Source: Candidatus Omnitrophota bacterium
GTDB lineage: Bacteria; Hinthialibacterota; Hinthialibacteria; Hinthialibacterales; JAKPRU01
Direction: 5' to 3'
Assembly: GCA_029570205.1 (NCBI GenBank)
Contig: JAKQSI010000068.1
Coordinates: 1-50,502 of the forward strand
Length of the DNA stretch: 50,502 bases
Of this stretch, positions 1-50,502 are shown piece by piece. The notes under the pieces are model-generated. The model saw only the letters and a program-made list of their open reading frames with translations, made no database searches and was not told where the DNA came from. The number at the start of each line of letters is the position of its first letter. Within the stretch, counting starts at the first letter, position 1. The position numbers were made by a program, and so were the translations under genes.

Positions 1-100
1 TACCAGGCAGAGACGCCTGGCCTACTACCAGGCAGAGACGCCTGGCCTACTACCAGGCAGAGACGCCTGGCCTACTACCAGGCAGAGACGCCTGGCCTAC
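1..100. repeat. Tandem array of four 25-bp hairpin repeats
   Basis: Four perfect head-to-tail copies of a 25-bp unit. Each contains the inverted repeat CCAGGC-N6-GCCTGG followed by CCTAC. The array starts at the window edge, so more copies may lie to the left. A related single copy (ACAGGCAGGGACGCCTGTCC) lies at 6202. There are no unique spacers, so this is not a CRISPR array. It is probably a dispersed intergenic palindromic element that has been locally amplified. Confidence 0.9.
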
Positions 101-121
101 TATGGTTGAATGTGAAGAATC

Positions 122-448
122 TCAGGTGTCCGAAATCCTGGACAGATAGAGATTGCGAATCCCGACATCCCCTTCCGGCACATCCGGGGTCACATACACA
201 ACGACTTCCTCGGGCAAGGCATTTCGAGTATCCATGAAAGATTCCACGAGAACGGCGCAGCATTGTTCAGGAGGGGCCGGTTCTCTCACGACACGGGTTT
301 TGATATCGAGTTTGGCGAATTGGGGGATATGAAAGTCCAGAGATTGGAGTCTGTCCCAATTCACCTGCACCGGATTAGCGAGGCAATCTGTCAGGAGATC
401 CTCCAATTGTCGAATGGCCTGAATGTATGGCGAGCGTCGTCTGGGCAT
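122..448 (-). CDS. Hypothetical small protein (108 aa)
   Basis: I do not recognise a family. The 108-residue product starts with a basic stretch (MPRRRSPYIQ) and has no signal peptide or membrane segment. It begins with ATG six bases after the stop of the upstream glycosyltransferase gene and is the last member of the minus-strand pyrimidine run. Codon use (third-position pattern) resembles its neighbours, which supports a real gene. A small domain near the end (EEVVVYVTPDVPEGDVG) looks folded, with alternating beta-type hydrophobics. Overlapping frames on the opposite strand look like shadows. Function unknown; co-transcription with the glycosyltransferase is inferred from spacing only. Confidence 0.55.
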   Translation of the reverse strand: MPRRRSPYIQAIRQLEDLLTDCLANPVQVNWDRLQSLDFHIPQFAKLDIKTRVVREPAPPEQCCAVLVESFMDTRNALPEEVVVYVTPDVPEGDVGIRNLYLSRISDT

Positions 449-454
449 CGGGTT

Positions 455-1750
455 TCAGCGTTTCTCAAGCAATTCCCAGATCCAGGGAAGATAAGAGCGC
501 TGTACGATATTATTCCAGGAATAATGTTTTTCAACTCGAACTCGTCCTTTTTGTCCCATTTCGGCGCGCAATCGGGAGGATCGAACGAGTTTTTCCAAAT
601 GAAGCGCCATCTCATCGGGCCGGTCCGGAGTAAAGTGAAAGCCGGTTTCGCCATCGACAACGGATTCCGCAAGCCCGCCGGTTCGACTGGCCACAACCGG
701 CAATCCGACGGCCATCCCCTCCACAGCCGTTAAGCCGAATGGTTCGATCCAGGTTGAGGGGACCGCAACGATGTCCATTTGGCGATACAATTCGGGCAGA
801 TCCTCGTATGCAATCCAATGGTGGTTAATCGCCCACGGTTCATAGCCCGGCATATCCATTGCGGCGGTATAGTGGACTTCCACATTCAGTCCTTTGGATC
901 GAAGGCGGATCGCAGCCTGGCGAAGGACCTCCAGGCCCTTGAGCGGATCATTGGCCCTTCCGGGCAGGAAAATCTTCACGGGACGGTCCGGCGAACCATC
1001 GGCAATCGAACGGAACTCTCCCGGCTGGAAGCGCTCGATATCTACACCGCCCTGAATTACCCGCACATTTCTCGTGTACGGCTGCAACAGGGAGGCAATG
1101 AATCGGTTGTAGACTACGGCACAGGCCAGATGTCCGAGGTTCTCGCGGAGTCGCTGCCAATAAGCATGGGTAAAAGCACGGGATGCAATGATTTCCTGGG
1201 AGAAATGAAGAGTCGGGTGTCGTTCCGGCCAATGGCTCAAAATCTGAAAAGCACGAACCCACGCCGGAATCCGTCGAAACCAGCATCGCTTGCATTCATC
1301 CGGGGCTGTCAGAAATCCCCGGTCGCAAACCCGATTTTCATGATAGCGATAATAGTGGAGGTTGGCGCACAGGATCTCATAGGAATAGAAGCGGAAAATG
1401 CTTCGCTCCGGTCCGAGGAGATCCATCAAGTGCGCTTTCAAGGCATAGCCATCGGCAAGAAACAGCAAGTCCGGTCGGTATTCCCGGATCAAGGCTCCAA
1501 ACCGGCTTTTGACTGTCGCGAAATTGAATGTCAGGCGGTTGAACGGGACAAGGGTTAATGGGACAGGCAAATCGCCGGTGATCTTTCCGCGCGGATAATA
1601 GGCCTGGAAATCCGGAACGAACAATCGGACATCGATCCCCTGTGCCTGAAGGCCCAGCATGACATTCAGTGTGTCGATCCAACAACCTCCGGCAGGGGGC
1701 CAGTTGAATGTCAGGTCGATAAAAGCAATTCTTGGCACGGAATCGATCAC
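455..1750 (-). CDS. Glycosyltransferase family 4 (GT-B fold)
   Basis: A 431-residue cytoplasmic glycosyltransferase of the retaining GT4 type, transferring a sugar from a nucleotide donor to an unknown acceptor. The N-terminal half opens with a Rossmann-like strand (PRIAFIDLTF) and a glycine-rich acceptor-side loop (WPPAGGCWID). The C-terminal half has a GT4 linker (VIQGGVDIERF) and the donor-binding E-x7-E signature EPFGLTAVEGMAVGLPVVAS, followed by GGLAESV. The open frame extends further upstream into pyrC, but GTG at 1748-1750 overlaps the pyrC TGA (GTGA), typical of translational coupling, and gives a normal N-terminus. It sits in the pyrimidine operon without obvious pathway logic. Acceptor unknown. 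Confidence 0.85.
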   Translation of the reverse strand: MIDSVPRIAFIDLTFNWPPAGGCWIDTLNVMLGLQAQGIDVRLFVPDFQAYYPRGKITGDLPVPLTLVPFNRLTFNFATVKSRFGALIREYRPDLLFLADGYALKAHLMDLLGPERSIFRFYSYEILCANLHYYRYHENRVCDRGFLTAPDECKRCWFRRIPAWVRAFQILSHWPERHPTLHFSQEIIASRAFTHAYWQRLRENLGHLACAVVYNRFIASLLQPYTRNVRVIQGGVDIERFQPGEFRSIADGSPDRPVKIFLPGRANDPLKGLEVLRQAAIRLRSKGLNVEVHYTAAMDMPGYEPWAINHHWIAYEDLPELYRQMDIVAVPSTWIEPFGLTAVEGMAVGLPVVASRTGGLAESVVDGETGFHFTPDRPDEMALHLEKLVRSSRLRAEMGQKGRVRVEKHYSWNNIVQRSYLPWIWELLEKR

Positions 1751-3072
1751 GATGGCCTGGCCGCCGCCAGAGAAGCGGCGGGACTGTAAGAGGGTGCATA
1801 CACAACCCGCCCGGCCACGATGGTAGCCTCTACACGACCGGTGACTTTCCAGCCGCTGAACGGGGTGCTGTGTCCTTTGCTGAAAAAGAGATTCGGATCG
1901 ATCTGGGACTCTCCTGTGGGATTCCACAAGGTGAGGTCGGCAATCATACCCGGCTCAAGTTTTCCGGCGGGGAGTTTGAGAATCTCACAGGGAGCCACGG
2001 TCATTTGTCGGATCAGATCCAGGGGATTCAATCCTTGCTGGGGCAGATAGCTCATCATCAGGGGAAGTGTGGTTTCCAGTCCGACAATACCAAACGGGGC
2101 CAGGTCGAACTCCTGGGATTTCTCACCCCGTGTGTGCGGAGCATGATCGCTGGCAATGGCATCGATGGTTCCATCCCGCAGCCCTTCGAGCAGCGCCTGG
2201 CGGTCCTCTTCCGTTCGAAGCGGCGGATTCATCTTGGCGTTTGTATTATATCCCTCCACCGCTTTGTCGGTCAGAAGCAGATAATGCATGGCGGTTTCAG
2301 CGGTAACTTTGACGCCGCGTTTTTTATAGGTACGGATCAGGTCCACGGATTCACCGCAGCTGACATGAGCGATATGCAGGCGCGCGCCGGTGCATTTCGC
2401 GAGAAGAATATCGCGGGAAACCATGACGGTTTCGGCCTCCGCCGGAATTCCCGGCAGACCGATAAACGTGGAGGTTTGCCCTTCGTTCATTGCACCGCCC
2501 TGAGAGAGATTGTGGTCTTCGCAATGCGAGATGATGGGCACGTCGAAGATGGTGGAGTATTCCATAGCGCGACGAAACAGCTGCGCATCCATAACGCCTT
2601 TTCCGTCATCCGAAAGGGCCACCGCACCCGCAAGAACGATCTCGCCGATATCGGAGATTTCTTTTCCTTCGAGGCCCTTGCTGACACTGCCGACCGGATG
2701 GACATGGACACAACCCTCGCTTTTGGATCGCTCGACGACAAACTCGATGCCGGTTTTATTGTCAAGAACCGGAATGGTATTGGCCATGGTCACGACGCGG
2801 GTGACGCCGCCGGCGGCGGCGGCGCGTGTACCGGTGGCAAATGTTTCTTTGGAATCCTGGCCCGGCTGACGAAGATGAACGTGCATATCCACCAGGCCGG
2901 GAAACAGCCAGAGGTTCTGGGCATCGATCTCTTCGGCAACCTTGGAAGAAACCGACTTGCCGATCTTTTCAATCACTCCGTTTTTGACAAGGACCGACCC
3001 TGTTTCGTCCTTCCCGGAGGCCGGGTCCAGGATACGCGCATTTTTGATCAAGATCACATTGTCATCCACCAT
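1747..3072 (-). CDS. pyrC: Dihydroorotase
   Basis: Catalyses reversible cyclisation of N-carbamoyl-aspartate to dihydroorotate, the third step of de novo UMP synthesis. The 441-residue product is the type I (long, Bacillus-like) dihydroorotase. It has the zinc motif DMHVHLRQPG near residue 55, further metal ligands in ISHCEDH and IAHVSC, and the C-terminal ASDHAPHT signature. ATG at 3072 has an upstream TAGGA at good spacing and is preferred; a TTG five codons earlier (3087) is possible. It follows pyrB by about 30 bases, and its stop overlaps the start of the next glycosyltransferase gene. All expected metal and substrate motifs are present, so it should be active. Confidence 0.95.
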   Translation of the reverse strand: MVDDNVILIKNARILDPASGKDETGSVLVKNGVIEKIGKSVSSKVAEEIDAQNLWLFPGLVDMHVHLRQPGQDSKETFATGTRAAAAGGVTRVVTMANTIPVLDNKTGIEFVVERSKSEGCVHVHPVGSVSKGLEGKEISDIGEIVLAGAVALSDDGKGVMDAQLFRRAMEYSTIFDVPIISHCEDHNLSQGGAMNEGQTSTFIGLPGIPAEAETVMVSRDILLAKCTGARLHIAHVSCGESVDLIRTYKKRGVKVTAETAMHYLLLTDKAVEGYNTNAKMNPPLRTEEDRQALLEGLRDGTIDAIASDHAPHTRGEKSQEFDLAPFGIVGLETTLPLMMSYLPQQGLNPLDLIRQMTVAPCEILKLPAGKLEPGMIADLTLWNPTGESQIDPNLFFSKGHSTPFSGWKVTGRVEATIVAGRVVYAPSYSPAASLAAARPS

Positions 3073-3103
3073 GGCGATCCTACTCAATCACTCCGAAGAG
3101 AAT

Positions 3104-4084
3104 TCAGGATTCAGCTTCCCACAAAAACGAGGAAGCGCCTTCTTCCGTCGAACGTTCCCGTTGGCCGGTTACGAGGAGATACAGAACAGCCATCCGAACG
3201 GCGATACCGTTAGTTACCTGTTCCAGGATGACTGAAGAGGGGCTATCGGCCACCTCCGAGCTGATTTCCACACCCCGGTTGATCGGCCCCGGATGCATAA
3301 TGAGGACACCGGGCTTGGCGTTGGCAAGCCGTTCGGAACTCATCCCGTACAGGCGGTTATATTCACGGAGATTCGGGAAGAAATTCGCGGTCATGCGTTC
3401 TTTCTGGATGCGAAGAAGGTTGATGACATCCGCACCGTCGATGGCTTTGTCGAAATCGGTATAAACCTCGACGCCGAGGTCCCGAACATATTTCGGAACC
3501 AGCGTGGGCGGACCGACCATGCGGACCTTTGCGCCCAGGGTGAGCAGCCCCCACATATTGGATCGGGCCACTCGGCTGTGACGGATATCCCCGGCGATGG
3601 TGACGGTCAGCCCCTGGATTTGTCCTTTGTGTTCCCTGATGGTAAACAAGTCCAGAAGGCCCTGGGTGGGGTGTTCATTGATTCCATCGCCTGCGTTGAT
3701 GATGGAGATGTTGAGATTCTCGGCGAGAAGATGGGGAGCGCCGGAAGAGGAATGGCGCATGATGATGATATCCGCCCCCATCACGCGGAGAGTGTGTGCG
3801 GTGTCCAGAAGGCTTTCGCCTTTGACAACGCTGCTGGTGGTTGTGGAAATGCCGACGGTGTCGGCGCTGAGACGTTTTGCGGCCAGTTCAAAAGAAGTCC
3901 GTGTCCGCGTGCTGGGTTCATAGAACAAGTTGACCACAATCTTGCCGCGCAGGGTGGGAACTTTTTTGACCTTGCGGCTGTGGACTTCTTTCATGGCACG
4001 GGCGGTGTCGAGAATGAGTTCGATGGTTTCGCGCGGCATTCCGCGAAGGCCCAGGAGGTGTTTATATGGGAATTTTGTCGTCAT
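3104..4084 (-). CDS. pyrB: Aspartate carbamoyltransferase catalytic subunit
   Basis: Condenses carbamoyl phosphate and aspartate to N-carbamoyl-aspartate, the committed step of pyrimidine synthesis. The 326-residue protein has the carbamoyl-phosphate motif YEPSTRTRTSFE near residue 55, the HPTQGLLDLF motif in the middle and the C-terminal MHPGPINRGVEI signature. Its length is normal for the catalytic chain. No pyrI regulatory subunit is nearby, so the enzyme is probably of the unregulated class found with PyrR, although that is inference. It lies between pyrR and pyrC on the same strand. The roughly 220-base gap to pyrR contains two palindromic elements. Confidence 0.96.
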   Translation of the reverse strand: MTTKFPYKHLLGLRGMPRETIELILDTARAMKEVHSRKVKKVPTLRGKIVVNLFYEPSTRTRTSFELAAKRLSADTVGISTTTSSVVKGESLLDTAHTLRVMGADIIIMRHSSSGAPHLLAENLNISIINAGDGINEHPTQGLLDLFTIREHKGQIQGLTVTIAGDIRHSRVARSNMWGLLTLGAKVRMVGPPTLVPKYVRDLGVEVYTDFDKAIDGADVINLLRIQKERMTANFFPNLREYNRLYGMSSERLANAKPGVLIMHPGPINRGVEISSEVADSPSSVILEQVTNGIAVRMAVLYLLVTGQRERSTEEGASSFLWEAES

Positions 4085-4182
4085 TCGTTCGACCTATTTA
4101 TAGAAAGGCGGGAGTGTGCGTGATTTGCTGTTTGGGCGACGAAGGAAAAACTCCCCACGCCGGTCCGAGAAGAAAACCCCAG

Positions 4183-4254
4183 CCCTCCCCGTAAACGGGG
4201 AGGGAGAAAAAACCACCCGGTTGCCCCAAATATCTTCCCCCCGTTTACGGGGGG
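4183..4254. repeat. Pair of GC-rich palindromes in the pyrR-pyrB gap
   Basis: Two hairpin-capable elements with related cores. One is at 4183-4204 (arms CCCTCCCCGT / ACGGGGAGGG); the other is at 4237-4254 (CCCCCCGTTTACGGGGGG). Each core is the reverse complement of the other, so the pair lies in inverted orientation about 32 bases apart and could fold either as two small hairpins or one long one. No T-tract follows on either strand. A dispersed repeat is the simplest reading; a transcript-stability or attenuation role inside the pyr operon is possible but unproven. Confidence 0.65.
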
Positions 4255-4305
4255 ATTGAGGGGGGCCATCCACAATTGGCAATCCGCAATCATCTGAGGA
4301 TTTCC

Positions 4306-4851
4306 TTAATCGGTATGAGAAACCAGAAAGACCCCATCCTCTCCATCCATCTCTCTCAGTCTTACGTCAATTCGCTCGTCGCTGCGTGTTTTGACCTCCC
4401 GGCCCACGTAATCGGGTCGAATCGGGAGTTCGCGATGTCCGCGATCGATCAGAACAACCAGTTCCACCCGTTGAGGACGCCCGAGATCGAACAGGCCGTT
4501 CAACGCGGCGCGAATGGTTCTGCCGGTATACAGGACATCATCCACCAGGATGATACGACGTTCATCGACATCAAAGTCGACATCGGTACTCCGAAGTTCC
4601 CGGATACTGTCGCTGATTTCAACATCATCGCGATACAGGCCGATATCGAGTGCGCCGTTATCCAACGGGGCGCCGAGGATATCCTCCAGGATGCGTTTGA
4701 GCCGGGTCGCAAGGATATCCCCGCGTGTCTTCAGTCCGACAAGCGCGGGGGGGGGCTGAACGGAGGATTTTTCCGCGATTTCGTGAGCGACTCGATGGAG
4801 TGTGCGATCGATATCCTCGGGCGACATTAGAAGCGTTCTCTTGGTATTCAT
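4306..4851 (-). CDS. pyrR: Bifunctional pyr operon regulator / uracil phosphoribosyltransferase PyrR
   Basis: PyrR proteins bind pyr mRNA to control attenuation and have uracil phosphoribosyltransferase activity. The 181-residue product has the PRPP-binding signature RIILVDDVLYTGRTIRAAL in its centre, the PyrR-type VGLKTRGDILA segment near residue 40 and a basic C-terminal DRGHRELPIRPDYVG region. Length is typical of the family. Its ATG overlaps the stop of rluD (ATGA), indicating translational coupling. I could not recognise a classical anti-terminator/terminator pair with a PyrR-binding loop in the operon, so whether it regulates here or serves mainly in salvage is open. Confidence 0.93.
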   Translation of the reverse strand: MNTKRTLLMSPEDIDRTLHRVAHEIAEKSSVQPPPALVGLKTRGDILATRLKRILEDILGAPLDNGALDIGLYRDDVEISDSIRELRSTDVDFDVDERRIILVDDVLYTGRTIRAALNGLFDLGRPQRVELVVLIDRGHRELPIRPDYVGREVKTRSDERIDVRLREMDGEDGVFLVSHTD

Positions 4852-5849
4852 TCGGTTTCCAGTCCTTTGATCCAGTCGATCGCGCGCAAAAATTCCTGGG
4901 GAGGATCCGCCTGGAAGGTCATCATGTCATTGGAGACGGGATGTGTGAAGCCCACGCTCCTTGCATGGAGAAGAATGCCGGGATACTCGTGAAGAAGGTC
5001 AATCCATTGGCCTTTGAGCTGGGAGTTTCGGAATCCATATATTCGGTCCTTGAGGATGGGGAAGCCGATGTGCCGCAGATGCACGCGAATCTGGTGAGTG
5101 CGTCCTGTACGAGGATGAACCTCCAGCCAGGCAACATTGGCCCGCGATTTCAGCAGGGTCCATTCTGTAACAGCCGGTTTTCCTTCGGGGCGCACGGCAT
5201 ACCGTTTGGGATTCCCGGGATGGCGCCCGATGGGAGCATCCACTGTGCCGGAATTGACCTTGGGAACTCCGTGCACCATCGCCCAATAGGTTTTTTGAAT
5301 TGCGCGGGCTTTGAATTGATCCTGAAGCGCCCGATGCGTACTGTCCTGCTTGGCAACGATGAGAAGACCGGATGTTTCCCTGTCCAGGCGATGAACAATG
5401 CCGGGCCGCGTAACTCCACCGATCACCGAAAGGGAGCCGAAACGGTGCAGGAGCGCATTGACCAGAGTCCCGGAACGAATCGACCCGGTGGGATGGACGA
5501 CCAATCCGGGAGGTTTGTCGATGATGGCCAGAAAATCATCTTCATACAGGATCGTAAGGGGAATGTCTTCCGGTTCTACCTCGGTGGGTTGGGGAGGCGG
5601 AATTCGAACAACCACCACATCGCCGGGCTGGACAGAACGGCTGGGTTTCAGAACAACGATCCCGTTGACGGTAACGGCGGCGTTCCGAAGAAGGGTCTGC
5701 GCCCGTTGGCGGGAAAGATCCGGGATTTGTGCGCTGATCACCTGGTCAATGCGTTGCCCCCGGCAGGTATCCGAGACGGAAAAAGTCCGGAATTCCTCCA
5801 GCGGTGAGAGAGCCGCCGTACAAATCTTTTCCGCGTCCGGCAAAGGCAT
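4848..5849 (-). CDS. rluD: RluA-family 23S rRNA pseudouridine synthase (RluD-like)
   Basis: Converts specific uridines of 23S rRNA to pseudouridine. The 333-residue protein has an N-terminal S4 RNA-binding domain (RIDQVISAQIPDLSRQRAQ) and a catalytic RluA domain with the active-site aspartate motif GIVHRLDRETSGLL. It also has the conserved HPRTGRTHQIRVHL segment. ATG at 5849 is chosen because AAGGAG lies just upstream and a promoter-like pair (5879-5906) would place the transcript start near 5872, downstream of the alternative ATG at 5894. It heads the operon and overlaps pyrR by four bases. An rluD-like gene directly before pyrR is also the order in Bacillus (ylyB-pyrR). Confidence 0.92.
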   Translation of the reverse strand: MPLPDAEKICTAALSPLEEFRTFSVSDTCRGQRIDQVISAQIPDLSRQRAQTLLRNAAVTVNGIVVLKPSRSVQPGDVVVVRIPPPQPTEVEPEDIPLTILYEDDFLAIIDKPPGLVVHPTGSIRSGTLVNALLHRFGSLSVIGGVTRPGIVHRLDRETSGLLIVAKQDSTHRALQDQFKARAIQKTYWAMVHGVPKVNSGTVDAPIGRHPGNPKRYAVRPEGKPAVTEWTLLKSRANVAWLEVHPRTGRTHQIRVHLRHIGFPILKDRIYGFRNSQLKGQWIDLLHEYPGILLHARSVGFTHPVSNDMMTFQADPPQEFLRAIDWIKGLETE

Positions 5850-5878
5850 TCTCCTTATTTTGAAATTCCACCCCGAAT

Positions 5879-5906
5879 ATAATACTATCTCCATACAGGA
5901 TCACAA
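5879..5906 (-). promoter_or_regulatory. Candidate sigma-70-type promoter for the rluD-pyr operon
   Basis: On the minus strand, TTGTGA (5901-5906), a 16-base spacer and TATTAT (5879-5884) precede rluD. The predicted start near 5872 leaves a short leader containing AAGGAG before ATG 5849. Read by eye only. Confidence 0.45.
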
Positions 5907-5933
5907 TCGAACCGTTCAAGGGGGTTTGGGACC

Positions 5934-6194
5934 ATGGGATGGAAATACACAAAGGAAATTCGGCTTGAGAAGCCCTTTCAACCGGACCCGAAGAATCAAC
6001 CGTCGGTCTGGGCTGTTTCATTTGTAATTCAGACAAAGGAGAACCGGGGGCAAGGCACGCTCGATTCGGGGACTGTGCAGTACGATATACGGAAGGGCCG
6101 GATTGTTTTTTCCGATTTTCACGATCACGACTTGCATAATCAAGTTCGATTCAGTATCCACAAGGCCGTGGCGGCGTTGAAAGCAAAGAAATAG
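5934..6194 (+). CDS. Hypothetical small protein (86 aa)
   Basis: I do not recognise a family. It is a soluble 86-residue protein with alternating beta-type segments (SVWAVSFVIQT, GTVQYDIRKGRIVFSDF) and a short basic C-terminal helix (KAVAALKAKK). It has no signal peptide and no cysteines. ATG 5934 follows a G-rich stretch (AAGGGGG) at acceptable distance. It is divergent from rluD, and a dispersed hairpin repeat (6202) starts right after its stop, so it is probably monocistronic. Codon pattern is even and gene-like across the whole frame. Confidence 0.65.
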   Translation: MGWKYTKEIRLEKPFQPDPKNQPSVWAVSFVIQTKENRGQGTLDSGTVQYDIRKGRIVFSDFHDHDLHNQVRFSIHKAVAALKAKK

Positions 6195-6201
6195 GCGAAC
6201 A

Positions 6202-6224
6202 ACAGGCAGGGACGCCTGTCCTAC
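6202..6224. repeat. Single copy of the CAGGC-hairpin repeat
   Basis: ACAGGC-AGGG-ACGCCTGT with a CCTAC tail, the same layout as the four-copy array at 1-100. It lies between two plus-strand genes and has no terminator-like T-run. Confidence 0.75.
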
Positions 6225-6352
6225 CGGGAGTGACACTCACCCCAAACGCCGGTTATATGCCCCTGCGGTTAATCTCCGGGTTAATTTGTGTTAATGTGGC
6301 TTTGGCAACAGATATTTTCGCAAAATGCGATGGATTTAAGGAGAGAATACGT

Positions 6353-7402
6353 ATGAGCATTGGGAAACAGAGTCTTCTCCTAGAATGGCGCGTACAAGTG
6401 AGAGCAAGCCGGGTTGCATTTTGCCTGCTTGCGGTACCGGTTCTGGCTGCATTGGCCTGCGGACACAGGGCAGCGGCACAGGGAACGGAAGGCGACACGG
6501 CACTGGTCCTGGAAGGACACGGGGATCAGGTGGATGGAGTGGCTTTCTCGCCGGACGGGCAAACCCTGCTTACCGGAAGCTGGGACAACACGGCCAGGAT
6601 TTGGAATGCCGTCGACGGCACACTGATTCACACCCTATCGGGACCGACGGACTGGATAACCAGCGTCGCATTTTCGCCGGACGGAACCAAGGCGATCACA
6701 GGAGGCTGGGACAGTTCCGTCATCATCTGGGACACCGCAACCGGCAAGGAAGTGTTGCAGGTTAACCCGCCGACCGGCAATGTGACCACCGTCGGTTTCT
6801 CGCACGATGGGACACGGTTGTTCGCCGGAATCGGAACAACGCACGCCGGTCGGATTTATGATTTTGCGACGGGGCAGCCACTCCTTGAATTATCCACAAG
6901 CAACCGAACGCTGGTCCTGGATGCCGCCTATTCACGGAACGACACGGAGATTGCTACCGGCGAGGGAAAAGGCGTCGTGGAATTCCGGGATGCGCAGACC
7001 GCTGCATTGGTGCGGAAGTCTCTGAGCGGACATAGCGAGAGTGTCAGCGCGGTGGATTTTCATCCCGTCGATGCCACCCGGTTCCTGACGGGAAGCTGGG
7101 ACGGTACGGCGAAAATCTGGAATTTGCAGTTGGGTCAGGCGATCTTCACCCTCACCGGGCATCAAGCGCCGGTTACAGATGCGGTGTTTTCGCCGGACGG
7201 AAAGTGGGTTGCGACTGCGAGCCTGGACACGACGGTATCTTTTTGGAACGTCTCTACCGGCGAGAGAGTCTGTGTGCTGGAACTGAAATCCGGTTCCGTG
7301 CGCGCCGTGGCGTTCTCACCGGATGGATCGCGAATCGCAACGGGGCACGGGAATTGGACGGCGCAGATTCACGCCATCCCATCCGAACTCCAGTCGAACT
7401 AA
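6353..7402 (+). CDS. Secreted WD40-repeat beta-propeller protein
   Basis: A 349-residue exported protein. The N-terminus is a long signal peptide: a basic stretch, then a hydrophobic core (VAFCLLAVPVLAALACG). About seven WD40-type blades follow, with repeated VAFSPDG and DNTARIWN / DSSVIIWD / DGTAKIWN motifs, enough to close one propeller. ATG 6353 is preceded by AAGGAG at good spacing; the frame runs further upstream but that part is not protein-like. WD40 propellers are protein-interaction scaffolds and no catalytic motif is visible. It is followed 31 bases later by another exported protein on the same strand, so the two may be co-transcribed. Cargo or partner unknown. Confidence 0.85.
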   Translation: MSIGKQSLLLEWRVQVRASRVAFCLLAVPVLAALACGHRAAAQGTEGDTALVLEGHGDQVDGVAFSPDGQTLLTGSWDNTARIWNAVDGTLIHTLSGPTDWITSVAFSPDGTKAITGGWDSSVIIWDTATGKEVLQVNPPTGNVTTVGFSHDGTRLFAGIGTTHAGRIYDFATGQPLLELSTSNRTLVLDAAYSRNDTEIATGEGKGVVEFRDAQTAALVRKSLSGHSESVSAVDFHPVDATRFLTGSWDGTAKIWNLQLGQAIFTLTGHQAPVTDAVFSPDGKWVATASLDTTVSFWNVSTGERVCVLELKSGSVRAVAFSPDGSRIATGHGNWTAQIHAIPSELQSN

Positions 7403-7433
7403 CGGAGACCAACACCTTGAGGGGTTTTTCAAA

Positions 7434-8963
7434 ATGACAAAAAAACTAATGAGTTTGCACATCTCGTTGACGATATTCGGATTGATTGTTTTATCGGGAT
7501 ACGCCCAAGAGGAGCAGCTTCCCATCCGGTCGGGACCGGAGGCGGTGGGGATTGTGCCGCTGACCGGCGATGTGAACCTCTGGTATGAAAACGGTGGAAA
7601 CAGCAGCTACTGGCGGCCCGACTGCGATATACTCAGCAACGGCAATGCCATTGTCCTCGGTGGAATGCGAAAGGCTCCCTACGTGGATCATGTAGCGGAT
7701 TCCGAGAACGCGGTGGACCTGGTGGCGATTTTCTCGCCGGAAGGCGAATTGCTGGAACCGGCGCGAACAGCGTTTTTCACAAACGATGGACAGCCGTGGT
7801 TCAACACCATCTGCACAACCCGCAATGACGACAAGTTCTATGGGCTTTCCGCCGACACGGTTGGCGGTCGATCCGGGGAGCAATATGTGGTCCATACCAT
7901 TTGCAATGCCCATGTCTGGCCGGATGCCTTTCCGGGATATCCCAAGGATTACACCGGCGACTATCACACGGCCATCCAGGTTATTGGAAACGACGGAACG
8001 ATGCGGTCAAAATTAACCAGTCCTTATGGCTCCTATGTCAAGGAAAAAGGGGTTCTTCGCGGCGGAACGACCCGCTTCCTGTCCAACGGGAATATCGTCG
8101 TGCTGTACGAAGATCGTCAGCGCGGAACTCGACTCGATTATGTTTATGGCCAAACAAGCGGCGCGCTGACCGTCGGCGTTGTGATTCTGGGACCGGATGG
8201 CCGGATTGTGCGCGACATGTTCCCGATTTGCACAAAAGCGGGAGGGGAGAATCGGTTTGGACTGGCCTCCGGAGATGGATGGTTTGTGTGCAGGTATCGC
8301 GACAACCAGACCGGCATAACCATTGTGGCTTTCGATAACGAGGGGAACGAGTTGGGGCGATTCTATCCGGCGAATTCTATTCCCGAATACCAGGGAGATG
8401 GCGGTGGGGGCCGTGGAGATGCCAACGGGCTGGAAGCCATCGGCGATTGGCTTTATATCAGCGACCGTATTCAGGGAACTCAAGGATACATAACGAAGTA
8501 CCATGTCGGTCCGGATGGAATCTCGGTGATCAAAACCATCCATTTTATCGACCACCCGCTGAGCACATTCGAACACAACGCCGATATGGGTGTGGACAGT
8601 GCGGGGAATGTGATTGTGATGTGGCAGGATCACTCCTGGGAACGGTTTCAGACCGGCCGCTGGGAGGCGCTTGCTCGGATGTTCGATTCCAACCTGGAGC
8701 CGATCACGCCATCCTTTGTGATGTTTGAGCTCGGCAACAATACGGATGTTGATGAAATCCACCCGGTGCTTGGGCCCGGGCGAACCAAGCAATCCCGCAT
8801 CGCCATGAACGACCAGATCATCATCGCAATTGCGGAAACGAACAACGCGCCGTACGGGGACCCACTTTCGTATGTTGCGAATGAGATGTTCTCTTACACA
8901 TTCGTCGCGCGGGTTCTGCGGAATCCGTTTTATGTGCCCGTGAGGAACTGGGAGATTTATTAA
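7434..8963 (+). CDS. Secreted protein of unknown function, 'GPEAVG' family copy 1 (beta-propeller-like)
   Basis: A 509-residue exported protein. ATG 7434 starts a signal peptide (LHISLTIFGLIVLSGYA) followed by a mature N-terminus (QEEQLPIRSGPEAVGIVP). The rest is rich in short beta-type repeats built on NGNIVV, DSAGNVIVMWQD and GPDGRIV, resembling bacterial propellers that record attribute/value data. It is a paralogue of the product of 27315-28766: both start QEE-P-GPEAVG-VP, share 'LSNGN' and 'GQGGRGD / GGGGRGD' segments, and end in an aromatic tail (VPVRNWEIY here). It sits downstream of the WD40 gene and is closed by a long hairpin at 8976-9011. No catalytic motif identified. Confidence 0.8.
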   Translation: MTKKLMSLHISLTIFGLIVLSGYAQEEQLPIRSGPEAVGIVPLTGDVNLWYENGGNSSYWRPDCDILSNGNAIVLGGMRKAPYVDHVADSENAVDLVAIFSPEGELLEPARTAFFTNDGQPWFNTICTTRNDDKFYGLSADTVGGRSGEQYVVHTICNAHVWPDAFPGYPKDYTGDYHTAIQVIGNDGTMRSKLTSPYGSYVKEKGVLRGGTTRFLSNGNIVVLYEDRQRGTRLDYVYGQTSGALTVGVVILGPDGRIVRDMFPICTKAGGENRFGLASGDGWFVCRYRDNQTGITIVAFDNEGNELGRFYPANSIPEYQGDGGGGRGDANGLEAIGDWLYISDRIQGTQGYITKYHVGPDGISVIKTIHFIDHPLSTFEHNADMGVDSAGNVIVMWQDHSWERFQTGRWEALARMFDSNLEPITPSFVMFELGNNTDVDEIHPVLGPGRTKQSRIAMNDQIIIAIAETNNAPYGDPLSYVANEMFSYTFVARVLRNPFYVPVRNWEIY

Positions 8964-8975
8964 TTAGTCCTCACC

Positions 8976-9011
8976 CCCCTCCCCCTCTCCAAGGATGGAG
9001 AGGGGGAGGGG
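8976..9011. terminator. Long GC-rich hairpin after the GPEAVG gene
   Basis: A perfect 15-bp inverted repeat, CCCCTCCCCCTCTCC / GGAGAGGGGGAGGGG, with a 6-base loop, starts 13 bases after the stop codon. It has no T-tract, so it is either a stability hairpin or a dispersed palindrome rather than a classical intrinsic terminator. Confidence 0.5.
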
Positions 9012-9198
9012 ACGTCATTGGCGTCCAGTCCATGAGATGTTTGTAAAGGCATTTGAGTTACAGGATGCCAAAATACGCCGATTCAATCGCTGATATGCCT
9101 TTTCGAATCCTGGCGGAGAAGTTCGGAGGTGTGTCTACCGACTGTGAGAGATCATCAACGGTTCCACTCACAATCGGAGATTCGAGGAGAAGAACACC

Positions 9199-10731
9199 AT
9201 GTCCGATCTTTCGCGAAGACAATTCCTGAAGACAACCGGCCGTGTTTCCTTGGGCGCAAGTATCCTCGGTGCGCCACATGTATGCCGCGCGGCTGACCGC
9301 AAGCCCAATCTTCTGTTCTTGTGGACGGACGAGCAACGGGCCGACACCATCGATGTCTACGGTAACACCACAATCCAGACCCCCAATATGAGTCGCCTGG
9401 CGCAGGAAAGTATCGTTTTCAAACGCGCGTATGTGAGCCAGGCGGTTTGCACACCCTCGCGATCCACGGTCATGACGGGCCTCTGGCCCCACGAAAGCGG
9501 TTGCACTCAGAACAATATCCCGCTGCCGGAGACCACACCGTGTCTCCCGGAGATTCTTGGTGATTCCGACTATCGCACCGGCTACTTCGGCAAGTGGCAT
9601 TTGGGAGATGAGATCTTTGCCCAGCACGGTTTCGCGGAATGGGTCAGCCTGGAGGACGGCTACCGAAACTATTACCGGGAGACGCGCGATAAGAATCAGA
9701 AGAGTTCCTATTATCATTTTCTGAAAGACTTGGGATACACACCGGACACCAGCCAGGGAGATTTCAGCCGTGGATTTGCCTCGCGCCTGAAGATCGAACA
9801 CTGCAAACCGAAGTTTCTTGAACTGAACGCCTGCGATTTTCTCCGTCGGCATAAGAATGAACCGTTTATCCTTTATGTGAATTTCCTGGAACCGCACATG
9901 CCGTTTTTCGGTCCGTTAAACGACTTGCACAGTCCGGAAGAGATTTCTCTACCGGCTAATTTCGACGATCCTCTCGAAGAAGACGAGCCGCTGGCTTATC
10001 GCCTGAAACAGTTCCATTACCGGGAGCATGGCTATGGGGGCCTCGATCTGAAAACGGAAGCCGGATGGCGACGGCTAATTGCCAACTATTGGGGATTGTG
10101 CAGCCAGGTGGACCGAAGTATAGGTGAAATTCTCAAGACACTCGAAACGGAAGGGTTAGCGAATCATACCATTGTTGTCTACACCAGCGATCACGGCGAC
10201 ATGATGGGATCGCATCGGTTGCTGGCAAAGACCGTAATGTATGAGGAAGCCACGCGGGTCCCGTGGATGATGCGCGTTCCGCAGTCCGGCTTCAAGGCGC
10301 AGGTCATTTCGCAACCGGTCAGCCATATCGACATGGTTCCGACATTACTCGATTTGATGGGCAAGCCGGTAGAGGACGGATTTACCGGGCATAGTCTTGT
10401 TCCATTGATGAAGGGCGGAGTTGCCCAGGAGGATCATGTATTCATCGAATGGAATCCATCGGAGGCGGAGAATCCCACGGAACGTCCGACCGGCATCGGT
10501 CCCGACAAGGCGGAGAGGGCCTTGAAATCGTATACGCGGACAGTTGTCTCGCCGAGCGGCTGGAAACTCTGTTTGAACGACCAGGATTCGGACCAGCTAT
10601 TCAATCTGAATCTCGATCCCGGAGAAACTCAGAATCTTTTCTATACAGGCATGCACAGTGAGAGAATTGAAGCACTCTCCAGGCGTATTCATCAGTGGCA
10701 GAGACGGGTTGGAGACCGGATTGTGGTATAG
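9199..10731 (+). CDS. Tat-exported arylsulfatase-type sulfatase (C-T-P-S-R)
   Basis: A 510-residue family S1 sulfatase that hydrolyses sulfate esters, probably of a polysaccharide, in the periplasm or outside the cell. It has a twin-arginine signal at residues 5-11 (SRRQFLK). The catalytic segment VCTPSR (C84-x-P-x-R88) is the formylglycine site, so it needs a maturase not present in the window. Metal-site segments LWTDEQR near 44 and TSDHGDMMGSH in the C-terminal half are also present. ATG 9199 follows GAGGAG at good spacing. It converges with a second Tat sulfatase at 10875-12326. Substrate cannot be read from the sequence. Confidence 0.92.
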   Translation: MSDLSRRQFLKTTGRVSLGASILGAPHVCRAADRKPNLLFLWTDEQRADTIDVYGNTTIQTPNMSRLAQESIVFKRAYVSQAVCTPSRSTVMTGLWPHESGCTQNNIPLPETTPCLPEILGDSDYRTGYFGKWHLGDEIFAQHGFAEWVSLEDGYRNYYRETRDKNQKSSYYHFLKDLGYTPDTSQGDFSRGFASRLKIEHCKPKFLELNACDFLRRHKNEPFILYVNFLEPHMPFFGPLNDLHSPEEISLPANFDDPLEEDEPLAYRLKQFHYREHGYGGLDLKTEAGWRRLIANYWGLCSQVDRSIGEILKTLETEGLANHTIVVYTSDHGDMMGSHRLLAKTVMYEEATRVPWMMRVPQSGFKAQVISQPVSHIDMVPTLLDLMGKPVEDGFTGHSLVPLMKGGVAQEDHVFIEWNPSEAENPTERPTGIGPDKAERALKSYTRTVVSPSGWKLCLNDQDSDQLFNLNLDPGETQNLFYTGMHSERIEALSRRIHQWQRRVGDRIVV

Positions 10732-10874
10732 CGGAAGTTGAAACGTCGACTCCTCTCCCGGATGTAGAGAGAGAAGACAATAAGGGCAGACATGGGGGCC
10801 TGCCCCTGCGACAGATCATATTGTGGGGGCATTTGTCCGTGGCTGACTGAAATACTCGCGAAACGCTGGTCTTC

Positions 10875-12326
10875 TCAATCCGACTTGCCGAATTCCATTA
10901 CATAAGGAATATGCCTGGTTTCTTTATTGACCGTGTAGCCGAATTTGTCGATGTAATAGAAGGGGTCCTCGAATGTGTCGCCGGTGCGTTCCAGCCACCG
11001 GTCAAGGTCTTTCTCCAGGCGTTTTCTGATCTCGCTGTGCGCGGGAGATTCGATGAGGTTGTTCATCTGGTACGGGTCTTCCCGGTTGTCGAACAGCATC
11101 CAGGAACCCTGTCGATTGCGGACCAGGGAATGCCGGTTTGTGCGAACACAACGCCATTCCGGGAAGTTCCGTCCCTCAGAGAATGCGACATAGCAGGCAG
11201 TCAGCGCGCCGGCGGGAGCGTTTTGTGAATGTCCTGTCCACACCCTGGAGAGGTCCTCGCCCTGAACATTCGGCGGAATATCTGCGCCGCACAGCGAGAG
11301 CAAAGTCGGCATGATATCCGGGGTGTTGATAATCGCCTCACTTTTGACTCCTGCCGGAACGCGCCCCGGTTGGCGGATCAGAAACGGCACACAAACCGAT
11401 TCATCCCACGGGCGCTGTTTGCGTTGCTGACCATGCGAGCCGAGCATGTCGCCGTGATCGGAGGTAAACACCACAAGGGTATCCTCCGCCAAACCACGCT
11501 GGTCGATGGTATCAAGTAATCTTCCGACATTTCGATCCAGGGCAGTGATGTGTGACTGGTATCCTGCAAGGTCCTTCAAAGACGGTTTTGGGCAATTCGG
11601 ACGCGGTTGAATGTCTTCCGGACGGTATATTTTGTACTCTTCCGGCACGAGGTCATAGGGATTGTGCGGCGGTCCATAGGAGATAAAGAGGCAGAAGGGC
11701 CGGTCGGAGGGAGCCGAGTTCAGAAACTCCATCGCGATATCGGTTTGCGCATCGGGTTCGTAGCCGTTCAGCCGGATCGGTTCGGGGGCCTCACGGTATA
11801 AGAAAGCTTTCATGTAATCATGGTTGCAGTTTGCGACCGCCCAGAAATCATCAAATCCCTGCCGACGCGGGCCGGGGGGTGTAAATACGCCCCGGTTGGC
11901 TCCATCCAGGTGCCACTTGCCGATATATCCCATGTAATATCCCTCGTTACGAAGGACAGCGCCGACGGTGGGAATGTCGGTCGGCATTCGAAGATCATTG
12001 AGGAACATGCCGGTGGTCAGCGGATAGCAGCCTGACAGCAGCGCGGCGCGGTACGGAGTACAGACCGGACACGCCGATACGGCATTGATAAAGTGAACCC
12101 CTTCGCTTGCCATGCGGTCGAGACGCGGTGTTTGGACTGTGGGATGCCCTGCGCAGCCCATCTCCTGCGCGCGCATCTGGTCGGCAAATAGATACAGGAC
12201 ATTGGGCCGCTGTCTCCGAGCGACCACCGAGCGCCGCAGTCCTGCACAGCCGGAGGCGGTAACGGCAATGCCCACGGAGGCAGCGGTTGTGAGAAAGGAT
12301 CGGCGGGAATATTTCTGGCCGGCCAT
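10875..12326 (-). CDS. Tat-exported lipoprotein sulfatase (C-T-P-Y-R)
   Basis: A 483-residue family S1 sulfatase. Its N-terminus combines a twin-arginine motif (SRRSFL, residues 7-12) with a lipobox-like TASGC at residue 27, suggesting a Tat-exported lipoprotein. The formylglycine motif is CTPYR (C89 to R93). Metal-binding segments are FADQMRAQ near residue 48 and TSDHGDMLGSHGQ further on. GGAG lies nine bases before ATG 12326. It is convergent with the first sulfatase and divergent from the aminotransferase at 12634. The two sulfatases are clearly different proteins, not a recent duplication. Substrate unknown. Confidence 0.92.
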   Translation of the reverse strand: MAGQKYSRRSFLTTAASVGIAVTASGCAGLRRSVVARRQRPNVLYLFADQMRAQEMGCAGHPTVQTPRLDRMASEGVHFINAVSACPVCTPYRAALLSGCYPLTTGMFLNDLRMPTDIPTVGAVLRNEGYYMGYIGKWHLDGANRGVFTPPGPRRQGFDDFWAVANCNHDYMKAFLYREAPEPIRLNGYEPDAQTDIAMEFLNSAPSDRPFCLFISYGPPHNPYDLVPEEYKIYRPEDIQPRPNCPKPSLKDLAGYQSHITALDRNVGRLLDTIDQRGLAEDTLVVFTSDHGDMLGSHGQQRKQRPWDESVCVPFLIRQPGRVPAGVKSEAIINTPDIMPTLLSLCGADIPPNVQGEDLSRVWTGHSQNAPAGALTACYVAFSEGRNFPEWRCVRTNRHSLVRNRQGSWMLFDNREDPYQMNNLIESPAHSEIRKRLEKDLDRWLERTGDTFEDPFYYIDKFGYTVNKETRHIPYVMEFGKSD

Positions 12327-12633
12327 GATGATTGCTCCGAAGAGTGGTGTCAGGGGCGGATCAATATGTTCTGCAAAATCAACCCCCTGTGTATCTTTCC
12401 CAATCTTTGGGAGAGAGGTGTCGGTTTATTCGTACCTCTTTTGTCTCACGAAATTCGCACTCCCACTGCCATCATCTCTCATTGGGCAAAGTCTGTCAAA
12501 CAGGTCTGCATTCTCGGGACCGAACAGAGAAACCTGTCAATCCTCTTGACCACGATGCATTTCAAGAGCAGCTTAATAAGGCAATTCAGGGCAGGTCCCC
12601 GACAATTCCAAGAGCCGAAAGAGGAGCGCAATC
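12327..12633. other. Divergent intergenic region between sulfatase and aminotransferase genes
   Basis: About 307 bases that must hold promoters for both divergent genes. I see GGAG before the minus-strand gene and AGAGGAG (about 12617) before the plus-strand gene, but no convincing -35/-10 pair or operator. Open frames crossing it are low-complexity and not protein-like. Confidence 0.5.
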
Positions 12634-13980
12634 ATGGAAATGAAACGAAGAGATTTTATACAGACCGCTGCAGCCGGAACAGCGGCATTTGCACTTGCGG
12701 GAGCGACATTCGTTCCCAAAGGCGCGTCCGCCGCGACCGCAAAGCCCGCCTTGCTCGGCGGCCCGAAAGTCCGAACAGAACCGTTTCCATCCTGGCCGAT
12801 GATCGAAGAAAACGACGAGAAAGCCTGGATGGAAGTCCTTCGGGAACGAGGATGGTGCCGAACCCAGGGGGAACGAGGCGCTCAATTCGAGAAGGCCTAC
12901 GCGGAAATGATGGGGGCCAAGGAATGCATCGCGACGGCCAACGGCACGAGCGCGTTGTTCTGTTCGCTGAACGGACTCGGTGTCGGCCCCGGCGATGAAG
13001 TGATCGTTCCGCCGTATACGTTCGTCGCCACCATCAACGTTGTCCTGCTTCAACATGCACTTCCCATTTTCGTGGACTCCGACCGGGAAACCAGTCAAAT
13101 CGACGCAAAGAAAATCGAAGAGAAAATCACGGAGAACACGCGGTGCATCATCCCGGTCCACCTGGGTGGCAATGTGGCGGATATGGACGCCGTTCTGACC
13201 ATCGCCGCCAAACACAACATCCCGGTGATCGAGGATGCCTGCCAGGCGCATCTTGCCGAGTGGAAAGGCAAGAAAGTCGGAACGATGGGCAAAACGGGAT
13301 GTTTCAGTTTTCAGGTGACGAAGAATCTCTCCGGTGGGGAGGGGGGCGCGATCCTCAGCGATGACAGTGACCTGATGGACAGATGCTATGCGTTCCACAC
13401 GAACGGGCGGGCACGCCGCCAGGGCAGCTACCATTTCACATACGGCCAGCAAGGTTCCAATCTGCGCATGACCGAGTTTCAATCTACCCTGCTGGTCCAG
13501 CAGATGACACGGCTGGAAGCCCAAACAAAAACCCGCACGGAGAACGCCAATTATCTGACTCAACAGTTGAATGAGATTCCGGGGATCCGTGTCGCGAAAA
13601 TGTATGATGGATGCACGCGGAATGCGTACCACCTCTTCATGTTCCGCTACGACCCGGAGAGATTCGCGGGATTACCACGGAACAAGTTTATGAAGGCTCT
13701 GAGCGAAGAGGGGATTCCCTGCTCCGGCGGATACAGCCCGTTGAACAAAGAGCCGTTTCTGGAGAACACGTTCAAGACACGGGGCTACCAGCGAATCTAC
13801 TCCGCCGAACAACTTAAGAAATGGGCCGGGGAAAACGAATGCCCGGAAAACGATAAGCTCTGCGAGGAGGCGGTCTGGTTCTTCCAGAGTATGTTCCTTA
13901 CCGGCAGAACGGACATGGATCAAATCGCCGAGGCGATCCGTAAAATCCAGGCGAACGCGGCCGATCTGGCCAAGGCGTGA
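12634..13980 (+). CDS. Tat-exported DegT/DnrJ/EryC1/StrS-family PLP aminotransferase-like protein
   Basis: A 448-residue member of the sugar aminotransferase fold family. These normally act in the cytoplasm on nucleotide-linked keto sugars. Here the protein starts with a twin-arginine signal (KRRDFIQ, residues 4-10), a hydrophobic stretch and an ASA site near residue 33, so export is likely. The PLP site looks intact: D201 in the IEDACQAH segment and the Schiff-base lysine K230 in the [15 protein letters not shown] segment. ATG follows AGAGGAG. A strong intrinsic terminator follows the gene. Either it acts on an extracytoplasmic amino or keto sugar, or it has a non-transaminase role; the substrate cannot be inferred. 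Confidence 0.88.
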
Positions 13981-14000
13981 GAACAGGTTACAGCGGGAAG

Positions 14001-14037
14001 AACACGGCGGGATGGCTGTCCTCCCGCCGTGTTTTTA
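14001..14037 (+). terminator. Intrinsic terminator after the aminotransferase gene
   Basis: A perfect 12-bp stem, AACACGGCGGGA / TCCCGCCGTGTT, with a 9-base loop and an immediate T-run (GTTTTTAATC), 20 bases after the stop codon. It is the clearest Rho-independent terminator in the window. Confidence 0.9.
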
Positions 14038-14083
14038 ATCATCACGACCTGAATGTGCGAGAAGAAATGGAGTGGTGATTACT

Positions 14084-14614
14084 TTATTCTTCCAGTAGTT
14101 GTTCTTTCAGGCTCTGTGGTAATTTCGCTTCGAGCTTGGGAAACGCTTCGAGCAATCTCAAGATATCCGCAAGGTCTTTTTGCCGCTTGCTCCTGCGGCG
14201 GGTCTGATCCATCCAAGCCCAGACCTTTCCCTGTAATAGATCCTCCAACGCGGCAACCTTCATCGTGTAGCCAAGGATATTCCCGGACTCGGCGTTTGCA
14301 AGAAAGCCCTGATACCTCGGATCGGTCTGAATTTGGATTCGGAGATCCGAACCGGGACTGCCGATGTTAATACTATTTTCAAAACGCTCAATTTTCCACT
14401 CATGCTTCCGGGCGGCAATTGTAACAGATTCAATGTTATCCGCCGCAATCACGATATCAACATCCAGGCTCACTACAGGTTCGACATAGGCATTCACAGC
14501 AAGCCCGCCAATCACACAATAACGTGATTCTGTTTCAGTGAGAATGACAAGTAGTTCCTGGAGAATATCGGATTTGCCGTTTGCCAGGGAATTGAGGAAT
14601 TCTTTGCCTGTCAT
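14084..14614 (-). CDS. Nucleotidyltransferase-fold protein, AbiEii-like / DUF6036-like
   Basis: A 176-residue protein of the minimal nucleotidyltransferase type. Its middle carries YCVIGGLAVNAY followed by LDVDIVI, the G-G-x-A plus D-x-D pattern of the polymerase-beta superfamily. After that comes a helical part with KVAALEDLLQGK and RRRSKRQKDLADILRL, the K-x-x-D-x-x-D-I segment common to AbiEii-like proteins. Such proteins are often toxins paired with an antitoxin, but no small partner gene is visible on either side, so it may be a solitary member. GGGAG precedes ATG 14614. It is convergent with the aminotransferase, and the terminator lies between them. Confidence 0.7.
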   Translation of the reverse strand: MTGKEFLNSLANGKSDILQELLVILTETESRYCVIGGLAVNAYVEPVVSLDVDIVIAADNIESVTIAARKHEWKIERFENSINIGSPGSDLRIQIQTDPRYQGFLANAESGNILGYTMKVAALEDLLQGKVWAWMDQTRRRSKRQKDLADILRLLEAFPKLEAKLPQSLKEQLLEE

Positions 14615-14627
14615 GGTAGTACTCCCT

Positions 14628-14661
14628 GGTGGGCTAGCCCGCAGACGGGCTTGAGCCTACC
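14628..14661. repeat. Imperfect hairpin repeat
   Basis: GGTGGGCTAGCCCG and CGGGCTTGAGCCTACC form an imperfect stem with a four-base loop just upstream of the nucleotidyltransferase-like gene. It resembles other small dispersed palindromes in this window. No promoter signal was recognised in it. Confidence 0.45.
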
Positions 14662-14752
14662 CTGCGTTCTTTGTAACACTGTCTTAGTGAGTCAATTCCA
14701 CCCTGCCCGCCCCCATCTCGGGGAGCGCATTTTTTGGATGTTCTCATGAGAC

Positions 14753-15898
14753 TCACGACAGATTTTTTTCAAATCCTCGAAGTACTCGTTCGCGGATTTC
14801 CTGTGCCGACGGGAGCGGGCCGATGAGTTTTCCGTCCGAGATCATCTCCTGCAAAAGCGATTTCCAGCCTTTCGGGAGTTTTGCGGACGCAGGGAAGAGG
14901 CGTCGCTCGCCGGACGCGGAAGCGGCAAGGATTTTCTTACCGGATCGTTTGCCGCGTTTGGCTACCGGTTCCTCTTCGATCTCGACGATATCCAATGAGA
15001 AATCGACTACGGGCGAATTGCTGATAAAAGTCCCGACTCCGTATGCATCGGCGTAAGGATTCAGCGGTGGAATGGTCCAGTCGGTAAGACCGCCACTGAC
15101 GAGGATTTTGATGTTGTGAAAGCCTCGCAAGTCCAGTTCCCAACGGACCTCTTCGAGAAGTCGTGGGTAATCCCCTCTTCGTGAGAGCGGGGTATCCAGG
15201 CGGATGCCGTGAAGGCGTTTGCCCATCGCTTCCGCGACGCGAAGGGCCTCGAATTTCTCATCGGCGAATGTGTCGATGAGCGCGATGCGGGGGATGTTTT
15301 TCGAGACGATCTTATCGAATGCGAGGATCGCTCCCACCGTATCCCCGAGAACCAGGATGAGAGAATGGGGCATGGTTCCGACCGGGGGCATTCCAAGTTG
15401 TTGGGCGCACAGGACCCCGGAGACGCCATCGCAGCCGCCGATAAAGGCATTGCGGTCCACCAGGGGTGCGACGGCCGGGTGCATTCGACGTGCGCCGAAG
15501 CTGTAGACGGGCCTTCCTTCGGCGGCGAGTTTGCACCGCGCCGCTCGTGTGGCGATGCCGGAGGCCTGGCACAGCAGCCCCAACAAAGCCGTCTCATATA
15601 TGCAAATATCCTGGTAACATCCCTCGATCACCAGGACCGGCTCCTGCGCATAGCAGAGCGATCCTTCGGGAAGAGCGCGGGCCTGAATCGGCTTGTTCAA
15701 CGCGGCAAGGAGCGCGATGGCTTCCCCAAGCCCGGCAAACACCGCCCATTCCCATCCATCCGGAAAACTACCCGCTCGTACTTCACACACTATTTGAGGA
15801 TTTACATCCTCATGCTTCAGAATTTCCATCGTCCGGAGAAAATAGGCATCGGTGACGGAACCTTTGAGGATGTCGTTCTCGGAAGCGATATGAAACAT
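14753..15898 (-). CDS. pncB: Nicotinate phosphoribosyltransferase
   Basis: Joins nicotinate and PRPP to give nicotinate mononucleotide in NAD salvage. The 381-residue product has the type II phosphoribosyltransferase layout: an N-terminal TDAYF motif, SFGARRMHPAVAPLVDRNAF in the middle, and the phosphate-binding ILVSGGLTDW strand. The C-terminus carries a basic stretch (KRGKRSGKK) and a tail. ATG at 15898 has GGAG upstream. An ATG at 15928 is also open but lacks a ribosome site and would overlap pncA. It directly follows pncA on the same strand, so the pair converts nicotinamide to nicotinate mononucleotide. Confidence 0.9.
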   Translation of the reverse strand: MFHIASENDILKGSVTDAYFLRTMEILKHEDVNPQIVCEVRAGSFPDGWEWAVFAGLGEAIALLAALNKPIQARALPEGSLCYAQEPVLVIEGCYQDICIYETALLGLLCQASGIATRAARCKLAAEGRPVYSFGARRMHPAVAPLVDRNAFIGGCDGVSGVLCAQQLGMPPVGTMPHSLILVLGDTVGAILAFDKIVSKNIPRIALIDTFADEKFEALRVAEAMGKRLHGIRLDTPLSRRGDYPRLLEEVRWELDLRGFHNIKILVSGGLTDWTIPPLNPYADAYGVGTFISNSPVVDFSLDIVEIEEEPVAKRGKRSGKKILAASASGERRLFPASAKLPKGWKSLLQEMISDGKLIGPLPSAQEIRERVLRGFEKNLS

Positions 15899-15902
15899 GG
15901 GG

Positions 15903-16427
15903 TCACTCTCCGTGGGGTTGTAAGACATCGCGAATCTGTTTCAGAGCGAATTCATGGCCCTCTCGGGTCAGTCCGGCAGTGCATCCATCGGGCACTTCCA
16001 CCCGGATGCCCCGCATAATGGCGTCCACCGCCGTATAAAGGACACAGATTTCCGTGCAGACGCCGGTCAAGAGGATCTTGCTCACCCGAAGGGTTCGGAG
16101 GCGCGGTTCCAGATCGGTCTTGAAGAATGCGGAATAGTATTTCTTTGGAATAATGACATCGGTGGGCACGGGGGCGAGTTCGGCGATCACCTCGCTGCCG
16201 GGTGTGCCTTTCATGGCATGATTCGGCCAGACTTTCAGTTCGGGGTCATCCGGCTCATGTGAATCGCAGAGGTAGAGAATGGGAACGCGGTCATGTCGGG
16301 CACGGTCGATCTGCCTGGCGATGGGCGCGATAATTCGCTGTGATCCGGGAACATACAGGGGCGTATTGTCTCGAATGAAATCATTTAACATGTCGATTAC
16401 AAGCAAGACCTTATCGGACATTTTCAT
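15903..16427 (-). CDS. pncA: Nicotinamidase (isochorismatase-like hydrolase)
   Basis: Hydrolyses nicotinamide to nicotinate and ammonia. The 174-residue protein has the cysteine-hydrolase triad: D11 in VIDMLNDF, the lysine in IPKKYYSAF and the nucleophile cysteine in LLTGVCTEICV. A metal site of the D-x-H type lies in LCDSHEPDD, with a later histidine in WPNHAMKGTPG. ATG 16427 or 16421 (MSDK) could start it; both overlap the end of the upstream transporter gene. Adjacency to pncB strongly supports nicotinamidase over other isochorismatase-fold activities. Confidence 0.88.
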   Translation of the reverse strand: MKMSDKVLLVIDMLNDFIRDNTPLYVPGSQRIIAPIARQIDRARHDRVPILYLCDSHEPDDPELKVWPNHAMKGTPGSEVIAELAPVPTDVIIPKKYYSAFFKTDLEPRLRTLRVSKILLTGVCTEICVLYTAVDAIMRGIRVEVPDGCTAGLTREGHEFALKQIRDVLQPHGE

Positions 16428-17109
16428 CTTCCCGGGTTCGGTCGGTCGGTCGAAAAATGCTCAGATACGACAAGTATACAAAAGGTGTGTCGCATAAGGC
16501 TATGAAGACCTTCACCAGATAAGTGAACAGAATCATGTCGAAGAGATTATACCCTGCGCCTGCGAACGCCAGTGTGGAAAAGACGATGGTGTCCACCAGC
16601 TGCGCCGTCATGGTGGCGACATTATTTCGGAGCCAGAGATATTTCGATCCTGTCCGGTTACGGATGGCGTGAAACAGGACAATATCGAGATTCTGCGCAA
16701 TGAGATAGGAAACCATGGATGAAGCAACGATGCGGGGAACAAAGCCGAAAAGGACCTCCATGGGTCCATGGGCGAAGTCTCGATGATTCGGATGGTACCA
16801 CAGGGCGAATTGGGTGATGGCCAGAAAGAACAGGGAAGTAAAGAATCCGATCATGACGGCATCATGGGACAGGCGACGGGAACGGTGTTCGGAGATGAGA
16901 TCCGTGGCGACGAAAATGTTCGCGTAAAGGACATTTCCGCCGGTGATCTCCAATCCGAACAGGTTGAACTGCTTGATGACAAACAGGTTCATCACTACCG
17001 CCATAACCGAGACGAGCGCCACGAGATAGGCATATCCGAGCCGGTTGGCAATCAGGACGCAGGTGAAACAGAAGATCATTTGCAGGAAAAAGATGGTTTC
17101 GTTGGACAT
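16411..17109 (-). CDS. yhhQ: Queuosine precursor transporter (YhhQ / VUT family)
   Basis: An inner-membrane protein of 232 residues with about six hydrophobic segments, matching the COG1738/DUF165 family that imports queuosine precursors such as preQ0/preQ1. Diagnostic features are the polar helix TGGNVLYANIFVATDLISEH and the RNRTGSKYLWLRNNVATMTAQLVDT region. It begins three bases after the cytochrome gene stop and overlaps the start of pncA, so the four genes are one operon. No preQ1 riboswitch is expected inside such tight spacing and none was seen. Placement between a cytochrome and NAD salvage raises the possibility of a different vitamin substrate, but that is speculation. Confidence 0.87.
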   Translation of the reverse strand: MSNETIFFLQMIFCFTCVLIANRLGYAYLVALVSVMAVVMNLFVIKQFNLFGLEITGGNVLYANIFVATDLISEHRSRRLSHDAVMIGFFTSLFFLAITQFALWYHPNHRDFAHGPMEVLFGFVPRIVASSMVSYLIAQNLDIVLFHAIRNRTGSKYLWLRNNVATMTAQLVDTIVFSTLAFAGAGYNLFDMILFTYLVKVFIALCDTPFVYLSYLSIFRPTDRTREDENVR

Positions 17110-17112
17110 TGT

Positions 17113-17934
17113 TCAACGGATCAGCGGCTGCTCGCGAAACGGATCTTCGGGTCGCGCTTTCTGTGACGGGCGAAGCGTCCCCTGATGGCACAGGAAGCAA
17201 TCGACCGGTTTCGGTTCCGCGATATCGCCGGGGTATGCCTCCTGGAGGAGTATTCGATTCAAGCGCACCAATTCCTCCCCGTCGGGATTCGTGTTTAAGA
17301 GTTGTTCCGTTTCCGGACTGAGTGGTACGCCGGTGAACCGCTCCTTGTCATAGAGGCGACCGCTGCGGATTACCTGATTCAATTCATCCACCAGCAATTC
17401 CTCAAAGGGTGTGGGCAGAAGCTCGGCGCCGTCATAGTCATTAAGATACCGGATCAGTTCATCGGAGAAACATTTTCGGAGATATTTCGAGACCGGATCG
17501 GTTGCTTCTCTCAGTTTCTTTACGAAGCGGCCGGGATTGGTCAGGTCGATGGGGCGGATGGGGGTTGCTCCGACCGCTTTTTTCAGATTCGGATCGTTTT
17601 TAATGTACTCGTTCAGGTTTAGAACCATCCGCATCATGCTTCGTGCGGCATTCTTATGGATGTTGCGGTCGGCTTTCGGTTCATCCACCGAAAAGTCATC
17701 CAGATTATGACAGTGGACACAGGAGACTCCGAGCGATTTTTGAACGGCCTGCATATAGACCACCAGGATAAACGGATCATCGTAAAGCAGGACCTGGAGG
17801 TTCTTTCCGGCCGTCCCGACTTTCTTGGCGGGAGCCGGTCCAGCAGGGGGAGATGTGGGATTTTGGTCCGCCGCAAGGAAGAGCAGACTGAACGCCACGA
17901 GGGGTATAACAGACCAGCGGGGATCGGAGCGCAT
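17113..17934 (-). CDS. Secreted diheme c-type cytochrome (reaction-centre cytochrome c-like)
   Basis: A 273-residue exported protein with a signal peptide (SVIPLVAFSLLFLAADQ) and two heme-attachment motifs: CVHCH near residue 72 in a SCVHCHNLDDFSVDEPKADR context, and CFLCH near the C-terminus. The spacing and the helix after the first heme (NIHKNAARSMMRMVLNLNEY) match the photosynthetic reaction-centre cytochrome c domain. That domain is widespread in non-phototrophic Acidobacteria- and Planctomycete-like genomes. It is an electron carrier; the partner is unknown. GAGAGG lies six bases before ATG 17934. It heads the operon with yhhQ, pncA and pncB. Confidence 0.85.
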   Translation of the reverse strand: MRSDPRWSVIPLVAFSLLFLAADQNPTSPPAGPAPAKKVGTAGKNLQVLLYDDPFILVVYMQAVQKSLGVSCVHCHNLDDFSVDEPKADRNIHKNAARSMMRMVLNLNEYIKNDPNLKKAVGATPIRPIDLTNPGRFVKKLREATDPVSKYLRKCFSDELIRYLNDYDGAELLPTPFEELLVDELNQVIRSGRLYDKERFTGVPLSPETEQLLNTNPDGEELVRLNRILLQEAYPGDIAEPKPVDCFLCHQGTLRPSQKARPEDPFREQPLIR

Positions 17935-18553
17935 TCGAAACCTCTCATCACAGACGCGTTAAGGCACTGTATCGTAAGGACTTGCCGGTGTCAAATCCGA
18001 GGCAGTGTCAAGTTCATTCCGGGATGGTTTATCTAAGATCGTCACTTGACGCTATGGACCTGTAGCGTTAAATATTGGGGTTCCATGGAAATTTCCCGGG
18101 AAGGCGTGACCCTGGATCAGGCAGGGTCGTTCAATGCCTCTTGGGAATTCGGGAATCATCCAATTTCCCGTACGGACAAGCCGATTCCTGACTCGGATCT
18201 ACTGATTCCGGGACGTCTGTCATGCTTACGGATCAACGGGTATCAGCGGAACCAGGAACCGGGCGAGTGTTGTGTAAATGAATAGTCTTGACACCATCGT
18301 CATTGCGAAGCGTGGCAATCTCGCCGTTGGAACGCGCAAACCTGAGATCGCCACGTCGCCGCCCTTCGCAGACTCCGGGCGGCTCCTCGCGATGACGGAG
18401 TGGGCACCGCCGCCGCGAGACCATGCTTTCTTTGTCCAAATCACCGGCCCCGCCGGAGGAAGGCTCGCGATGACGGAGTGGCCTGTAGAGGCAATTCAGT
18501 TACAGGACACAAGGAAATGAGTTCTTCAGAGACTCAAGGAGGAAAATGGTATC
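17935..18553. other. Intergenic region with genome-repeat debris
   Basis: About 620 bases between the divergent cytochrome and ABC operons. I find no convincing gene. From 18297 to 18482 it holds pieces of a dispersed repeat: CATTGCGAAGCGTGGCAATC near 18300 and two copies of CTCGCGATGACGGAGTGG near 18396 and 18467. A TTGACG-N17-TAAATA pair at 18046-18074 is promoter-like on the plus strand but lies 480 bases before the next gene. AAGGAGG at 18536-18542 is the ribosome site of the ABC gene. Confidence 0.6.
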
Positions 18554-19486
18554 GTGATCACGGTGGAGAATCTGACAAAGACATACGGTCAAGTTCGTGC
18601 CCTGGACAAGGTCTCTTTCCAGGTGGAAGAGGGCGAAGTTCTGGGGTTTCTCGGTCCGAACGGGGCCGGGAAAACGACGGCGATGCGGATCATTACCGGG
18701 TTCATGCCGCCCACCAAAGGTCGGGTGACAGTCGGCGGACTCGATGTGGAGAAGGACAATCTGGCCGTTCGTCGGCTGATCGGGTACCTGCCTGAAAACA
18801 GCCCGCTGTACTGGGACATGGACGTCCAGGGATACTTGCACTTCGTTTCCGAGGTGAAAGGTGTCCCCCGGAAAGATCGTGCCCGCAAAGTCAGGGAGGT
18901 GATGGAGGAAGTAGCCGTAACGGATGTCCGAAACCGAACGGTGGGCAAGCTCTCCAAAGGATATAAGCAGCGTGTGGGACTCGCCCAGGCGTTGCTGAAT
19001 GACCCTCCCGTTCTGATCCTGGACGAACCGACGGTCGGTCTCGATCCCAAGCAGATCATTGAAATCCGCGAACTCATCAAGAGTATGGCCGGGAAGCGGA
19101 CAATCATTCTTTCCACGCACATCCTGCCGGAAGTGAGCATGGTTTGCCAGCGCGTGATTATCATCAACAAAGGTCAGATCGCCGCCGTGGATACACCCGG
19201 CAATCTGACGGAGCGTTTGCAGACCTCTCGTCAAATGGAGGTGATCGTGCGCGCTCCGGAGAAGGATCTCGAGCAGAAGTTGCGGGCCTTACCTGGTGTG
19301 AAAGGCATTCAGATCTCTCACCATGAAAACGGGGTTCTGACCGTGGTAGTGGATTCTGAAAAAGGAAAAGACCTGCGACCGGCTGTGGCACAGACCCTTG
19401 TGGGAGCCGGTTGGGAACTTTACGGCCTTCGGGCGATTGAAATGTCGCTTGAAGAAATCTTTATCCAACTCGTAACAGAGGAATAA
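18554..19486 (+). CDS. ABC transporter ATP-binding protein (GldA/CcmA type)
   Basis: A 310-residue ATPase energising the exporter encoded by the next genes. It has Walker A GPNGAGKTTA near residue 37, the signature LSKGYKQRVGLAQAL, Walker B VLILDEPTVGLDP and the H-loop STHILPE. The C-terminal 90 residues form a DrrA-like extension (VIVRAPEKDLEQKLRALPG). The start is GTG 18554, 11 bases after AAGGAGG. It is the first gene of a four-gene operon with a permease, a GldG-like protein and a DUF4340 protein, the arrangement of gliding-type or general envelope exporters. Confidence 0.94.
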   Translation: MITVENLTKTYGQVRALDKVSFQVEEGEVLGFLGPNGAGKTTAMRIITGFMPPTKGRVTVGGLDVEKDNLAVRRLIGYLPENSPLYWDMDVQGYLHFVSEVKGVPRKDRARKVREVMEEVAVTDVRNRTVGKLSKGYKQRVGLAQALLNDPPVLILDEPTVGLDPKQIIEIRELIKSMAGKRTIILSTHILPEVSMVCQRVIIINKGQIAAVDTPGNLTERLQTSRQMEVIVRAPEKDLEQKLRALPGVKGIQISHHENGVLTVVVDSEKGKDLRPAVAQTLVGAGWELYGLRAIEMSLEEIFIQLVTEE

Positions 19487-19497
19487 GGAGGGCAACC

Positions 19498-20274
19498 ATG
19501 GGAAATACCTGGGCAATATTCAAACGTGAGATGCGGGCCTATTTCATTTCCCCCATGGCCTACGCGCTCTACGTGATTTTTCTGCTCCTATCCGGGTACT
19601 TTTTTACGGTAGGAATATCTTATTACGCGCACTACAGCGTGATGGCCATGCAGGCCCAACAATATGGCGGGTTGCCGCCGTTTACGGAGACTGTTTTTCG
19701 GAATCTTTTCGGAGATGTTTCCATTGTTCTTCTTCTGATGGTTCCGCTGCTGACCATGAGGCTGTTTGCGGAAGAGAAGAAGATGGGGACGATGGAGTTG
19801 TTGCTGACCTATCCGATTCGGGATATCGAGGTTGTACTGGGGAAATTCTTTGCTGCCCTGGCGGTGATCGGGTTGATGCTGGTCCTGACATTCACTTATC
19901 CCCTTTTGGCGCAGTATGTTGCCGGAGACCAGATGGAATATGGTGTGGCGCTGAGCGGCTACCTGGGCTTGTTCCTGGAGATGGCGGCGTTTATTGCCGT
20001 CGGCATTTTTCTATCCTCCACGACGGAAAACCAGATCGTCGCGGGTGTCATCTCATTCGGTGCGCTGCTTCTGATCTGGGCGGTCGGATGGGGGGAAGAG
20101 CTGGTCAGCGGCGCCATCGGCAAGATACTCGCGCAACTTTCACTTCTGAATCATTTTGAGGATTTCTCGAAAGGCGTGATCGACACGGGACATGTTGCGT
20201 ATTATATCCTGTTCTGTGTGTTCTTCATTTTCATGACCCTTCGAGTCCTCGACTCCAACAAGTGGAGGGGCTAA
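19498..20274 (+). CDS. ABC-2 type transporter permease (GldF-like)
   Basis: A 258-residue inner-membrane protein with six predicted helices, including ALYVIFLLLSGYFF, VSIVLLLMVPLLTMRLFAEE and AYYILFCVFFIFMTLRVLDS. The cytoplasmic FAEEKKMGTMELLLTYPI segment is characteristic of ABC-2 permeases. It starts with AAGGAGGG just upstream and lies 11 bases after the ATPase gene. It forms the membrane channel with the ATPase of this operon. The substrate is not evident from the sequence. Confidence 0.93.
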   Translation: MGNTWAIFKREMRAYFISPMAYALYVIFLLLSGYFFTVGISYYAHYSVMAMQAQQYGGLPPFTETVFRNLFGDVSIVLLLMVPLLTMRLFAEEKKMGTMELLLTYPIRDIEVVLGKFFAALAVIGLMLVLTFTYPLLAQYVAGDQMEYGVALSGYLGLFLEMAAFIAVGIFLSSTTENQIVAGVISFGALLLIWAVGWGEELVSGAIGKILAQLSLLNHFEDFSKGVIDTGHVAYYILFCVFFIFMTLRVLDSNKWRG

Positions 20275-20278
20275 TCCA

Positions 20279-21895
20279 ATGATAAATAAAACGAATCTTT
20301 TCTTAGTTATCGGCATCATTCTGGCGCTGGTCGGGTTGTTTGTGTGGGCGATTCGAAGTGTGTTGGATCCCTGGTCCATCGCACCGCTGGCGCTGGGTGT
20401 TATTCTGATCTTGATCTATGTTCTCATGAATTTCAGCACGCTCGTGGGAAAACTATCGGGGCGAAGCGCGAAAGCGGGATTTAATTCCGCGGTTATGGTC
20501 ATCATAACGCTGGCGATCATTTGCTTTCTTCAGGTGCTTCTGACCCGCCACAGCGCACGGTTCGATACCACGCGGTCCGGGAAATACACCCTGGCGGATC
20601 AGACCGTCCAAGTACTGAAGAACCTGAAGCAGCCGGTTACGATCACCTACCTGTGGAATCCGGAGTTGTTTGGGGACCGCCAAAAGGCGGAGGACCTGTT
20701 CAAGGAGTTTCGACATTATTCGGACAAAATCGAGTATCGCTTTGTGGACCCGGTGAAGGATCCGGTGGAGGTGGAACGTTTTGCAATTGGAGATACGGTT
20801 ACGCTCAACAGCTCCTTTGTGGAATGCGGCACGAAACGGGAAAAAGTTACCGGTGTGGACGAGGGAGCGTTTACAAACGCCCTGATCAAAGTAACGCGAG
20901 AGCAAACCAAGAAGGTCTATTTCCTGACGAAGCACGGGGAGAAGGCCAGCGATGATACAACCACTCGAGGCGGCATCGGTTTTCTCAAACGAGCGTTGGA
21001 GCAGGAAGCGTACGAGATGGCGGACCTGGAGTTGACGGGTCTTACGGAGGTTCCGACGGATTGCGCACTCCTGGTCATTGCGGGGCCGCAAACCAGCCTG
21101 TTCGAGAATGAAGTGGCTGCGATCAAGGATTACTTGAGGTACGGCGGAAGTCTCCTGCTGTTTCAGGACCCCCGCAGGGAATCGGGGCTGGAGACATTGC
21201 TGCGTGATTCCTATGGGGTTTGGATACAGGACGACATTATTTTGGATAACGATCCCCTCAGCGCGGTGTTCGGTCAGACACAACTCGTGTTGACTATCGG
21301 GGCCGCATCTTACGGTTCGCACGAGGCGACAAAAGGGGTCGAGCGAGTGATGACGGTTTATTCACAGGTGCGGTCTTTGCAAAAAGATCCGAATCCCCCG
21401 GAAGGTGTCCGCATAACCGAACTGGTGAAGAGCAGCAATGACAGTTTCGGCGAGACGGAAGTGGACCGTCTGTTCAACGAAAAGACCGCGGCGAACGATC
21501 CCGCAAAAGATCATCAAGGCCCGCTGACCATGGCGGTGGCGGTGGATTGGGATGCCGAAGCGCGAATCAGCGATGCCACCCAGGAGGAATCCGCCAAAGA
21601 ACCGGATGTCAGCAGCGCAAAGAAACCACAGGGAAGGATGATCGTGTTCGGTGATTCCGATTGCGCTTCAAATCAATTCTTCCAAACCAACAAGGACTTC
21701 CTGTTGAATTGTGTGAACTGGCTTTCGCAGGAGGAGGACCTTATTTCGATTCGTCCGAAAGAAGAGATGGGACAGCCGATCTTCATGAGCGCCGTACAAC
21801 AGCGAATTATCTTCTGGGTTCCGGTGGTGATTCTGCCGCTGCTGGTTCTCTTGGTCGGCGTTATGGTCTATATGACCCGGAGGGCACGAGGATGA
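20279..21895 (+). CDS. GldG-like ABC-associated membrane protein
   Basis: A 538-residue protein of the GldG / ABC_transp_aux family. Three N-terminal transmembrane helices (residues about 5-27, 33-52 and 70-88) are followed by a large extracytoplasmic domain. This starts with FDTTRSGKYTLADQTVQVLKNL, the family's typical post-membrane motif, and has later segments such as LLLFQDPRRESGLETLL and MIVFGDSDCASNQFF. A C-terminal helix (WVPVVILPLLVLLVGVMVYM) anchors it. It starts four bases after the permease stop and overlaps the next gene (ATGA). Known relatives act with GldA/GldF in gliding bacteria, but the family is also common in non-gliders. Confidence 0.9.
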   Translation: MINKTNLFLVIGIILALVGLFVWAIRSVLDPWSIAPLALGVILILIYVLMNFSTLVGKLSGRSAKAGFNSAVMVIITLAIICFLQVLLTRHSARFDTTRSGKYTLADQTVQVLKNLKQPVTITYLWNPELFGDRQKAEDLFKEFRHYSDKIEYRFVDPVKDPVEVERFAIGDTVTLNSSFVECGTKREKVTGVDEGAFTNALIKVTREQTKKVYFLTKHGEKASDDTTTRGGIGFLKRALEQEAYEMADLELTGLTEVPTDCALLVIAGPQTSLFENEVAAIKDYLRYGGSLLLFQDPRRESGLETLLRDSYGVWIQDDIILDNDPLSAVFGQTQLVLTIGAASYGSHEATKGVERVMTVYSQVRSLQKDPNPPEGVRITELVKSSNDSFGETEVDRLFNEKTAANDPAKDHQGPLTMAVAVDWDAEARISDATQEESAKEPDVSSAKKPQGRMIVFGDSDCASNQFFQTNKDFLLNCVNWLSQEEDLISIRPKEEMGQPIFMSAVQQRIIFWVPVVILPLLVLLVGVMVYMTRRARG

Positions 21896-23301
21896 AGAAA
21901 AACCTCATTCTGCTCATTATCCTGATTCTGATCGGAGCCTATTATTTCTGGGACACCGAGAGGATGGAGAAGAAAGAAAAGGCAGAAGAACAAGCGAAGA
22001 AGGTTTTTGTTCACAGTAATGAGAACATCGGTCAAATTACGATCGACAAAGGAACGGAAATCATCTCTGCCAAGAAAGACGGGGAGAACTGGCTTCTGAC
22101 CAGTCCGCTTCAAACCGCCGGGGATAAGAGCGCATGGGACAGCCTGGCCCGGACACTGGGCGATGCGAAAAGCCAGCGAACGATCAAGGATGTCACGGCA
22201 TCGCTGACACCGTACGGCCTGGACCAGCCTGCATTGAAAGTAACCATCGCCGATGTGGACGGGGCAACCCCGGAAACCATACTGTTCGGCAAGAAGACTC
22301 CCACCGGTTCGGAGACTTACGCGATGATCTCCGGGGCCACAAACCAGGTGTTCACCGTGTACAACTACGTGCAATCCGCTGCGGACAAGAGCCTGTTTGA
22401 TCTGCGGGATAAGACCATTGTTGCAATGGACCCAAATGATGTGCAGCGGATGGATGTTCAGGTGGGTCCCACACAATACCAGTTGTCACGCGGGACCGAT
22501 CCGGAATGGACGCTGACTGCACCGTTCCAGGCACGGGCAGACAAGTCGAAAGTCGACAGCGCAATCAACAAGATTCGGAACGGTCGAGTTAAAAAGTTCA
22601 TTGACGAGAATCCCACCGATCTGGCGCAATACGGGTTGGTCGAACCGGCCACGCGAGTGGTGTTCTGGGTGGGGCAGCCGGGAGCGGAGAGCCAGTGGTC
22701 CTCGAAGGCTCTGCTTCTGGGAGCCTCCGCGCAGACTGCGGACCAGGTGTATGCGAAACGGGAAGGTCAGAACAACGTGTTTGCCGTGGAATCGTCCATT
22801 CTGAGCGATCTGCCCGCGGATCCCAAGGCGTTCCGTCTGAACAAGATTACGGATGTAAAGTCGTGGGATATAAATCACGTGGCTATTGCCCAGGCTGGAG
22901 AGACCATTTTTGAAGCATCCAAAGAAGGGATGGACTGGGCGCTGATCAAACCGCAGGAGGGCAAGGCAGATTACAGCGATATCAGCGACGTGATTCGTGC
23001 TATCGCCGACCTGGAAGTGTACGACTTTGTGAGCGGCGTGACGGACGAGACCACGCTGGGGTTGGATCAGCCGGAACTCGTTTTCTCGTTGACCACACAG
23101 GATGCGACGGAAGAGATTGCGCTTTCTGCGCCGAAGCGAAAGGATTTCGTGGAAGTCCGGTATGGGGTGAGAGAAAAGCCGCGTGAGATTTATGCCTTAT
23201 TGATCGATGATGCTTCCGAGCCGGTTCAAAAGGCCCTGAATGTGAAACCGAAGCAGGAGGAGCCGACACCGAGCGAGAAAGAAGAGAAGAGCGAGAGCTG
23301 A
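21892..23301 (+). CDS. DUF4340 domain protein of the ABC exporter operon
   Basis: A 469-residue membrane-anchored protein: one N-terminal helix (KNLILLIILILIGAYYFW), then an extracytoplasmic region with two or three DUF4340-like repeats. The repeats share the D-K-S-x-x-D-S/L pattern (AGDKSAWDSLARTLGDA near 70, ARADKSKVDSAINKIRNG near 225) and LTPYGLDQPALKV-type strands. A charged tail (KQEEPTPSEKEEKSES) ends it. The start codon overlaps the stop of the GldG-like gene (ATGA). It is routinely found next to GldG-like proteins; the biochemical role of the domain is not known. Confidence 0.88.
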   Translation: MKKNLILLIILILIGAYYFWDTERMEKKEKAEEQAKKVFVHSNENIGQITIDKGTEIISAKKDGENWLLTSPLQTAGDKSAWDSLARTLGDAKSQRTIKDVTASLTPYGLDQPALKVTIADVDGATPETILFGKKTPTGSETYAMISGATNQVFTVYNYVQSAADKSLFDLRDKTIVAMDPNDVQRMDVQVGPTQYQLSRGTDPEWTLTAPFQARADKSKVDSAINKIRNGRVKKFIDENPTDLAQYGLVEPATRVVFWVGQPGAESQWSSKALLLGASAQTADQVYAKREGQNNVFAVESSILSDLPADPKAFRLNKITDVKSWDINHVAIAQAGETIFEASKEGMDWALIKPQEGKADYSDISDVIRAIADLEVYDFVSGVTDETTLGLDQPELVFSLTTQDATEEIALSAPKRKDFVEVRYGVREKPREIYALLIDDASEPVQKALNVKPKQEEPTPSEKEEKSES

Positions 23302-23326
23302 GAAAGGGCTGTGTCTCACCGGCAAG

Positions 23327-24148
23327 ATGCCTGTGAATACCGGTACAGAAAGGTACGGAACGATTTCGGAATCGCGTTACTCGCAACGGAATATGTTACA
23401 TAGCATGATGCCGGTGGTTCGGGAAGCCGGTCGGATTGCGCTGCGTCATTTTCGCCATGTGAAGGGGGAGCAGAAACCGGACCGGTCGCCGGTTTCGGAA
23501 GCGGACCGGGAGGTTGAAAGATTCCTGGTACGTGAGATTCGCGAGCGATACCCGGAACATGCGGTTGTGGGGGAGGAATACGGAGAAAGCGGAAAAGGTT
23601 CCGTCGATTACGAGTGGGCGATTGACCCCATCGACGGAACCTTGTCATTTCTGGCGGAGATGCCGATCTGGGCGGTGTCGGTGGGGCTGCTTTTTGAAAA
23701 TCGCCCGGTTTTGGGGATGGTATACGCGCCGGTGATCGAGGAGTTTTATTGCGGTTCCGAGGAGACGGGGGCATGGTTGAACGATACACAATTGATCCTG
23801 GACCGCCCCAATCCGATCTGCGAGAACTCGCCGTTGCTGGCTTTCTCGAATGCCTGGAAGAAAATGCGGTTGCGGTTTCCGGGGAAAGTGTGGTGTCACG
23901 GTTCGGCGGCTGTACACCTGGCAATGGTTGCCAAAGGCACGGTCGTCGGGACGATCTGCGAACCGCCGCTGGTATGGGATATTGCGGCGGCGGCGGTGAT
24001 CGCCCGGCAGGCGGGAGCAGATGTGCGCTTCTTGTCCGGCGGGGCGATGGACACCCGCGCGTTCACCGGCCACCGATCTCCGCAGCCGGTTGTAGCGGCG
24101 CATCCGGCGGTGATTGATGAACTGATGGCCATGATGGAGTGGCTGTGA
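23327..24148 (+). CDS. Inositol monophosphatase-family phosphatase
   Basis: A 273-residue magnesium-dependent phosphatase of the inositol monophosphatase / histidinol phosphatase / CysQ superfamily. The metal-site motifs are VVGEEYG near residue 78, WAIDPIDGTLSF near residue 98, and a late PPLVWDIAAAAVIARQAGA in the usual WD position. Several superfamily activities are possible and the sequence does not separate them. Starts are open at ATG 23327 and at ATG 23393 (MLHSMM), the latter giving a more family-like N-terminus; neither has a strong ribosome site. It follows the ABC operon by 25 bases and may be co-transcribed. Confidence 0.85.
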   Translation: MPVNTGTERYGTISESRYSQRNMLHSMMPVVREAGRIALRHFRHVKGEQKPDRSPVSEADREVERFLVREIRERYPEHAVVGEEYGESGKGSVDYEWAIDPIDGTLSFLAEMPIWAVSVGLLFENRPVLGMVYAPVIEEFYCGSEETGAWLNDTQLILDRPNPICENSPLLAFSNAWKKMRLRFPGKVWCHGSAAVHLAMVAKGTVVGTICEPPLVWDIAAAAVIARQAGADVRFLSGGAMDTRAFTGHRSPQPVVAAHPAVIDELMAMMEWL

Positions 24149-24161
24149 GGAAAAACAGATC

Positions 24162-24557
24162 TCAACCCGCGTTCACATAGCATTCAAGCCATATTCGCTG
24201 CCAGGTTCCCGCATCGGCGCGGATTTCATGGACGCGACATCGGACGGGGATTCCACAGTCCAGATTTCGGCTGATCGAATGGACGCTCGTGCGCGGAATG
24301 TACCCCAATTTGATCCCATCTTCGGTGAGAACTTCCACGGCGTCCCGATCGAAGGGATTTTCCGGCTCACGACGGAGAACCAGCGCAGAGCCGGTTTTCA
24401 ACGCGGGCAGCGCGCGGTCTGCCTCATAATAGGGATACCCGGCGAGCGGTGTGCGCAGCAGTTCAATCCGCCGCGTGCCGGGTTTCTTGCTTTGCGCCGA
24501 GCCGGTCAGAAAAGCGAGCGAACCGAGTAATGCCGTGAAAAACGATCTGCGTTCCAT
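24162..24557 (-). CDS. Exported stand-alone HIRAN-domain protein
   Basis: A 131-residue protein. The first about 22 residues are a signal peptide with a twin-arginine start (ERRSFFTALLGSLAFLTGSA). The rest is a single HIRAN domain: ALKTGSALVLRREPENPFDRDAVEVLTEDG followed by LGYIPR, the core pattern of the family (E-P-x-N-P-x-D-x-x-A-V and G-Y-I-P-R). HIRAN domains usually sit in SNF2-type helicases such as HLTF and bind DNA 3' ends, so an exported solo copy is unexpected. It follows the amidohydrolase gene by about 20 bases on the same strand. Confidence 0.82.
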   Translation of the reverse strand: MERRSFFTALLGSLAFLTGSAQSKKPGTRRIELLRTPLAGYPYYEADRALPALKTGSALVLRREPENPFDRDAVEVLTEDGIKLGYIPRTSVHSISRNLDCGIPVRCRVHEIRADAGTWQRIWLECYVNAG

Positions 24558-24579
24558 GATGTCCTGCCTCTTCTTCGGG

Positions 24580-25371
24580 TTATCGCCTGTCTTTCAATAG
24601 CCTTTCCGCATTTTTGCCACAAATTAAATCCAATTCTTCCTCTGAGAAAGGGAGGGACCGGAGATGCTCCAGTTCACCTTTCTGATCCGCCCAGGGGGAA
24701 TCCGTACCAAACAGCACACGGTCCACACCATGCGCCCTGACCATGGTCACAAAGTCCTCATCCGGCAAATGCCCCAACACATAAGAGGTATCCAGGTAAA
24801 CATTCCTTCCGATCAGAACTCTTGCAACTTCCTCCCATTGGCGGAATCCGCCGAGGTGCGCCAGGATCATCACAAGATCGGGGAATCGGTCAATGAGACG
24901 GGCGAAATGGTCCGGTGTGCTGTTGAGAGTCGGGACCTCGATGTCCACGCCGGCATGGAACAGAACCATCATGCGCTCCTCGATGATGGCTTCATACATG
25001 GGGAAAAGTCTCTCGTCATCCGGTTCGATGCTGTGGTACTCCGGATGGATTTTTATGCCGGGGAATCCACGGGATGACAAGTCCTTAATGAGTCCCGGAA
25101 GGTTCTCGCAATCCGGGTAGAACGAACCGAACGCCACCACGCGCCCGGAACGGCCATTCTCCACCCAGCGGTTGATGGAGTTGACCTGTCTCGGTTTTGT
25201 GGCGACCGGCTGAAGCCAGGACATGTCGATTCCCGCCTCGTCCATGGATTCCACAAGGCTCGACAGTCGCCCATCAATGGCCTCTTTGATTCCGGCCCCC
25301 GCCGCCATTTTCGGAACGACTTCCAGCGCAATCTCGTCCGGGAAAACATGTGTGTGAACATCAACGATCAT
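24580..25371 (-). CDS. Amidohydrolase-2 family TIM-barrel metalloenzyme
   Basis: A 263-residue cytoplasmic protein of the amidohydrolase-2 (ACMSD/LigI-like) family, which performs metal-dependent hydrolysis or decarboxylation. It has the N-terminal metal motif DVHTHVF, a strand with GIKIHPEYH, MVLFHAGVD, ILAHLGG and the catalytic aspartate in VLFGTDSPWA, all in the expected order. The C-terminal helix (LDLICGKNAERLL) is typical. Start ATG 25371 follows GGGGAATCC. It is the first gene of a two-gene run with the HIRAN protein. Substrate not predictable. Confidence 0.87.
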   Translation of the reverse strand: MIVDVHTHVFPDEIALEVVPKMAAGAGIKEAIDGRLSSLVESMDEAGIDMSWLQPVATKPRQVNSINRWVENGRSGRVVAFGSFYPDCENLPGLIKDLSSRGFPGIKIHPEYHSIEPDDERLFPMYEAIIEERMMVLFHAGVDIEVPTLNSTPDHFARLIDRFPDLVMILAHLGGFRQWEEVARVLIGRNVYLDTSYVLGHLPDEDFVTMVRAHGVDRVLFGTDSPWADQKGELEHLRSLPFSEEELDLICGKNAERLLKDRR

Positions 25372-25434
25372 TTAGGATTCCCCATCGGTTGAATTTAACT
25401 ACAATCCGACTTTTCAGATATTGATTTATCATGC

Positions 25435-25453
25435 CACAGGCTGGAAGCCTGTG
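25435..25453. repeat. Small palindrome CACAGGCT-N3-AGCCTGTG
   Basis: A perfect 8-bp inverted repeat with a 3-base loop, in the gap between the amidohydrolase and the GT87 gene. It resembles the other 'AGGC..GCCT' intergenic hairpins of this genome. Confidence 0.7.
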
Positions 25454-25489
25454 CCACCCTCTTCTCCCTGTGCAATTGTTTCATCGGCC

Positions 25490-26743
25490 TCATTTCTCAT
25501 TCCCTTCCACCAATGCATCCCTGTTCCCTTCCCCGCAATGAGAACAGGTCAGCCAATACAGCACAACGGCGGCATAGCATTTCAATGATGCGCCAAAGAT
25601 CCCGATTCCCGATTTCCACCAACCGCTTTCAAAGGCATACGGAACAGCCAATATCCCCACGGCCATGGCGAACAGGACAGTGTTCTTGATGCTGTCATTT
25701 TTCCACTGCGCAGCCAATATCCAGATCGGCAGGAGAAGTTGAGTGAAATAGTGGTCCCAGCAGAGGCTCGGAATCAGCAGCATGGGGTAGAGCCATAGGA
25801 CGAAAAGCATGTCTCGGTCGCGCCGATGGCGGATCGTCGCGTAGACTGCAAGCCCCGGCAGGAGAAACGCGGTCAGAACGGAAAGGGCGTAAGCCAGAGT
25901 CGGCAGATCGGCGAGAGCCATCGTTCTGGGATTTCGGCTCAGCAGTCGATAGAACAGCGCGGACGGGGCCTGGTTATGCGGTTCGACATGAAACACCTGG
26001 CCATATTCCGCCCAGGTGGATTGACCATAAGACATCTGCGGGAGCAGATCAAGAAAGGCCCGATGCTGGTCCCAACCCGCGACGGCGACAGCCCAACCCG
26101 TACAGGCGCAAATCGTCGCCAGTCCCGCGAAAAACGCGGGACGATCTATGAACAGAAACAGCGCCAGCAGCAACACCGGAGCAACTTTCGCCGAGGCCAT
26201 AATGCCGATCACAACTCCGGCGGCAATGGAGTAATTGCGCTTCATCAACAGCAGAGCGAGGGTGAATGAAAACAACAGGACGATATTGAACTGCCCGGCG
26301 GAAATGGTCCTGAAAATCGGATCGAAGAAGGCGAACAGGGTAATCCCCGCCGTCCATTTCAGAAGATAAGACTCCTGTGGGCACAAGAAGCAGAACAGCG
26401 CGAGAGTCCCCAATAACAACAGGTGGTTGACAATGCACCAGGCATCCCAAGCGGTCTCGTAGTCCATCCAGGCCAGCGGTCGGCACAAAACCGCCATGAA
26501 CGGGGGATAGACAAAGGGATTCAAGCCTTGCGAAATACCCAGCCGGGTTTTGGTCCACATCGCCGCCTTGAAATCATAGAGGTCAATTCCCTGCCCCACC
26601 AGGAACGCGCCGATGTACAGATGCTGGAAATCATTCCGGTGCAGCTGCGGGGCAATGAAAACATTCCGCTGGACATAATAAGCCAGGGAAATCGCCAGGA
26701 GGGCGGATAGAAAAAGAGTCTGTGGGGCATCCCGGTTCGACAT
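25490..26743 (-). CDS. GT87 / DUF2029-type polyprenyl-phosphate-sugar glycosyltransferase
   Basis: A 417-residue integral membrane protein with about ten hydrophobic helices. GT87 enzymes use a lipid-linked sugar as donor and glycosylate lipids or polysaccharides on the outer face of the inner membrane. Family signs are the first-loop acidic motif NDFQHLYIGAFLVGQGIDLYD, the FVYPPFMAVLCRPL segment, and AGQFNIVLLFSFTLALLL in the middle. The C-terminal part carries SLCWDHYFTQLLLP. ATG 26743 has no obvious ribosome site. It stands alone, with a 570-base gap upstream. Acceptor unknown. Confidence 0.85.
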   Translation of the reverse strand: MSNRDAPQTLFLSALLAISLAYYVQRNVFIAPQLHRNDFQHLYIGAFLVGQGIDLYDFKAAMWTKTRLGISQGLNPFVYPPFMAVLCRPLAWMDYETAWDAWCIVNHLLLLGTLALFCFLCPQESYLLKWTAGITLFAFFDPIFRTISAGQFNIVLLFSFTLALLLMKRNYSIAAGVVIGIMASAKVAPVLLLALFLFIDRPAFFAGLATICACTGWAVAVAGWDQHRAFLDLLPQMSYGQSTWAEYGQVFHVEPHNQAPSALFYRLLSRNPRTMALADLPTLAYALSVLTAFLLPGLAVYATIRHRRDRDMLFVLWLYPMLLIPSLCWDHYFTQLLLPIWILAAQWKNDSIKNTVLFAMAVGILAVPYAFESGWWKSGIGIFGASLKCYAAVVLYWLTCSHCGEGNRDALVEGNEK

Positions 26744-27314
26744 GGATCGTGATGAGTGATCGAGTGTAATGATCGGAAAGATAGCATATCACTCAACAGA
26801 CAGGGACGGCTGACAGTCGTATTTTAGTATGTGGAAGCATGGGGAAGGCGGCATTTGGCGATTTTTTGGTAGAGAACGACCTGTTCGTTATCCGAAACAG
26901 CGGTTCCCTTCCCGGTGAAACAGAAACAAAAGCGCGGCCTGCACAAACCGCAGACCTCGGATCCGGTCGAACGAGGCGTCCTCCTTCACGGAATCGTTCC
27001 AAAAGCATCATGTTTCCTATTACAAATATGTATTTGCAAATATACGTCAGAGATGTCCAAACTTCAGTCGCAGGGGCGCACGGCCGTGCGCCCCTGTGTG
27101 TTTGTGGGTGTGAGGAGGGGGGGGTACGCACAGGATGGGTTCTGTGGACCGAGTGGACACGATGGATGGAAAGTCCGACAAAATGCAGCAGGCAGGGGAG
27201 ATTACGGCTTTTTTGGCGGAAATAGGGGTTGACAGTCGAGAAATATACGGTTTGAATACTATTGATGGGGTCTTTGGTCCTCATCGAAAACCTATCACCA
27301 GGAGGAATAAGGAT
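26744..27314. other. Intergenic region upstream of the second GPEAVG gene
   Basis: About 570 bases between divergent genes. The frames crossing it on both strands are not protein-like (abrupt composition, no ribosome sites), so I call no gene. It contains the 26-bp palindrome at 27071-27096 and a TTGACA at 27229-27234 followed about 17 bases later by a weak -10 (TTGAAT), a candidate promoter for the 27315 gene. GGAGG at 27301-27305 is that gene's ribosome site. Confidence 0.5.
27071..27096. repeat. Perfect 26-bp palindrome, left partner
   Basis: CAGGGGCGCACGG joined directly to CCGTGCGCCCCTG. A near-identical element at 28797-28822 lies on the other side of the intervening gene. Both are followed by TG(T/C)GTG. 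Confidence 0.9.
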
Positions 27315-28766
27315 ATGCAGAGAGTCGGTTTAATTTTGGTCGTGGCCGGGTTGTTGACAGCTACGGTGTGGGCACAGGAAGAGTATGTGCCGGTCGGCCC
27401 GGAGGCCGTTGGCCTGGTCCCGAAGACGAGCACGTTCGATTTGAACGCTTGGCCCGGAGATGGAGATCCGAGGAATAACGGAGGCTCGGAGAGCACCGGT
27501 ATCGCTATCGGCAGCGGCGGGAATATCCTGATCGGCTGGGAAGATGACGGCGATGGATGGTTCGATTATGAGGCTGTGTGGGTGGTATACAAGCAGGACG
27601 GCACCCCTATCGTGGGGTCTCCCCAGTCGTATTTCACCGCCGCAGGCGAACCGGTCAGCCCCGAATATACCTGGGGCCCGAAGATAAAAGCCAATCTCTT
27701 CGGGACCGGTTTCGGGATGGGTTCTACGGCGTGGGGATTGGGAGAAGTGATCGATGAATTCTTCGATGTCAACACTATCGGTGGTGATCCCGGAGTGAAC
27801 GCGGGCGACTATCCGGCTGTGCAGCTGATAAAGGAGGACGGAACGCCGGACGGTCTGGCGCTGTGTGGTGTTTCCGATGAGTATGCCGAACGGGAAGGAG
27901 ATATTCGTATAGCGGACTGGGATTATCTTTCCAACGGGAACATCTTGATTGTCGGCGAGAGCCGCCAGAAAGACGATCTCGTCAATATTTACGGCGGCAC
28001 AACACCGAGTGAACATCCGATCTTTACGATTGTCAAGAAGGACCGATCATTCGTGAAGAAGGAAACCCTGGTTCCGTCCGCTGCTTTCGAAGGCAATATG
28101 AACATGTGGCACGGCGCGGCGGTGACTGCAAATGGGTTTGCCTGCCGCTGGTCGGGTCCCCCCTTTGGCGGAAACCTGCGTATGTTCGACAATGACGGCG
28201 TTGCGACAACAAGCGATATCAGCATTGCGGCGTTGACAGGCGTAGAAGCGACCGGGCAGGGCGGTCGTGGCGATGACAATGTGGGATTCCACGGGAATGG
28301 TGTGGATACGTATGTCGTTGCCAACAGAGGGAGTGACGATGTCTACCAGAACGGCGTTTTTGTGACTTCGGTCAGCGATCTTGGAACATTGAGATGGACT
28401 GCCGTGGCGACCGACGATATGCCGTTTGCCCAGGTGAGTGGCGTGGACTGCGCGGTCAATGACGCCGGGTATGTGCTTGTGGTCTGGTGCGATGCCGAGC
28501 AGCTGGTTCTGGAAAATACGATCCTGTTCGGGCGGTTCTTCAATCCGGATGGAACCCCGAAGAGCGGCAGTTTCTACATCAGCGAGCGTGCCACGCCGGA
28601 GAACAATATCGGCCCCTGCGTAGATCCGCGAGTCACTTGGCGCAATGATGTGATTGCGGTCGACTGGGTTGACAACAACAACCCGAATATGATCAGCAAG
28701 ACCGTGGCCGTGCGGATCTTCAACGCGCCGACCGGCACGGGGATCGACAATTTCATGCTGTATTGA
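27315..28766 (+). CDS. Secreted protein of unknown function, 'GPEAVG' family copy 2 (beta-propeller-like)
   Basis: A 483-residue exported paralogue of the 7434-8963 product. Signal peptide GLILVVAGLLTATVWA, then QEEYVPVGPEAVGLVP. The body is made of short beta segments around GSGGNILIGWEDD, YLSNGNILIVGESRQ and NDAGYVLVVWCD, again like a propeller. The C-terminus TGTGIDNFMLY matches the aromatic tail seen on the first copy and on the tandem family near 44-46 kb. ATG 27315 is nine bases after GGAGG. The gene is bracketed by two near-identical palindromes (27071 and 28797). No enzyme motif recognised. Confidence 0.8.
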   Translation: MQRVGLILVVAGLLTATVWAQEEYVPVGPEAVGLVPKTSTFDLNAWPGDGDPRNNGGSESTGIAIGSGGNILIGWEDDGDGWFDYEAVWVVYKQDGTPIVGSPQSYFTAAGEPVSPEYTWGPKIKANLFGTGFGMGSTAWGLGEVIDEFFDVNTIGGDPGVNAGDYPAVQLIKEDGTPDGLALCGVSDEYAEREGDIRIADWDYLSNGNILIVGESRQKDDLVNIYGGTTPSEHPIFTIVKKDRSFVKKETLVPSAAFEGNMNMWHGAAVTANGFACRWSGPPFGGNLRMFDNDGVATTSDISIAALTGVEATGQGGRGDDNVGFHGNGVDTYVVANRGSDDVYQNGVFVTSVSDLGTLRWTAVATDDMPFAQVSGVDCAVNDAGYVLVVWCDAEQLVLENTILFGRFFNPDGTPKSGSFYISERATPENNIGPCVDPRVTWRNDVIAVDWVDNNNPNMISKTVAVRIFNAPTGTGIDNFMLY

Positions 28767-28796
28767 GATTGACGGTTCATCAATGGTCAATGATTG

Positions 28797-28822
28797 CAGG
28801 GGCGCACGTCTGTGCGCCCCTG
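28797..28822. repeat. 26-bp palindrome, right partner
   Basis: CAGGGGCGCAC-GTCT-GTGCGCCCCTG, 30 bases after the stop of the GPEAVG copy 2 gene. It differs from the 27071 element by a few central bases. It may also act as a transcript-end hairpin; no T-run follows. Confidence 0.9.
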
Positions 28823-28903
28823 CGTGTTTCCGGGAATCGGAAACAGGCAGAAATGCATTGTCGTTCGATGCGGCCATCCTTCGGATCGCCAAACAGGACC
28901 GAT

Positions 28904-29199
28904 TCAGACATCCGGCCAGGAATTTCCATGTGACATTTCAAAGGTAAGGATGCTTATGCCCGTTCGGGTAGAGTGCGCAAGTGGAATGAGGGTATGTTCA
29001 TACCACTCGGCGCCCCATGACACAGGGGTGAAAGAAAGCGCTTTTACTCCTTCGGTTAGTTCCCAATACCCTGATGAAGAGCCGACACCTCGCCCAGGGA
29101 GAGATATCGCATCAATGAGCTCGCTTTCACACCAAATCTCTCAACGAGATCCTCAATAAAAGCGATCTGCCCGTCGGGCAAGTCAATTGAAATGATCAT
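28904..29199 (-). pseudogene. Short minus-strand ORF(s) in the 28767-29321 gap, possibly a frameshifted gene
   Basis: The 555-base gap between convergent genes holds gene-like sequence on the minus strand. ATG 29199 opens a 47-residue frame (MIISIDLPDGQIAFIEDLVE ... ALHQGIGN) ending at 29056. From just inside it, the next frame stays open to a TGA at 28904 and reads as protein: ELTEGVKALSFTPVSW and GAEWYEHTLIPLA are among its segments. The second frame has no good start codon, so either one gene has been broken by a frameshift or two short remnants overlap. The first half (IEDLVERFGV) is helix-like and could be antitoxin-sized, but I cannot name a family. Confidence 0.35.
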
Positions 29200-29321
29200 G
29201 CTATCGCGCCATGACCTCGATGAATGAACCTTGGAAGCGTAATAGACCGGACAAATCTGAAACGCTCGTATTCAACCTGTTATAGCAGAAAAAGAGAGGA
29301 TTTATGTTCCCAAATCCTCCC

Positions 29322-31811
29322 TCATTCTCCCGCGGCCCCCTTTTTCACCTGAAGGGGTGTCTCTCCGGGCGGGATGTCGTGGACGATTTCAAGCACGCCA
29401 TCCGTGACAGAAACCGGTTCGACCGGTTTTCCCGCGAGGATCGCACATGCTTTCTGAGCATCTTTCAGGGGGATTCTGACATGGACTTTCGGAATGGTCA
29501 TCGCGCCTTTGTTGGCGATTTTCCATCCAAGATCAGATATTCGGTTCAATTCGAGCGGCAGTTCGCCCATTTCCACACGTGCCTGGGGGGGCTGGTCAAA
29601 GAGGAGGAGAACCGTATGCGCACCCCGGTACATGTCGCCCTGTTTGCTTGTCATCTCTCCGCACCAGCGCGGAAGCAAAACAATTTCGGCAGGTCGCGCA
29701 AGGCCGGCCTTGTCCATTAGAACAACCGGAGGCTTTTTCTCCGGTTCCAGGAAAACCGGCTGAAGTTCCATAGGTTTGTTCCAGGCCCGATCCAGCGCCT
29801 CGATATTCTCCCAGCATCCGAGTCCTTTCCCCTCGACATACAGCGCCTGCGAACTTTCCCGCCAATCGTCCAGGTTGGGATGCCCGGTTCCAAGCTGCGT
29901 ATTGACCTGGACAATGTAGGAATAGTACGTCGTGTTCCAGGCGGTCCAGGTGACATTCAATTCGTCGGCCCGGATAATGCAGCCGCAGGGAGGATTGTGA
30001 TCCCAGTCATTAAACCCATGCCATGCGGCGGTGATAAACCCGCGCGCGAGTTTCGTTTTGTACCATTCACCGTCCAGGCTGGTCATAAACACGCCGCGTA
30101 CAGGATCGGATAGGTTGACAAATTTCTCCATACTGAACGTTCTCTCAATGACGGCATCCTTTTCATTCCAGAAGCGATGGCCGTTGTATTTCTTTCCGGA
30201 AGTCTTCGCGTAAGCCTGGTAGCGCACCAGGTTGGAGTTGACATCGAACAGGATGACATCCGGCAAGTCACGGAAACAGACAATGGTTGCGCTGGCCCCA
30301 TCGGGGATCCATGCTTCCATCGCGGCGATATCGCCCTCTTTCTTCGTTACCTGGGTTTGCCAATCGAAATGCCCGTCCAGCCCGGCGGAGGTGGCCTTGC
30401 CGGTAACCCGTATGGAGATTGCCCCGTATTCCGGACAGGCATCCATCAGAGGCCGATCCCGGATTGTGGAATCCGCTGTGAAACAGGCAAAATGGTTTTC
30501 ATCGCCGTGGGGATTGTAAACCAGATTCATATTTCTGGAGACGATATTCACAATCCCATCAGGAGCACGCTTTGCCCAAATCATGTCGCTGCGCGCCTCG
30601 TCCTTTATTCCGGGCGTCGGAAATGGGACCGGATTGGGGCAGTACTTGCTTCCCGGACGCCACAGATCGGGGAGTTCCTTGAGAATCCAGGAGACTTCGC
30701 TGTTCAGGTCACGCCAGGATTGCATGTCCCGGTCGCTGTATCGTTTGGCAGAGGCGGCAAACGCCAACCCGGCATCCAGGACGGCAAATCGCTGAACAGG
30801 CCAGAACAGGCTTCCGGCGTTCTCCAGCAGTTGCGGGTTGTCGAATCTCTGGCGCAACTCGGAATCGGCTTTCTGCATATCCCGGAATTCCTGGGAATCT
30901 GTAGCGGAGTGAATATCCGGCGAGAGATCGACCTGGACACTCTCCGTCTCCCCGCGTTTCAAAATGAACTTCGCCGTAGACCCCCGGACATCCGCAAGGG
31001 CAGAGTCTTCGACTTTCCGTTCGCCTGCAAACACAGGATCGATAAGCTTCACATGAAACACGCCCAAATCAGAGGCATGGGACTCGATATGAAACGGGCG
31101 CGTAGCCGGGTCTCCCGACAGTTCAAAGGTGCATTCTTTCAACGTATAAACAGACGTATTCCCTGTCACAGGAAGAGGGCCGACAATCCGGCCACCGGAG
31201 AGAAACCGGATTTTGTCGATGGTGGTTTCGACATCCTGTTTGGTCCATTGAGCGGTGGGTAAAAGCGTTTTGGTGCAGTTCCGAGCATTGACTGTGCCGC
31301 CGCGCCAGGTGAGTTCGCAGGAGCCGAGTTCAAGCGGATCGTACTGGTTGTCATGGTCATCGGCGACAATGAAATTCACGTTGTCCCACAAACCCGCCAC
31401 AGGGGGATCCACGCAGATCCAATAGAATCCCTCGACGGTGCAATTTTTCCATTCGACCAGACCCTGGGTCAGAAACAATCGGCGGTCGATCATCTGCTGC
31501 GGCGGCGGGTTTTGTCCAGGCGGAACGGGAACGTGGCAAAAACGCAGTGTTTCGCCCGGTTGAATAACCAGTTTGGCGGTCTGGCCGCGCATCTCAAACG
31601 AGCCGTAGATTGTGGCGACAGAGTTCTCGTAAGTCATCAATTCGGGCTTTGCAACCGCCTTGCAGAGTTCCTCCAGAGTGAATGTGCCGCCGGTGATCCA
31701 AACCTTGCCCGGAGAGCCGACACCCTGGCGCGCTTCCGCCCGGGATTCTCCACCAGACAGAATCGACAGCAGAATCAGAAAAATCGGCAAGGCTGTTCGC
31801 ATGGGTCTCAT
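29322..31811 (-). CDS. Large secreted protein of unknown family (829 aa)
   Basis: An exported 829-residue protein with a signal peptide (ALPIFLILLSILSGGESRA). The next 250 residues have beta-helix or jelly-roll character (GRIVGPLPVTGNTSVYTLKE, LVEWKNCTVEGFYWICVD). A central helical stretch follows (QEFRDMQKADSELRQRFDNP). The second half is beta-rich with many aromatics (AAWHGFNDWDHNPPCGCIIR, WTAWNTTYYSYIV), resembling carbohydrate-active accessory folds. I recognise no catalytic signature. ATG 31811 is chosen because it places the signal peptide correctly; the frame runs 16 codons further. It is divergent from the GH-A glycosidase, which suggests a shared role in glycan use. Function inferred only from context. 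Confidence 0.75.
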   Translation of the reverse strand: MRPMRTALPIFLILLSILSGGESRAEARQGVGSPGKVWITGGTFTLEELCKAVAKPELMTYENSVATIYGSFEMRGQTAKLVIQPGETLRFCHVPVPPGQNPPPQQMIDRRLFLTQGLVEWKNCTVEGFYWICVDPPVAGLWDNVNFIVADDHDNQYDPLELGSCELTWRGGTVNARNCTKTLLPTAQWTKQDVETTIDKIRFLSGGRIVGPLPVTGNTSVYTLKECTFELSGDPATRPFHIESHASDLGVFHVKLIDPVFAGERKVEDSALADVRGSTAKFILKRGETESVQVDLSPDIHSATDSQEFRDMQKADSELRQRFDNPQLLENAGSLFWPVQRFAVLDAGLAFAASAKRYSDRDMQSWRDLNSEVSWILKELPDLWRPGSKYCPNPVPFPTPGIKDEARSDMIWAKRAPDGIVNIVSRNMNLVYNPHGDENHFACFTADSTIRDRPLMDACPEYGAISIRVTGKATSAGLDGHFDWQTQVTKKEGDIAAMEAWIPDGASATIVCFRDLPDVILFDVNSNLVRYQAYAKTSGKKYNGHRFWNEKDAVIERTFSMEKFVNLSDPVRGVFMTSLDGEWYKTKLARGFITAAWHGFNDWDHNPPCGCIIRADELNVTWTAWNTTYYSYIVQVNTQLGTGHPNLDDWRESSQALYVEGKGLGCWENIEALDRAWNKPMELQPVFLEPEKKPPVVLMDKAGLARPAEIVLLPRWCGEMTSKQGDMYRGAHTVLLLFDQPPQARVEMGELPLELNRISDLGWKIANKGAMTIPKVHVRIPLKDAQKACAILAGKPVEPVSVTDGVLEIVHDIPPGETPLQVKKGAAGE

Positions 31812-31970
31812 CTCACTTTTTGGAAAGTTGTGCTTTATAGTAACGTGCCGTATGCACACAGGCCACCCGTTGAGTATGAGGATCGGAAAAAATCTGTCAA
31901 TGAGAAGATGTCCTCACACCAAGCGGAAAGAACCGGGCGGATGCCGCTGTGCATCTCCAGGAGGCGTGCC

Positions 31971-34589
31971 ATGTGGCAATGTAATCGTAGTCATGCGCGG
32001 ATCCTTCTTGCATTATGCACAATCTTCTTTCCGATGAACGGCATCCGTGCGGACACGGACAGAACACTATCGGAACGATTTTGTCTGGTCCATGCGGACC
32101 CGGAGTTTCTGCTCGAACTTGGTTCTGCCTGGAACCGTTATGATTTCTGCTGGAATGGAATTGAGCGGGTCAAAGGAGAATTCGATTTCCGGGATTTGCC
32201 TGCGCAAGTGGATCATTCCCTGAGCCTGGGTGTAAAGATTTTGCCGATTCTCGATTATGAGCCGGCCTGGGACCCACAGCATTCCCCGGCAGACGATGAG
32301 ACATTGGACTATTGGGCACGCTATGTCCACAAAACGATCACCACATTCAAGGGCAAGATGGAATACTGGCAGGCCTGGAACGAACCGAACAACGAGGGTT
32401 TCTGGAAGCCGCGCCCGAATTCACGCGATTATGCGGAATTACTTCGAAGGACCTGCCTTGCCGCAAAGGAAGCCGATCCGAATGTAAAGGTCCTCGGCCT
32501 GAATTGTTCGGATATCGATCTGAAGTTTACCGAAGAGGTATTTCGCTATGGGGGATTGAATTATTGCGACATTCTTGCGTACCAGCCGTATCGCATCGCG
32601 CCGGAAGTCGGTCACTTTGAAGAAGTGAAAGCGCTGCGGGAGTTGGTAGACAAATACGGCGAACAGCGTCCGATCTGGTTTACCGAAATGGGTTGGAACT
32701 CCGAGAACTTTCCCTATAAGGATGCAGCGGATTTGTTCGCGGAGGCTCCGAGTCGAAGACAGGCGGCGTTTCTGGTTCGGTACATGGTGATTATTCAAGC
32801 GGTCGAGATTGAAAAAGTATTCTGGTTTGCGCAGGGCGCAGGCGGACACGGAATTATGGTACACGAAGGCAGACGGAAACGTCTCGCTTTCTACGCCTAC
32901 CGCCACTTGATCCGGGAACTGGACAACTACCTGAGTGTGCGGGAAGTGATTCCCCACGGTTCGTGCGGATTGTATGCTTACTTGTTCACCCATCCGGACA
33001 GATCGGTCCTGGTCGCATGGAGCGTGAACGGCCCGCAGGAAGCACAGATTTCGGGCGCACCTCTCGCCTGCGAGGCGCGCGATATGCTCGGCAAGCCGAT
33101 CCCCACACCACAAAGTGAAATAATGACGCTGACGGGAGAACCTATCTACCTGTTTTTTGACCGGACCCCGCAGAGCCTGGCTCGGCTAGCCGAATTGCAG
33201 CCTGACCCGCCGCGTCTCTGGCTGGCCCCCGGCGAATCGCAAGAGGTTCACGTTCATTGGAATCCCTCCACGCAGACCGATGAACAAATCCGTCCGACCA
33301 TTCACACGACACGCGGTCTTTCGGTCAGACCTCGATCGATTACATTGGAATCGCAGAAAGCGGAATCATTCAGAATCCGCACGGGGAAACACACAAAACC
33401 CGGATCCGGCCTCGTGCGAATCTCCGCCGGTCAAAGCAGTTGGGACTTCGAAGTTAATATCGTACCGAAGACTCTCTGGAAATATGACAGCCCCATCGAG
33501 GGATGCCTGACACCGACATGGATTCGAGACGGCAACGGAAGTCCCGGGATTCTTGTCACCGGATACGATTCATCCGAACTGCTGTGCCTTTCGCCGGAGG
33601 GAACCCTGCGCTGGAAATTTGCGGCGGCCTCGCCCATCAACGATTCCGTCACGGTCGGTAATGTCGACGCCGATGCTCGTCCCGAGATTGTCGCAGCGAT
33701 GCCCGCCGAGCAGCGCGTGTTTGTGTTGAGTTCCGACGGCGTACAGAAGTGGCATGTAAGGTTACCGGGTCAAGCGGTTAAAGAAAATCCTGCCTGGCAC
33801 TGGACGCGGCCGGAAATAGCGGATCTCGACGACGACGGAATCGGTGAGATCCTGTACGCGGATCAATACGGCCAACTCAGCGCCGTTACAGGAGAGGGAA
33901 CGATTCTGTGGACGCGCAAGATCTCCGAAAGCGGATTTAGCCGTCCTGTGTGCGCCGAACCCGCAGGCGAAAGCGGCTCCGTGCAAATCCTCGCGGGGGA
34001 TAAAGCGGGCACGGTATATTGCCTTTCAAACAACGGCGACATTCTGTGGCGATCCTCCGTGGGAGCGGAAATCTCGGCAACGATTGTGGCAGGCCCGCTT
34101 ACCCCCAGCGGCCCGGTTCGTATCCTCGCCGGGACAAAAGGAGAACAACTACATTGCCTCTCGTTCAAAGGCAAGCCGATCTGGACAGCGGAACTCGGCG
34201 GGACCATGGACCTTGGTACAGGAATTGTAACGGCCGACCTCGACAACGACGGTACAAAAGAAATTCTGGCTTCATCCCGTAATCATGACGTGATCGCATT
34301 CCGCGAGGACGGCTCCGAAATGTGGCGGGTCGAGACAGGGGCGCAACTTCGCTCCGTGCCGGCGGTCGGCGATGTGGACAACGACGGCGGGCTGGAAATT
34401 CTGGTTGGATCTGCGGATTGGCTGCTGTATTGCATCGACCCCCGTGGAACCGTCGAATGGAAGGTGTATGTCGGGAACCGTGTCGATGCGGCGCCGCTGT
34501 TAGCGGATCTGAACGGGGACAACGTGGAGGACATTGTGTTAGCGGTGCGAGGAGGAAAGATTTTCGCATTCTCGGCCCAAGTCAATTGA
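31971..34589 (+). CDS. Secreted GH-A clan glycosidase fused to FG-GAP/PQQ-type propeller
   Basis: An 872-residue exported fusion. After a signal peptide (ILLALCTIFFPMNGIRA), residues about 30-400 form a TIM-barrel of glycoside hydrolase clan A, most like GH39. The acid/base is E138 in YWQAWNEPN and the nucleophile E239 in IWFTEMGWN, both at the expected strand ends. A beta-sandwich linker follows. From about residue 510 the protein is a propeller with repeated calcium-type D-x-D-x-D-G motifs (DLDDDGIGEILYAD, DLDNDGTKEIL, DVDNDGGLEILVG, DLNGDNVEDIVL). AGGAGG lies six bases before ATG 31971. The propeller may bind substrate or the cell surface. Substrate not readable. Confidence 0.88.
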   Translation: MWQCNRSHARILLALCTIFFPMNGIRADTDRTLSERFCLVHADPEFLLELGSAWNRYDFCWNGIERVKGEFDFRDLPAQVDHSLSLGVKILPILDYEPAWDPQHSPADDETLDYWARYVHKTITTFKGKMEYWQAWNEPNNEGFWKPRPNSRDYAELLRRTCLAAKEADPNVKVLGLNCSDIDLKFTEEVFRYGGLNYCDILAYQPYRIAPEVGHFEEVKALRELVDKYGEQRPIWFTEMGWNSENFPYKDAADLFAEAPSRRQAAFLVRYMVIIQAVEIEKVFWFAQGAGGHGIMVHEGRRKRLAFYAYRHLIRELDNYLSVREVIPHGSCGLYAYLFTHPDRSVLVAWSVNGPQEAQISGAPLACEARDMLGKPIPTPQSEIMTLTGEPIYLFFDRTPQSLARLAELQPDPPRLWLAPGESQEVHVHWNPSTQTDEQIRPTIHTTRGLSVRPRSITLESQKAESFRIRTGKHTKPGSGLVRISAGQSSWDFEVNIVPKTLWKYDSPIEGCLTPTWIRDGNGSPGILVTGYDSSELLCLSPEGTLRWKFAAASPINDSVTVGNVDADARPEIVAAMPAEQRVFVLSSDGVQKWHVRLPGQAVKENPAWHWTRPEIADLDDDGIGEILYADQYGQLSAVTGEGTILWTRKISESGFSRPVCAEPAGESGSVQILAGDKAGTVYCLSNNGDILWRSSVGAEISATIVAGPLTPSGPVRILAGTKGEQLHCLSFKGKPIWTAELGGTMDLGTGIVTADLDNDGTKEILASSRNHDVIAFREDGSEMWRVETGAQLRSVPAVGDVDNDGGLEILVGSADWLLYCIDPRGTVEWKVYVGNRVDAAPLLADLNGDNVEDIVLAVRGGKIFAFSAQVN

Positions 34590-34702
34590 CGTGATCGACG
34601 AGTCCGGGTAGCATTCGTCAATGAAACTCGGCTTATTTGGCGATACCAGGCAGGTTTATCCATCTGTCCGGCACCTTTGGAAAGAAACGAGGAATTGAAA
34701 AG

Positions 34703-36052
34703 ATGGTAATCCGACATAATCGGCGAGTTGCGCTGTTTCTTTTGTTCGCATTGCCGGCAACCGTGCTGATTTCGTGTACCGAGGCGCGTCTGCATTCCGC
34801 TCCGAACTCAACTGTCGCACCAATTACTGCCCCGCAAGATGCCGTGTCCGTCACCATTCGCCACTATGGCCTGGGACCCGGGTCATGGCATCTTTACAGT
34901 TCCATGAACACGGCTCCAAACGGCGATATCTACGTCGGTATCTGCAATTACTCGTATGCAATGAAAATGAGCGACCAGCTGAACGGCGCGCATCTTGTCC
35001 GCTACCGACCGAGTGAGGACCGCATGGAGGACCTCGGTGACATGCAGGATGTCACCGGTCAGCGCGGACAGGACAATACCTTCGCCCAGTCAAAAATCCA
35101 CACCCCCATTCTGTTCGGACCGGGCGGATATGTCTATTTCGGAACGCACAGCGTGGAGCGGGACTATGTGCCGGAGGAATACAAATCACGATTTACCGAA
35201 GGCTACCCCGGCGGGCATTTTATCCGGTACGATCCGCGCACGAACGCCTTCACAGACCTCGGCATTCCCGCGAACGGCGAGTCCCTTATGGGCATGACCA
35301 TCGAGCCGACACACCGAAAACTGTTCGCCACGACGCACAAGAAGGCATTATTGGTCGAATACGATATTCCGTCCGGGAAATCGACTATTCGCGGCAGTAT
35401 CGGGGAATATCCGACCCGAATGATCGCCTCTCTTTCCGACGGAACTGTTTACACAGTCAACGACAAAGGGTGGGTCCTCCGCTACAATCCCGACAACGAG
35501 AAGATCGAGAAGCTTCCGTTCCGCATCCCATTCGGCCGCTATGAAGTGGAATTGATCTCCATTTTCGCTTTGTGTTCTAATCCCGCGCGGGACCGGCTGT
35601 ATGGGATTTCAACCCTCATCGATCAGCCTTCCGTGAAAAACATTATTAAAGGCGGCTACCTGTTTGAATTCATCCCGCATACCGACACCGGGCCGGTTCT
35701 GAGGGATCTCGGAAGCGCAGGCATTTCCGAGGAACCCGTTCTCTCCGAGGCGGGCCTGTATCACGCCATAACCTACGGCAAGGACAACAAAATCTACTGG
35801 GCCTCTCCCATGAAAGGCCGCCCTGTACACCTGGCATCTTATGACACGCAAACCGGCGAACGGGCCGATTACGGCGAAATGTGGTTCTTGCCGGAACACG
35901 CTTACGTTCATGCAATCTTTGCCGGCTGCACGGGCGACGACGGAATGCTTTACTGGGGTGGCCTTCTTAAGGCGGAAAATGAAACGAAATGGGACAACGA
36001 AGCGGTCTTCATTATTTGCGATCCAAAATCCCTGAAGAACATCACCGGATGA
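34703..36052 (+). CDS. Lipoprotein beta-propeller protein
   Basis: A 449-residue predicted lipoprotein: basic start, hydrophobic core and lipobox (FALPATVLISC) at residue about 24. The mature part is built of short beta blades such as GDIYVGICNYSYAM, GGHFIRYDPRTNAFTDLG, SDGTVYTVNDKGWVLRYNPD and KIYWASPMKGRPVHLASYD. This looks like a six- or seven-blade propeller of the SMP-30/kelch-like kind that often accompanies glycan-degrading enzymes. GAGGA is nine bases before ATG 34703. It follows the GH-A gene by 113 bases on the same strand and is likely part of the same functional group. No active-site signature recognised. Confidence 0.82.
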   Translation: MVIRHNRRVALFLLFALPATVLISCTEARLHSAPNSTVAPITAPQDAVSVTIRHYGLGPGSWHLYSSMNTAPNGDIYVGICNYSYAMKMSDQLNGAHLVRYRPSEDRMEDLGDMQDVTGQRGQDNTFAQSKIHTPILFGPGGYVYFGTHSVERDYVPEEYKSRFTEGYPGGHFIRYDPRTNAFTDLGIPANGESLMGMTIEPTHRKLFATTHKKALLVEYDIPSGKSTIRGSIGEYPTRMIASLSDGTVYTVNDKGWVLRYNPDNEKIEKLPFRIPFGRYEVELISIFALCSNPARDRLYGISTLIDQPSVKNIIKGGYLFEFIPHTDTGPVLRDLGSAGISEEPVLSEAGLYHAITYGKDNKIYWASPMKGRPVHLASYDTQTGERADYGEMWFLPEHAYVHAIFAGCTGDDGMLYWGGLLKAENETKWDNEAVFIICDPKSLKNITG

Positions 36053-36154
36053 AGGATTATCCCGGGAAGAACCGCCATAAACACAAGTTGTGTCCGCTGT
36101 GTGTTCCGAACCGCCTCATAGCGCATTCGGCTACATTGCGCCCGTTATGCCCCG

Positions 36155-37300
36155 CTACACATTTGCCGGAACCGAATAGCCGGACGCAACATGGGAGCGG
36201 TCCCATTCTGTTTCCGACTGAAGCGCCGCCAAGTGTGATCGGATGGTCAGTTCCGCACTGTCCGCAATCAGACGATCCAGCGATTCCCGGAAACACAGCC
36301 ACGGAATTCGCCTGTCCGGATTCCCCTTGAACACGAGTGTTGAGGAAAGCCAGGGTCCCAGAATCTCGCCGACATCTACATAGTCGCCCGAGAAGACAAT
36401 ATTATCCACTCCCCCCATGGCGGCGATCCCGGCCCCACAGGCCAGAAGAATTCGGTATTGAATTATTTCTCTTGCCAGGCGAACGTCCGGGTCGTCCGTT
36501 CGGAAAATTGCATCCACTGTTACATCTCTACCGACAATCCCGCGCAGGCCGCTTTCTCTAGTTAATACGTTATTGATCTGTTCCGGTCCCCATCCCATCT
36601 CCTTTCGCAATGTCAGAACAATCCCCGCGTCCAGCTCTCCGCATGTCGTTTCGCCGGGGATTCCTTCCAGTGGAGTCACTCCTCCTGTAACCATGACGGG
36701 GCGGCTTCTCATGACGGCGGTGATCTCCGGTTGAGGAATCAGACAGACGGACAGAATGCGTGCAGCGGGATTCTGTCGAATGGAATGTCTTGCGTAGTGA
36801 CACGCCCATTCGTGGAAAATGCCGTGAAATCCGTACCGCTCCAGTTTCAAACTCTTTGTGATGTCCGCATGAAGCCCGTAATAGCGTTCCCGAGCCGGTA
36901 AACCCGAAAAAAAGGAGGTCTCCGAGACCAGAACGATGGGGACTTCAGGAAAAGCCTGCCGACAATGCTCAATCAGCCGCAATTTCGGCGGCAGGTGCAG
37001 CGGAGCGCGTGGAACAAGGGCCTGTAAGCGGCGTATCACTTCAGGCGTAGCCACTACCGGTTTGGGGAATTCCGATGCCGTAAAGGTCAGGCGAACGGCT
37101 AGCGCGTCCGGCTCCGCCGCCGACAACCGTTTGCGGCACAATGACCGGATATGAAGCAATTCTTCGACTGTTTCCGTTTCATCGCCGTCGCCGCTGTGAA
37201 GCGGTTTCATATCACCCGTCAGGATCGGTTCACGACATCCGCCGGCGAAATACGCGAAATGAGAAGTGTAACGGCTTGGCCGGATAACCAGGATACTCAT
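36155..37300 (-). CDS. Degenerate acetate kinase-like protein (probable pseudo-kinase)
   Basis: A 381-residue homologue of AckA lying 19 bases after the true ackA. The fold is recognisable: ERYGFHGIFHEWA matches the RKYGFHGTSHQYV of AckA, TPLEGIPGETTCGELDAG matches SPLQGLIMSTRCGDLDP, and LTRESGLRGIVGRD matches the NKESGVLG region. Several catalytic positions are changed. The N-terminal VLVINAGSS-type asparagine loop is VIRPSRYTS. The VFDTAYH aspartate is VSETSFF. The STRCG arginine is ETTCG. The HRMVHGG loop is RLTFTAS. It could be a regulatory or inactive partner, or have a new substrate. ATG 37300 follows AGGAG. Confidence 0.82.
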   Translation of the reverse strand: MSILVIRPSRYTSHFAYFAGGCREPILTGDMKPLHSGDGDETETVEELLHIRSLCRKRLSAAEPDALAVRLTFTASEFPKPVVATPEVIRRLQALVPRAPLHLPPKLRLIEHCRQAFPEVPIVLVSETSFFSGLPARERYYGLHADITKSLKLERYGFHGIFHEWACHYARHSIRQNPAARILSVCLIPQPEITAVMRSRPVMVTGGVTPLEGIPGETTCGELDAGIVLTLRKEMGWGPEQINNVLTRESGLRGIVGRDVTVDAIFRTDDPDVRLAREIIQYRILLACGAGIAAMGGVDNIVFSGDYVDVGEILGPWLSSTLVFKGNPDRRIPWLCFRESLDRLIADSAELTIRSHLAALQSETEWDRSHVASGYSVPANV

Positions 37301-37319
37301 GTCTTGTCTCCTTTTTTAC

Positions 37320-38552
37320 TCACGCGAGTGCATGTTCGCGGAATGAGCCTGCGCGGCTTAACAGCGAATAGGCATCTCTCGCAATCGCCAGTTCCTCATT
37401 GGTTTGAACGACCAGGATACGCACGGGGCTGCTTTCGGTTGCCACGTCTACCGGAGGTTCGCTTGGATTCCTGTTGCGTTCCGGATCGATCGACAGGCCG
37501 AATGTCTCCATGTCGGCGCATACAGCCCAGCGAACCGGCGCGACTTTCTCGCCGATGGTATCGGTAAAAATAACGGCGTCCGCGTACCCGACTGCCGCCA
37601 TGTAGGCTCCCAGATATTTTCGAATCCGCCACAGGTAGATTTGCGCGGTCAGATCCATTTTCGGGAACTGGCCTTTACCTTGCGCAATACCCGCGAGGAT
37701 GTCGCTGATATCCGCCGAGACCCCCGACATTCCAAGGACGCCGCTTTCTTTATTGAGAACTCTTTCGACCGATTTACAATCTCCGTTGTACTGCGCCAGC
37801 AGACGCAGGGTCAGCGCTGGATCCAGATCTCCGCAGCGTGTGCTCATAATCAGTCCCTGCAAGGGGGAATAACCCATCGTGTTATCGACGGATCGACCTT
37901 TCACGATAGCGCAGAGGCTCGCCCCGCCGCTGCCCAAATGGCAGCTGACCGCGTTAAACTCGCTCATCGGCCGGCCCAGGAATTTCGCGGCCTCGGTCGC
38001 TACGTACTGATGGCTGGTTCCATGGAACCCGTACTTGCGGATCCCCATATCTGTCGTCATCCACCGGGGGATCGCGTAGGTACGCGCGTAATCGGGAATC
38101 GTCGAATGATACGCCGTGTCGAACACGACTATCTGCGGCAGGTCCGGATACCGGGCTCGACAGGCTTTAACCAGGCCGGTCGCGGGCGGATTGTGTAATG
38201 GAGCCAAATCCGCCACCGCGTCCAGGTCGGCGATTACCTCTTCATTCACCAGCGCGTATCGCTCAAATCGAGTACCGCCATGGACCATGCGGTGCGCGAC
38301 CACGTCCGGCTTGAGCTCCGGATGCTTGGCTAGTAAGGCCATTACCTGCTCAAATGCCGTGGCCTGGTCGCGCATTTCGACATAGTGTGTCCCGTTGACA
38401 TCGCCGATGTGGTAGACAATACGCGAGGGTTCCGCCGTCGGCGGCCCGACCCGCTGTGCCTCTCCGCCCGCCCGCTGCACTTCGGACGGCATGGCGATGA
38501 CCCTGTACTTCAGCGAAGAACTTCCACAATTGAATACCAATATGTTCATCAT
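37320..38552 (-). CDS. ackA: Acetate kinase
   Basis: Interconverts acetate plus ATP and acetyl phosphate plus ADP. The 410-residue protein has the N-terminal signature NILVFNCGSSSLKYRV, the substrate loop HRMVHGGTRF, VVFDTAYHSTIP, KYGFHGTSHQYV and STRCGDLDP. These match the catalytic asparagine, arginines, histidines and aspartate of characterised AckA enzymes. AGGAG precedes the ATG-ATG pair at 38552/38549. It lies between the M20 deacylase and the degenerate AckA-like gene in a three-gene minus-strand operon under a sigma-54-type promoter. No phosphotransacetylase gene (pta) is in the window. Confidence 0.95.
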   Translation of the reverse strand: MMNILVFNCGSSSLKYRVIAMPSEVQRAGGEAQRVGPPTAEPSRIVYHIGDVNGTHYVEMRDQATAFEQVMALLAKHPELKPDVVAHRMVHGGTRFERYALVNEEVIADLDAVADLAPLHNPPATGLVKACRARYPDLPQIVVFDTAYHSTIPDYARTYAIPRWMTTDMGIRKYGFHGTSHQYVATEAAKFLGRPMSEFNAVSCHLGSGGASLCAIVKGRSVDNTMGYSPLQGLIMSTRCGDLDPALTLRLLAQYNGDCKSVERVLNKESGVLGMSGVSADISDILAGIAQGKGQFPKMDLTAQIYLWRIRKYLGAYMAAVGYADAVIFTDTIGEKVAPVRWAVCADMETFGLSIDPERNRNPSEPPVDVATESSPVRILVVQTNEELAIARDAYSLLSRAGSFREHALA

Positions 38553-38577
38553 GTCCGGCTCCTGTTCAGGCCAATGT

Positions 38578-39801
38578 TCAGATTTCGTCCGAGGTCCATC
38601 CGAATACAGGGACACCAATCAGGCTGTGAATGATAGCCGTTGTGCCGTACACGGCTTCGGTGATTTTGGCGACCTCAACACATTCATCCTGCACGTGGGC
38701 CTTCTCCTCGATACCGGGGCCGTAGCCGACTGTCGGGACATTGAATTCCTTTGTCAGGACGCCGCCGGCGGTTCCCATGCCCAGGCGGCCGAGTTCCCAC
38801 TTCCCCGGATGGACTTTTGCACAACCTGCCGCGGCGAGGGCGTCGCGGGCGTGATCGATCAGGGGATGAAACGGATCGGTCTGCCACGCATTCGTAATGT
38901 GTCGGACAACCGTCGTTTGGCCGTTGTATAGCCGTTGTGTCTCTTCCCGAACCAGCACATCTACCGCAACCGGTCCGCTGGACTCGGCCACCGTGGACAC
39001 ATTGTGTTTTAACTGACTGAGAACACACCCGACCTCTTCATCGGAGCGAAGTCGGCGATTCATTTCAATCGTCGCGCGCCGAAATCCGTTGTCATCGACA
39101 AACCGGGGCCGGCGAACGGTTAACTCTTCCGGTCCGACAGCCGTACCGTTTCCTGCATGGAGCTCCCCGATGATCGCACCGGCAGCATCCTCTACCTGAA
39201 ACGGATTGGTCCCTTCGACACGGACTTCGATTTCCAGCCATCCGTCATGCCCGTAATACAGTCCCAGTCCGGTCGGCTCGCCGAGGATAGCGTAGGATGG
39301 TTTGATTCCGAGTTCGGGCAGGGTCCGCTGCATCAGCCCGCGAACACCGACACTCCGCCCGTTCTCTTCGGCTACCGTCGCGGCGACTACCACATTGCCC
39401 CGGAGCGGCAACAGGCTACGCTTCAACAGAGCTCCTGCATACACCTGCGCCGCGAGGCCGCCTTTGCAATCCGTCGATCCAAGCCCGTACAGGAGGCCAT
39501 CCCGGATCAGTCCTTCGTACGGATTACACGACCAGGAATCCGGGTCCGCCGGGGGAACGGTGTCCATGTGGGAGTTCAACAGAACGGACCGGTCGCTATC
39601 GTAGCCGAAAAGAATTCCGATCACGTTCCCGTAGTCATCCCGCAGGACCTTGTCGTATCCCACTTTCTTCATCTGCTGTTCAACCAGGGCCGCGATCGCC
39701 CTTTCATTGAGACTTACACTCGGCACTCGAACGAGATGCTGTGCGAAACGCACCACACTCTCGTTCAGAATCTCGCTTTGCTGACGAAGCATTTTATACA
39801 T
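38578..39801 (-). CDS. M20-family metallo-deacylase/peptidase (ArgE/DapE/YgeY-like)
   Basis: A 407-residue two-zinc hydrolase that should remove an acyl or peptide group from a small molecule. The metal ligands are in LLNSHMDTVP, GSTDCKGGLAAQ, TVAEENGRS, ILGEPTG and the late KAHVQDECVEV. In the lid/dimerisation domain the usual histidine region after GHDGWLEIEVRVEG reads NPFQVEDAAGAI, so the canonical lid histidine is missing. The closest flavours are DapE/ArgE and YgeY. ATG 39801 follows AAGGAG by six bases. It is the first gene of the operon with ackA. Acetate release followed by AckA phosphorylation is an attractive inference. Confidence 0.85.
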   Translation of the reverse strand: MYKMLRQQSEILNESVVRFAQHLVRVPSVSLNERAIAALVEQQMKKVGYDKVLRDDYGNVIGILFGYDSDRSVLLNSHMDTVPPADPDSWSCNPYEGLIRDGLLYGLGSTDCKGGLAAQVYAGALLKRSLLPLRGNVVVAATVAEENGRSVGVRGLMQRTLPELGIKPSYAILGEPTGLGLYYGHDGWLEIEVRVEGTNPFQVEDAAGAIIGELHAGNGTAVGPEELTVRRPRFVDDNGFRRATIEMNRRLRSDEEVGCVLSQLKHNVSTVAESSGPVAVDVLVREETQRLYNGQTTVVRHITNAWQTDPFHPLIDHARDALAAAGCAKVHPGKWELGRLGMGTAGGVLTKEFNVPTVGYGPGIEEKAHVQDECVEVAKITEAVYGTTAIIHSLIGVPVFGWTSDEI

Positions 39802-39852
39802 TGTCGTTCTCCTTATTCGTTCATCAACTCTGGTATTCACCCTATTCTCTCC

Positions 39853-39868
39853 GCAATTGCCGTGCCGG
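39853..39868 (-). promoter_or_regulatory. Sigma-54 promoter for the deacylase-ackA operon
   Basis: On the minus strand the sequence reads CGGCACG-GCAA-TTGC. The -24 GG and -12 GC are separated by exactly ten bases, as in the consensus TGGCACG-N4-TTGC; only the first T differs. The predicted start, near 39842, leaves a 40-base leader before ATG 39801. A sigma-54 activator gene is divergently encoded 124 bases away, which strongly supports the call. Confidence 0.85.
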
Positions 39869-39927
39869 ATTTCTATTGTGCAATCTAACCTCTTGAATAC
39901 ACAGGGGTTATGGGGAGGCGGGAACAT

Positions 39928-39956
39928 TTGACAATATAGCGAGTATACTTCATAAT
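39928..39956 (+). promoter_or_regulatory. Sigma-70 promoter of the regulator gene
   Basis: TTGACA (39928-39933), a 17-base spacer and CATAAT (39951-39956) point toward the regulator at 39992. The -10 lies inside the palindrome at 39948-39981, so regulator bound there would be expected to block its own transcription. Confidence 0.75.
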
Positions 39957-39981
39957 GAAATATCACAATTTCATTATGAAG
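39948..39981. promoter_or_regulatory. 34-bp palindrome, probable activator-binding site (UAS)
   Basis: CTTCATAATGAAAT and ATTTCATTATGAAG are perfect 14-bp inverted arms around ATCACA. Each arm is itself an 11-bp dyad (TTCAT-A-ATGAA and TTCAT-T-ATGAA). The dyad centres, 39954 and 39975, are 21 bp apart, or two helical turns. The centre lies about 120 bp upstream of the predicted sigma-54 start, the usual distance for an enhancer-binding protein. Confidence 0.85.
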
Positions 39982-39991
39982 GATTTCTTAT

Positions 39992-41602
39992 ATGAAAGCA
40001 TCGGACCTTGAACTGAAGGAACTAATCGAGTTCGGCGACGGGCGGATTGACTTGCAGGGCCGTCGTCTCGTTCTTCACAGTATCAACGCATTCGCCCAGT
40101 TGCGCAGGGATTTGCTCGAAATGGTCGGTCTGGAACGGATGCGGCGGATTCTAACCCGATTCGGCTATTTCTGGGGCCAGGCGGACGCGGCTGCCATGAA
40201 ACGGGTCTTTGAGTGGGACAATGTAATGGAATGGCTTAAAGCCGGGCCGAGGCTGCATACCATTCAGGGTGTTGCGCGAAGTGTCGTGAAATCAATCCGC
40301 CTGGATGAATCAAGCGGCCGATTTCGGATGGAGGTGATCTGGCATGACTCCGGCGAAGCAGAGGAGCAGCTGCTCGAACTTGGAAAAACGGACTACCCGA
40401 TCTGCCGCATGTTGGCCGGCTATGCCAGCGGGTACTGTTCGTTCTGCGTCGGAAGAGATGTTTATTTCATCGAAGAGAAATGTCGCGCGAAAGGAGACCG
40501 CGTGTGTTCCGCTATCGGCATGGATCGCGATTCGTGGGGAGAGGAACTGAAAACTGTCCTCCCGTATTTCCAGTCGGAAGATATTCAAAGAACGATCCGA
40601 AATCTGACACGGGAGTTGCGCCGAAAGACCCGGGAAGTGGCGCAGCAGCGGAAGCGACTGGATTTGTTGGAACGCCAGGTCAATCCCTCCTTTGTAGAGG
40701 TCCACAGCGCGTCTTTTCGACGCGTCCTTGACCTGGCCGGTCGGATCGCGCCGTTCGACACATCCGTTCTCATTACCGGCGAAAGCGGTGTCGGAAAGGA
40801 GGTTCTTGCGCGTTATATTCATTCTCTTTCCACGCGGTCTAAGCAGGTGTTTGTCGGTGTGAATTGCGGCGCCTTGCCGGAAACATTACTGGAAAGCGAA
40901 TTGTTCGGACACAAGGCGGGAGCGTTTACCGGCGCAACGCGCGACCGTGTGGGATTGTTTGAACAAGCGCAAAAAGGAACGGTTTTTCTCGACGAGATTG
41001 GAGATGTCTCACCGGCCATGCAGCTGAAACTCCTGCGCGTCTTGCAGGAAAAGGAGATCATGCGTGTCGGCGAAAGTATCCCTCGAAAAATAGACATCCG
41101 TGTTATTTCGGCTACCAATCGCGATCTTTCCGAGGCGATACGGGAAGGACGGTTTCGCGAGGATCTGTACTACCGTTTGGGAGTAATCGAAATTGAAGTG
41201 CCGCCGTTACGTGAGCGAAAAGAGGACATTCTGTCTCTGGTTCGACATTTTGTACAGAAATTCTCCAGGAAATTTCAATTGCCGGAATTACGGCTGGATG
41301 CCACCTGCCTGGATATTCTTCAGGCGTATTCCTGGCCCGGTAATGTCCGTGAACTGGAAAATGCCATTGAGCGGGCCGCTGTTCTATCCCGGGATGGTGT
41401 GATTCTTCCTGAATGTCTACCGCCTGCGATTCAGCGTTCCGGCTTTTCCGGCATTCCCAGCGGCCGTGCCACATCCACGTTAGCCGAAGTGGAAAACAAC
41501 TATATCCGTGCGGTATTAAAACAGACCGGGGGAAACCGCACCAAAGCCGCCGACATTCTCGGCATCAGCCCCGCTACGTTATGGCGGAAGTTGAAGCATT
41601 AA
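39992..41602 (+). CDS. Sigma-54 activator of the XylR/DmpR type (XylR_N-V4R-AAA-Fis)
   Basis: A 536-residue enhancer-binding protein. Residues about 5-110 are an XylR_N sensor (MVGLERMRRILTRFGYFWGQ) and 140-200 a V4R domain with the CSFCVGRDVYFIEEKCRAKG cysteine region. A coiled B-linker follows (LRRKTREVAQQRKRLDLLE). The AAA+ domain has Walker A GESGVGKE, the sigma-54 contact loop GAFTGA and Walker B VFLDEIGD. A Fis-type helix-turn-helix ends it (NRTKAADILGISPATLWRKL). XylR_N-V4R sensors usually bind aromatic small molecules directly. It is divergent from the deacylase-ackA operon, which carries a matching sigma-54 promoter. AAGGA precedes ATG 39992. Confidence 0.95.
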   Translation: MKASDLELKELIEFGDGRIDLQGRRLVLHSINAFAQLRRDLLEMVGLERMRRILTRFGYFWGQADAAAMKRVFEWDNVMEWLKAGPRLHTIQGVARSVVKSIRLDESSGRFRMEVIWHDSGEAEEQLLELGKTDYPICRMLAGYASGYCSFCVGRDVYFIEEKCRAKGDRVCSAIGMDRDSWGEELKTVLPYFQSEDIQRTIRNLTRELRRKTREVAQQRKRLDLLERQVNPSFVEVHSASFRRVLDLAGRIAPFDTSVLITGESGVGKEVLARYIHSLSTRSKQVFVGVNCGALPETLLESELFGHKAGAFTGATRDRVGLFEQAQKGTVFLDEIGDVSPAMQLKLLRVLQEKEIMRVGESIPRKIDIRVISATNRDLSEAIREGRFREDLYYRLGVIEIEVPPLRERKEDILSLVRHFVQKFSRKFQLPELRLDATCLDILQAYSWPGNVRELENAIERAAVLSRDGVILPECLPPAIQRSGFSGIPSGRATSTLAEVENNYIRAVLKQTGGNRTKAADILGISPATLWRKLKH

Positions 41603-41621
41603 TCCCGGTGGAACAGGCCAC

Positions 41622-41662
41622 CTGGTCCAGTGAAAATGTTGGGATCTCCTGAAAAGCAGGAG
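41622..41662. mobile_element. Orphan insertion-sequence end
   Basis: About 41 bases beginning CTGGTCCAGTGAAAATGTT are identical at all but two positions to the left end of the IS3-family element at 49595-49635, including the small CTCCTG-N5-CAGGAG hairpin. No transposase lies beside it. It looks like a solo end left by excision or recombination, and it abuts the 5'-truncated gene that follows. Confidence 0.75.
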
Positions 41663-41673
41663 ATCGAGAATGA

Positions 41674-42350
41674 AGAGAAGTCGATCTTATTCTTGTTTTG
41701 TCTCATACAAATGCCCTGGCAGCCGATGAGGGCACAACAGAATTCGATCCGGTGATTGCGGTGAAGAAAGCCTTCACACCGGTCGAGTTTCGTGCCGGGA
41801 ATCCGAATGACCCTGTTTTCGATTTCACGCCTCTTGACTGGAGAGAAATGCTAAAGAAGCCAGGCGCTTCAATGGATGCCATTCTTGAGTACGCAGACAG
41901 TCCTTATATGCCGGTTCGCGATATAGTGATTTCGAAGCTGGCCAATCTGGACCGACAGGATGACGGGAAAATTGATGATAAGCGCGTTGTGGCGGCCATT
42001 GTGGCATCCGTAACGGACGAAGAAACACAATTGGTTGTGAGGTCATTGGAATTCATCGGACATTTCGATAAGTCGTTTGTGACCGGTGATCTTATCAAGA
42101 AAATCGGTGAATATATCGCGCAAAGCCAAATCTGGGGAGTAGCCGAGAACGCTTGCTTCGCAGCCGGTGATCTCGGCGATGCGAGTTTTCTTCCGTATTT
42201 GCAGAAGGCGATGAAAAGGACCTTCGCTCGATAGACGAACCGACCACACTGGAGAAGGCGCGGAAGAGAGCCGCTATATGGAAGGAATGGTGGGACCAGA
42301 ATAAGGACAAATGGCTCCTGCCGCCCGTTGAACCGAAGACGGATCAGTAA
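41674..42350 (+). pseudogene. 5'-truncated, frameshifted gene for a secreted helical-repeat protein
   Basis: The frame opens without a start codon right after the orphan IS end. It reads VDLILVLSHTNALAADE, the end of a signal peptide with an ALA cleavage site, so the N-terminus appears lost. The body has HEAT-like helical repeats (DAILEYADSPYMPVRDIVIS and EETQLVVRSLEFIGHFDK). At about 42215, in a short A-run, it shifts frame. The conserved C-terminus continues there as DLRSIDEPTTLEKARKRAAI then WKEWWDQNKDKWLLPP to the TAA at 42348. A TTG start at 41698 would give only the 178-residue front part. Probably non-functional. Confidence 0.7.
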
Positions 42351-42699
42351 GGCACTCTATTGTGATTGAACCCGGCAGGCTCCGTCTCTCGCGGAGCCTG
42401 CGGCAAAGCCTGGATTCCGGCTTCCGCCGGAATGACGTGCGGGGCGCGTGTCTATTGCCGCTAGGGTGTTTGACAGCGATGCTGCCGGGCCATAGCTACT
42501 GCGTACTCAAAGAACGGGGGAGACCAAGGTGGGCAAAAAAAAACGTGCAGCATTTCAGCCCACTTTGTGTCTCGCCCGATCTTCGGGGGAGAGGGCTTGG
42601 TGTTTGTGTCTCCCCCTTCGACAGATTCAGGGCGACGGCCGGTCTTGGCGGAGAGGGGCTTGAGTCCATTCGGGCCATGGTGAGACATTGGACTCCTTA
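42351..42699. repeat. Gene-free stretch of palindromic repeat debris
   Basis: About 350 bases without a gene. It holds the hairpin CAGGCTCCG-N7-CGGAGCCTG at 42376-42400 and ATTCCGGC-TTCC-GCCGGAAT at 42414-42433, a dispersed GGATTCCGG..CCGGAATGACG-type repeat. A nine-base A-run near 42537 and further GC-rich repeat-like sequence follow. It lies between two broken genes and seems to be a decayed insertion target. Confidence 0.6.
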
Positions 42700-42990
42700 T
42701 TCCTCATACACACTCGGGGTCTCTTTGCTTCGGAGCTCGCGAAAGAGAAGGCTTGGGAAAGGAGTCCGTGTGTGCGTCGGCTGATGAGCCGAATGGGAGG
42801 GAAGGAATCGTTCCGGGAAGGGCGAGAGGATTTGCAGGAGTTGGTCGGGATTGAGGTGGGGACGAAAGCGGTAGAACGGATGGCGGAGGCGGTTGGGGAA
42901 GCGATCCGGGGAGTGGAGGAGGAGCGAGGGGAGCGAATTTGGAGTGGGAAAGTGGGGCCGTGTTGTGCGCCCGCACCGGCTGAGGAGGAC
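42700..42990 (+). mobile_element. Fragment of an ISKra4-like transposase
   Basis: A plus-strand coding remnant of about 90 residues (ELAKEKAWERSPCVRRLMSR, then SFREGREDLQELVGIEVGTK, then AVERMAEAVGEAIRGVEEER). The pattern of a helical segment, 'L..L.GI.VGTK.VER..EAVGEA' and an acidic helix resembles the region before the catalytic domain of ISKra4-family transposases. No start, catalytic domain or inverted repeats are visible. Its right edge, near 42990, coincides with the point where the neighbouring secreted-protein gene loses similarity to its paralogues, so this insertion probably truncated it. Confidence 0.55.
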
Positions 42991-43684
42991 GCCGTGGCAA
43001 GTACGATGGGTCCGGTGGATAGACAACATAGGCCAGACCCGTAGCGTCAGTGATCGGCGAAAGTCCAATTCCAGGACTCGATATTCCTGGACCGCCGACA
43101 AATCCCAACAAAGTTACTTTCGTGCCACTCACCGGATTCGAACTCTCTCCATCAATCACACGAACCATGATATATCCCCAGATATCGCACCCTGAAATAT
43201 ACCACGAGCCGGGGATCAACGTCACATCGGTAATTGTGTGCCCATCGAGGTCAAAAAGATCGGCTGATAGGAAGGATATTTCTCCGAAGCCACACGCCGC
43301 ACTCCTGTCACCTGTCAGGAAAACTGCAAATGACAAATGCAGTACGGACGGTGACGGCCCGATCCCGGTTCTGACAATACCGATATCCAAGTATCCGTTA
43401 TCGCATGAAAACGCCGCCTCAAAGGACGCATCAACCGGCTTGAGTTCCCTGGCCTCAAAGACTCCCAGATCAATTCTGAATCCAGCTGTCCCAATTCGTT
43501 CCGCACCCGTAATGGATAACACCAGCCAGGAGGGAATCGGTGTTGTGCCAAGCATATCGCAGATGGGCACCAGTCCCTGCGTAAGAGACACTTCTACACT
43601 CTCTGTCCGCGCTGCTATTGCCGGGACAATTAGGGGCAGACAGCAACAAACGAAAAGACGGGAATGATGGCTAATATTTCGCAC
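42990..43684 (-). pseudogene. Tandem secreted-protein family, copy 4, 3'-truncated
   Basis: The N-terminal 230 residues are closely related to copy 1 (45839-46762): signal peptide FVCCCLPLIVPAIA, then VEVSLTQGLVP, the IPSWLVLSITGAERIG domain, CGFGEISFLSADLFDLDG, DVTLIPGSWYI, NPVSGTKVTLLGFVGGPGIS and DATGLAYVVYPPDPSYLP. The other copies then have about 70 more residues ending in DWGLY(E/D). Here the frame instead runs into a proline-rich, non-homologous tail translated antisense to a transposase fragment (to 42704). It starts at GTG 43684 where copy 1 has ATG. Almost certainly a truncated remnant. Confidence 0.75.
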
Positions 43685-43722
43685 TTGATTCTGCTCCGGA
43701 ATTCCGTATTCCGCTGCATTCC

Positions 43723-44622
43723 CTAATCATACAGCCCCCAATCCTCCACCGCGCTGGGGCCGCCGACAAGGATCGTGACTTCCTTGAACAGCCTTGAGCT
43801 CCCATCCGGAGGGTCGTTGATTCCCAGCTCGACAACAGCCTCAAACGGATCAAATATCAGCGATGTATCCTCCCCCGACTCAATACGAAAAACCGCCCAT
43901 ACTTTCGTTATGGATCTCACGATCCATCTACCGTTCTCCATATAAAAGTCGCCGAAACATGGAATTGCGGGATACATAACGCCGGCGTATCCCGTGGAGT
44001 CCGTGCGATACCTGCCACCTCCGATACCCGCTCCACCGATCATACCGGTGTGAACTACCCACGCGTTCGCCACAGGCGTTTGCCCGTCTGCCTCCAAAAG
44101 ACGAACAGGAATCGTCTCAAAAGCGTCGGTCATGACATACCAGGACCCAACGCTGAACGAAACATCGGAAACGGCCCGGTTGTCAAGATCCTTCAACTCA
44201 GCATGAAGAAAAGAGAACTCGCCAAAGCCAACCCCATATTCACTCATCGGTGTTCCCCACGGAACGTAGAGAAGAATATCGGTATACGACACGTTCTGTG
44301 CGCTCACCGACGAGACGCGGCTGAGATTCAGATGAAGAGTTTTCTCCTGTTGGACATATTGCACGCTGAAGCTGGGATCGAGCGAAATGACATTCGTAGC
44401 GTCAAATGGCCCCAGACTGATGCTGAAATTGCCCTCCCGAATTCTCTCCGATCCGGTTACGCTCAAAACCAACCGGAAGGTAAGGCGGTACTGGTCAGCA
44501 TCATAGACACGGACTCCCCGGGTGAGAGAAACCTCCACAGCATTCCCAGTTTGGGCTACGGCTGCCAAGAGCAAACACCCAAACAGGAATATCAGATGGC
44601 GTAATCTGGTCATTTCCGTCAT
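43723..44622 (-). CDS. Tandem secreted-protein family, copy 3
   Basis: A 299-residue exported protein of unknown function. Signal peptide LRHLIFLFGCLLLAAVAQTGNA, then the family's first beta domain (VEVSLTRGVRVYDADQYRLT, LVLSVTGSERIREGNFSISL). A second one follows (GVGFGEFSFLHAELKDLDNR, SDVSFSVGSWYV), then a carboxypeptidase-regulatory-like domain (QTPVANAWVVHTGMIGGAGI, TDSTGYAGVMYP). A last beta domain ends in PSAVEDWGLYD. The frame is open to 44781, and that extension shares a duplicated upstream DNA segment with copy 2. I place the start at ATG 44622 (or 44613) because it sits right before the signal peptide. It is the most divergent intact copy. Confidence 0.75.
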   Translation of the reverse strand: MTEMTRLRHLIFLFGCLLLAAVAQTGNAVEVSLTRGVRVYDADQYRLTFRLVLSVTGSERIREGNFSISLGPFDATNVISLDPSFSVQYVQQEKTLHLNLSRVSSVSAQNVSYTDILLYVPWGTPMSEYGVGFGEFSFLHAELKDLDNRAVSDVSFSVGSWYVMTDAFETIPVRLLEADGQTPVANAWVVHTGMIGGAGIGGGRYRTDSTGYAGVMYPAIPCFGDFYMENGRWIVRSITKVWAVFRIESGEDTSLIFDPFEAVVELGINDPPDGSSRLFKEVTILVGGPSAVEDWGLYD

Positions 44623-44718
44623 TATAGGTGACTCTGGAATATCCGGTGTTCGGTCTCGGACACCCGGAACAAGTCCCGCCCAAGGAAATGTGATGGCCAT
44701 ATTCACTTCTTTCGCCTC

Positions 44719-44850
44719 ATTCAAGGACCCCGAGAGTGCCGCCTGTAAAATCCCGTATAATTCTAACGCATGTTGGTCCATATCGTTTTGTCGTCGCGCC
44801 GGTCTACTCGTTACTCATACAGCCCCCACTCCTCAACCGCGCTGGGGGCG
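44719..44850. repeat. Direct repeat unit between tandem copies 3 and 2
   Basis: About 130 bases highly similar to 45747-45880. It covers the upstream part of copy 3 and the C-terminal coding end of copy 2 (GCATGTTGGTCCATATCGTT is a shared stretch). The roughly 1,028-base spacing shows that the array grew by tandem duplication. Confidence 0.8.
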
Positions 44851-45734
44851 CGCACAATGATCGTGACCTCTTCGAAAAGGTCCGTGAACCACACGCGATC
44901 TTCATTGACTCGCAGTTCCACAAGCGTGTCAAACGGTTCAAACCGGACCGTTGTATCCGCTGCCGATTCCACGCGAAACCAGGCTCTCAAATCCACATCC
45001 GTCCGTGGCTCCGTCCTGTTCGGTGGTTCCATCAGAAATCCCCATTCCACCGGATACATGACATACGTAAGACCTTCTGAATCCGTCGGCTGGCCGACGC
45101 TGGAAATACCCGCTCCGCCGACAAGCCCCGTCATTTTAACCCTCGCATTCTCAATCGGTGTTATTCCATCCGATCGCAGAACACGAATATAAATGCCGGC
45201 AGGCGCATCGGTCCAGTAATACCATGATCCGGGTATCGTTGTGACATCTTCAATGGTCTGCCCTTGAAGATCCGTGAGTTTTACACTCAGGAATGTAAAC
45301 TCTCCGAATCCACAGTCTTGATAGCCAAGGTAAGGGAGAGGCGACTCGGTGGGACTTGAGATCAGGATGAGTCTGACAACAAGCGTATCGGTTTCGTCCG
45401 GAGCACTGGTGCGCTCACGGAAGATCTGCAGTCGGGCAACGGTATCATCCTGATATATTCCCGCAAATACAGGAGGATTCCGATCCAGGACAACAGCGTA
45501 AACCGCAATGAACGGCCCCATATCGATACGGATATCCGCTCGATCCACCTGCCCGGCACCCCTTATGGTCAAATCGAGTGCTCCTGCGGGGCACTCTGAA
45601 GGAAAAGCAGTCGAAATTTCACAAAACCCTTGCTCCAACGACATTTCCACGGTGCTCGCCCAGGAGCCTGTCGAGACAAGACATAACCAAGTCAGGAAAA
45701 GAAATGTCTGACGTAACGTGACACATGTATCCAC
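44811..45734 (-). CDS. Tandem secreted-protein family, copy 2
   Basis: A 307-residue exported protein of unknown function with the same layout as copies 1 and 3: signal peptide FLFLTWLCLVSTGSWAS, VEMSLEQGF, then DCGFGEFTFLSVKLTDLQGQ and EDVTTIPGSWYYW. The regulatory-like domain is TPIENARVKMTGLVGGAGIS with TDSEGLTYVMYP, and the C-terminal domain ends in VRAPSAVEEWGLYE. GTG 45734 is chosen because GAGGT lies eight bases upstream and the signal peptide follows; the open frame extends 25 codons further through duplicated DNA. Its length equals that of copy 1. No catalytic residues stand out, so a structural, adhesive or binding role seems likeliest. Confidence 0.8.
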   Translation of the reverse strand: MDTCVTLRQTFLFLTWLCLVSTGSWASTVEMSLEQGFCEISTAFPSECPAGALDLTIRGAGQVDRADIRIDMGPFIAVYAVVLDRNPPVFAGIYQDDTVARLQIFRERTSAPDETDTLVVRLILISSPTESPLPYLGYQDCGFGEFTFLSVKLTDLQGQTIEDVTTIPGSWYYWTDAPAGIYIRVLRSDGITPIENARVKMTGLVGGAGISSVGQPTDSEGLTYVMYPVEWGFLMEPPNRTEPRTDVDLRAWFRVESAADTTVRFEPFDTLVELRVNEDRVWFTDLFEEVTIIVRAPSAVEEWGLYE

Positions 45735-45746
45735 CGTTCTTACCTC

Positions 45747-45880
45747 ATTCAAGGACTTCGTAATCGCCGCCGGTATAATCCCGTATGATCCTGACGCATG
45801 TTGGTCCATATCGTTTTGTTGTCGCGCCGGTTTACTCGTTACTCATACAGCCCCCAATCCTCAACCGCGCTGGGGCGGCC
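45747..45880. repeat. Direct repeat unit between tandem copies 2 and 1
   Basis: Partner of the 44719-44850 segment. It includes the shared string TTTACTCGTTACTCATACAG and the reverse complement of the AVEDWGLYE coding end of copy 1. Confidence 0.8.
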
Positions 45881-46762
45881 AGCAATAATCGTGACTTCCT
45901 CGAAAGGATCGCCCCAATAGGCATCTGCCTTAACTCGCAGTTCCACCAGCGTGTCGAACGTGTCAAACGCTACTGAGACGTCCGCAGTCGGCTCGACACG
46001 CAGCCAAGCCTTGATACAGGAACACGGCACGCACTCGTCCGTCCCTGCCGGGTCAGGATTGTGCAACGGCAAGTATGATGGCTCAGGGGGATACTCGACA
46101 TAGGCCAGCCCCGTGGCGTCGGTGATTGGTGGACGTCCCCCATATCCCGGACTCGATACTCCGGGACCGCCGACAAATCCCAACAAGGTTACTTTTGCGC
46201 CACTGACCGGATTGGAACTCCGTCCGTCAATCACACGAACCATAATATATCCCCAAATATCATATCCGGGGAGATACCACGAGCCGGGGATCAGCGTCAC
46301 ATCGGTAATTGCATCTCCATCGCGGCCAACAACATTTGCGGAAAGGAAAGCAATTTCTCCGAAACCGCATCGATGATCCCTTCCACTTCCGTAAAACAAT
46401 CCAAACGATAGATACAGTACGGAAGGGATTGGTTCGACCCCGGTTCTGGTCACGCTAACATACAGGTGTCCGTTGTCGCACGAAAACACCGCGTCAAAAG
46501 ATGGATGGACTGGCTTGAGTTCCCTGGCCTCGAAAATCCCCAAATCGACCCCGAAGTCCGCTCTTCCGATTCTGTCCGCCCCTGTAATGGAAAACACGAG
46601 CCAGGAAGGGTACTCAGTTCCCCCGTAGAATATATCCCTATTGGGAACCAATCCTTGACTAAGAGACACTTCCACACCGACCGCCTGGACTGATGTTGTT
46701 GGGATGATTATGAGCAGACAACAACAGATGAACAGAGCGAATTGATGGCTGTTGCCTTGCAT
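45839..46762 (-). CDS. Tandem secreted-protein family, copy 1
   Basis: A 307-residue exported protein of unknown function. Signal peptide FALFICCCLLIIIPTTSVQA, then VEVSLSQGLVP, a beta domain with LVFSITGADRIGRADFGVDL, then CGFGEIAFLSANVVGRDGD and DVTLIPGSWYLPGYDIWGYI. Next come a regulatory-like domain (NPVSGAKVTLLGFVGGPGVS, DATGLAYVEYPPEPSYL), an acidic-rich beta domain (VELRVKADAYWGDPFEEVTI) and the tail PSAVEDWGLYE. It begins with ATG 46762, six bases after the stop of the metalloprotease gene, so the two are probably co-transcribed. Copy 4 is its closest relative. The clustered CCC in the signal peptide is shared with copy 4. Confidence 0.82.
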   Translation of the reverse strand: MQGNSHQFALFICCCLLIIIPTTSVQAVGVEVSLSQGLVPNRDIFYGGTEYPSWLVFSITGADRIGRADFGVDLGIFEARELKPVHPSFDAVFSCDNGHLYVSVTRTGVEPIPSVLYLSFGLFYGSGRDHRCGFGEIAFLSANVVGRDGDAITDVTLIPGSWYLPGYDIWGYIMVRVIDGRSSNPVSGAKVTLLGFVGGPGVSSPGYGGRPPITDATGLAYVEYPPEPSYLPLHNPDPAGTDECVPCSCIKAWLRVEPTADVSVAFDTFDTLVELRVKADAYWGDPFEEVTIIAGRPSAVEDWGLYE

Positions 46763-46768
46763 CGGATT

Positions 46769-48724
46769 CTACTCCAGAATAGCGCCAGTGAAATCACGAA
46801 TGTCTCTAACACAAGTCGGCCCGAATCGCTTGGTTACTTGACCGTTTAAATTAAGTCTTGGAAAATCCTCCTCGTCCGAGTCTTGTGTCATGATGCAATC
46901 ATGGCCTGAAAGTCCGGCCACGTCATCCAAACCGTGAGAGTAGTGATGATCCGCCCCGATTTTGTGGCCAAGCTCATGCGCGATTATCCACACGTTATTT
47001 AATCCCCCTGCATCGATATCCGGAAGCCGGTATTGGTTGTTGTCCCAGAAGATGTAGAAACAGTCTATATCACTGGGCGCGATGCCACATACACCTCGAT
47101 CCGGATCCTGTGATTCTGGGGTTGCCTTATAAAGATGACCAGCGACCATGTGGAGTTTTTCGAAGTAAGGCGAGCCGTTCCTGGATTGTGTGGCAGTGTT
47201 ATATGAATATACAGTAGAGCTCGCCGACAAGATGAATTCGCAGAAGGATGTCAGACTCTCCGGCGGGGAACTGGCGATAACTGGGGTGATGAAGGTGCAA
47301 CGGTTGTAGTTGTTGCTTGTATCACTCAGGATTGCCTGCAACCCATGGGTTGCACCGTTCAGGTAGTTATCATGGATGGTATGGTTGAGCCCGCCCCCGG
47401 AATCGTAGTAGCCCTGAGGCGTATTAACCATTGCATCATACTCAATTCTTACCCGTCTCCAGACCACCATCTCGGAGGAATCCACCGATGTCCCGCTGAC
47501 GCTCGCGCGGACGACATAGTTGTCCCCACCCACCATGGAGCTCGTGGAGAAAGTCACCTGTGCCTGGCCGGAGCCGTTTGTCTGCACGGAGCCGGATGGG
47601 TTGAGACTTCCGGCAGGGCCTTTGTTGTCGTTCCCAGCGGAACTTGCGTCAATCGTCGTATTGTCCGCCGGGTCATCCGGATCGATGATCTCGAAAGTGA
47701 CCGGGACTCCCGAAACCGCCGGGGTGATCGTCGCCGTGATCGTTCGACTGCGCGGAGAATATAACTTCGGGTCCTCGTCGGAAATCGTCACTGTGTTGAC
47801 GGTGGCGTATTCCACTTCCATCTTCGGTCGCTTGGAAACGGTGGCATATTCCTTGGTGTAGAATTTGATCTTGTCCTCCGGATCGGATTGATATCGCAAG
47901 AGATAACCCTTGCTGGAGATATCGCTCGTGGAGGAGGGATAGCGGGCTTTGAATGCATCCGTGACGTTGAACTCAATCCAAACGTCATCTTCGCTCGGAA
48001 TCGTGAGCACAGGGCTTTGGTTGTCCGTCGTGTAATCGCCACCGTCATTCGTCCATGGGTCGTACCAATTGACAGTGGACTCATCCCATGCCGTTGTCAC
48101 ATTGTACGCTCGCGCCTGCGCATCACCCGCATTTGTGTTGAGATAGACATAGATCTTCAGCTTGGCGCTGGTAACCACTTTGTCCGATCCGAAACTCGAT
48201 ACATCGAATCCAAGGACCGGTCGGTCGTCATAGAACCACGGAAGGCAGGTAGCAGATCCCCAGTTGGTTGAAATACCCTCTTTCAGAAAGGCGTCTCTGG
48301 AAGGCGGGCCGAAGGTCGTGGACGGATCGAGACATACATCCCCCTTGGGCGCATCCGCCAGATCCTGAAGACTGACCGACATTTCCGCCACGCCGGGACC
48401 ATTTCGAGAGAGACGCCAGAGTTGCGCCGTGCGGATGTTTTTCGCGCCGGTATCTATTGCTTCCTGGTGTTCGTCCAGGATGAAAGCTTCAGCGGGACGA
48501 ATGGCGTGAACCTCTTTGCCGTTTTTGACAAAGCGTAAGGGCTGGTCAATTTCCAGGGAAGGATTGTACGGATCGCAGATCGCTTGCCCCTGCCATGCCT
48601 CCGAGAAAATGAGCGTTTCCAGAATCTCAAAGCGAGCCGTCACAAGAGCATCCTCGCGCACTTCGGCGACGCTCATTTGAGATTGAATTCGGTCAATAAG
48701 AGGCTCTTTCATGACAACATCCAC
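46769..48724 (-). CDS. Metzincin-type metalloprotease with DNRLRE and Ig-like domains (3' part of a split gene)
   Basis: A 651-residue frame. It has a DNRLRE-like beta-sandwich (KLKIYVYLNTNAGDAQARAY, VNWYDPWTNDGG, IEFNVTDAFKARYPS) and an Ig-like domain (VPVTFEIIDPDDPADNTTID, SGQAQVTFSTSSM). The C-terminal protease domain has the zinc site IIAHELGHKIGADHH (coding about 46937-46978) and a following HDCIMTQD segment in Met-turn position, the HExxHxxGxxH pattern of metzincins. It begins at GTG 48724 without a signal peptide. Reading back one frame joins it smoothly to the 48735-49352 gene, whose signal peptide it needs. Intact as a full gene it would be about 860 residues. Confidence 0.8.
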   Translation of the reverse strand: MDVVMKEPLIDRIQSQMSVAEVREDALVTARFEILETLIFSEAWQGQAICDPYNPSLEIDQPLRFVKNGKEVHAIRPAEAFILDEHQEAIDTGAKNIRTAQLWRLSRNGPGVAEMSVSLQDLADAPKGDVCLDPSTTFGPPSRDAFLKEGISTNWGSATCLPWFYDDRPVLGFDVSSFGSDKVVTSAKLKIYVYLNTNAGDAQARAYNVTTAWDESTVNWYDPWTNDGGDYTTDNQSPVLTIPSEDDVWIEFNVTDAFKARYPSSTSDISSKGYLLRYQSDPEDKIKFYTKEYATVSKRPKMEVEYATVNTVTISDEDPKLYSPRSRTITATITPAVSGVPVTFEIIDPDDPADNTTIDASSAGNDNKGPAGSLNPSGSVQTNGSGQAQVTFSTSSMVGGDNYVVRASVSGTSVDSSEMVVWRRVRIEYDAMVNTPQGYYDSGGGLNHTIHDNYLNGATHGLQAILSDTSNNYNRCTFITPVIASSPPESLTSFCEFILSASSTVYSYNTATQSRNGSPYFEKLHMVAGHLYKATPESQDPDRGVCGIAPSDIDCFYIFWDNNQYRLPDIDAGGLNNVWIIAHELGHKIGADHHYSHGLDDVAGLSGHDCIMTQDSDEEDFPRLNLNGQVTKRFGPTCVRDIRDFTGAILE

Positions 48725-48734
48725 TTTCAGAATA

Positions 48735-49352
48735 TCATGAATATATCGAAACCTTCAGATCCAGGTCGGGAAAGACATCGTTCCAGCAAATCGTATCCCC
48801 GACCACTTGGTAGGATGACCAGTTCGGCGATCCGAGCTGCAATGAGCGGAAGTTGTCCCCGCTCCCAATTCCCAGATCGGCAAAACGGTAGGTGAAATGG
48901 TCGCCTTCATGGATGGCCTGGAATGTGCCGTCCGTTCGGACCTTCAGGGTCCAAATCCCGGTGACCACTTCATAATCCCAATCAGGATCCGAGGAAACGG
49001 CCAGATCCGTGACTGTCTCCGCGAGTTCGCCGGTGCTTGTTCGATAGAATTTTGGATAGGAATAGAAAACGACCAGTCCTGGGCGAACCGTCTCGCTATA
49101 CTCATCAATCGGTCCCACCAGCTCCTCCGGACGGGGAAGATCCACCCAACCCTCCGGCGGCGGAGAGGAACGCGCCGGTTCAGGTTTGACCTCCGGCAGG
49201 CCCGAATCCTGAACTCCGCACATTTGATGCAGACCTGCCTGGTGATCCTGGGCTTGCGGAGATCCCAGCGTTTGCGCGAAAAGCACGACGCCCGTGGCAC
49301 AGAAAACAACCGCAATACCGACCCCGAGAACTGTTTTCCTCTGCTGCTTCAT
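48735..49352 (-). CDS. N-terminal part of the split metalloprotease gene (signal peptide and prodomain-like region)
   Basis: A 205-residue frame with a signal peptide (VLGVGIAVVFCATGVVLFAQ), a proline-rich linker and a beta-rich domain (YSYPKFYRTSTGELAETVTD, GTFQAIHEGDHFTYRFAD). It ends DICWNDVFPDLDLKVSIYS followed by TGA. Removing one T in the TATATTCATGATATT stretch near 48738 would continue it as VSIYHDILKVDVVMKEPLID, directly into the next frame. The total 46769-49352 length is one base more than a multiple of three, as expected for a single-base insertion. Either the gene is inactivated or the read has an error. Confidence 0.75.
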   Translation of the reverse strand: MKQQRKTVLGVGIAVVFCATGVVLFAQTLGSPQAQDHQAGLHQMCGVQDSGLPEVKPEPARSSPPPEGWVDLPRPEELVGPIDEYSETVRPGLVVFYSYPKFYRTSTGELAETVTDLAVSSDPDWDYEVVTGIWTLKVRTDGTFQAIHEGDHFTYRFADLGIGSGDNFRSLQLGSPNWSSYQVVGDTICWNDVFPDLDLKVSIYS

Positions 49353-49385
49353 TGTCTTACCCCTTCTTTCGATGACGTTCTATCG

Positions 49386-49404
49386 CAACAACCGATGGTT
49401 GTTG
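49386..49404. promoter_or_regulatory. Inverted repeat upstream of the split metalloprotease gene
   Basis: CAACAACC-GAT-GGTTGTTG, a perfect 8-bp inverted repeat 34 bases before the ATG at 49352. It could be an operator or a leader hairpin; no promoter pair was assigned with confidence in 49405-49594. Confidence 0.35.
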
Positions 49405-49643
49405 TTTCCGTACCTTTCTTCGTGACAGAAGGTTGCGAGAATCACACAATATCCCGAACCTCTCTTTTCCTTACTCCAAACCAGCCAATTTTTCTCAATT
49501 TCAGACAGAGAAAACAAACCTCTACAATCAAATAGTAGTATATCGTGCTCGATGTGCTCGATCTTCCGCGTCAAGCGGACCTGCTCCCCAAAAACTGGTC
49601 CAGTGAAAATGTTAGGATCTCCTGAGAAGCAGGAGGGAATGTG

Positions 49644-50148
49644 TCAAGTACAATGAGACAGCTCCGTTTGGAAATTAGTGAGTGTTTCTTGTGTTGAACT
49701 TCTCCGGTCTGGCGGGTTGATCCAGACCGCTTTCGGGAGTGCAGCGACTACCAGGGTTCCTCGGACGAATCGTTCCGGATGGTCGCGGCAGGCCTCCGCC
49801 AACACCTGTTGCCGTGCCGTGAGTACCGCCTCTCCTCGACCTGAATGCACCATCTCCGGGGTCAGCCAGGCGATCCCGGAATGACGATGGTCTGTGTTGT
49901 ACCACGTGAAAAACTCACGACAAAACGATTGCGCATCCTCGATCCACAAATCGTTCCGAATGCAACTCCGACAACACCTCCTGGCGTTCCGGTTCCGAAA
50001 GCGCCCGGTCCGGTTTCGGGCGGGGACGGGGCGGTTCCGGTTCCGAGGCCGGACGAATCGACCGATACAACGTGGATCGCGCCACCCCCAGCGCCTCGCA
50101 CGCACGTGAAACCCCGGTCACCGGAGCCAATTCCTGGACCGATTCCAT
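49644..50148 (-). pseudogene. IS3-family orfB transposase with deleted catalytic core
   Basis: The N-terminal part (from ATG 50148) is MESVQELAPVTGVSRACEAL and GVARSTLYRSIRP, the helix-turn-helix region of orfB, up to ELHSERFVD. At about 49945 it jumps, with a frame change, to the C-terminal part IEDAQSFCREFFTWYNTDHR followed by HSGIAWLTPEMVHSGRGEAV, which holds the Y-N-x-D-H-R-H-S-G-I-x-x-L-T-P ending of the integrase core. About 150 residues containing the DDE motif are missing compared with intact relatives, so no active transposase can be made. It overlaps the orfA stop by one base (TGATG). Confidence 0.85.
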
Positions 50149-50502
50149 CAGGCGCTCCTGTCGCTCTCCGGCCCGCTGAGGGGGATCCCCAGCGCCTCCG
50201 AAATTTTTTTTGAAACTCGATGATCGTCTCCGCCTGGTTCAGACGGCGTTCCAGGCGGGCCACCTGGTTGCGCAACTGTTCGTTTTCCTCTTCCAACGGA
50301 CTGCGTTTCCGTTTCCGGCCCCGATGATCATCCCGCAACGCCCGATACGCCCCCTCCCGGGATTGTTTCCGCCACTGGACCAGTTAGGAGGAATACAGCC
50401 CCTCTCGGCGCAGCAGCGCCCCGATTTGCCCCGGTTGCGTACCCCTATCCGCTTGCCGCACAATTCCCGCCTTGTACTCCGCCGTAAAGCGCCGGCGATG
50501 GG
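50148..50502 (-). pseudogene. IS3-family orfA with nonsense codon and frame change (partial at window edge)
   Basis: Reading from the right edge: RRRFTAEYKAGIVRQADRGT, GALLRREGLYSS, then TAA, then LVQWRKQSREGAYRALRDDH and the leucine-zipper region LEEENEQLRNQVARLERRLN. The TAA stands where relatives have a residue such as glutamine, so a CAA to TAA change is likely. After IIEFQKK an A8 run shifts the frame to ISEALGIPLSGPESDRSA and a stop at 50148. A-runs can be programmed slippage sites in IS3 elements, but the nonsense codon already breaks the gene. Confidence 0.8.

Follow-up and report, generated by a model that had tools for sequence, protein, structure and literature searches.

How is an operon that encodes an M20-family deacylase and two acetate kinase-like proteins controlled, and what part is played by the regulator gene transcribed away from it? 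The two are separated by a 190-bp divergent space (positions 39802 to 39991 of the window, the whole stretch of 50,502 nucleotides analyzed here), with the deacylase start codon at 39801 on the minus strand and the regulator ATG at 39992 on the plus strand. A preliminary description of this space had placed an XylR-like regulator opposite a deacylase-ackA operon, and the domain architecture and gene families agree with it. Here, we report a comparison across orthologous loci, by which the space is very probably a divergent XylR/DmpR-type control region. This type of switch is well known; its operator sequence and the operon that it serves are apparently undescribed.

Signals in the divergent space

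Features of the divergent locus, with positions in the window (a dot marks features given without strand)
Feature	Position	Strand	Basis
Degenerate acetate kinase paralog	36155..37300	-	
Acetate kinase homolog (likely start, Met24 of ORF 37320-38618)	37320..38549	-	
M20-family amidohydrolase/deacylase, YgeY-like, 407 aa	38578..39801	-	
Shine-Dalgarno AAGGAG of deacylase	39809..39814	-	sequence
Sigma-54 −24/−12 promoter CGGCACGGCAATTGCG of deacylase-ackA operon	39852..39867	-	sequence, conservation
Sigma-70-type promoter TTGACA-N17-CATAAT of regulator gene	39928..39956	+	sequence; TTGACA conserved
Inverted repeat made up of the two dyads (arms of 14 bp, asymmetric 6-bp center)	39948..39981	.	
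Dyad 1, TTCATAATGAA, center 39954; proximal half of proposed UAS, overlapping the regulator's −10	39949..39959	.	
Dyad 2, TTCATTATGAA, center 39975; distal half of proposed UAS	39970..39980	.	
Shine-Dalgarno AAGGA of regulator, 8 nt ahead of ATG	39979..39983	+	sequence
XylR/DmpR-type bacterial enhancer-binding protein (bEBP), 536 aa: XylR_N, V4R, sigma-54 AAA+ (GAFTGA), HTH_8	39992..41602	+	

The −24/−12 promoter described earlier as facing the operon with exact spacing reads GG (39866-39865), N10, GC (39854-39853) on the minus strand, with a predicted +1 at about 39841. It differs from the consensus TGGCACGNNNNTTGCW at two positions; only one other site in the window (7635-7650, both strands searched) is equally close, and comparison with 300 shuffles of the window's own intergenic region gave p = 0.010. 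Besides GG-N10-GC, the TGGCAC/TTGC context of sigma-54-dependent promoters is present, and rpoN, whose absence would have counted against the preliminary description, was found in the genome as a single gene (E = 2.1e-62).

Facing the regulator, TTGACA (39928-39933) and CATAAT (39951-39956) stand on the plus strand as described, with 11 of 12 matches and a predicted +1 at about 39963, between the dyads. The two TTCATwATGAA dyads are likewise where they had been placed, their centers 21 bp apart, and are the only occurrences of TTCATNATGAA in the window. Dyad 1 overlaps CATAAT, in keeping with the claim that the repeat covers the regulator's −10, and dyad 2 extends by 2 nt into the regulator's Shine-Dalgarno sequence. 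The two together had been called a perfect 34-bp palindrome; an inverted repeat it is, but because its 6-bp center is asymmetric (28 of 34 bases symmetric), not a perfect one. Its position, given as about 120 bp upstream of the sigma-54 start, is roughly right, with dyad centers at about −113 and −134.

None of 300 shuffles of the window's own intergenic region equaled the dyad pair (p = 0.003). A scan of the 4.39-Mb genome that allowed up to three mismatches found the double dyad at this locus only and gave no match to the reversed control pattern; the combined dyad-plus-promoter pattern finds this locus and one further match. Because the double dyad has this single genomic occurrence, a wider regulon was set aside; the operator appears to serve one locus. 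In a text search of openly licensed PMC papers for a TTCATwATGAA operator, the matches listed (15 of 21) deal with other organisms or topics and include no sigma-54 study, and no relevant paper has TTTCATnnTGAAA; the regulated module was equally absent from the openly licensed PMC literature searched, and operator and module seem undescribed. The main text of a Desulfovibrio sigma-54 regulome paper contains no TTCA motif and no V4R/XylR regulator.

Conservation across orthologous loci

Orthologs of the divergent pair were picked by regulator protein similarity alone, not by motif, which gave 5 in the window's phylum (window included) and 12 in the phylum of a Lentisphaerae-labeled public MAG (that MAG included). 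Fifteen intergenic regions besides that of the window were readable (G147 was unreadable upstream), and at each of these 15 loci the deacylase gene is divergent and followed by ackA-type genes (with only part of ackA matched in the Lentisphaerae-labeled MAG); no other neighboring gene is common to the whole set. Among 14 genomes of the window's phylum, the deacylase and the kinase-like gene are both present in the same 6 and both absent in 8. The regulator was found in five of the six deacylase-bearing genomes (the G002 copy is cut by a contig end); in G001, the remaining one, only 14 bp of contig precede the deacylase.

An alignment of related intergenic regions had been proposed earlier as a check, and both the −24/−12-like site and the pair of TTCATwATGAA dyads are kept in all 15, counts that include close relatives and are therefore not 16 independent events (the 16 genomes make up roughly 9 lineages). 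Summed over the 15 regions, mismatches came to 28 for the sigma-54 site (shuffles: mean, 66.4; minimum, 56), 5 for a single dyad (mean, 35.6; minimum, 30), and 33 for the dyad pair (mean, 99.0; minimum, 89); one of the two dyads is degenerate in several lineages. In the 16 genomes, the −24/−12 site precedes the deacylase ATG by 39 to 55 bp. Some orthologous sites are weak, with three mismatches in G005, G006, G244, G050, and G398 and the −12 GC altered to TC in G010 and to GT in G006. Between the window and its nearest relative (G002), all 28 positions of the dyads (22/22) and TTGACA (6/6) agree, against identities of about 50% in the flanks and 45 to 70% in other stretches, and about half of the synonymous sites of the operon genes differ (pS, 0.48 to 0.57).

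Measured from the −12 C, the center of the near dyad is 97 to 101 bp away in 13 of 16 genomes (all values: 101, 101, 99, 99, 100, 144, 100, 111, 111, 99, 101, 101, 101, 99, 97, and 99 bp). The steps from 100 to 111 bp and to 144 bp (the latter in L039) correspond to about one and about four helical turns. From operator to regulator start, the distance is much looser (34 to 258 bp). By these spacings, it is unlikely that the dyads serve mainly to autoregulate the regulator through its sigma-70 promoter, with the sigma-54 promoter activated by other bEBPs or from solution. That reading draws on the −10 lying 3 bp before the dyad 1 center, together with a good −35, in the window, G002, and G133, on the intact TTGACA of the nearest relative, and on L039, where the dyads have stayed close to the regulator (at 58 bp and across a weaker −10) as the sigma-54 distance grew. 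In G006, G253, and G244, however, the dyads are 100 to 111 bp from the sigma-54 site with the regulator start 128, 222, and 258 bp away, respectively. The spacing of the dyads to the sigma-54 site is far tighter than that to the regulator.

Read as RNA, the inverted repeat might be a terminator or a 5′-leader hairpin that masks the regulator's Shine-Dalgarno sequence; in the window its predicted fold is stable (−23.4 kcal/mol; z = −4.37), and it was also flagged as terminator-like. Pairing between the dyads, however, is complete (13/13) in the window and its nearest relative and falls to 8 to 12 of 13 in the other 14 genomes, whereas the half-site core TCAT, like the TG, is unchanged in dyad 1 except for a single base in three relatives that are nearly identical to one another. 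In three genomes, over 100 bp separate the repeat from the start codon, and since the predicted sigma-70 start falls inside the repeat, its first arm would go untranscribed. With between-dyad pairing not conserved, we reject the hairpin or terminator as very unlikely; recognition of DNA by protein is favored by the retention of the half-sites where pairing is reduced (14 of 16 genomes).

The protein in question is very unlikely to be one unrelated to the adjacent regulator. The pairing of dyads and regulator is read from sequence, and a search of the genome with the regulator gave 17 matches (E ≤ 1e-60), at least 16 of them further bEBP-like matches; against a different protein, the dyads co-occur with the adjacent regulator across two genome groups, their sigma-54 spacing is kept, and the genome has no second double dyad. 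We therefore assign the operator provisionally to the adjacent regulator, by proximity and co-conservation, and consider with high confidence that the dyads are best explained as its enhancer site (UAS).

Proposed switch and related systems

We infer the following sequence of events for an enhancer site of this kind. The regulator would bind the two dyads, one dimer per dyad, and with a spacing of 21 bp, or two turns, both dimers would lie on one side of the helix. A small molecule, which may be related to the operon's substrate, would act at the N-terminal XylR_N/V4R domain and trigger assembly of the regulator, which would then loop the intervening 100 bp or so to the promoter. Its GAFTGA-bearing AAA+ domain would open the sigma-54 RNA polymerase at 39852-39867, an opening predicted to turn on the operon's three genes (M20 deacylase, acetate kinase, and kinase-like). 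Binding would probably also limit the regulator's own synthesis in the window's lineage, since these dyads extend over both the −10 and the start point of its sigma-70 promoter.

Activation and autorepression had both been predicted from the dyads, and activation is the better supported of the two: the spacing between dyads and sigma-54 site holds even in genomes whose regulator gene begins 128 to 258 bp from the dyads. Autorepression is plausible as a secondary function in lineages with dyads over the −10. The best −10 lies 10 to 13 bp before the dyad 1 center in G005 and G010, and as coverage of the −10 recurs, autorepression is likely in the lineages of the window, G002, G133, L039, G005, and G010. 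It is not universal: the −10 or predicted start overlaps dyad 1 in several lineages, the dyads of G006, G253, and G244 are distant from the regulator start, and autorepression is not required where the operator sits far from the regulator gene. Some of the −10 likeness, moreover, comes free because CATAAT is also part of the dyad.

Group 2 bEBPs, which include XylR, DmpR, MopR, and PoxR, are ligand-activated enhancer-binding proteins (PMC7175178), and the regulator shares with these four the XylR_N and V4R sensor, the GAFTGA AAA+ domain, HTH_8, and the cysteines and glutamate of the zinc site. Within the family, XylR and HbpR cross-bind weakly (PMC3040749). UASs of the XylR/DmpR subfamily lie 100 to 200 bp upstream of the sigma-54 promoter, compared with about 100 to 130 bp here; unlike in that subfamily, the neighboring operon encodes an M20 deacylase, AckA, and an AckA-like protein and not aromatic catabolism. 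A close arrangement to set beside it is the Acinetobacter mphR-mphK region (PMC3063778), which also has a divergent XylR/DmpR-type regulator and operon with inverted repeats between them, a −12/−24 promoter for the operon, and a −10/−35 promoter for the regulator; there, however, the operon encodes phenol hydroxylase and the inverted repeats are three and incomplete, whereas here there are two near-perfect dyads. Pu of the TOL plasmid, controlled by XylR, likewise has two activator UASs upstream of its −12/−24 promoter, with a defined integration host factor (IHF) site between them and the promoter (PMC3900584). No IHF-like site at a conserved position was found between dyads and promoter across the orthologous regions, where the best IHF matches (one or two mismatches) are at nonconserved positions.

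From comparison alone, the locus offers a concrete candidate operator and promoter for an XylR-type regulator in bacteria without genetics. Given its inducer, the regulator-operator pair could become an orthogonal sensor part.

Regulator sensor and operon products

The regulator's domains were identified as XylR_N (80.8 bits; cutoff, 23; E = 6.5e-23), V4R (29.6 bits, just below the Pfam cutoff of 31; E = 7.2e-7), Sigma54_activat (AAA+; E = 2.9e-69), and the Fis-type helix-turn-helix HTH_8 (E = 8e-16). The best solved relative is CapR/DmpR (6iy8; E = 4e-108), and the sensor half matches MopR best, with the DmpR sensor also aligning. An assignment as MobR was rejected (score far under the curated cutoff). 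The window protein has GAFTGA in its loop, and six orthologs have GSFTGA (G005, G014, G050, G174, G398, and G262). The recognition helix, I[SG]xxTLWRK, is nearly invariant among orthologs, and the four aligned positions of the zinc site (C..E..C..C) are invariant in the window protein and its orthologs.

In DmpR, His100 and Trp128 hold the phenol hydroxyl (PMC7264223), and the window regulator resembles it in having His and Trp at these positions. The Trp is kept in 16 of 17 orthologs and the His in 6 of 17 (window included in both counts); beyond the closest orthologs, most differ from phenol sensors in having Gln, Cys, or Leu in place of the His (11 of 17), so the ligand is probably not phenol for the family as a whole. 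The locus would place an XylR_N/V4R sensor over something besides aromatic catabolism.

The best named family for the deacylase is YgeY, at 208.5 bits; this is far under the curated cutoff of 321, and an identification as true YgeY was rejected. The lid region of this YgeY-like protein has diverged. Some orthologs (G005 and G220) have Gln in place of the second active-site Glu (EEN), and G006 has two tandem deacylase copies.

For the kinases, we used the catalytic residue numbering and roles of Methanosarcina thermophila AckA. The acetate kinase keeps these residues except Asn211 (HLGNG), which is Ser (HLGSG) in every complete copy of the module read. In the paralog, which sits behind ackA in nearly all loci of the module, most of these residues (N7, S10, K14, R241, and others) are missing from every copy. 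Its dN/dS of 0.06 to 0.20 indicates purifying selection, and as this holds despite the lost residues, the paralog is best seen as a maintained pseudo-enzyme and not a decaying gene. Judged by its predicted products, the operon is unusual in combining a variant acetate kinase with a conserved degenerate paralog, and a conserved pseudo-acetate kinase beside an active-looking one merits biochemical attention. Tentatively, and with more doubt than confidence, the four genes might form an undescribed metabolic module of uncultivated bacteria in which an XylR-type sensor whose pocket has changed responds to a nonphenolic acyl-amide or its product, the YgeY-like amidohydrolase frees the acyl group, and the Asn211Ser kinase, with the dead paralog as partner subunit, makes the acyl phosphate.

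Elsewhere in the window, a 1,078-aa ORF (31353-34589, plus strand) has, by eye, a glycoside hydrolase-like domain followed by repeated beta-propeller-type segments. The minus strand carries four adjacent ORFs at 42704-46762 (307 to 352 aa); clustering groups at least the first three as paralogs, and three of the four end in PSAVE(D/E)WGLY(D/E).
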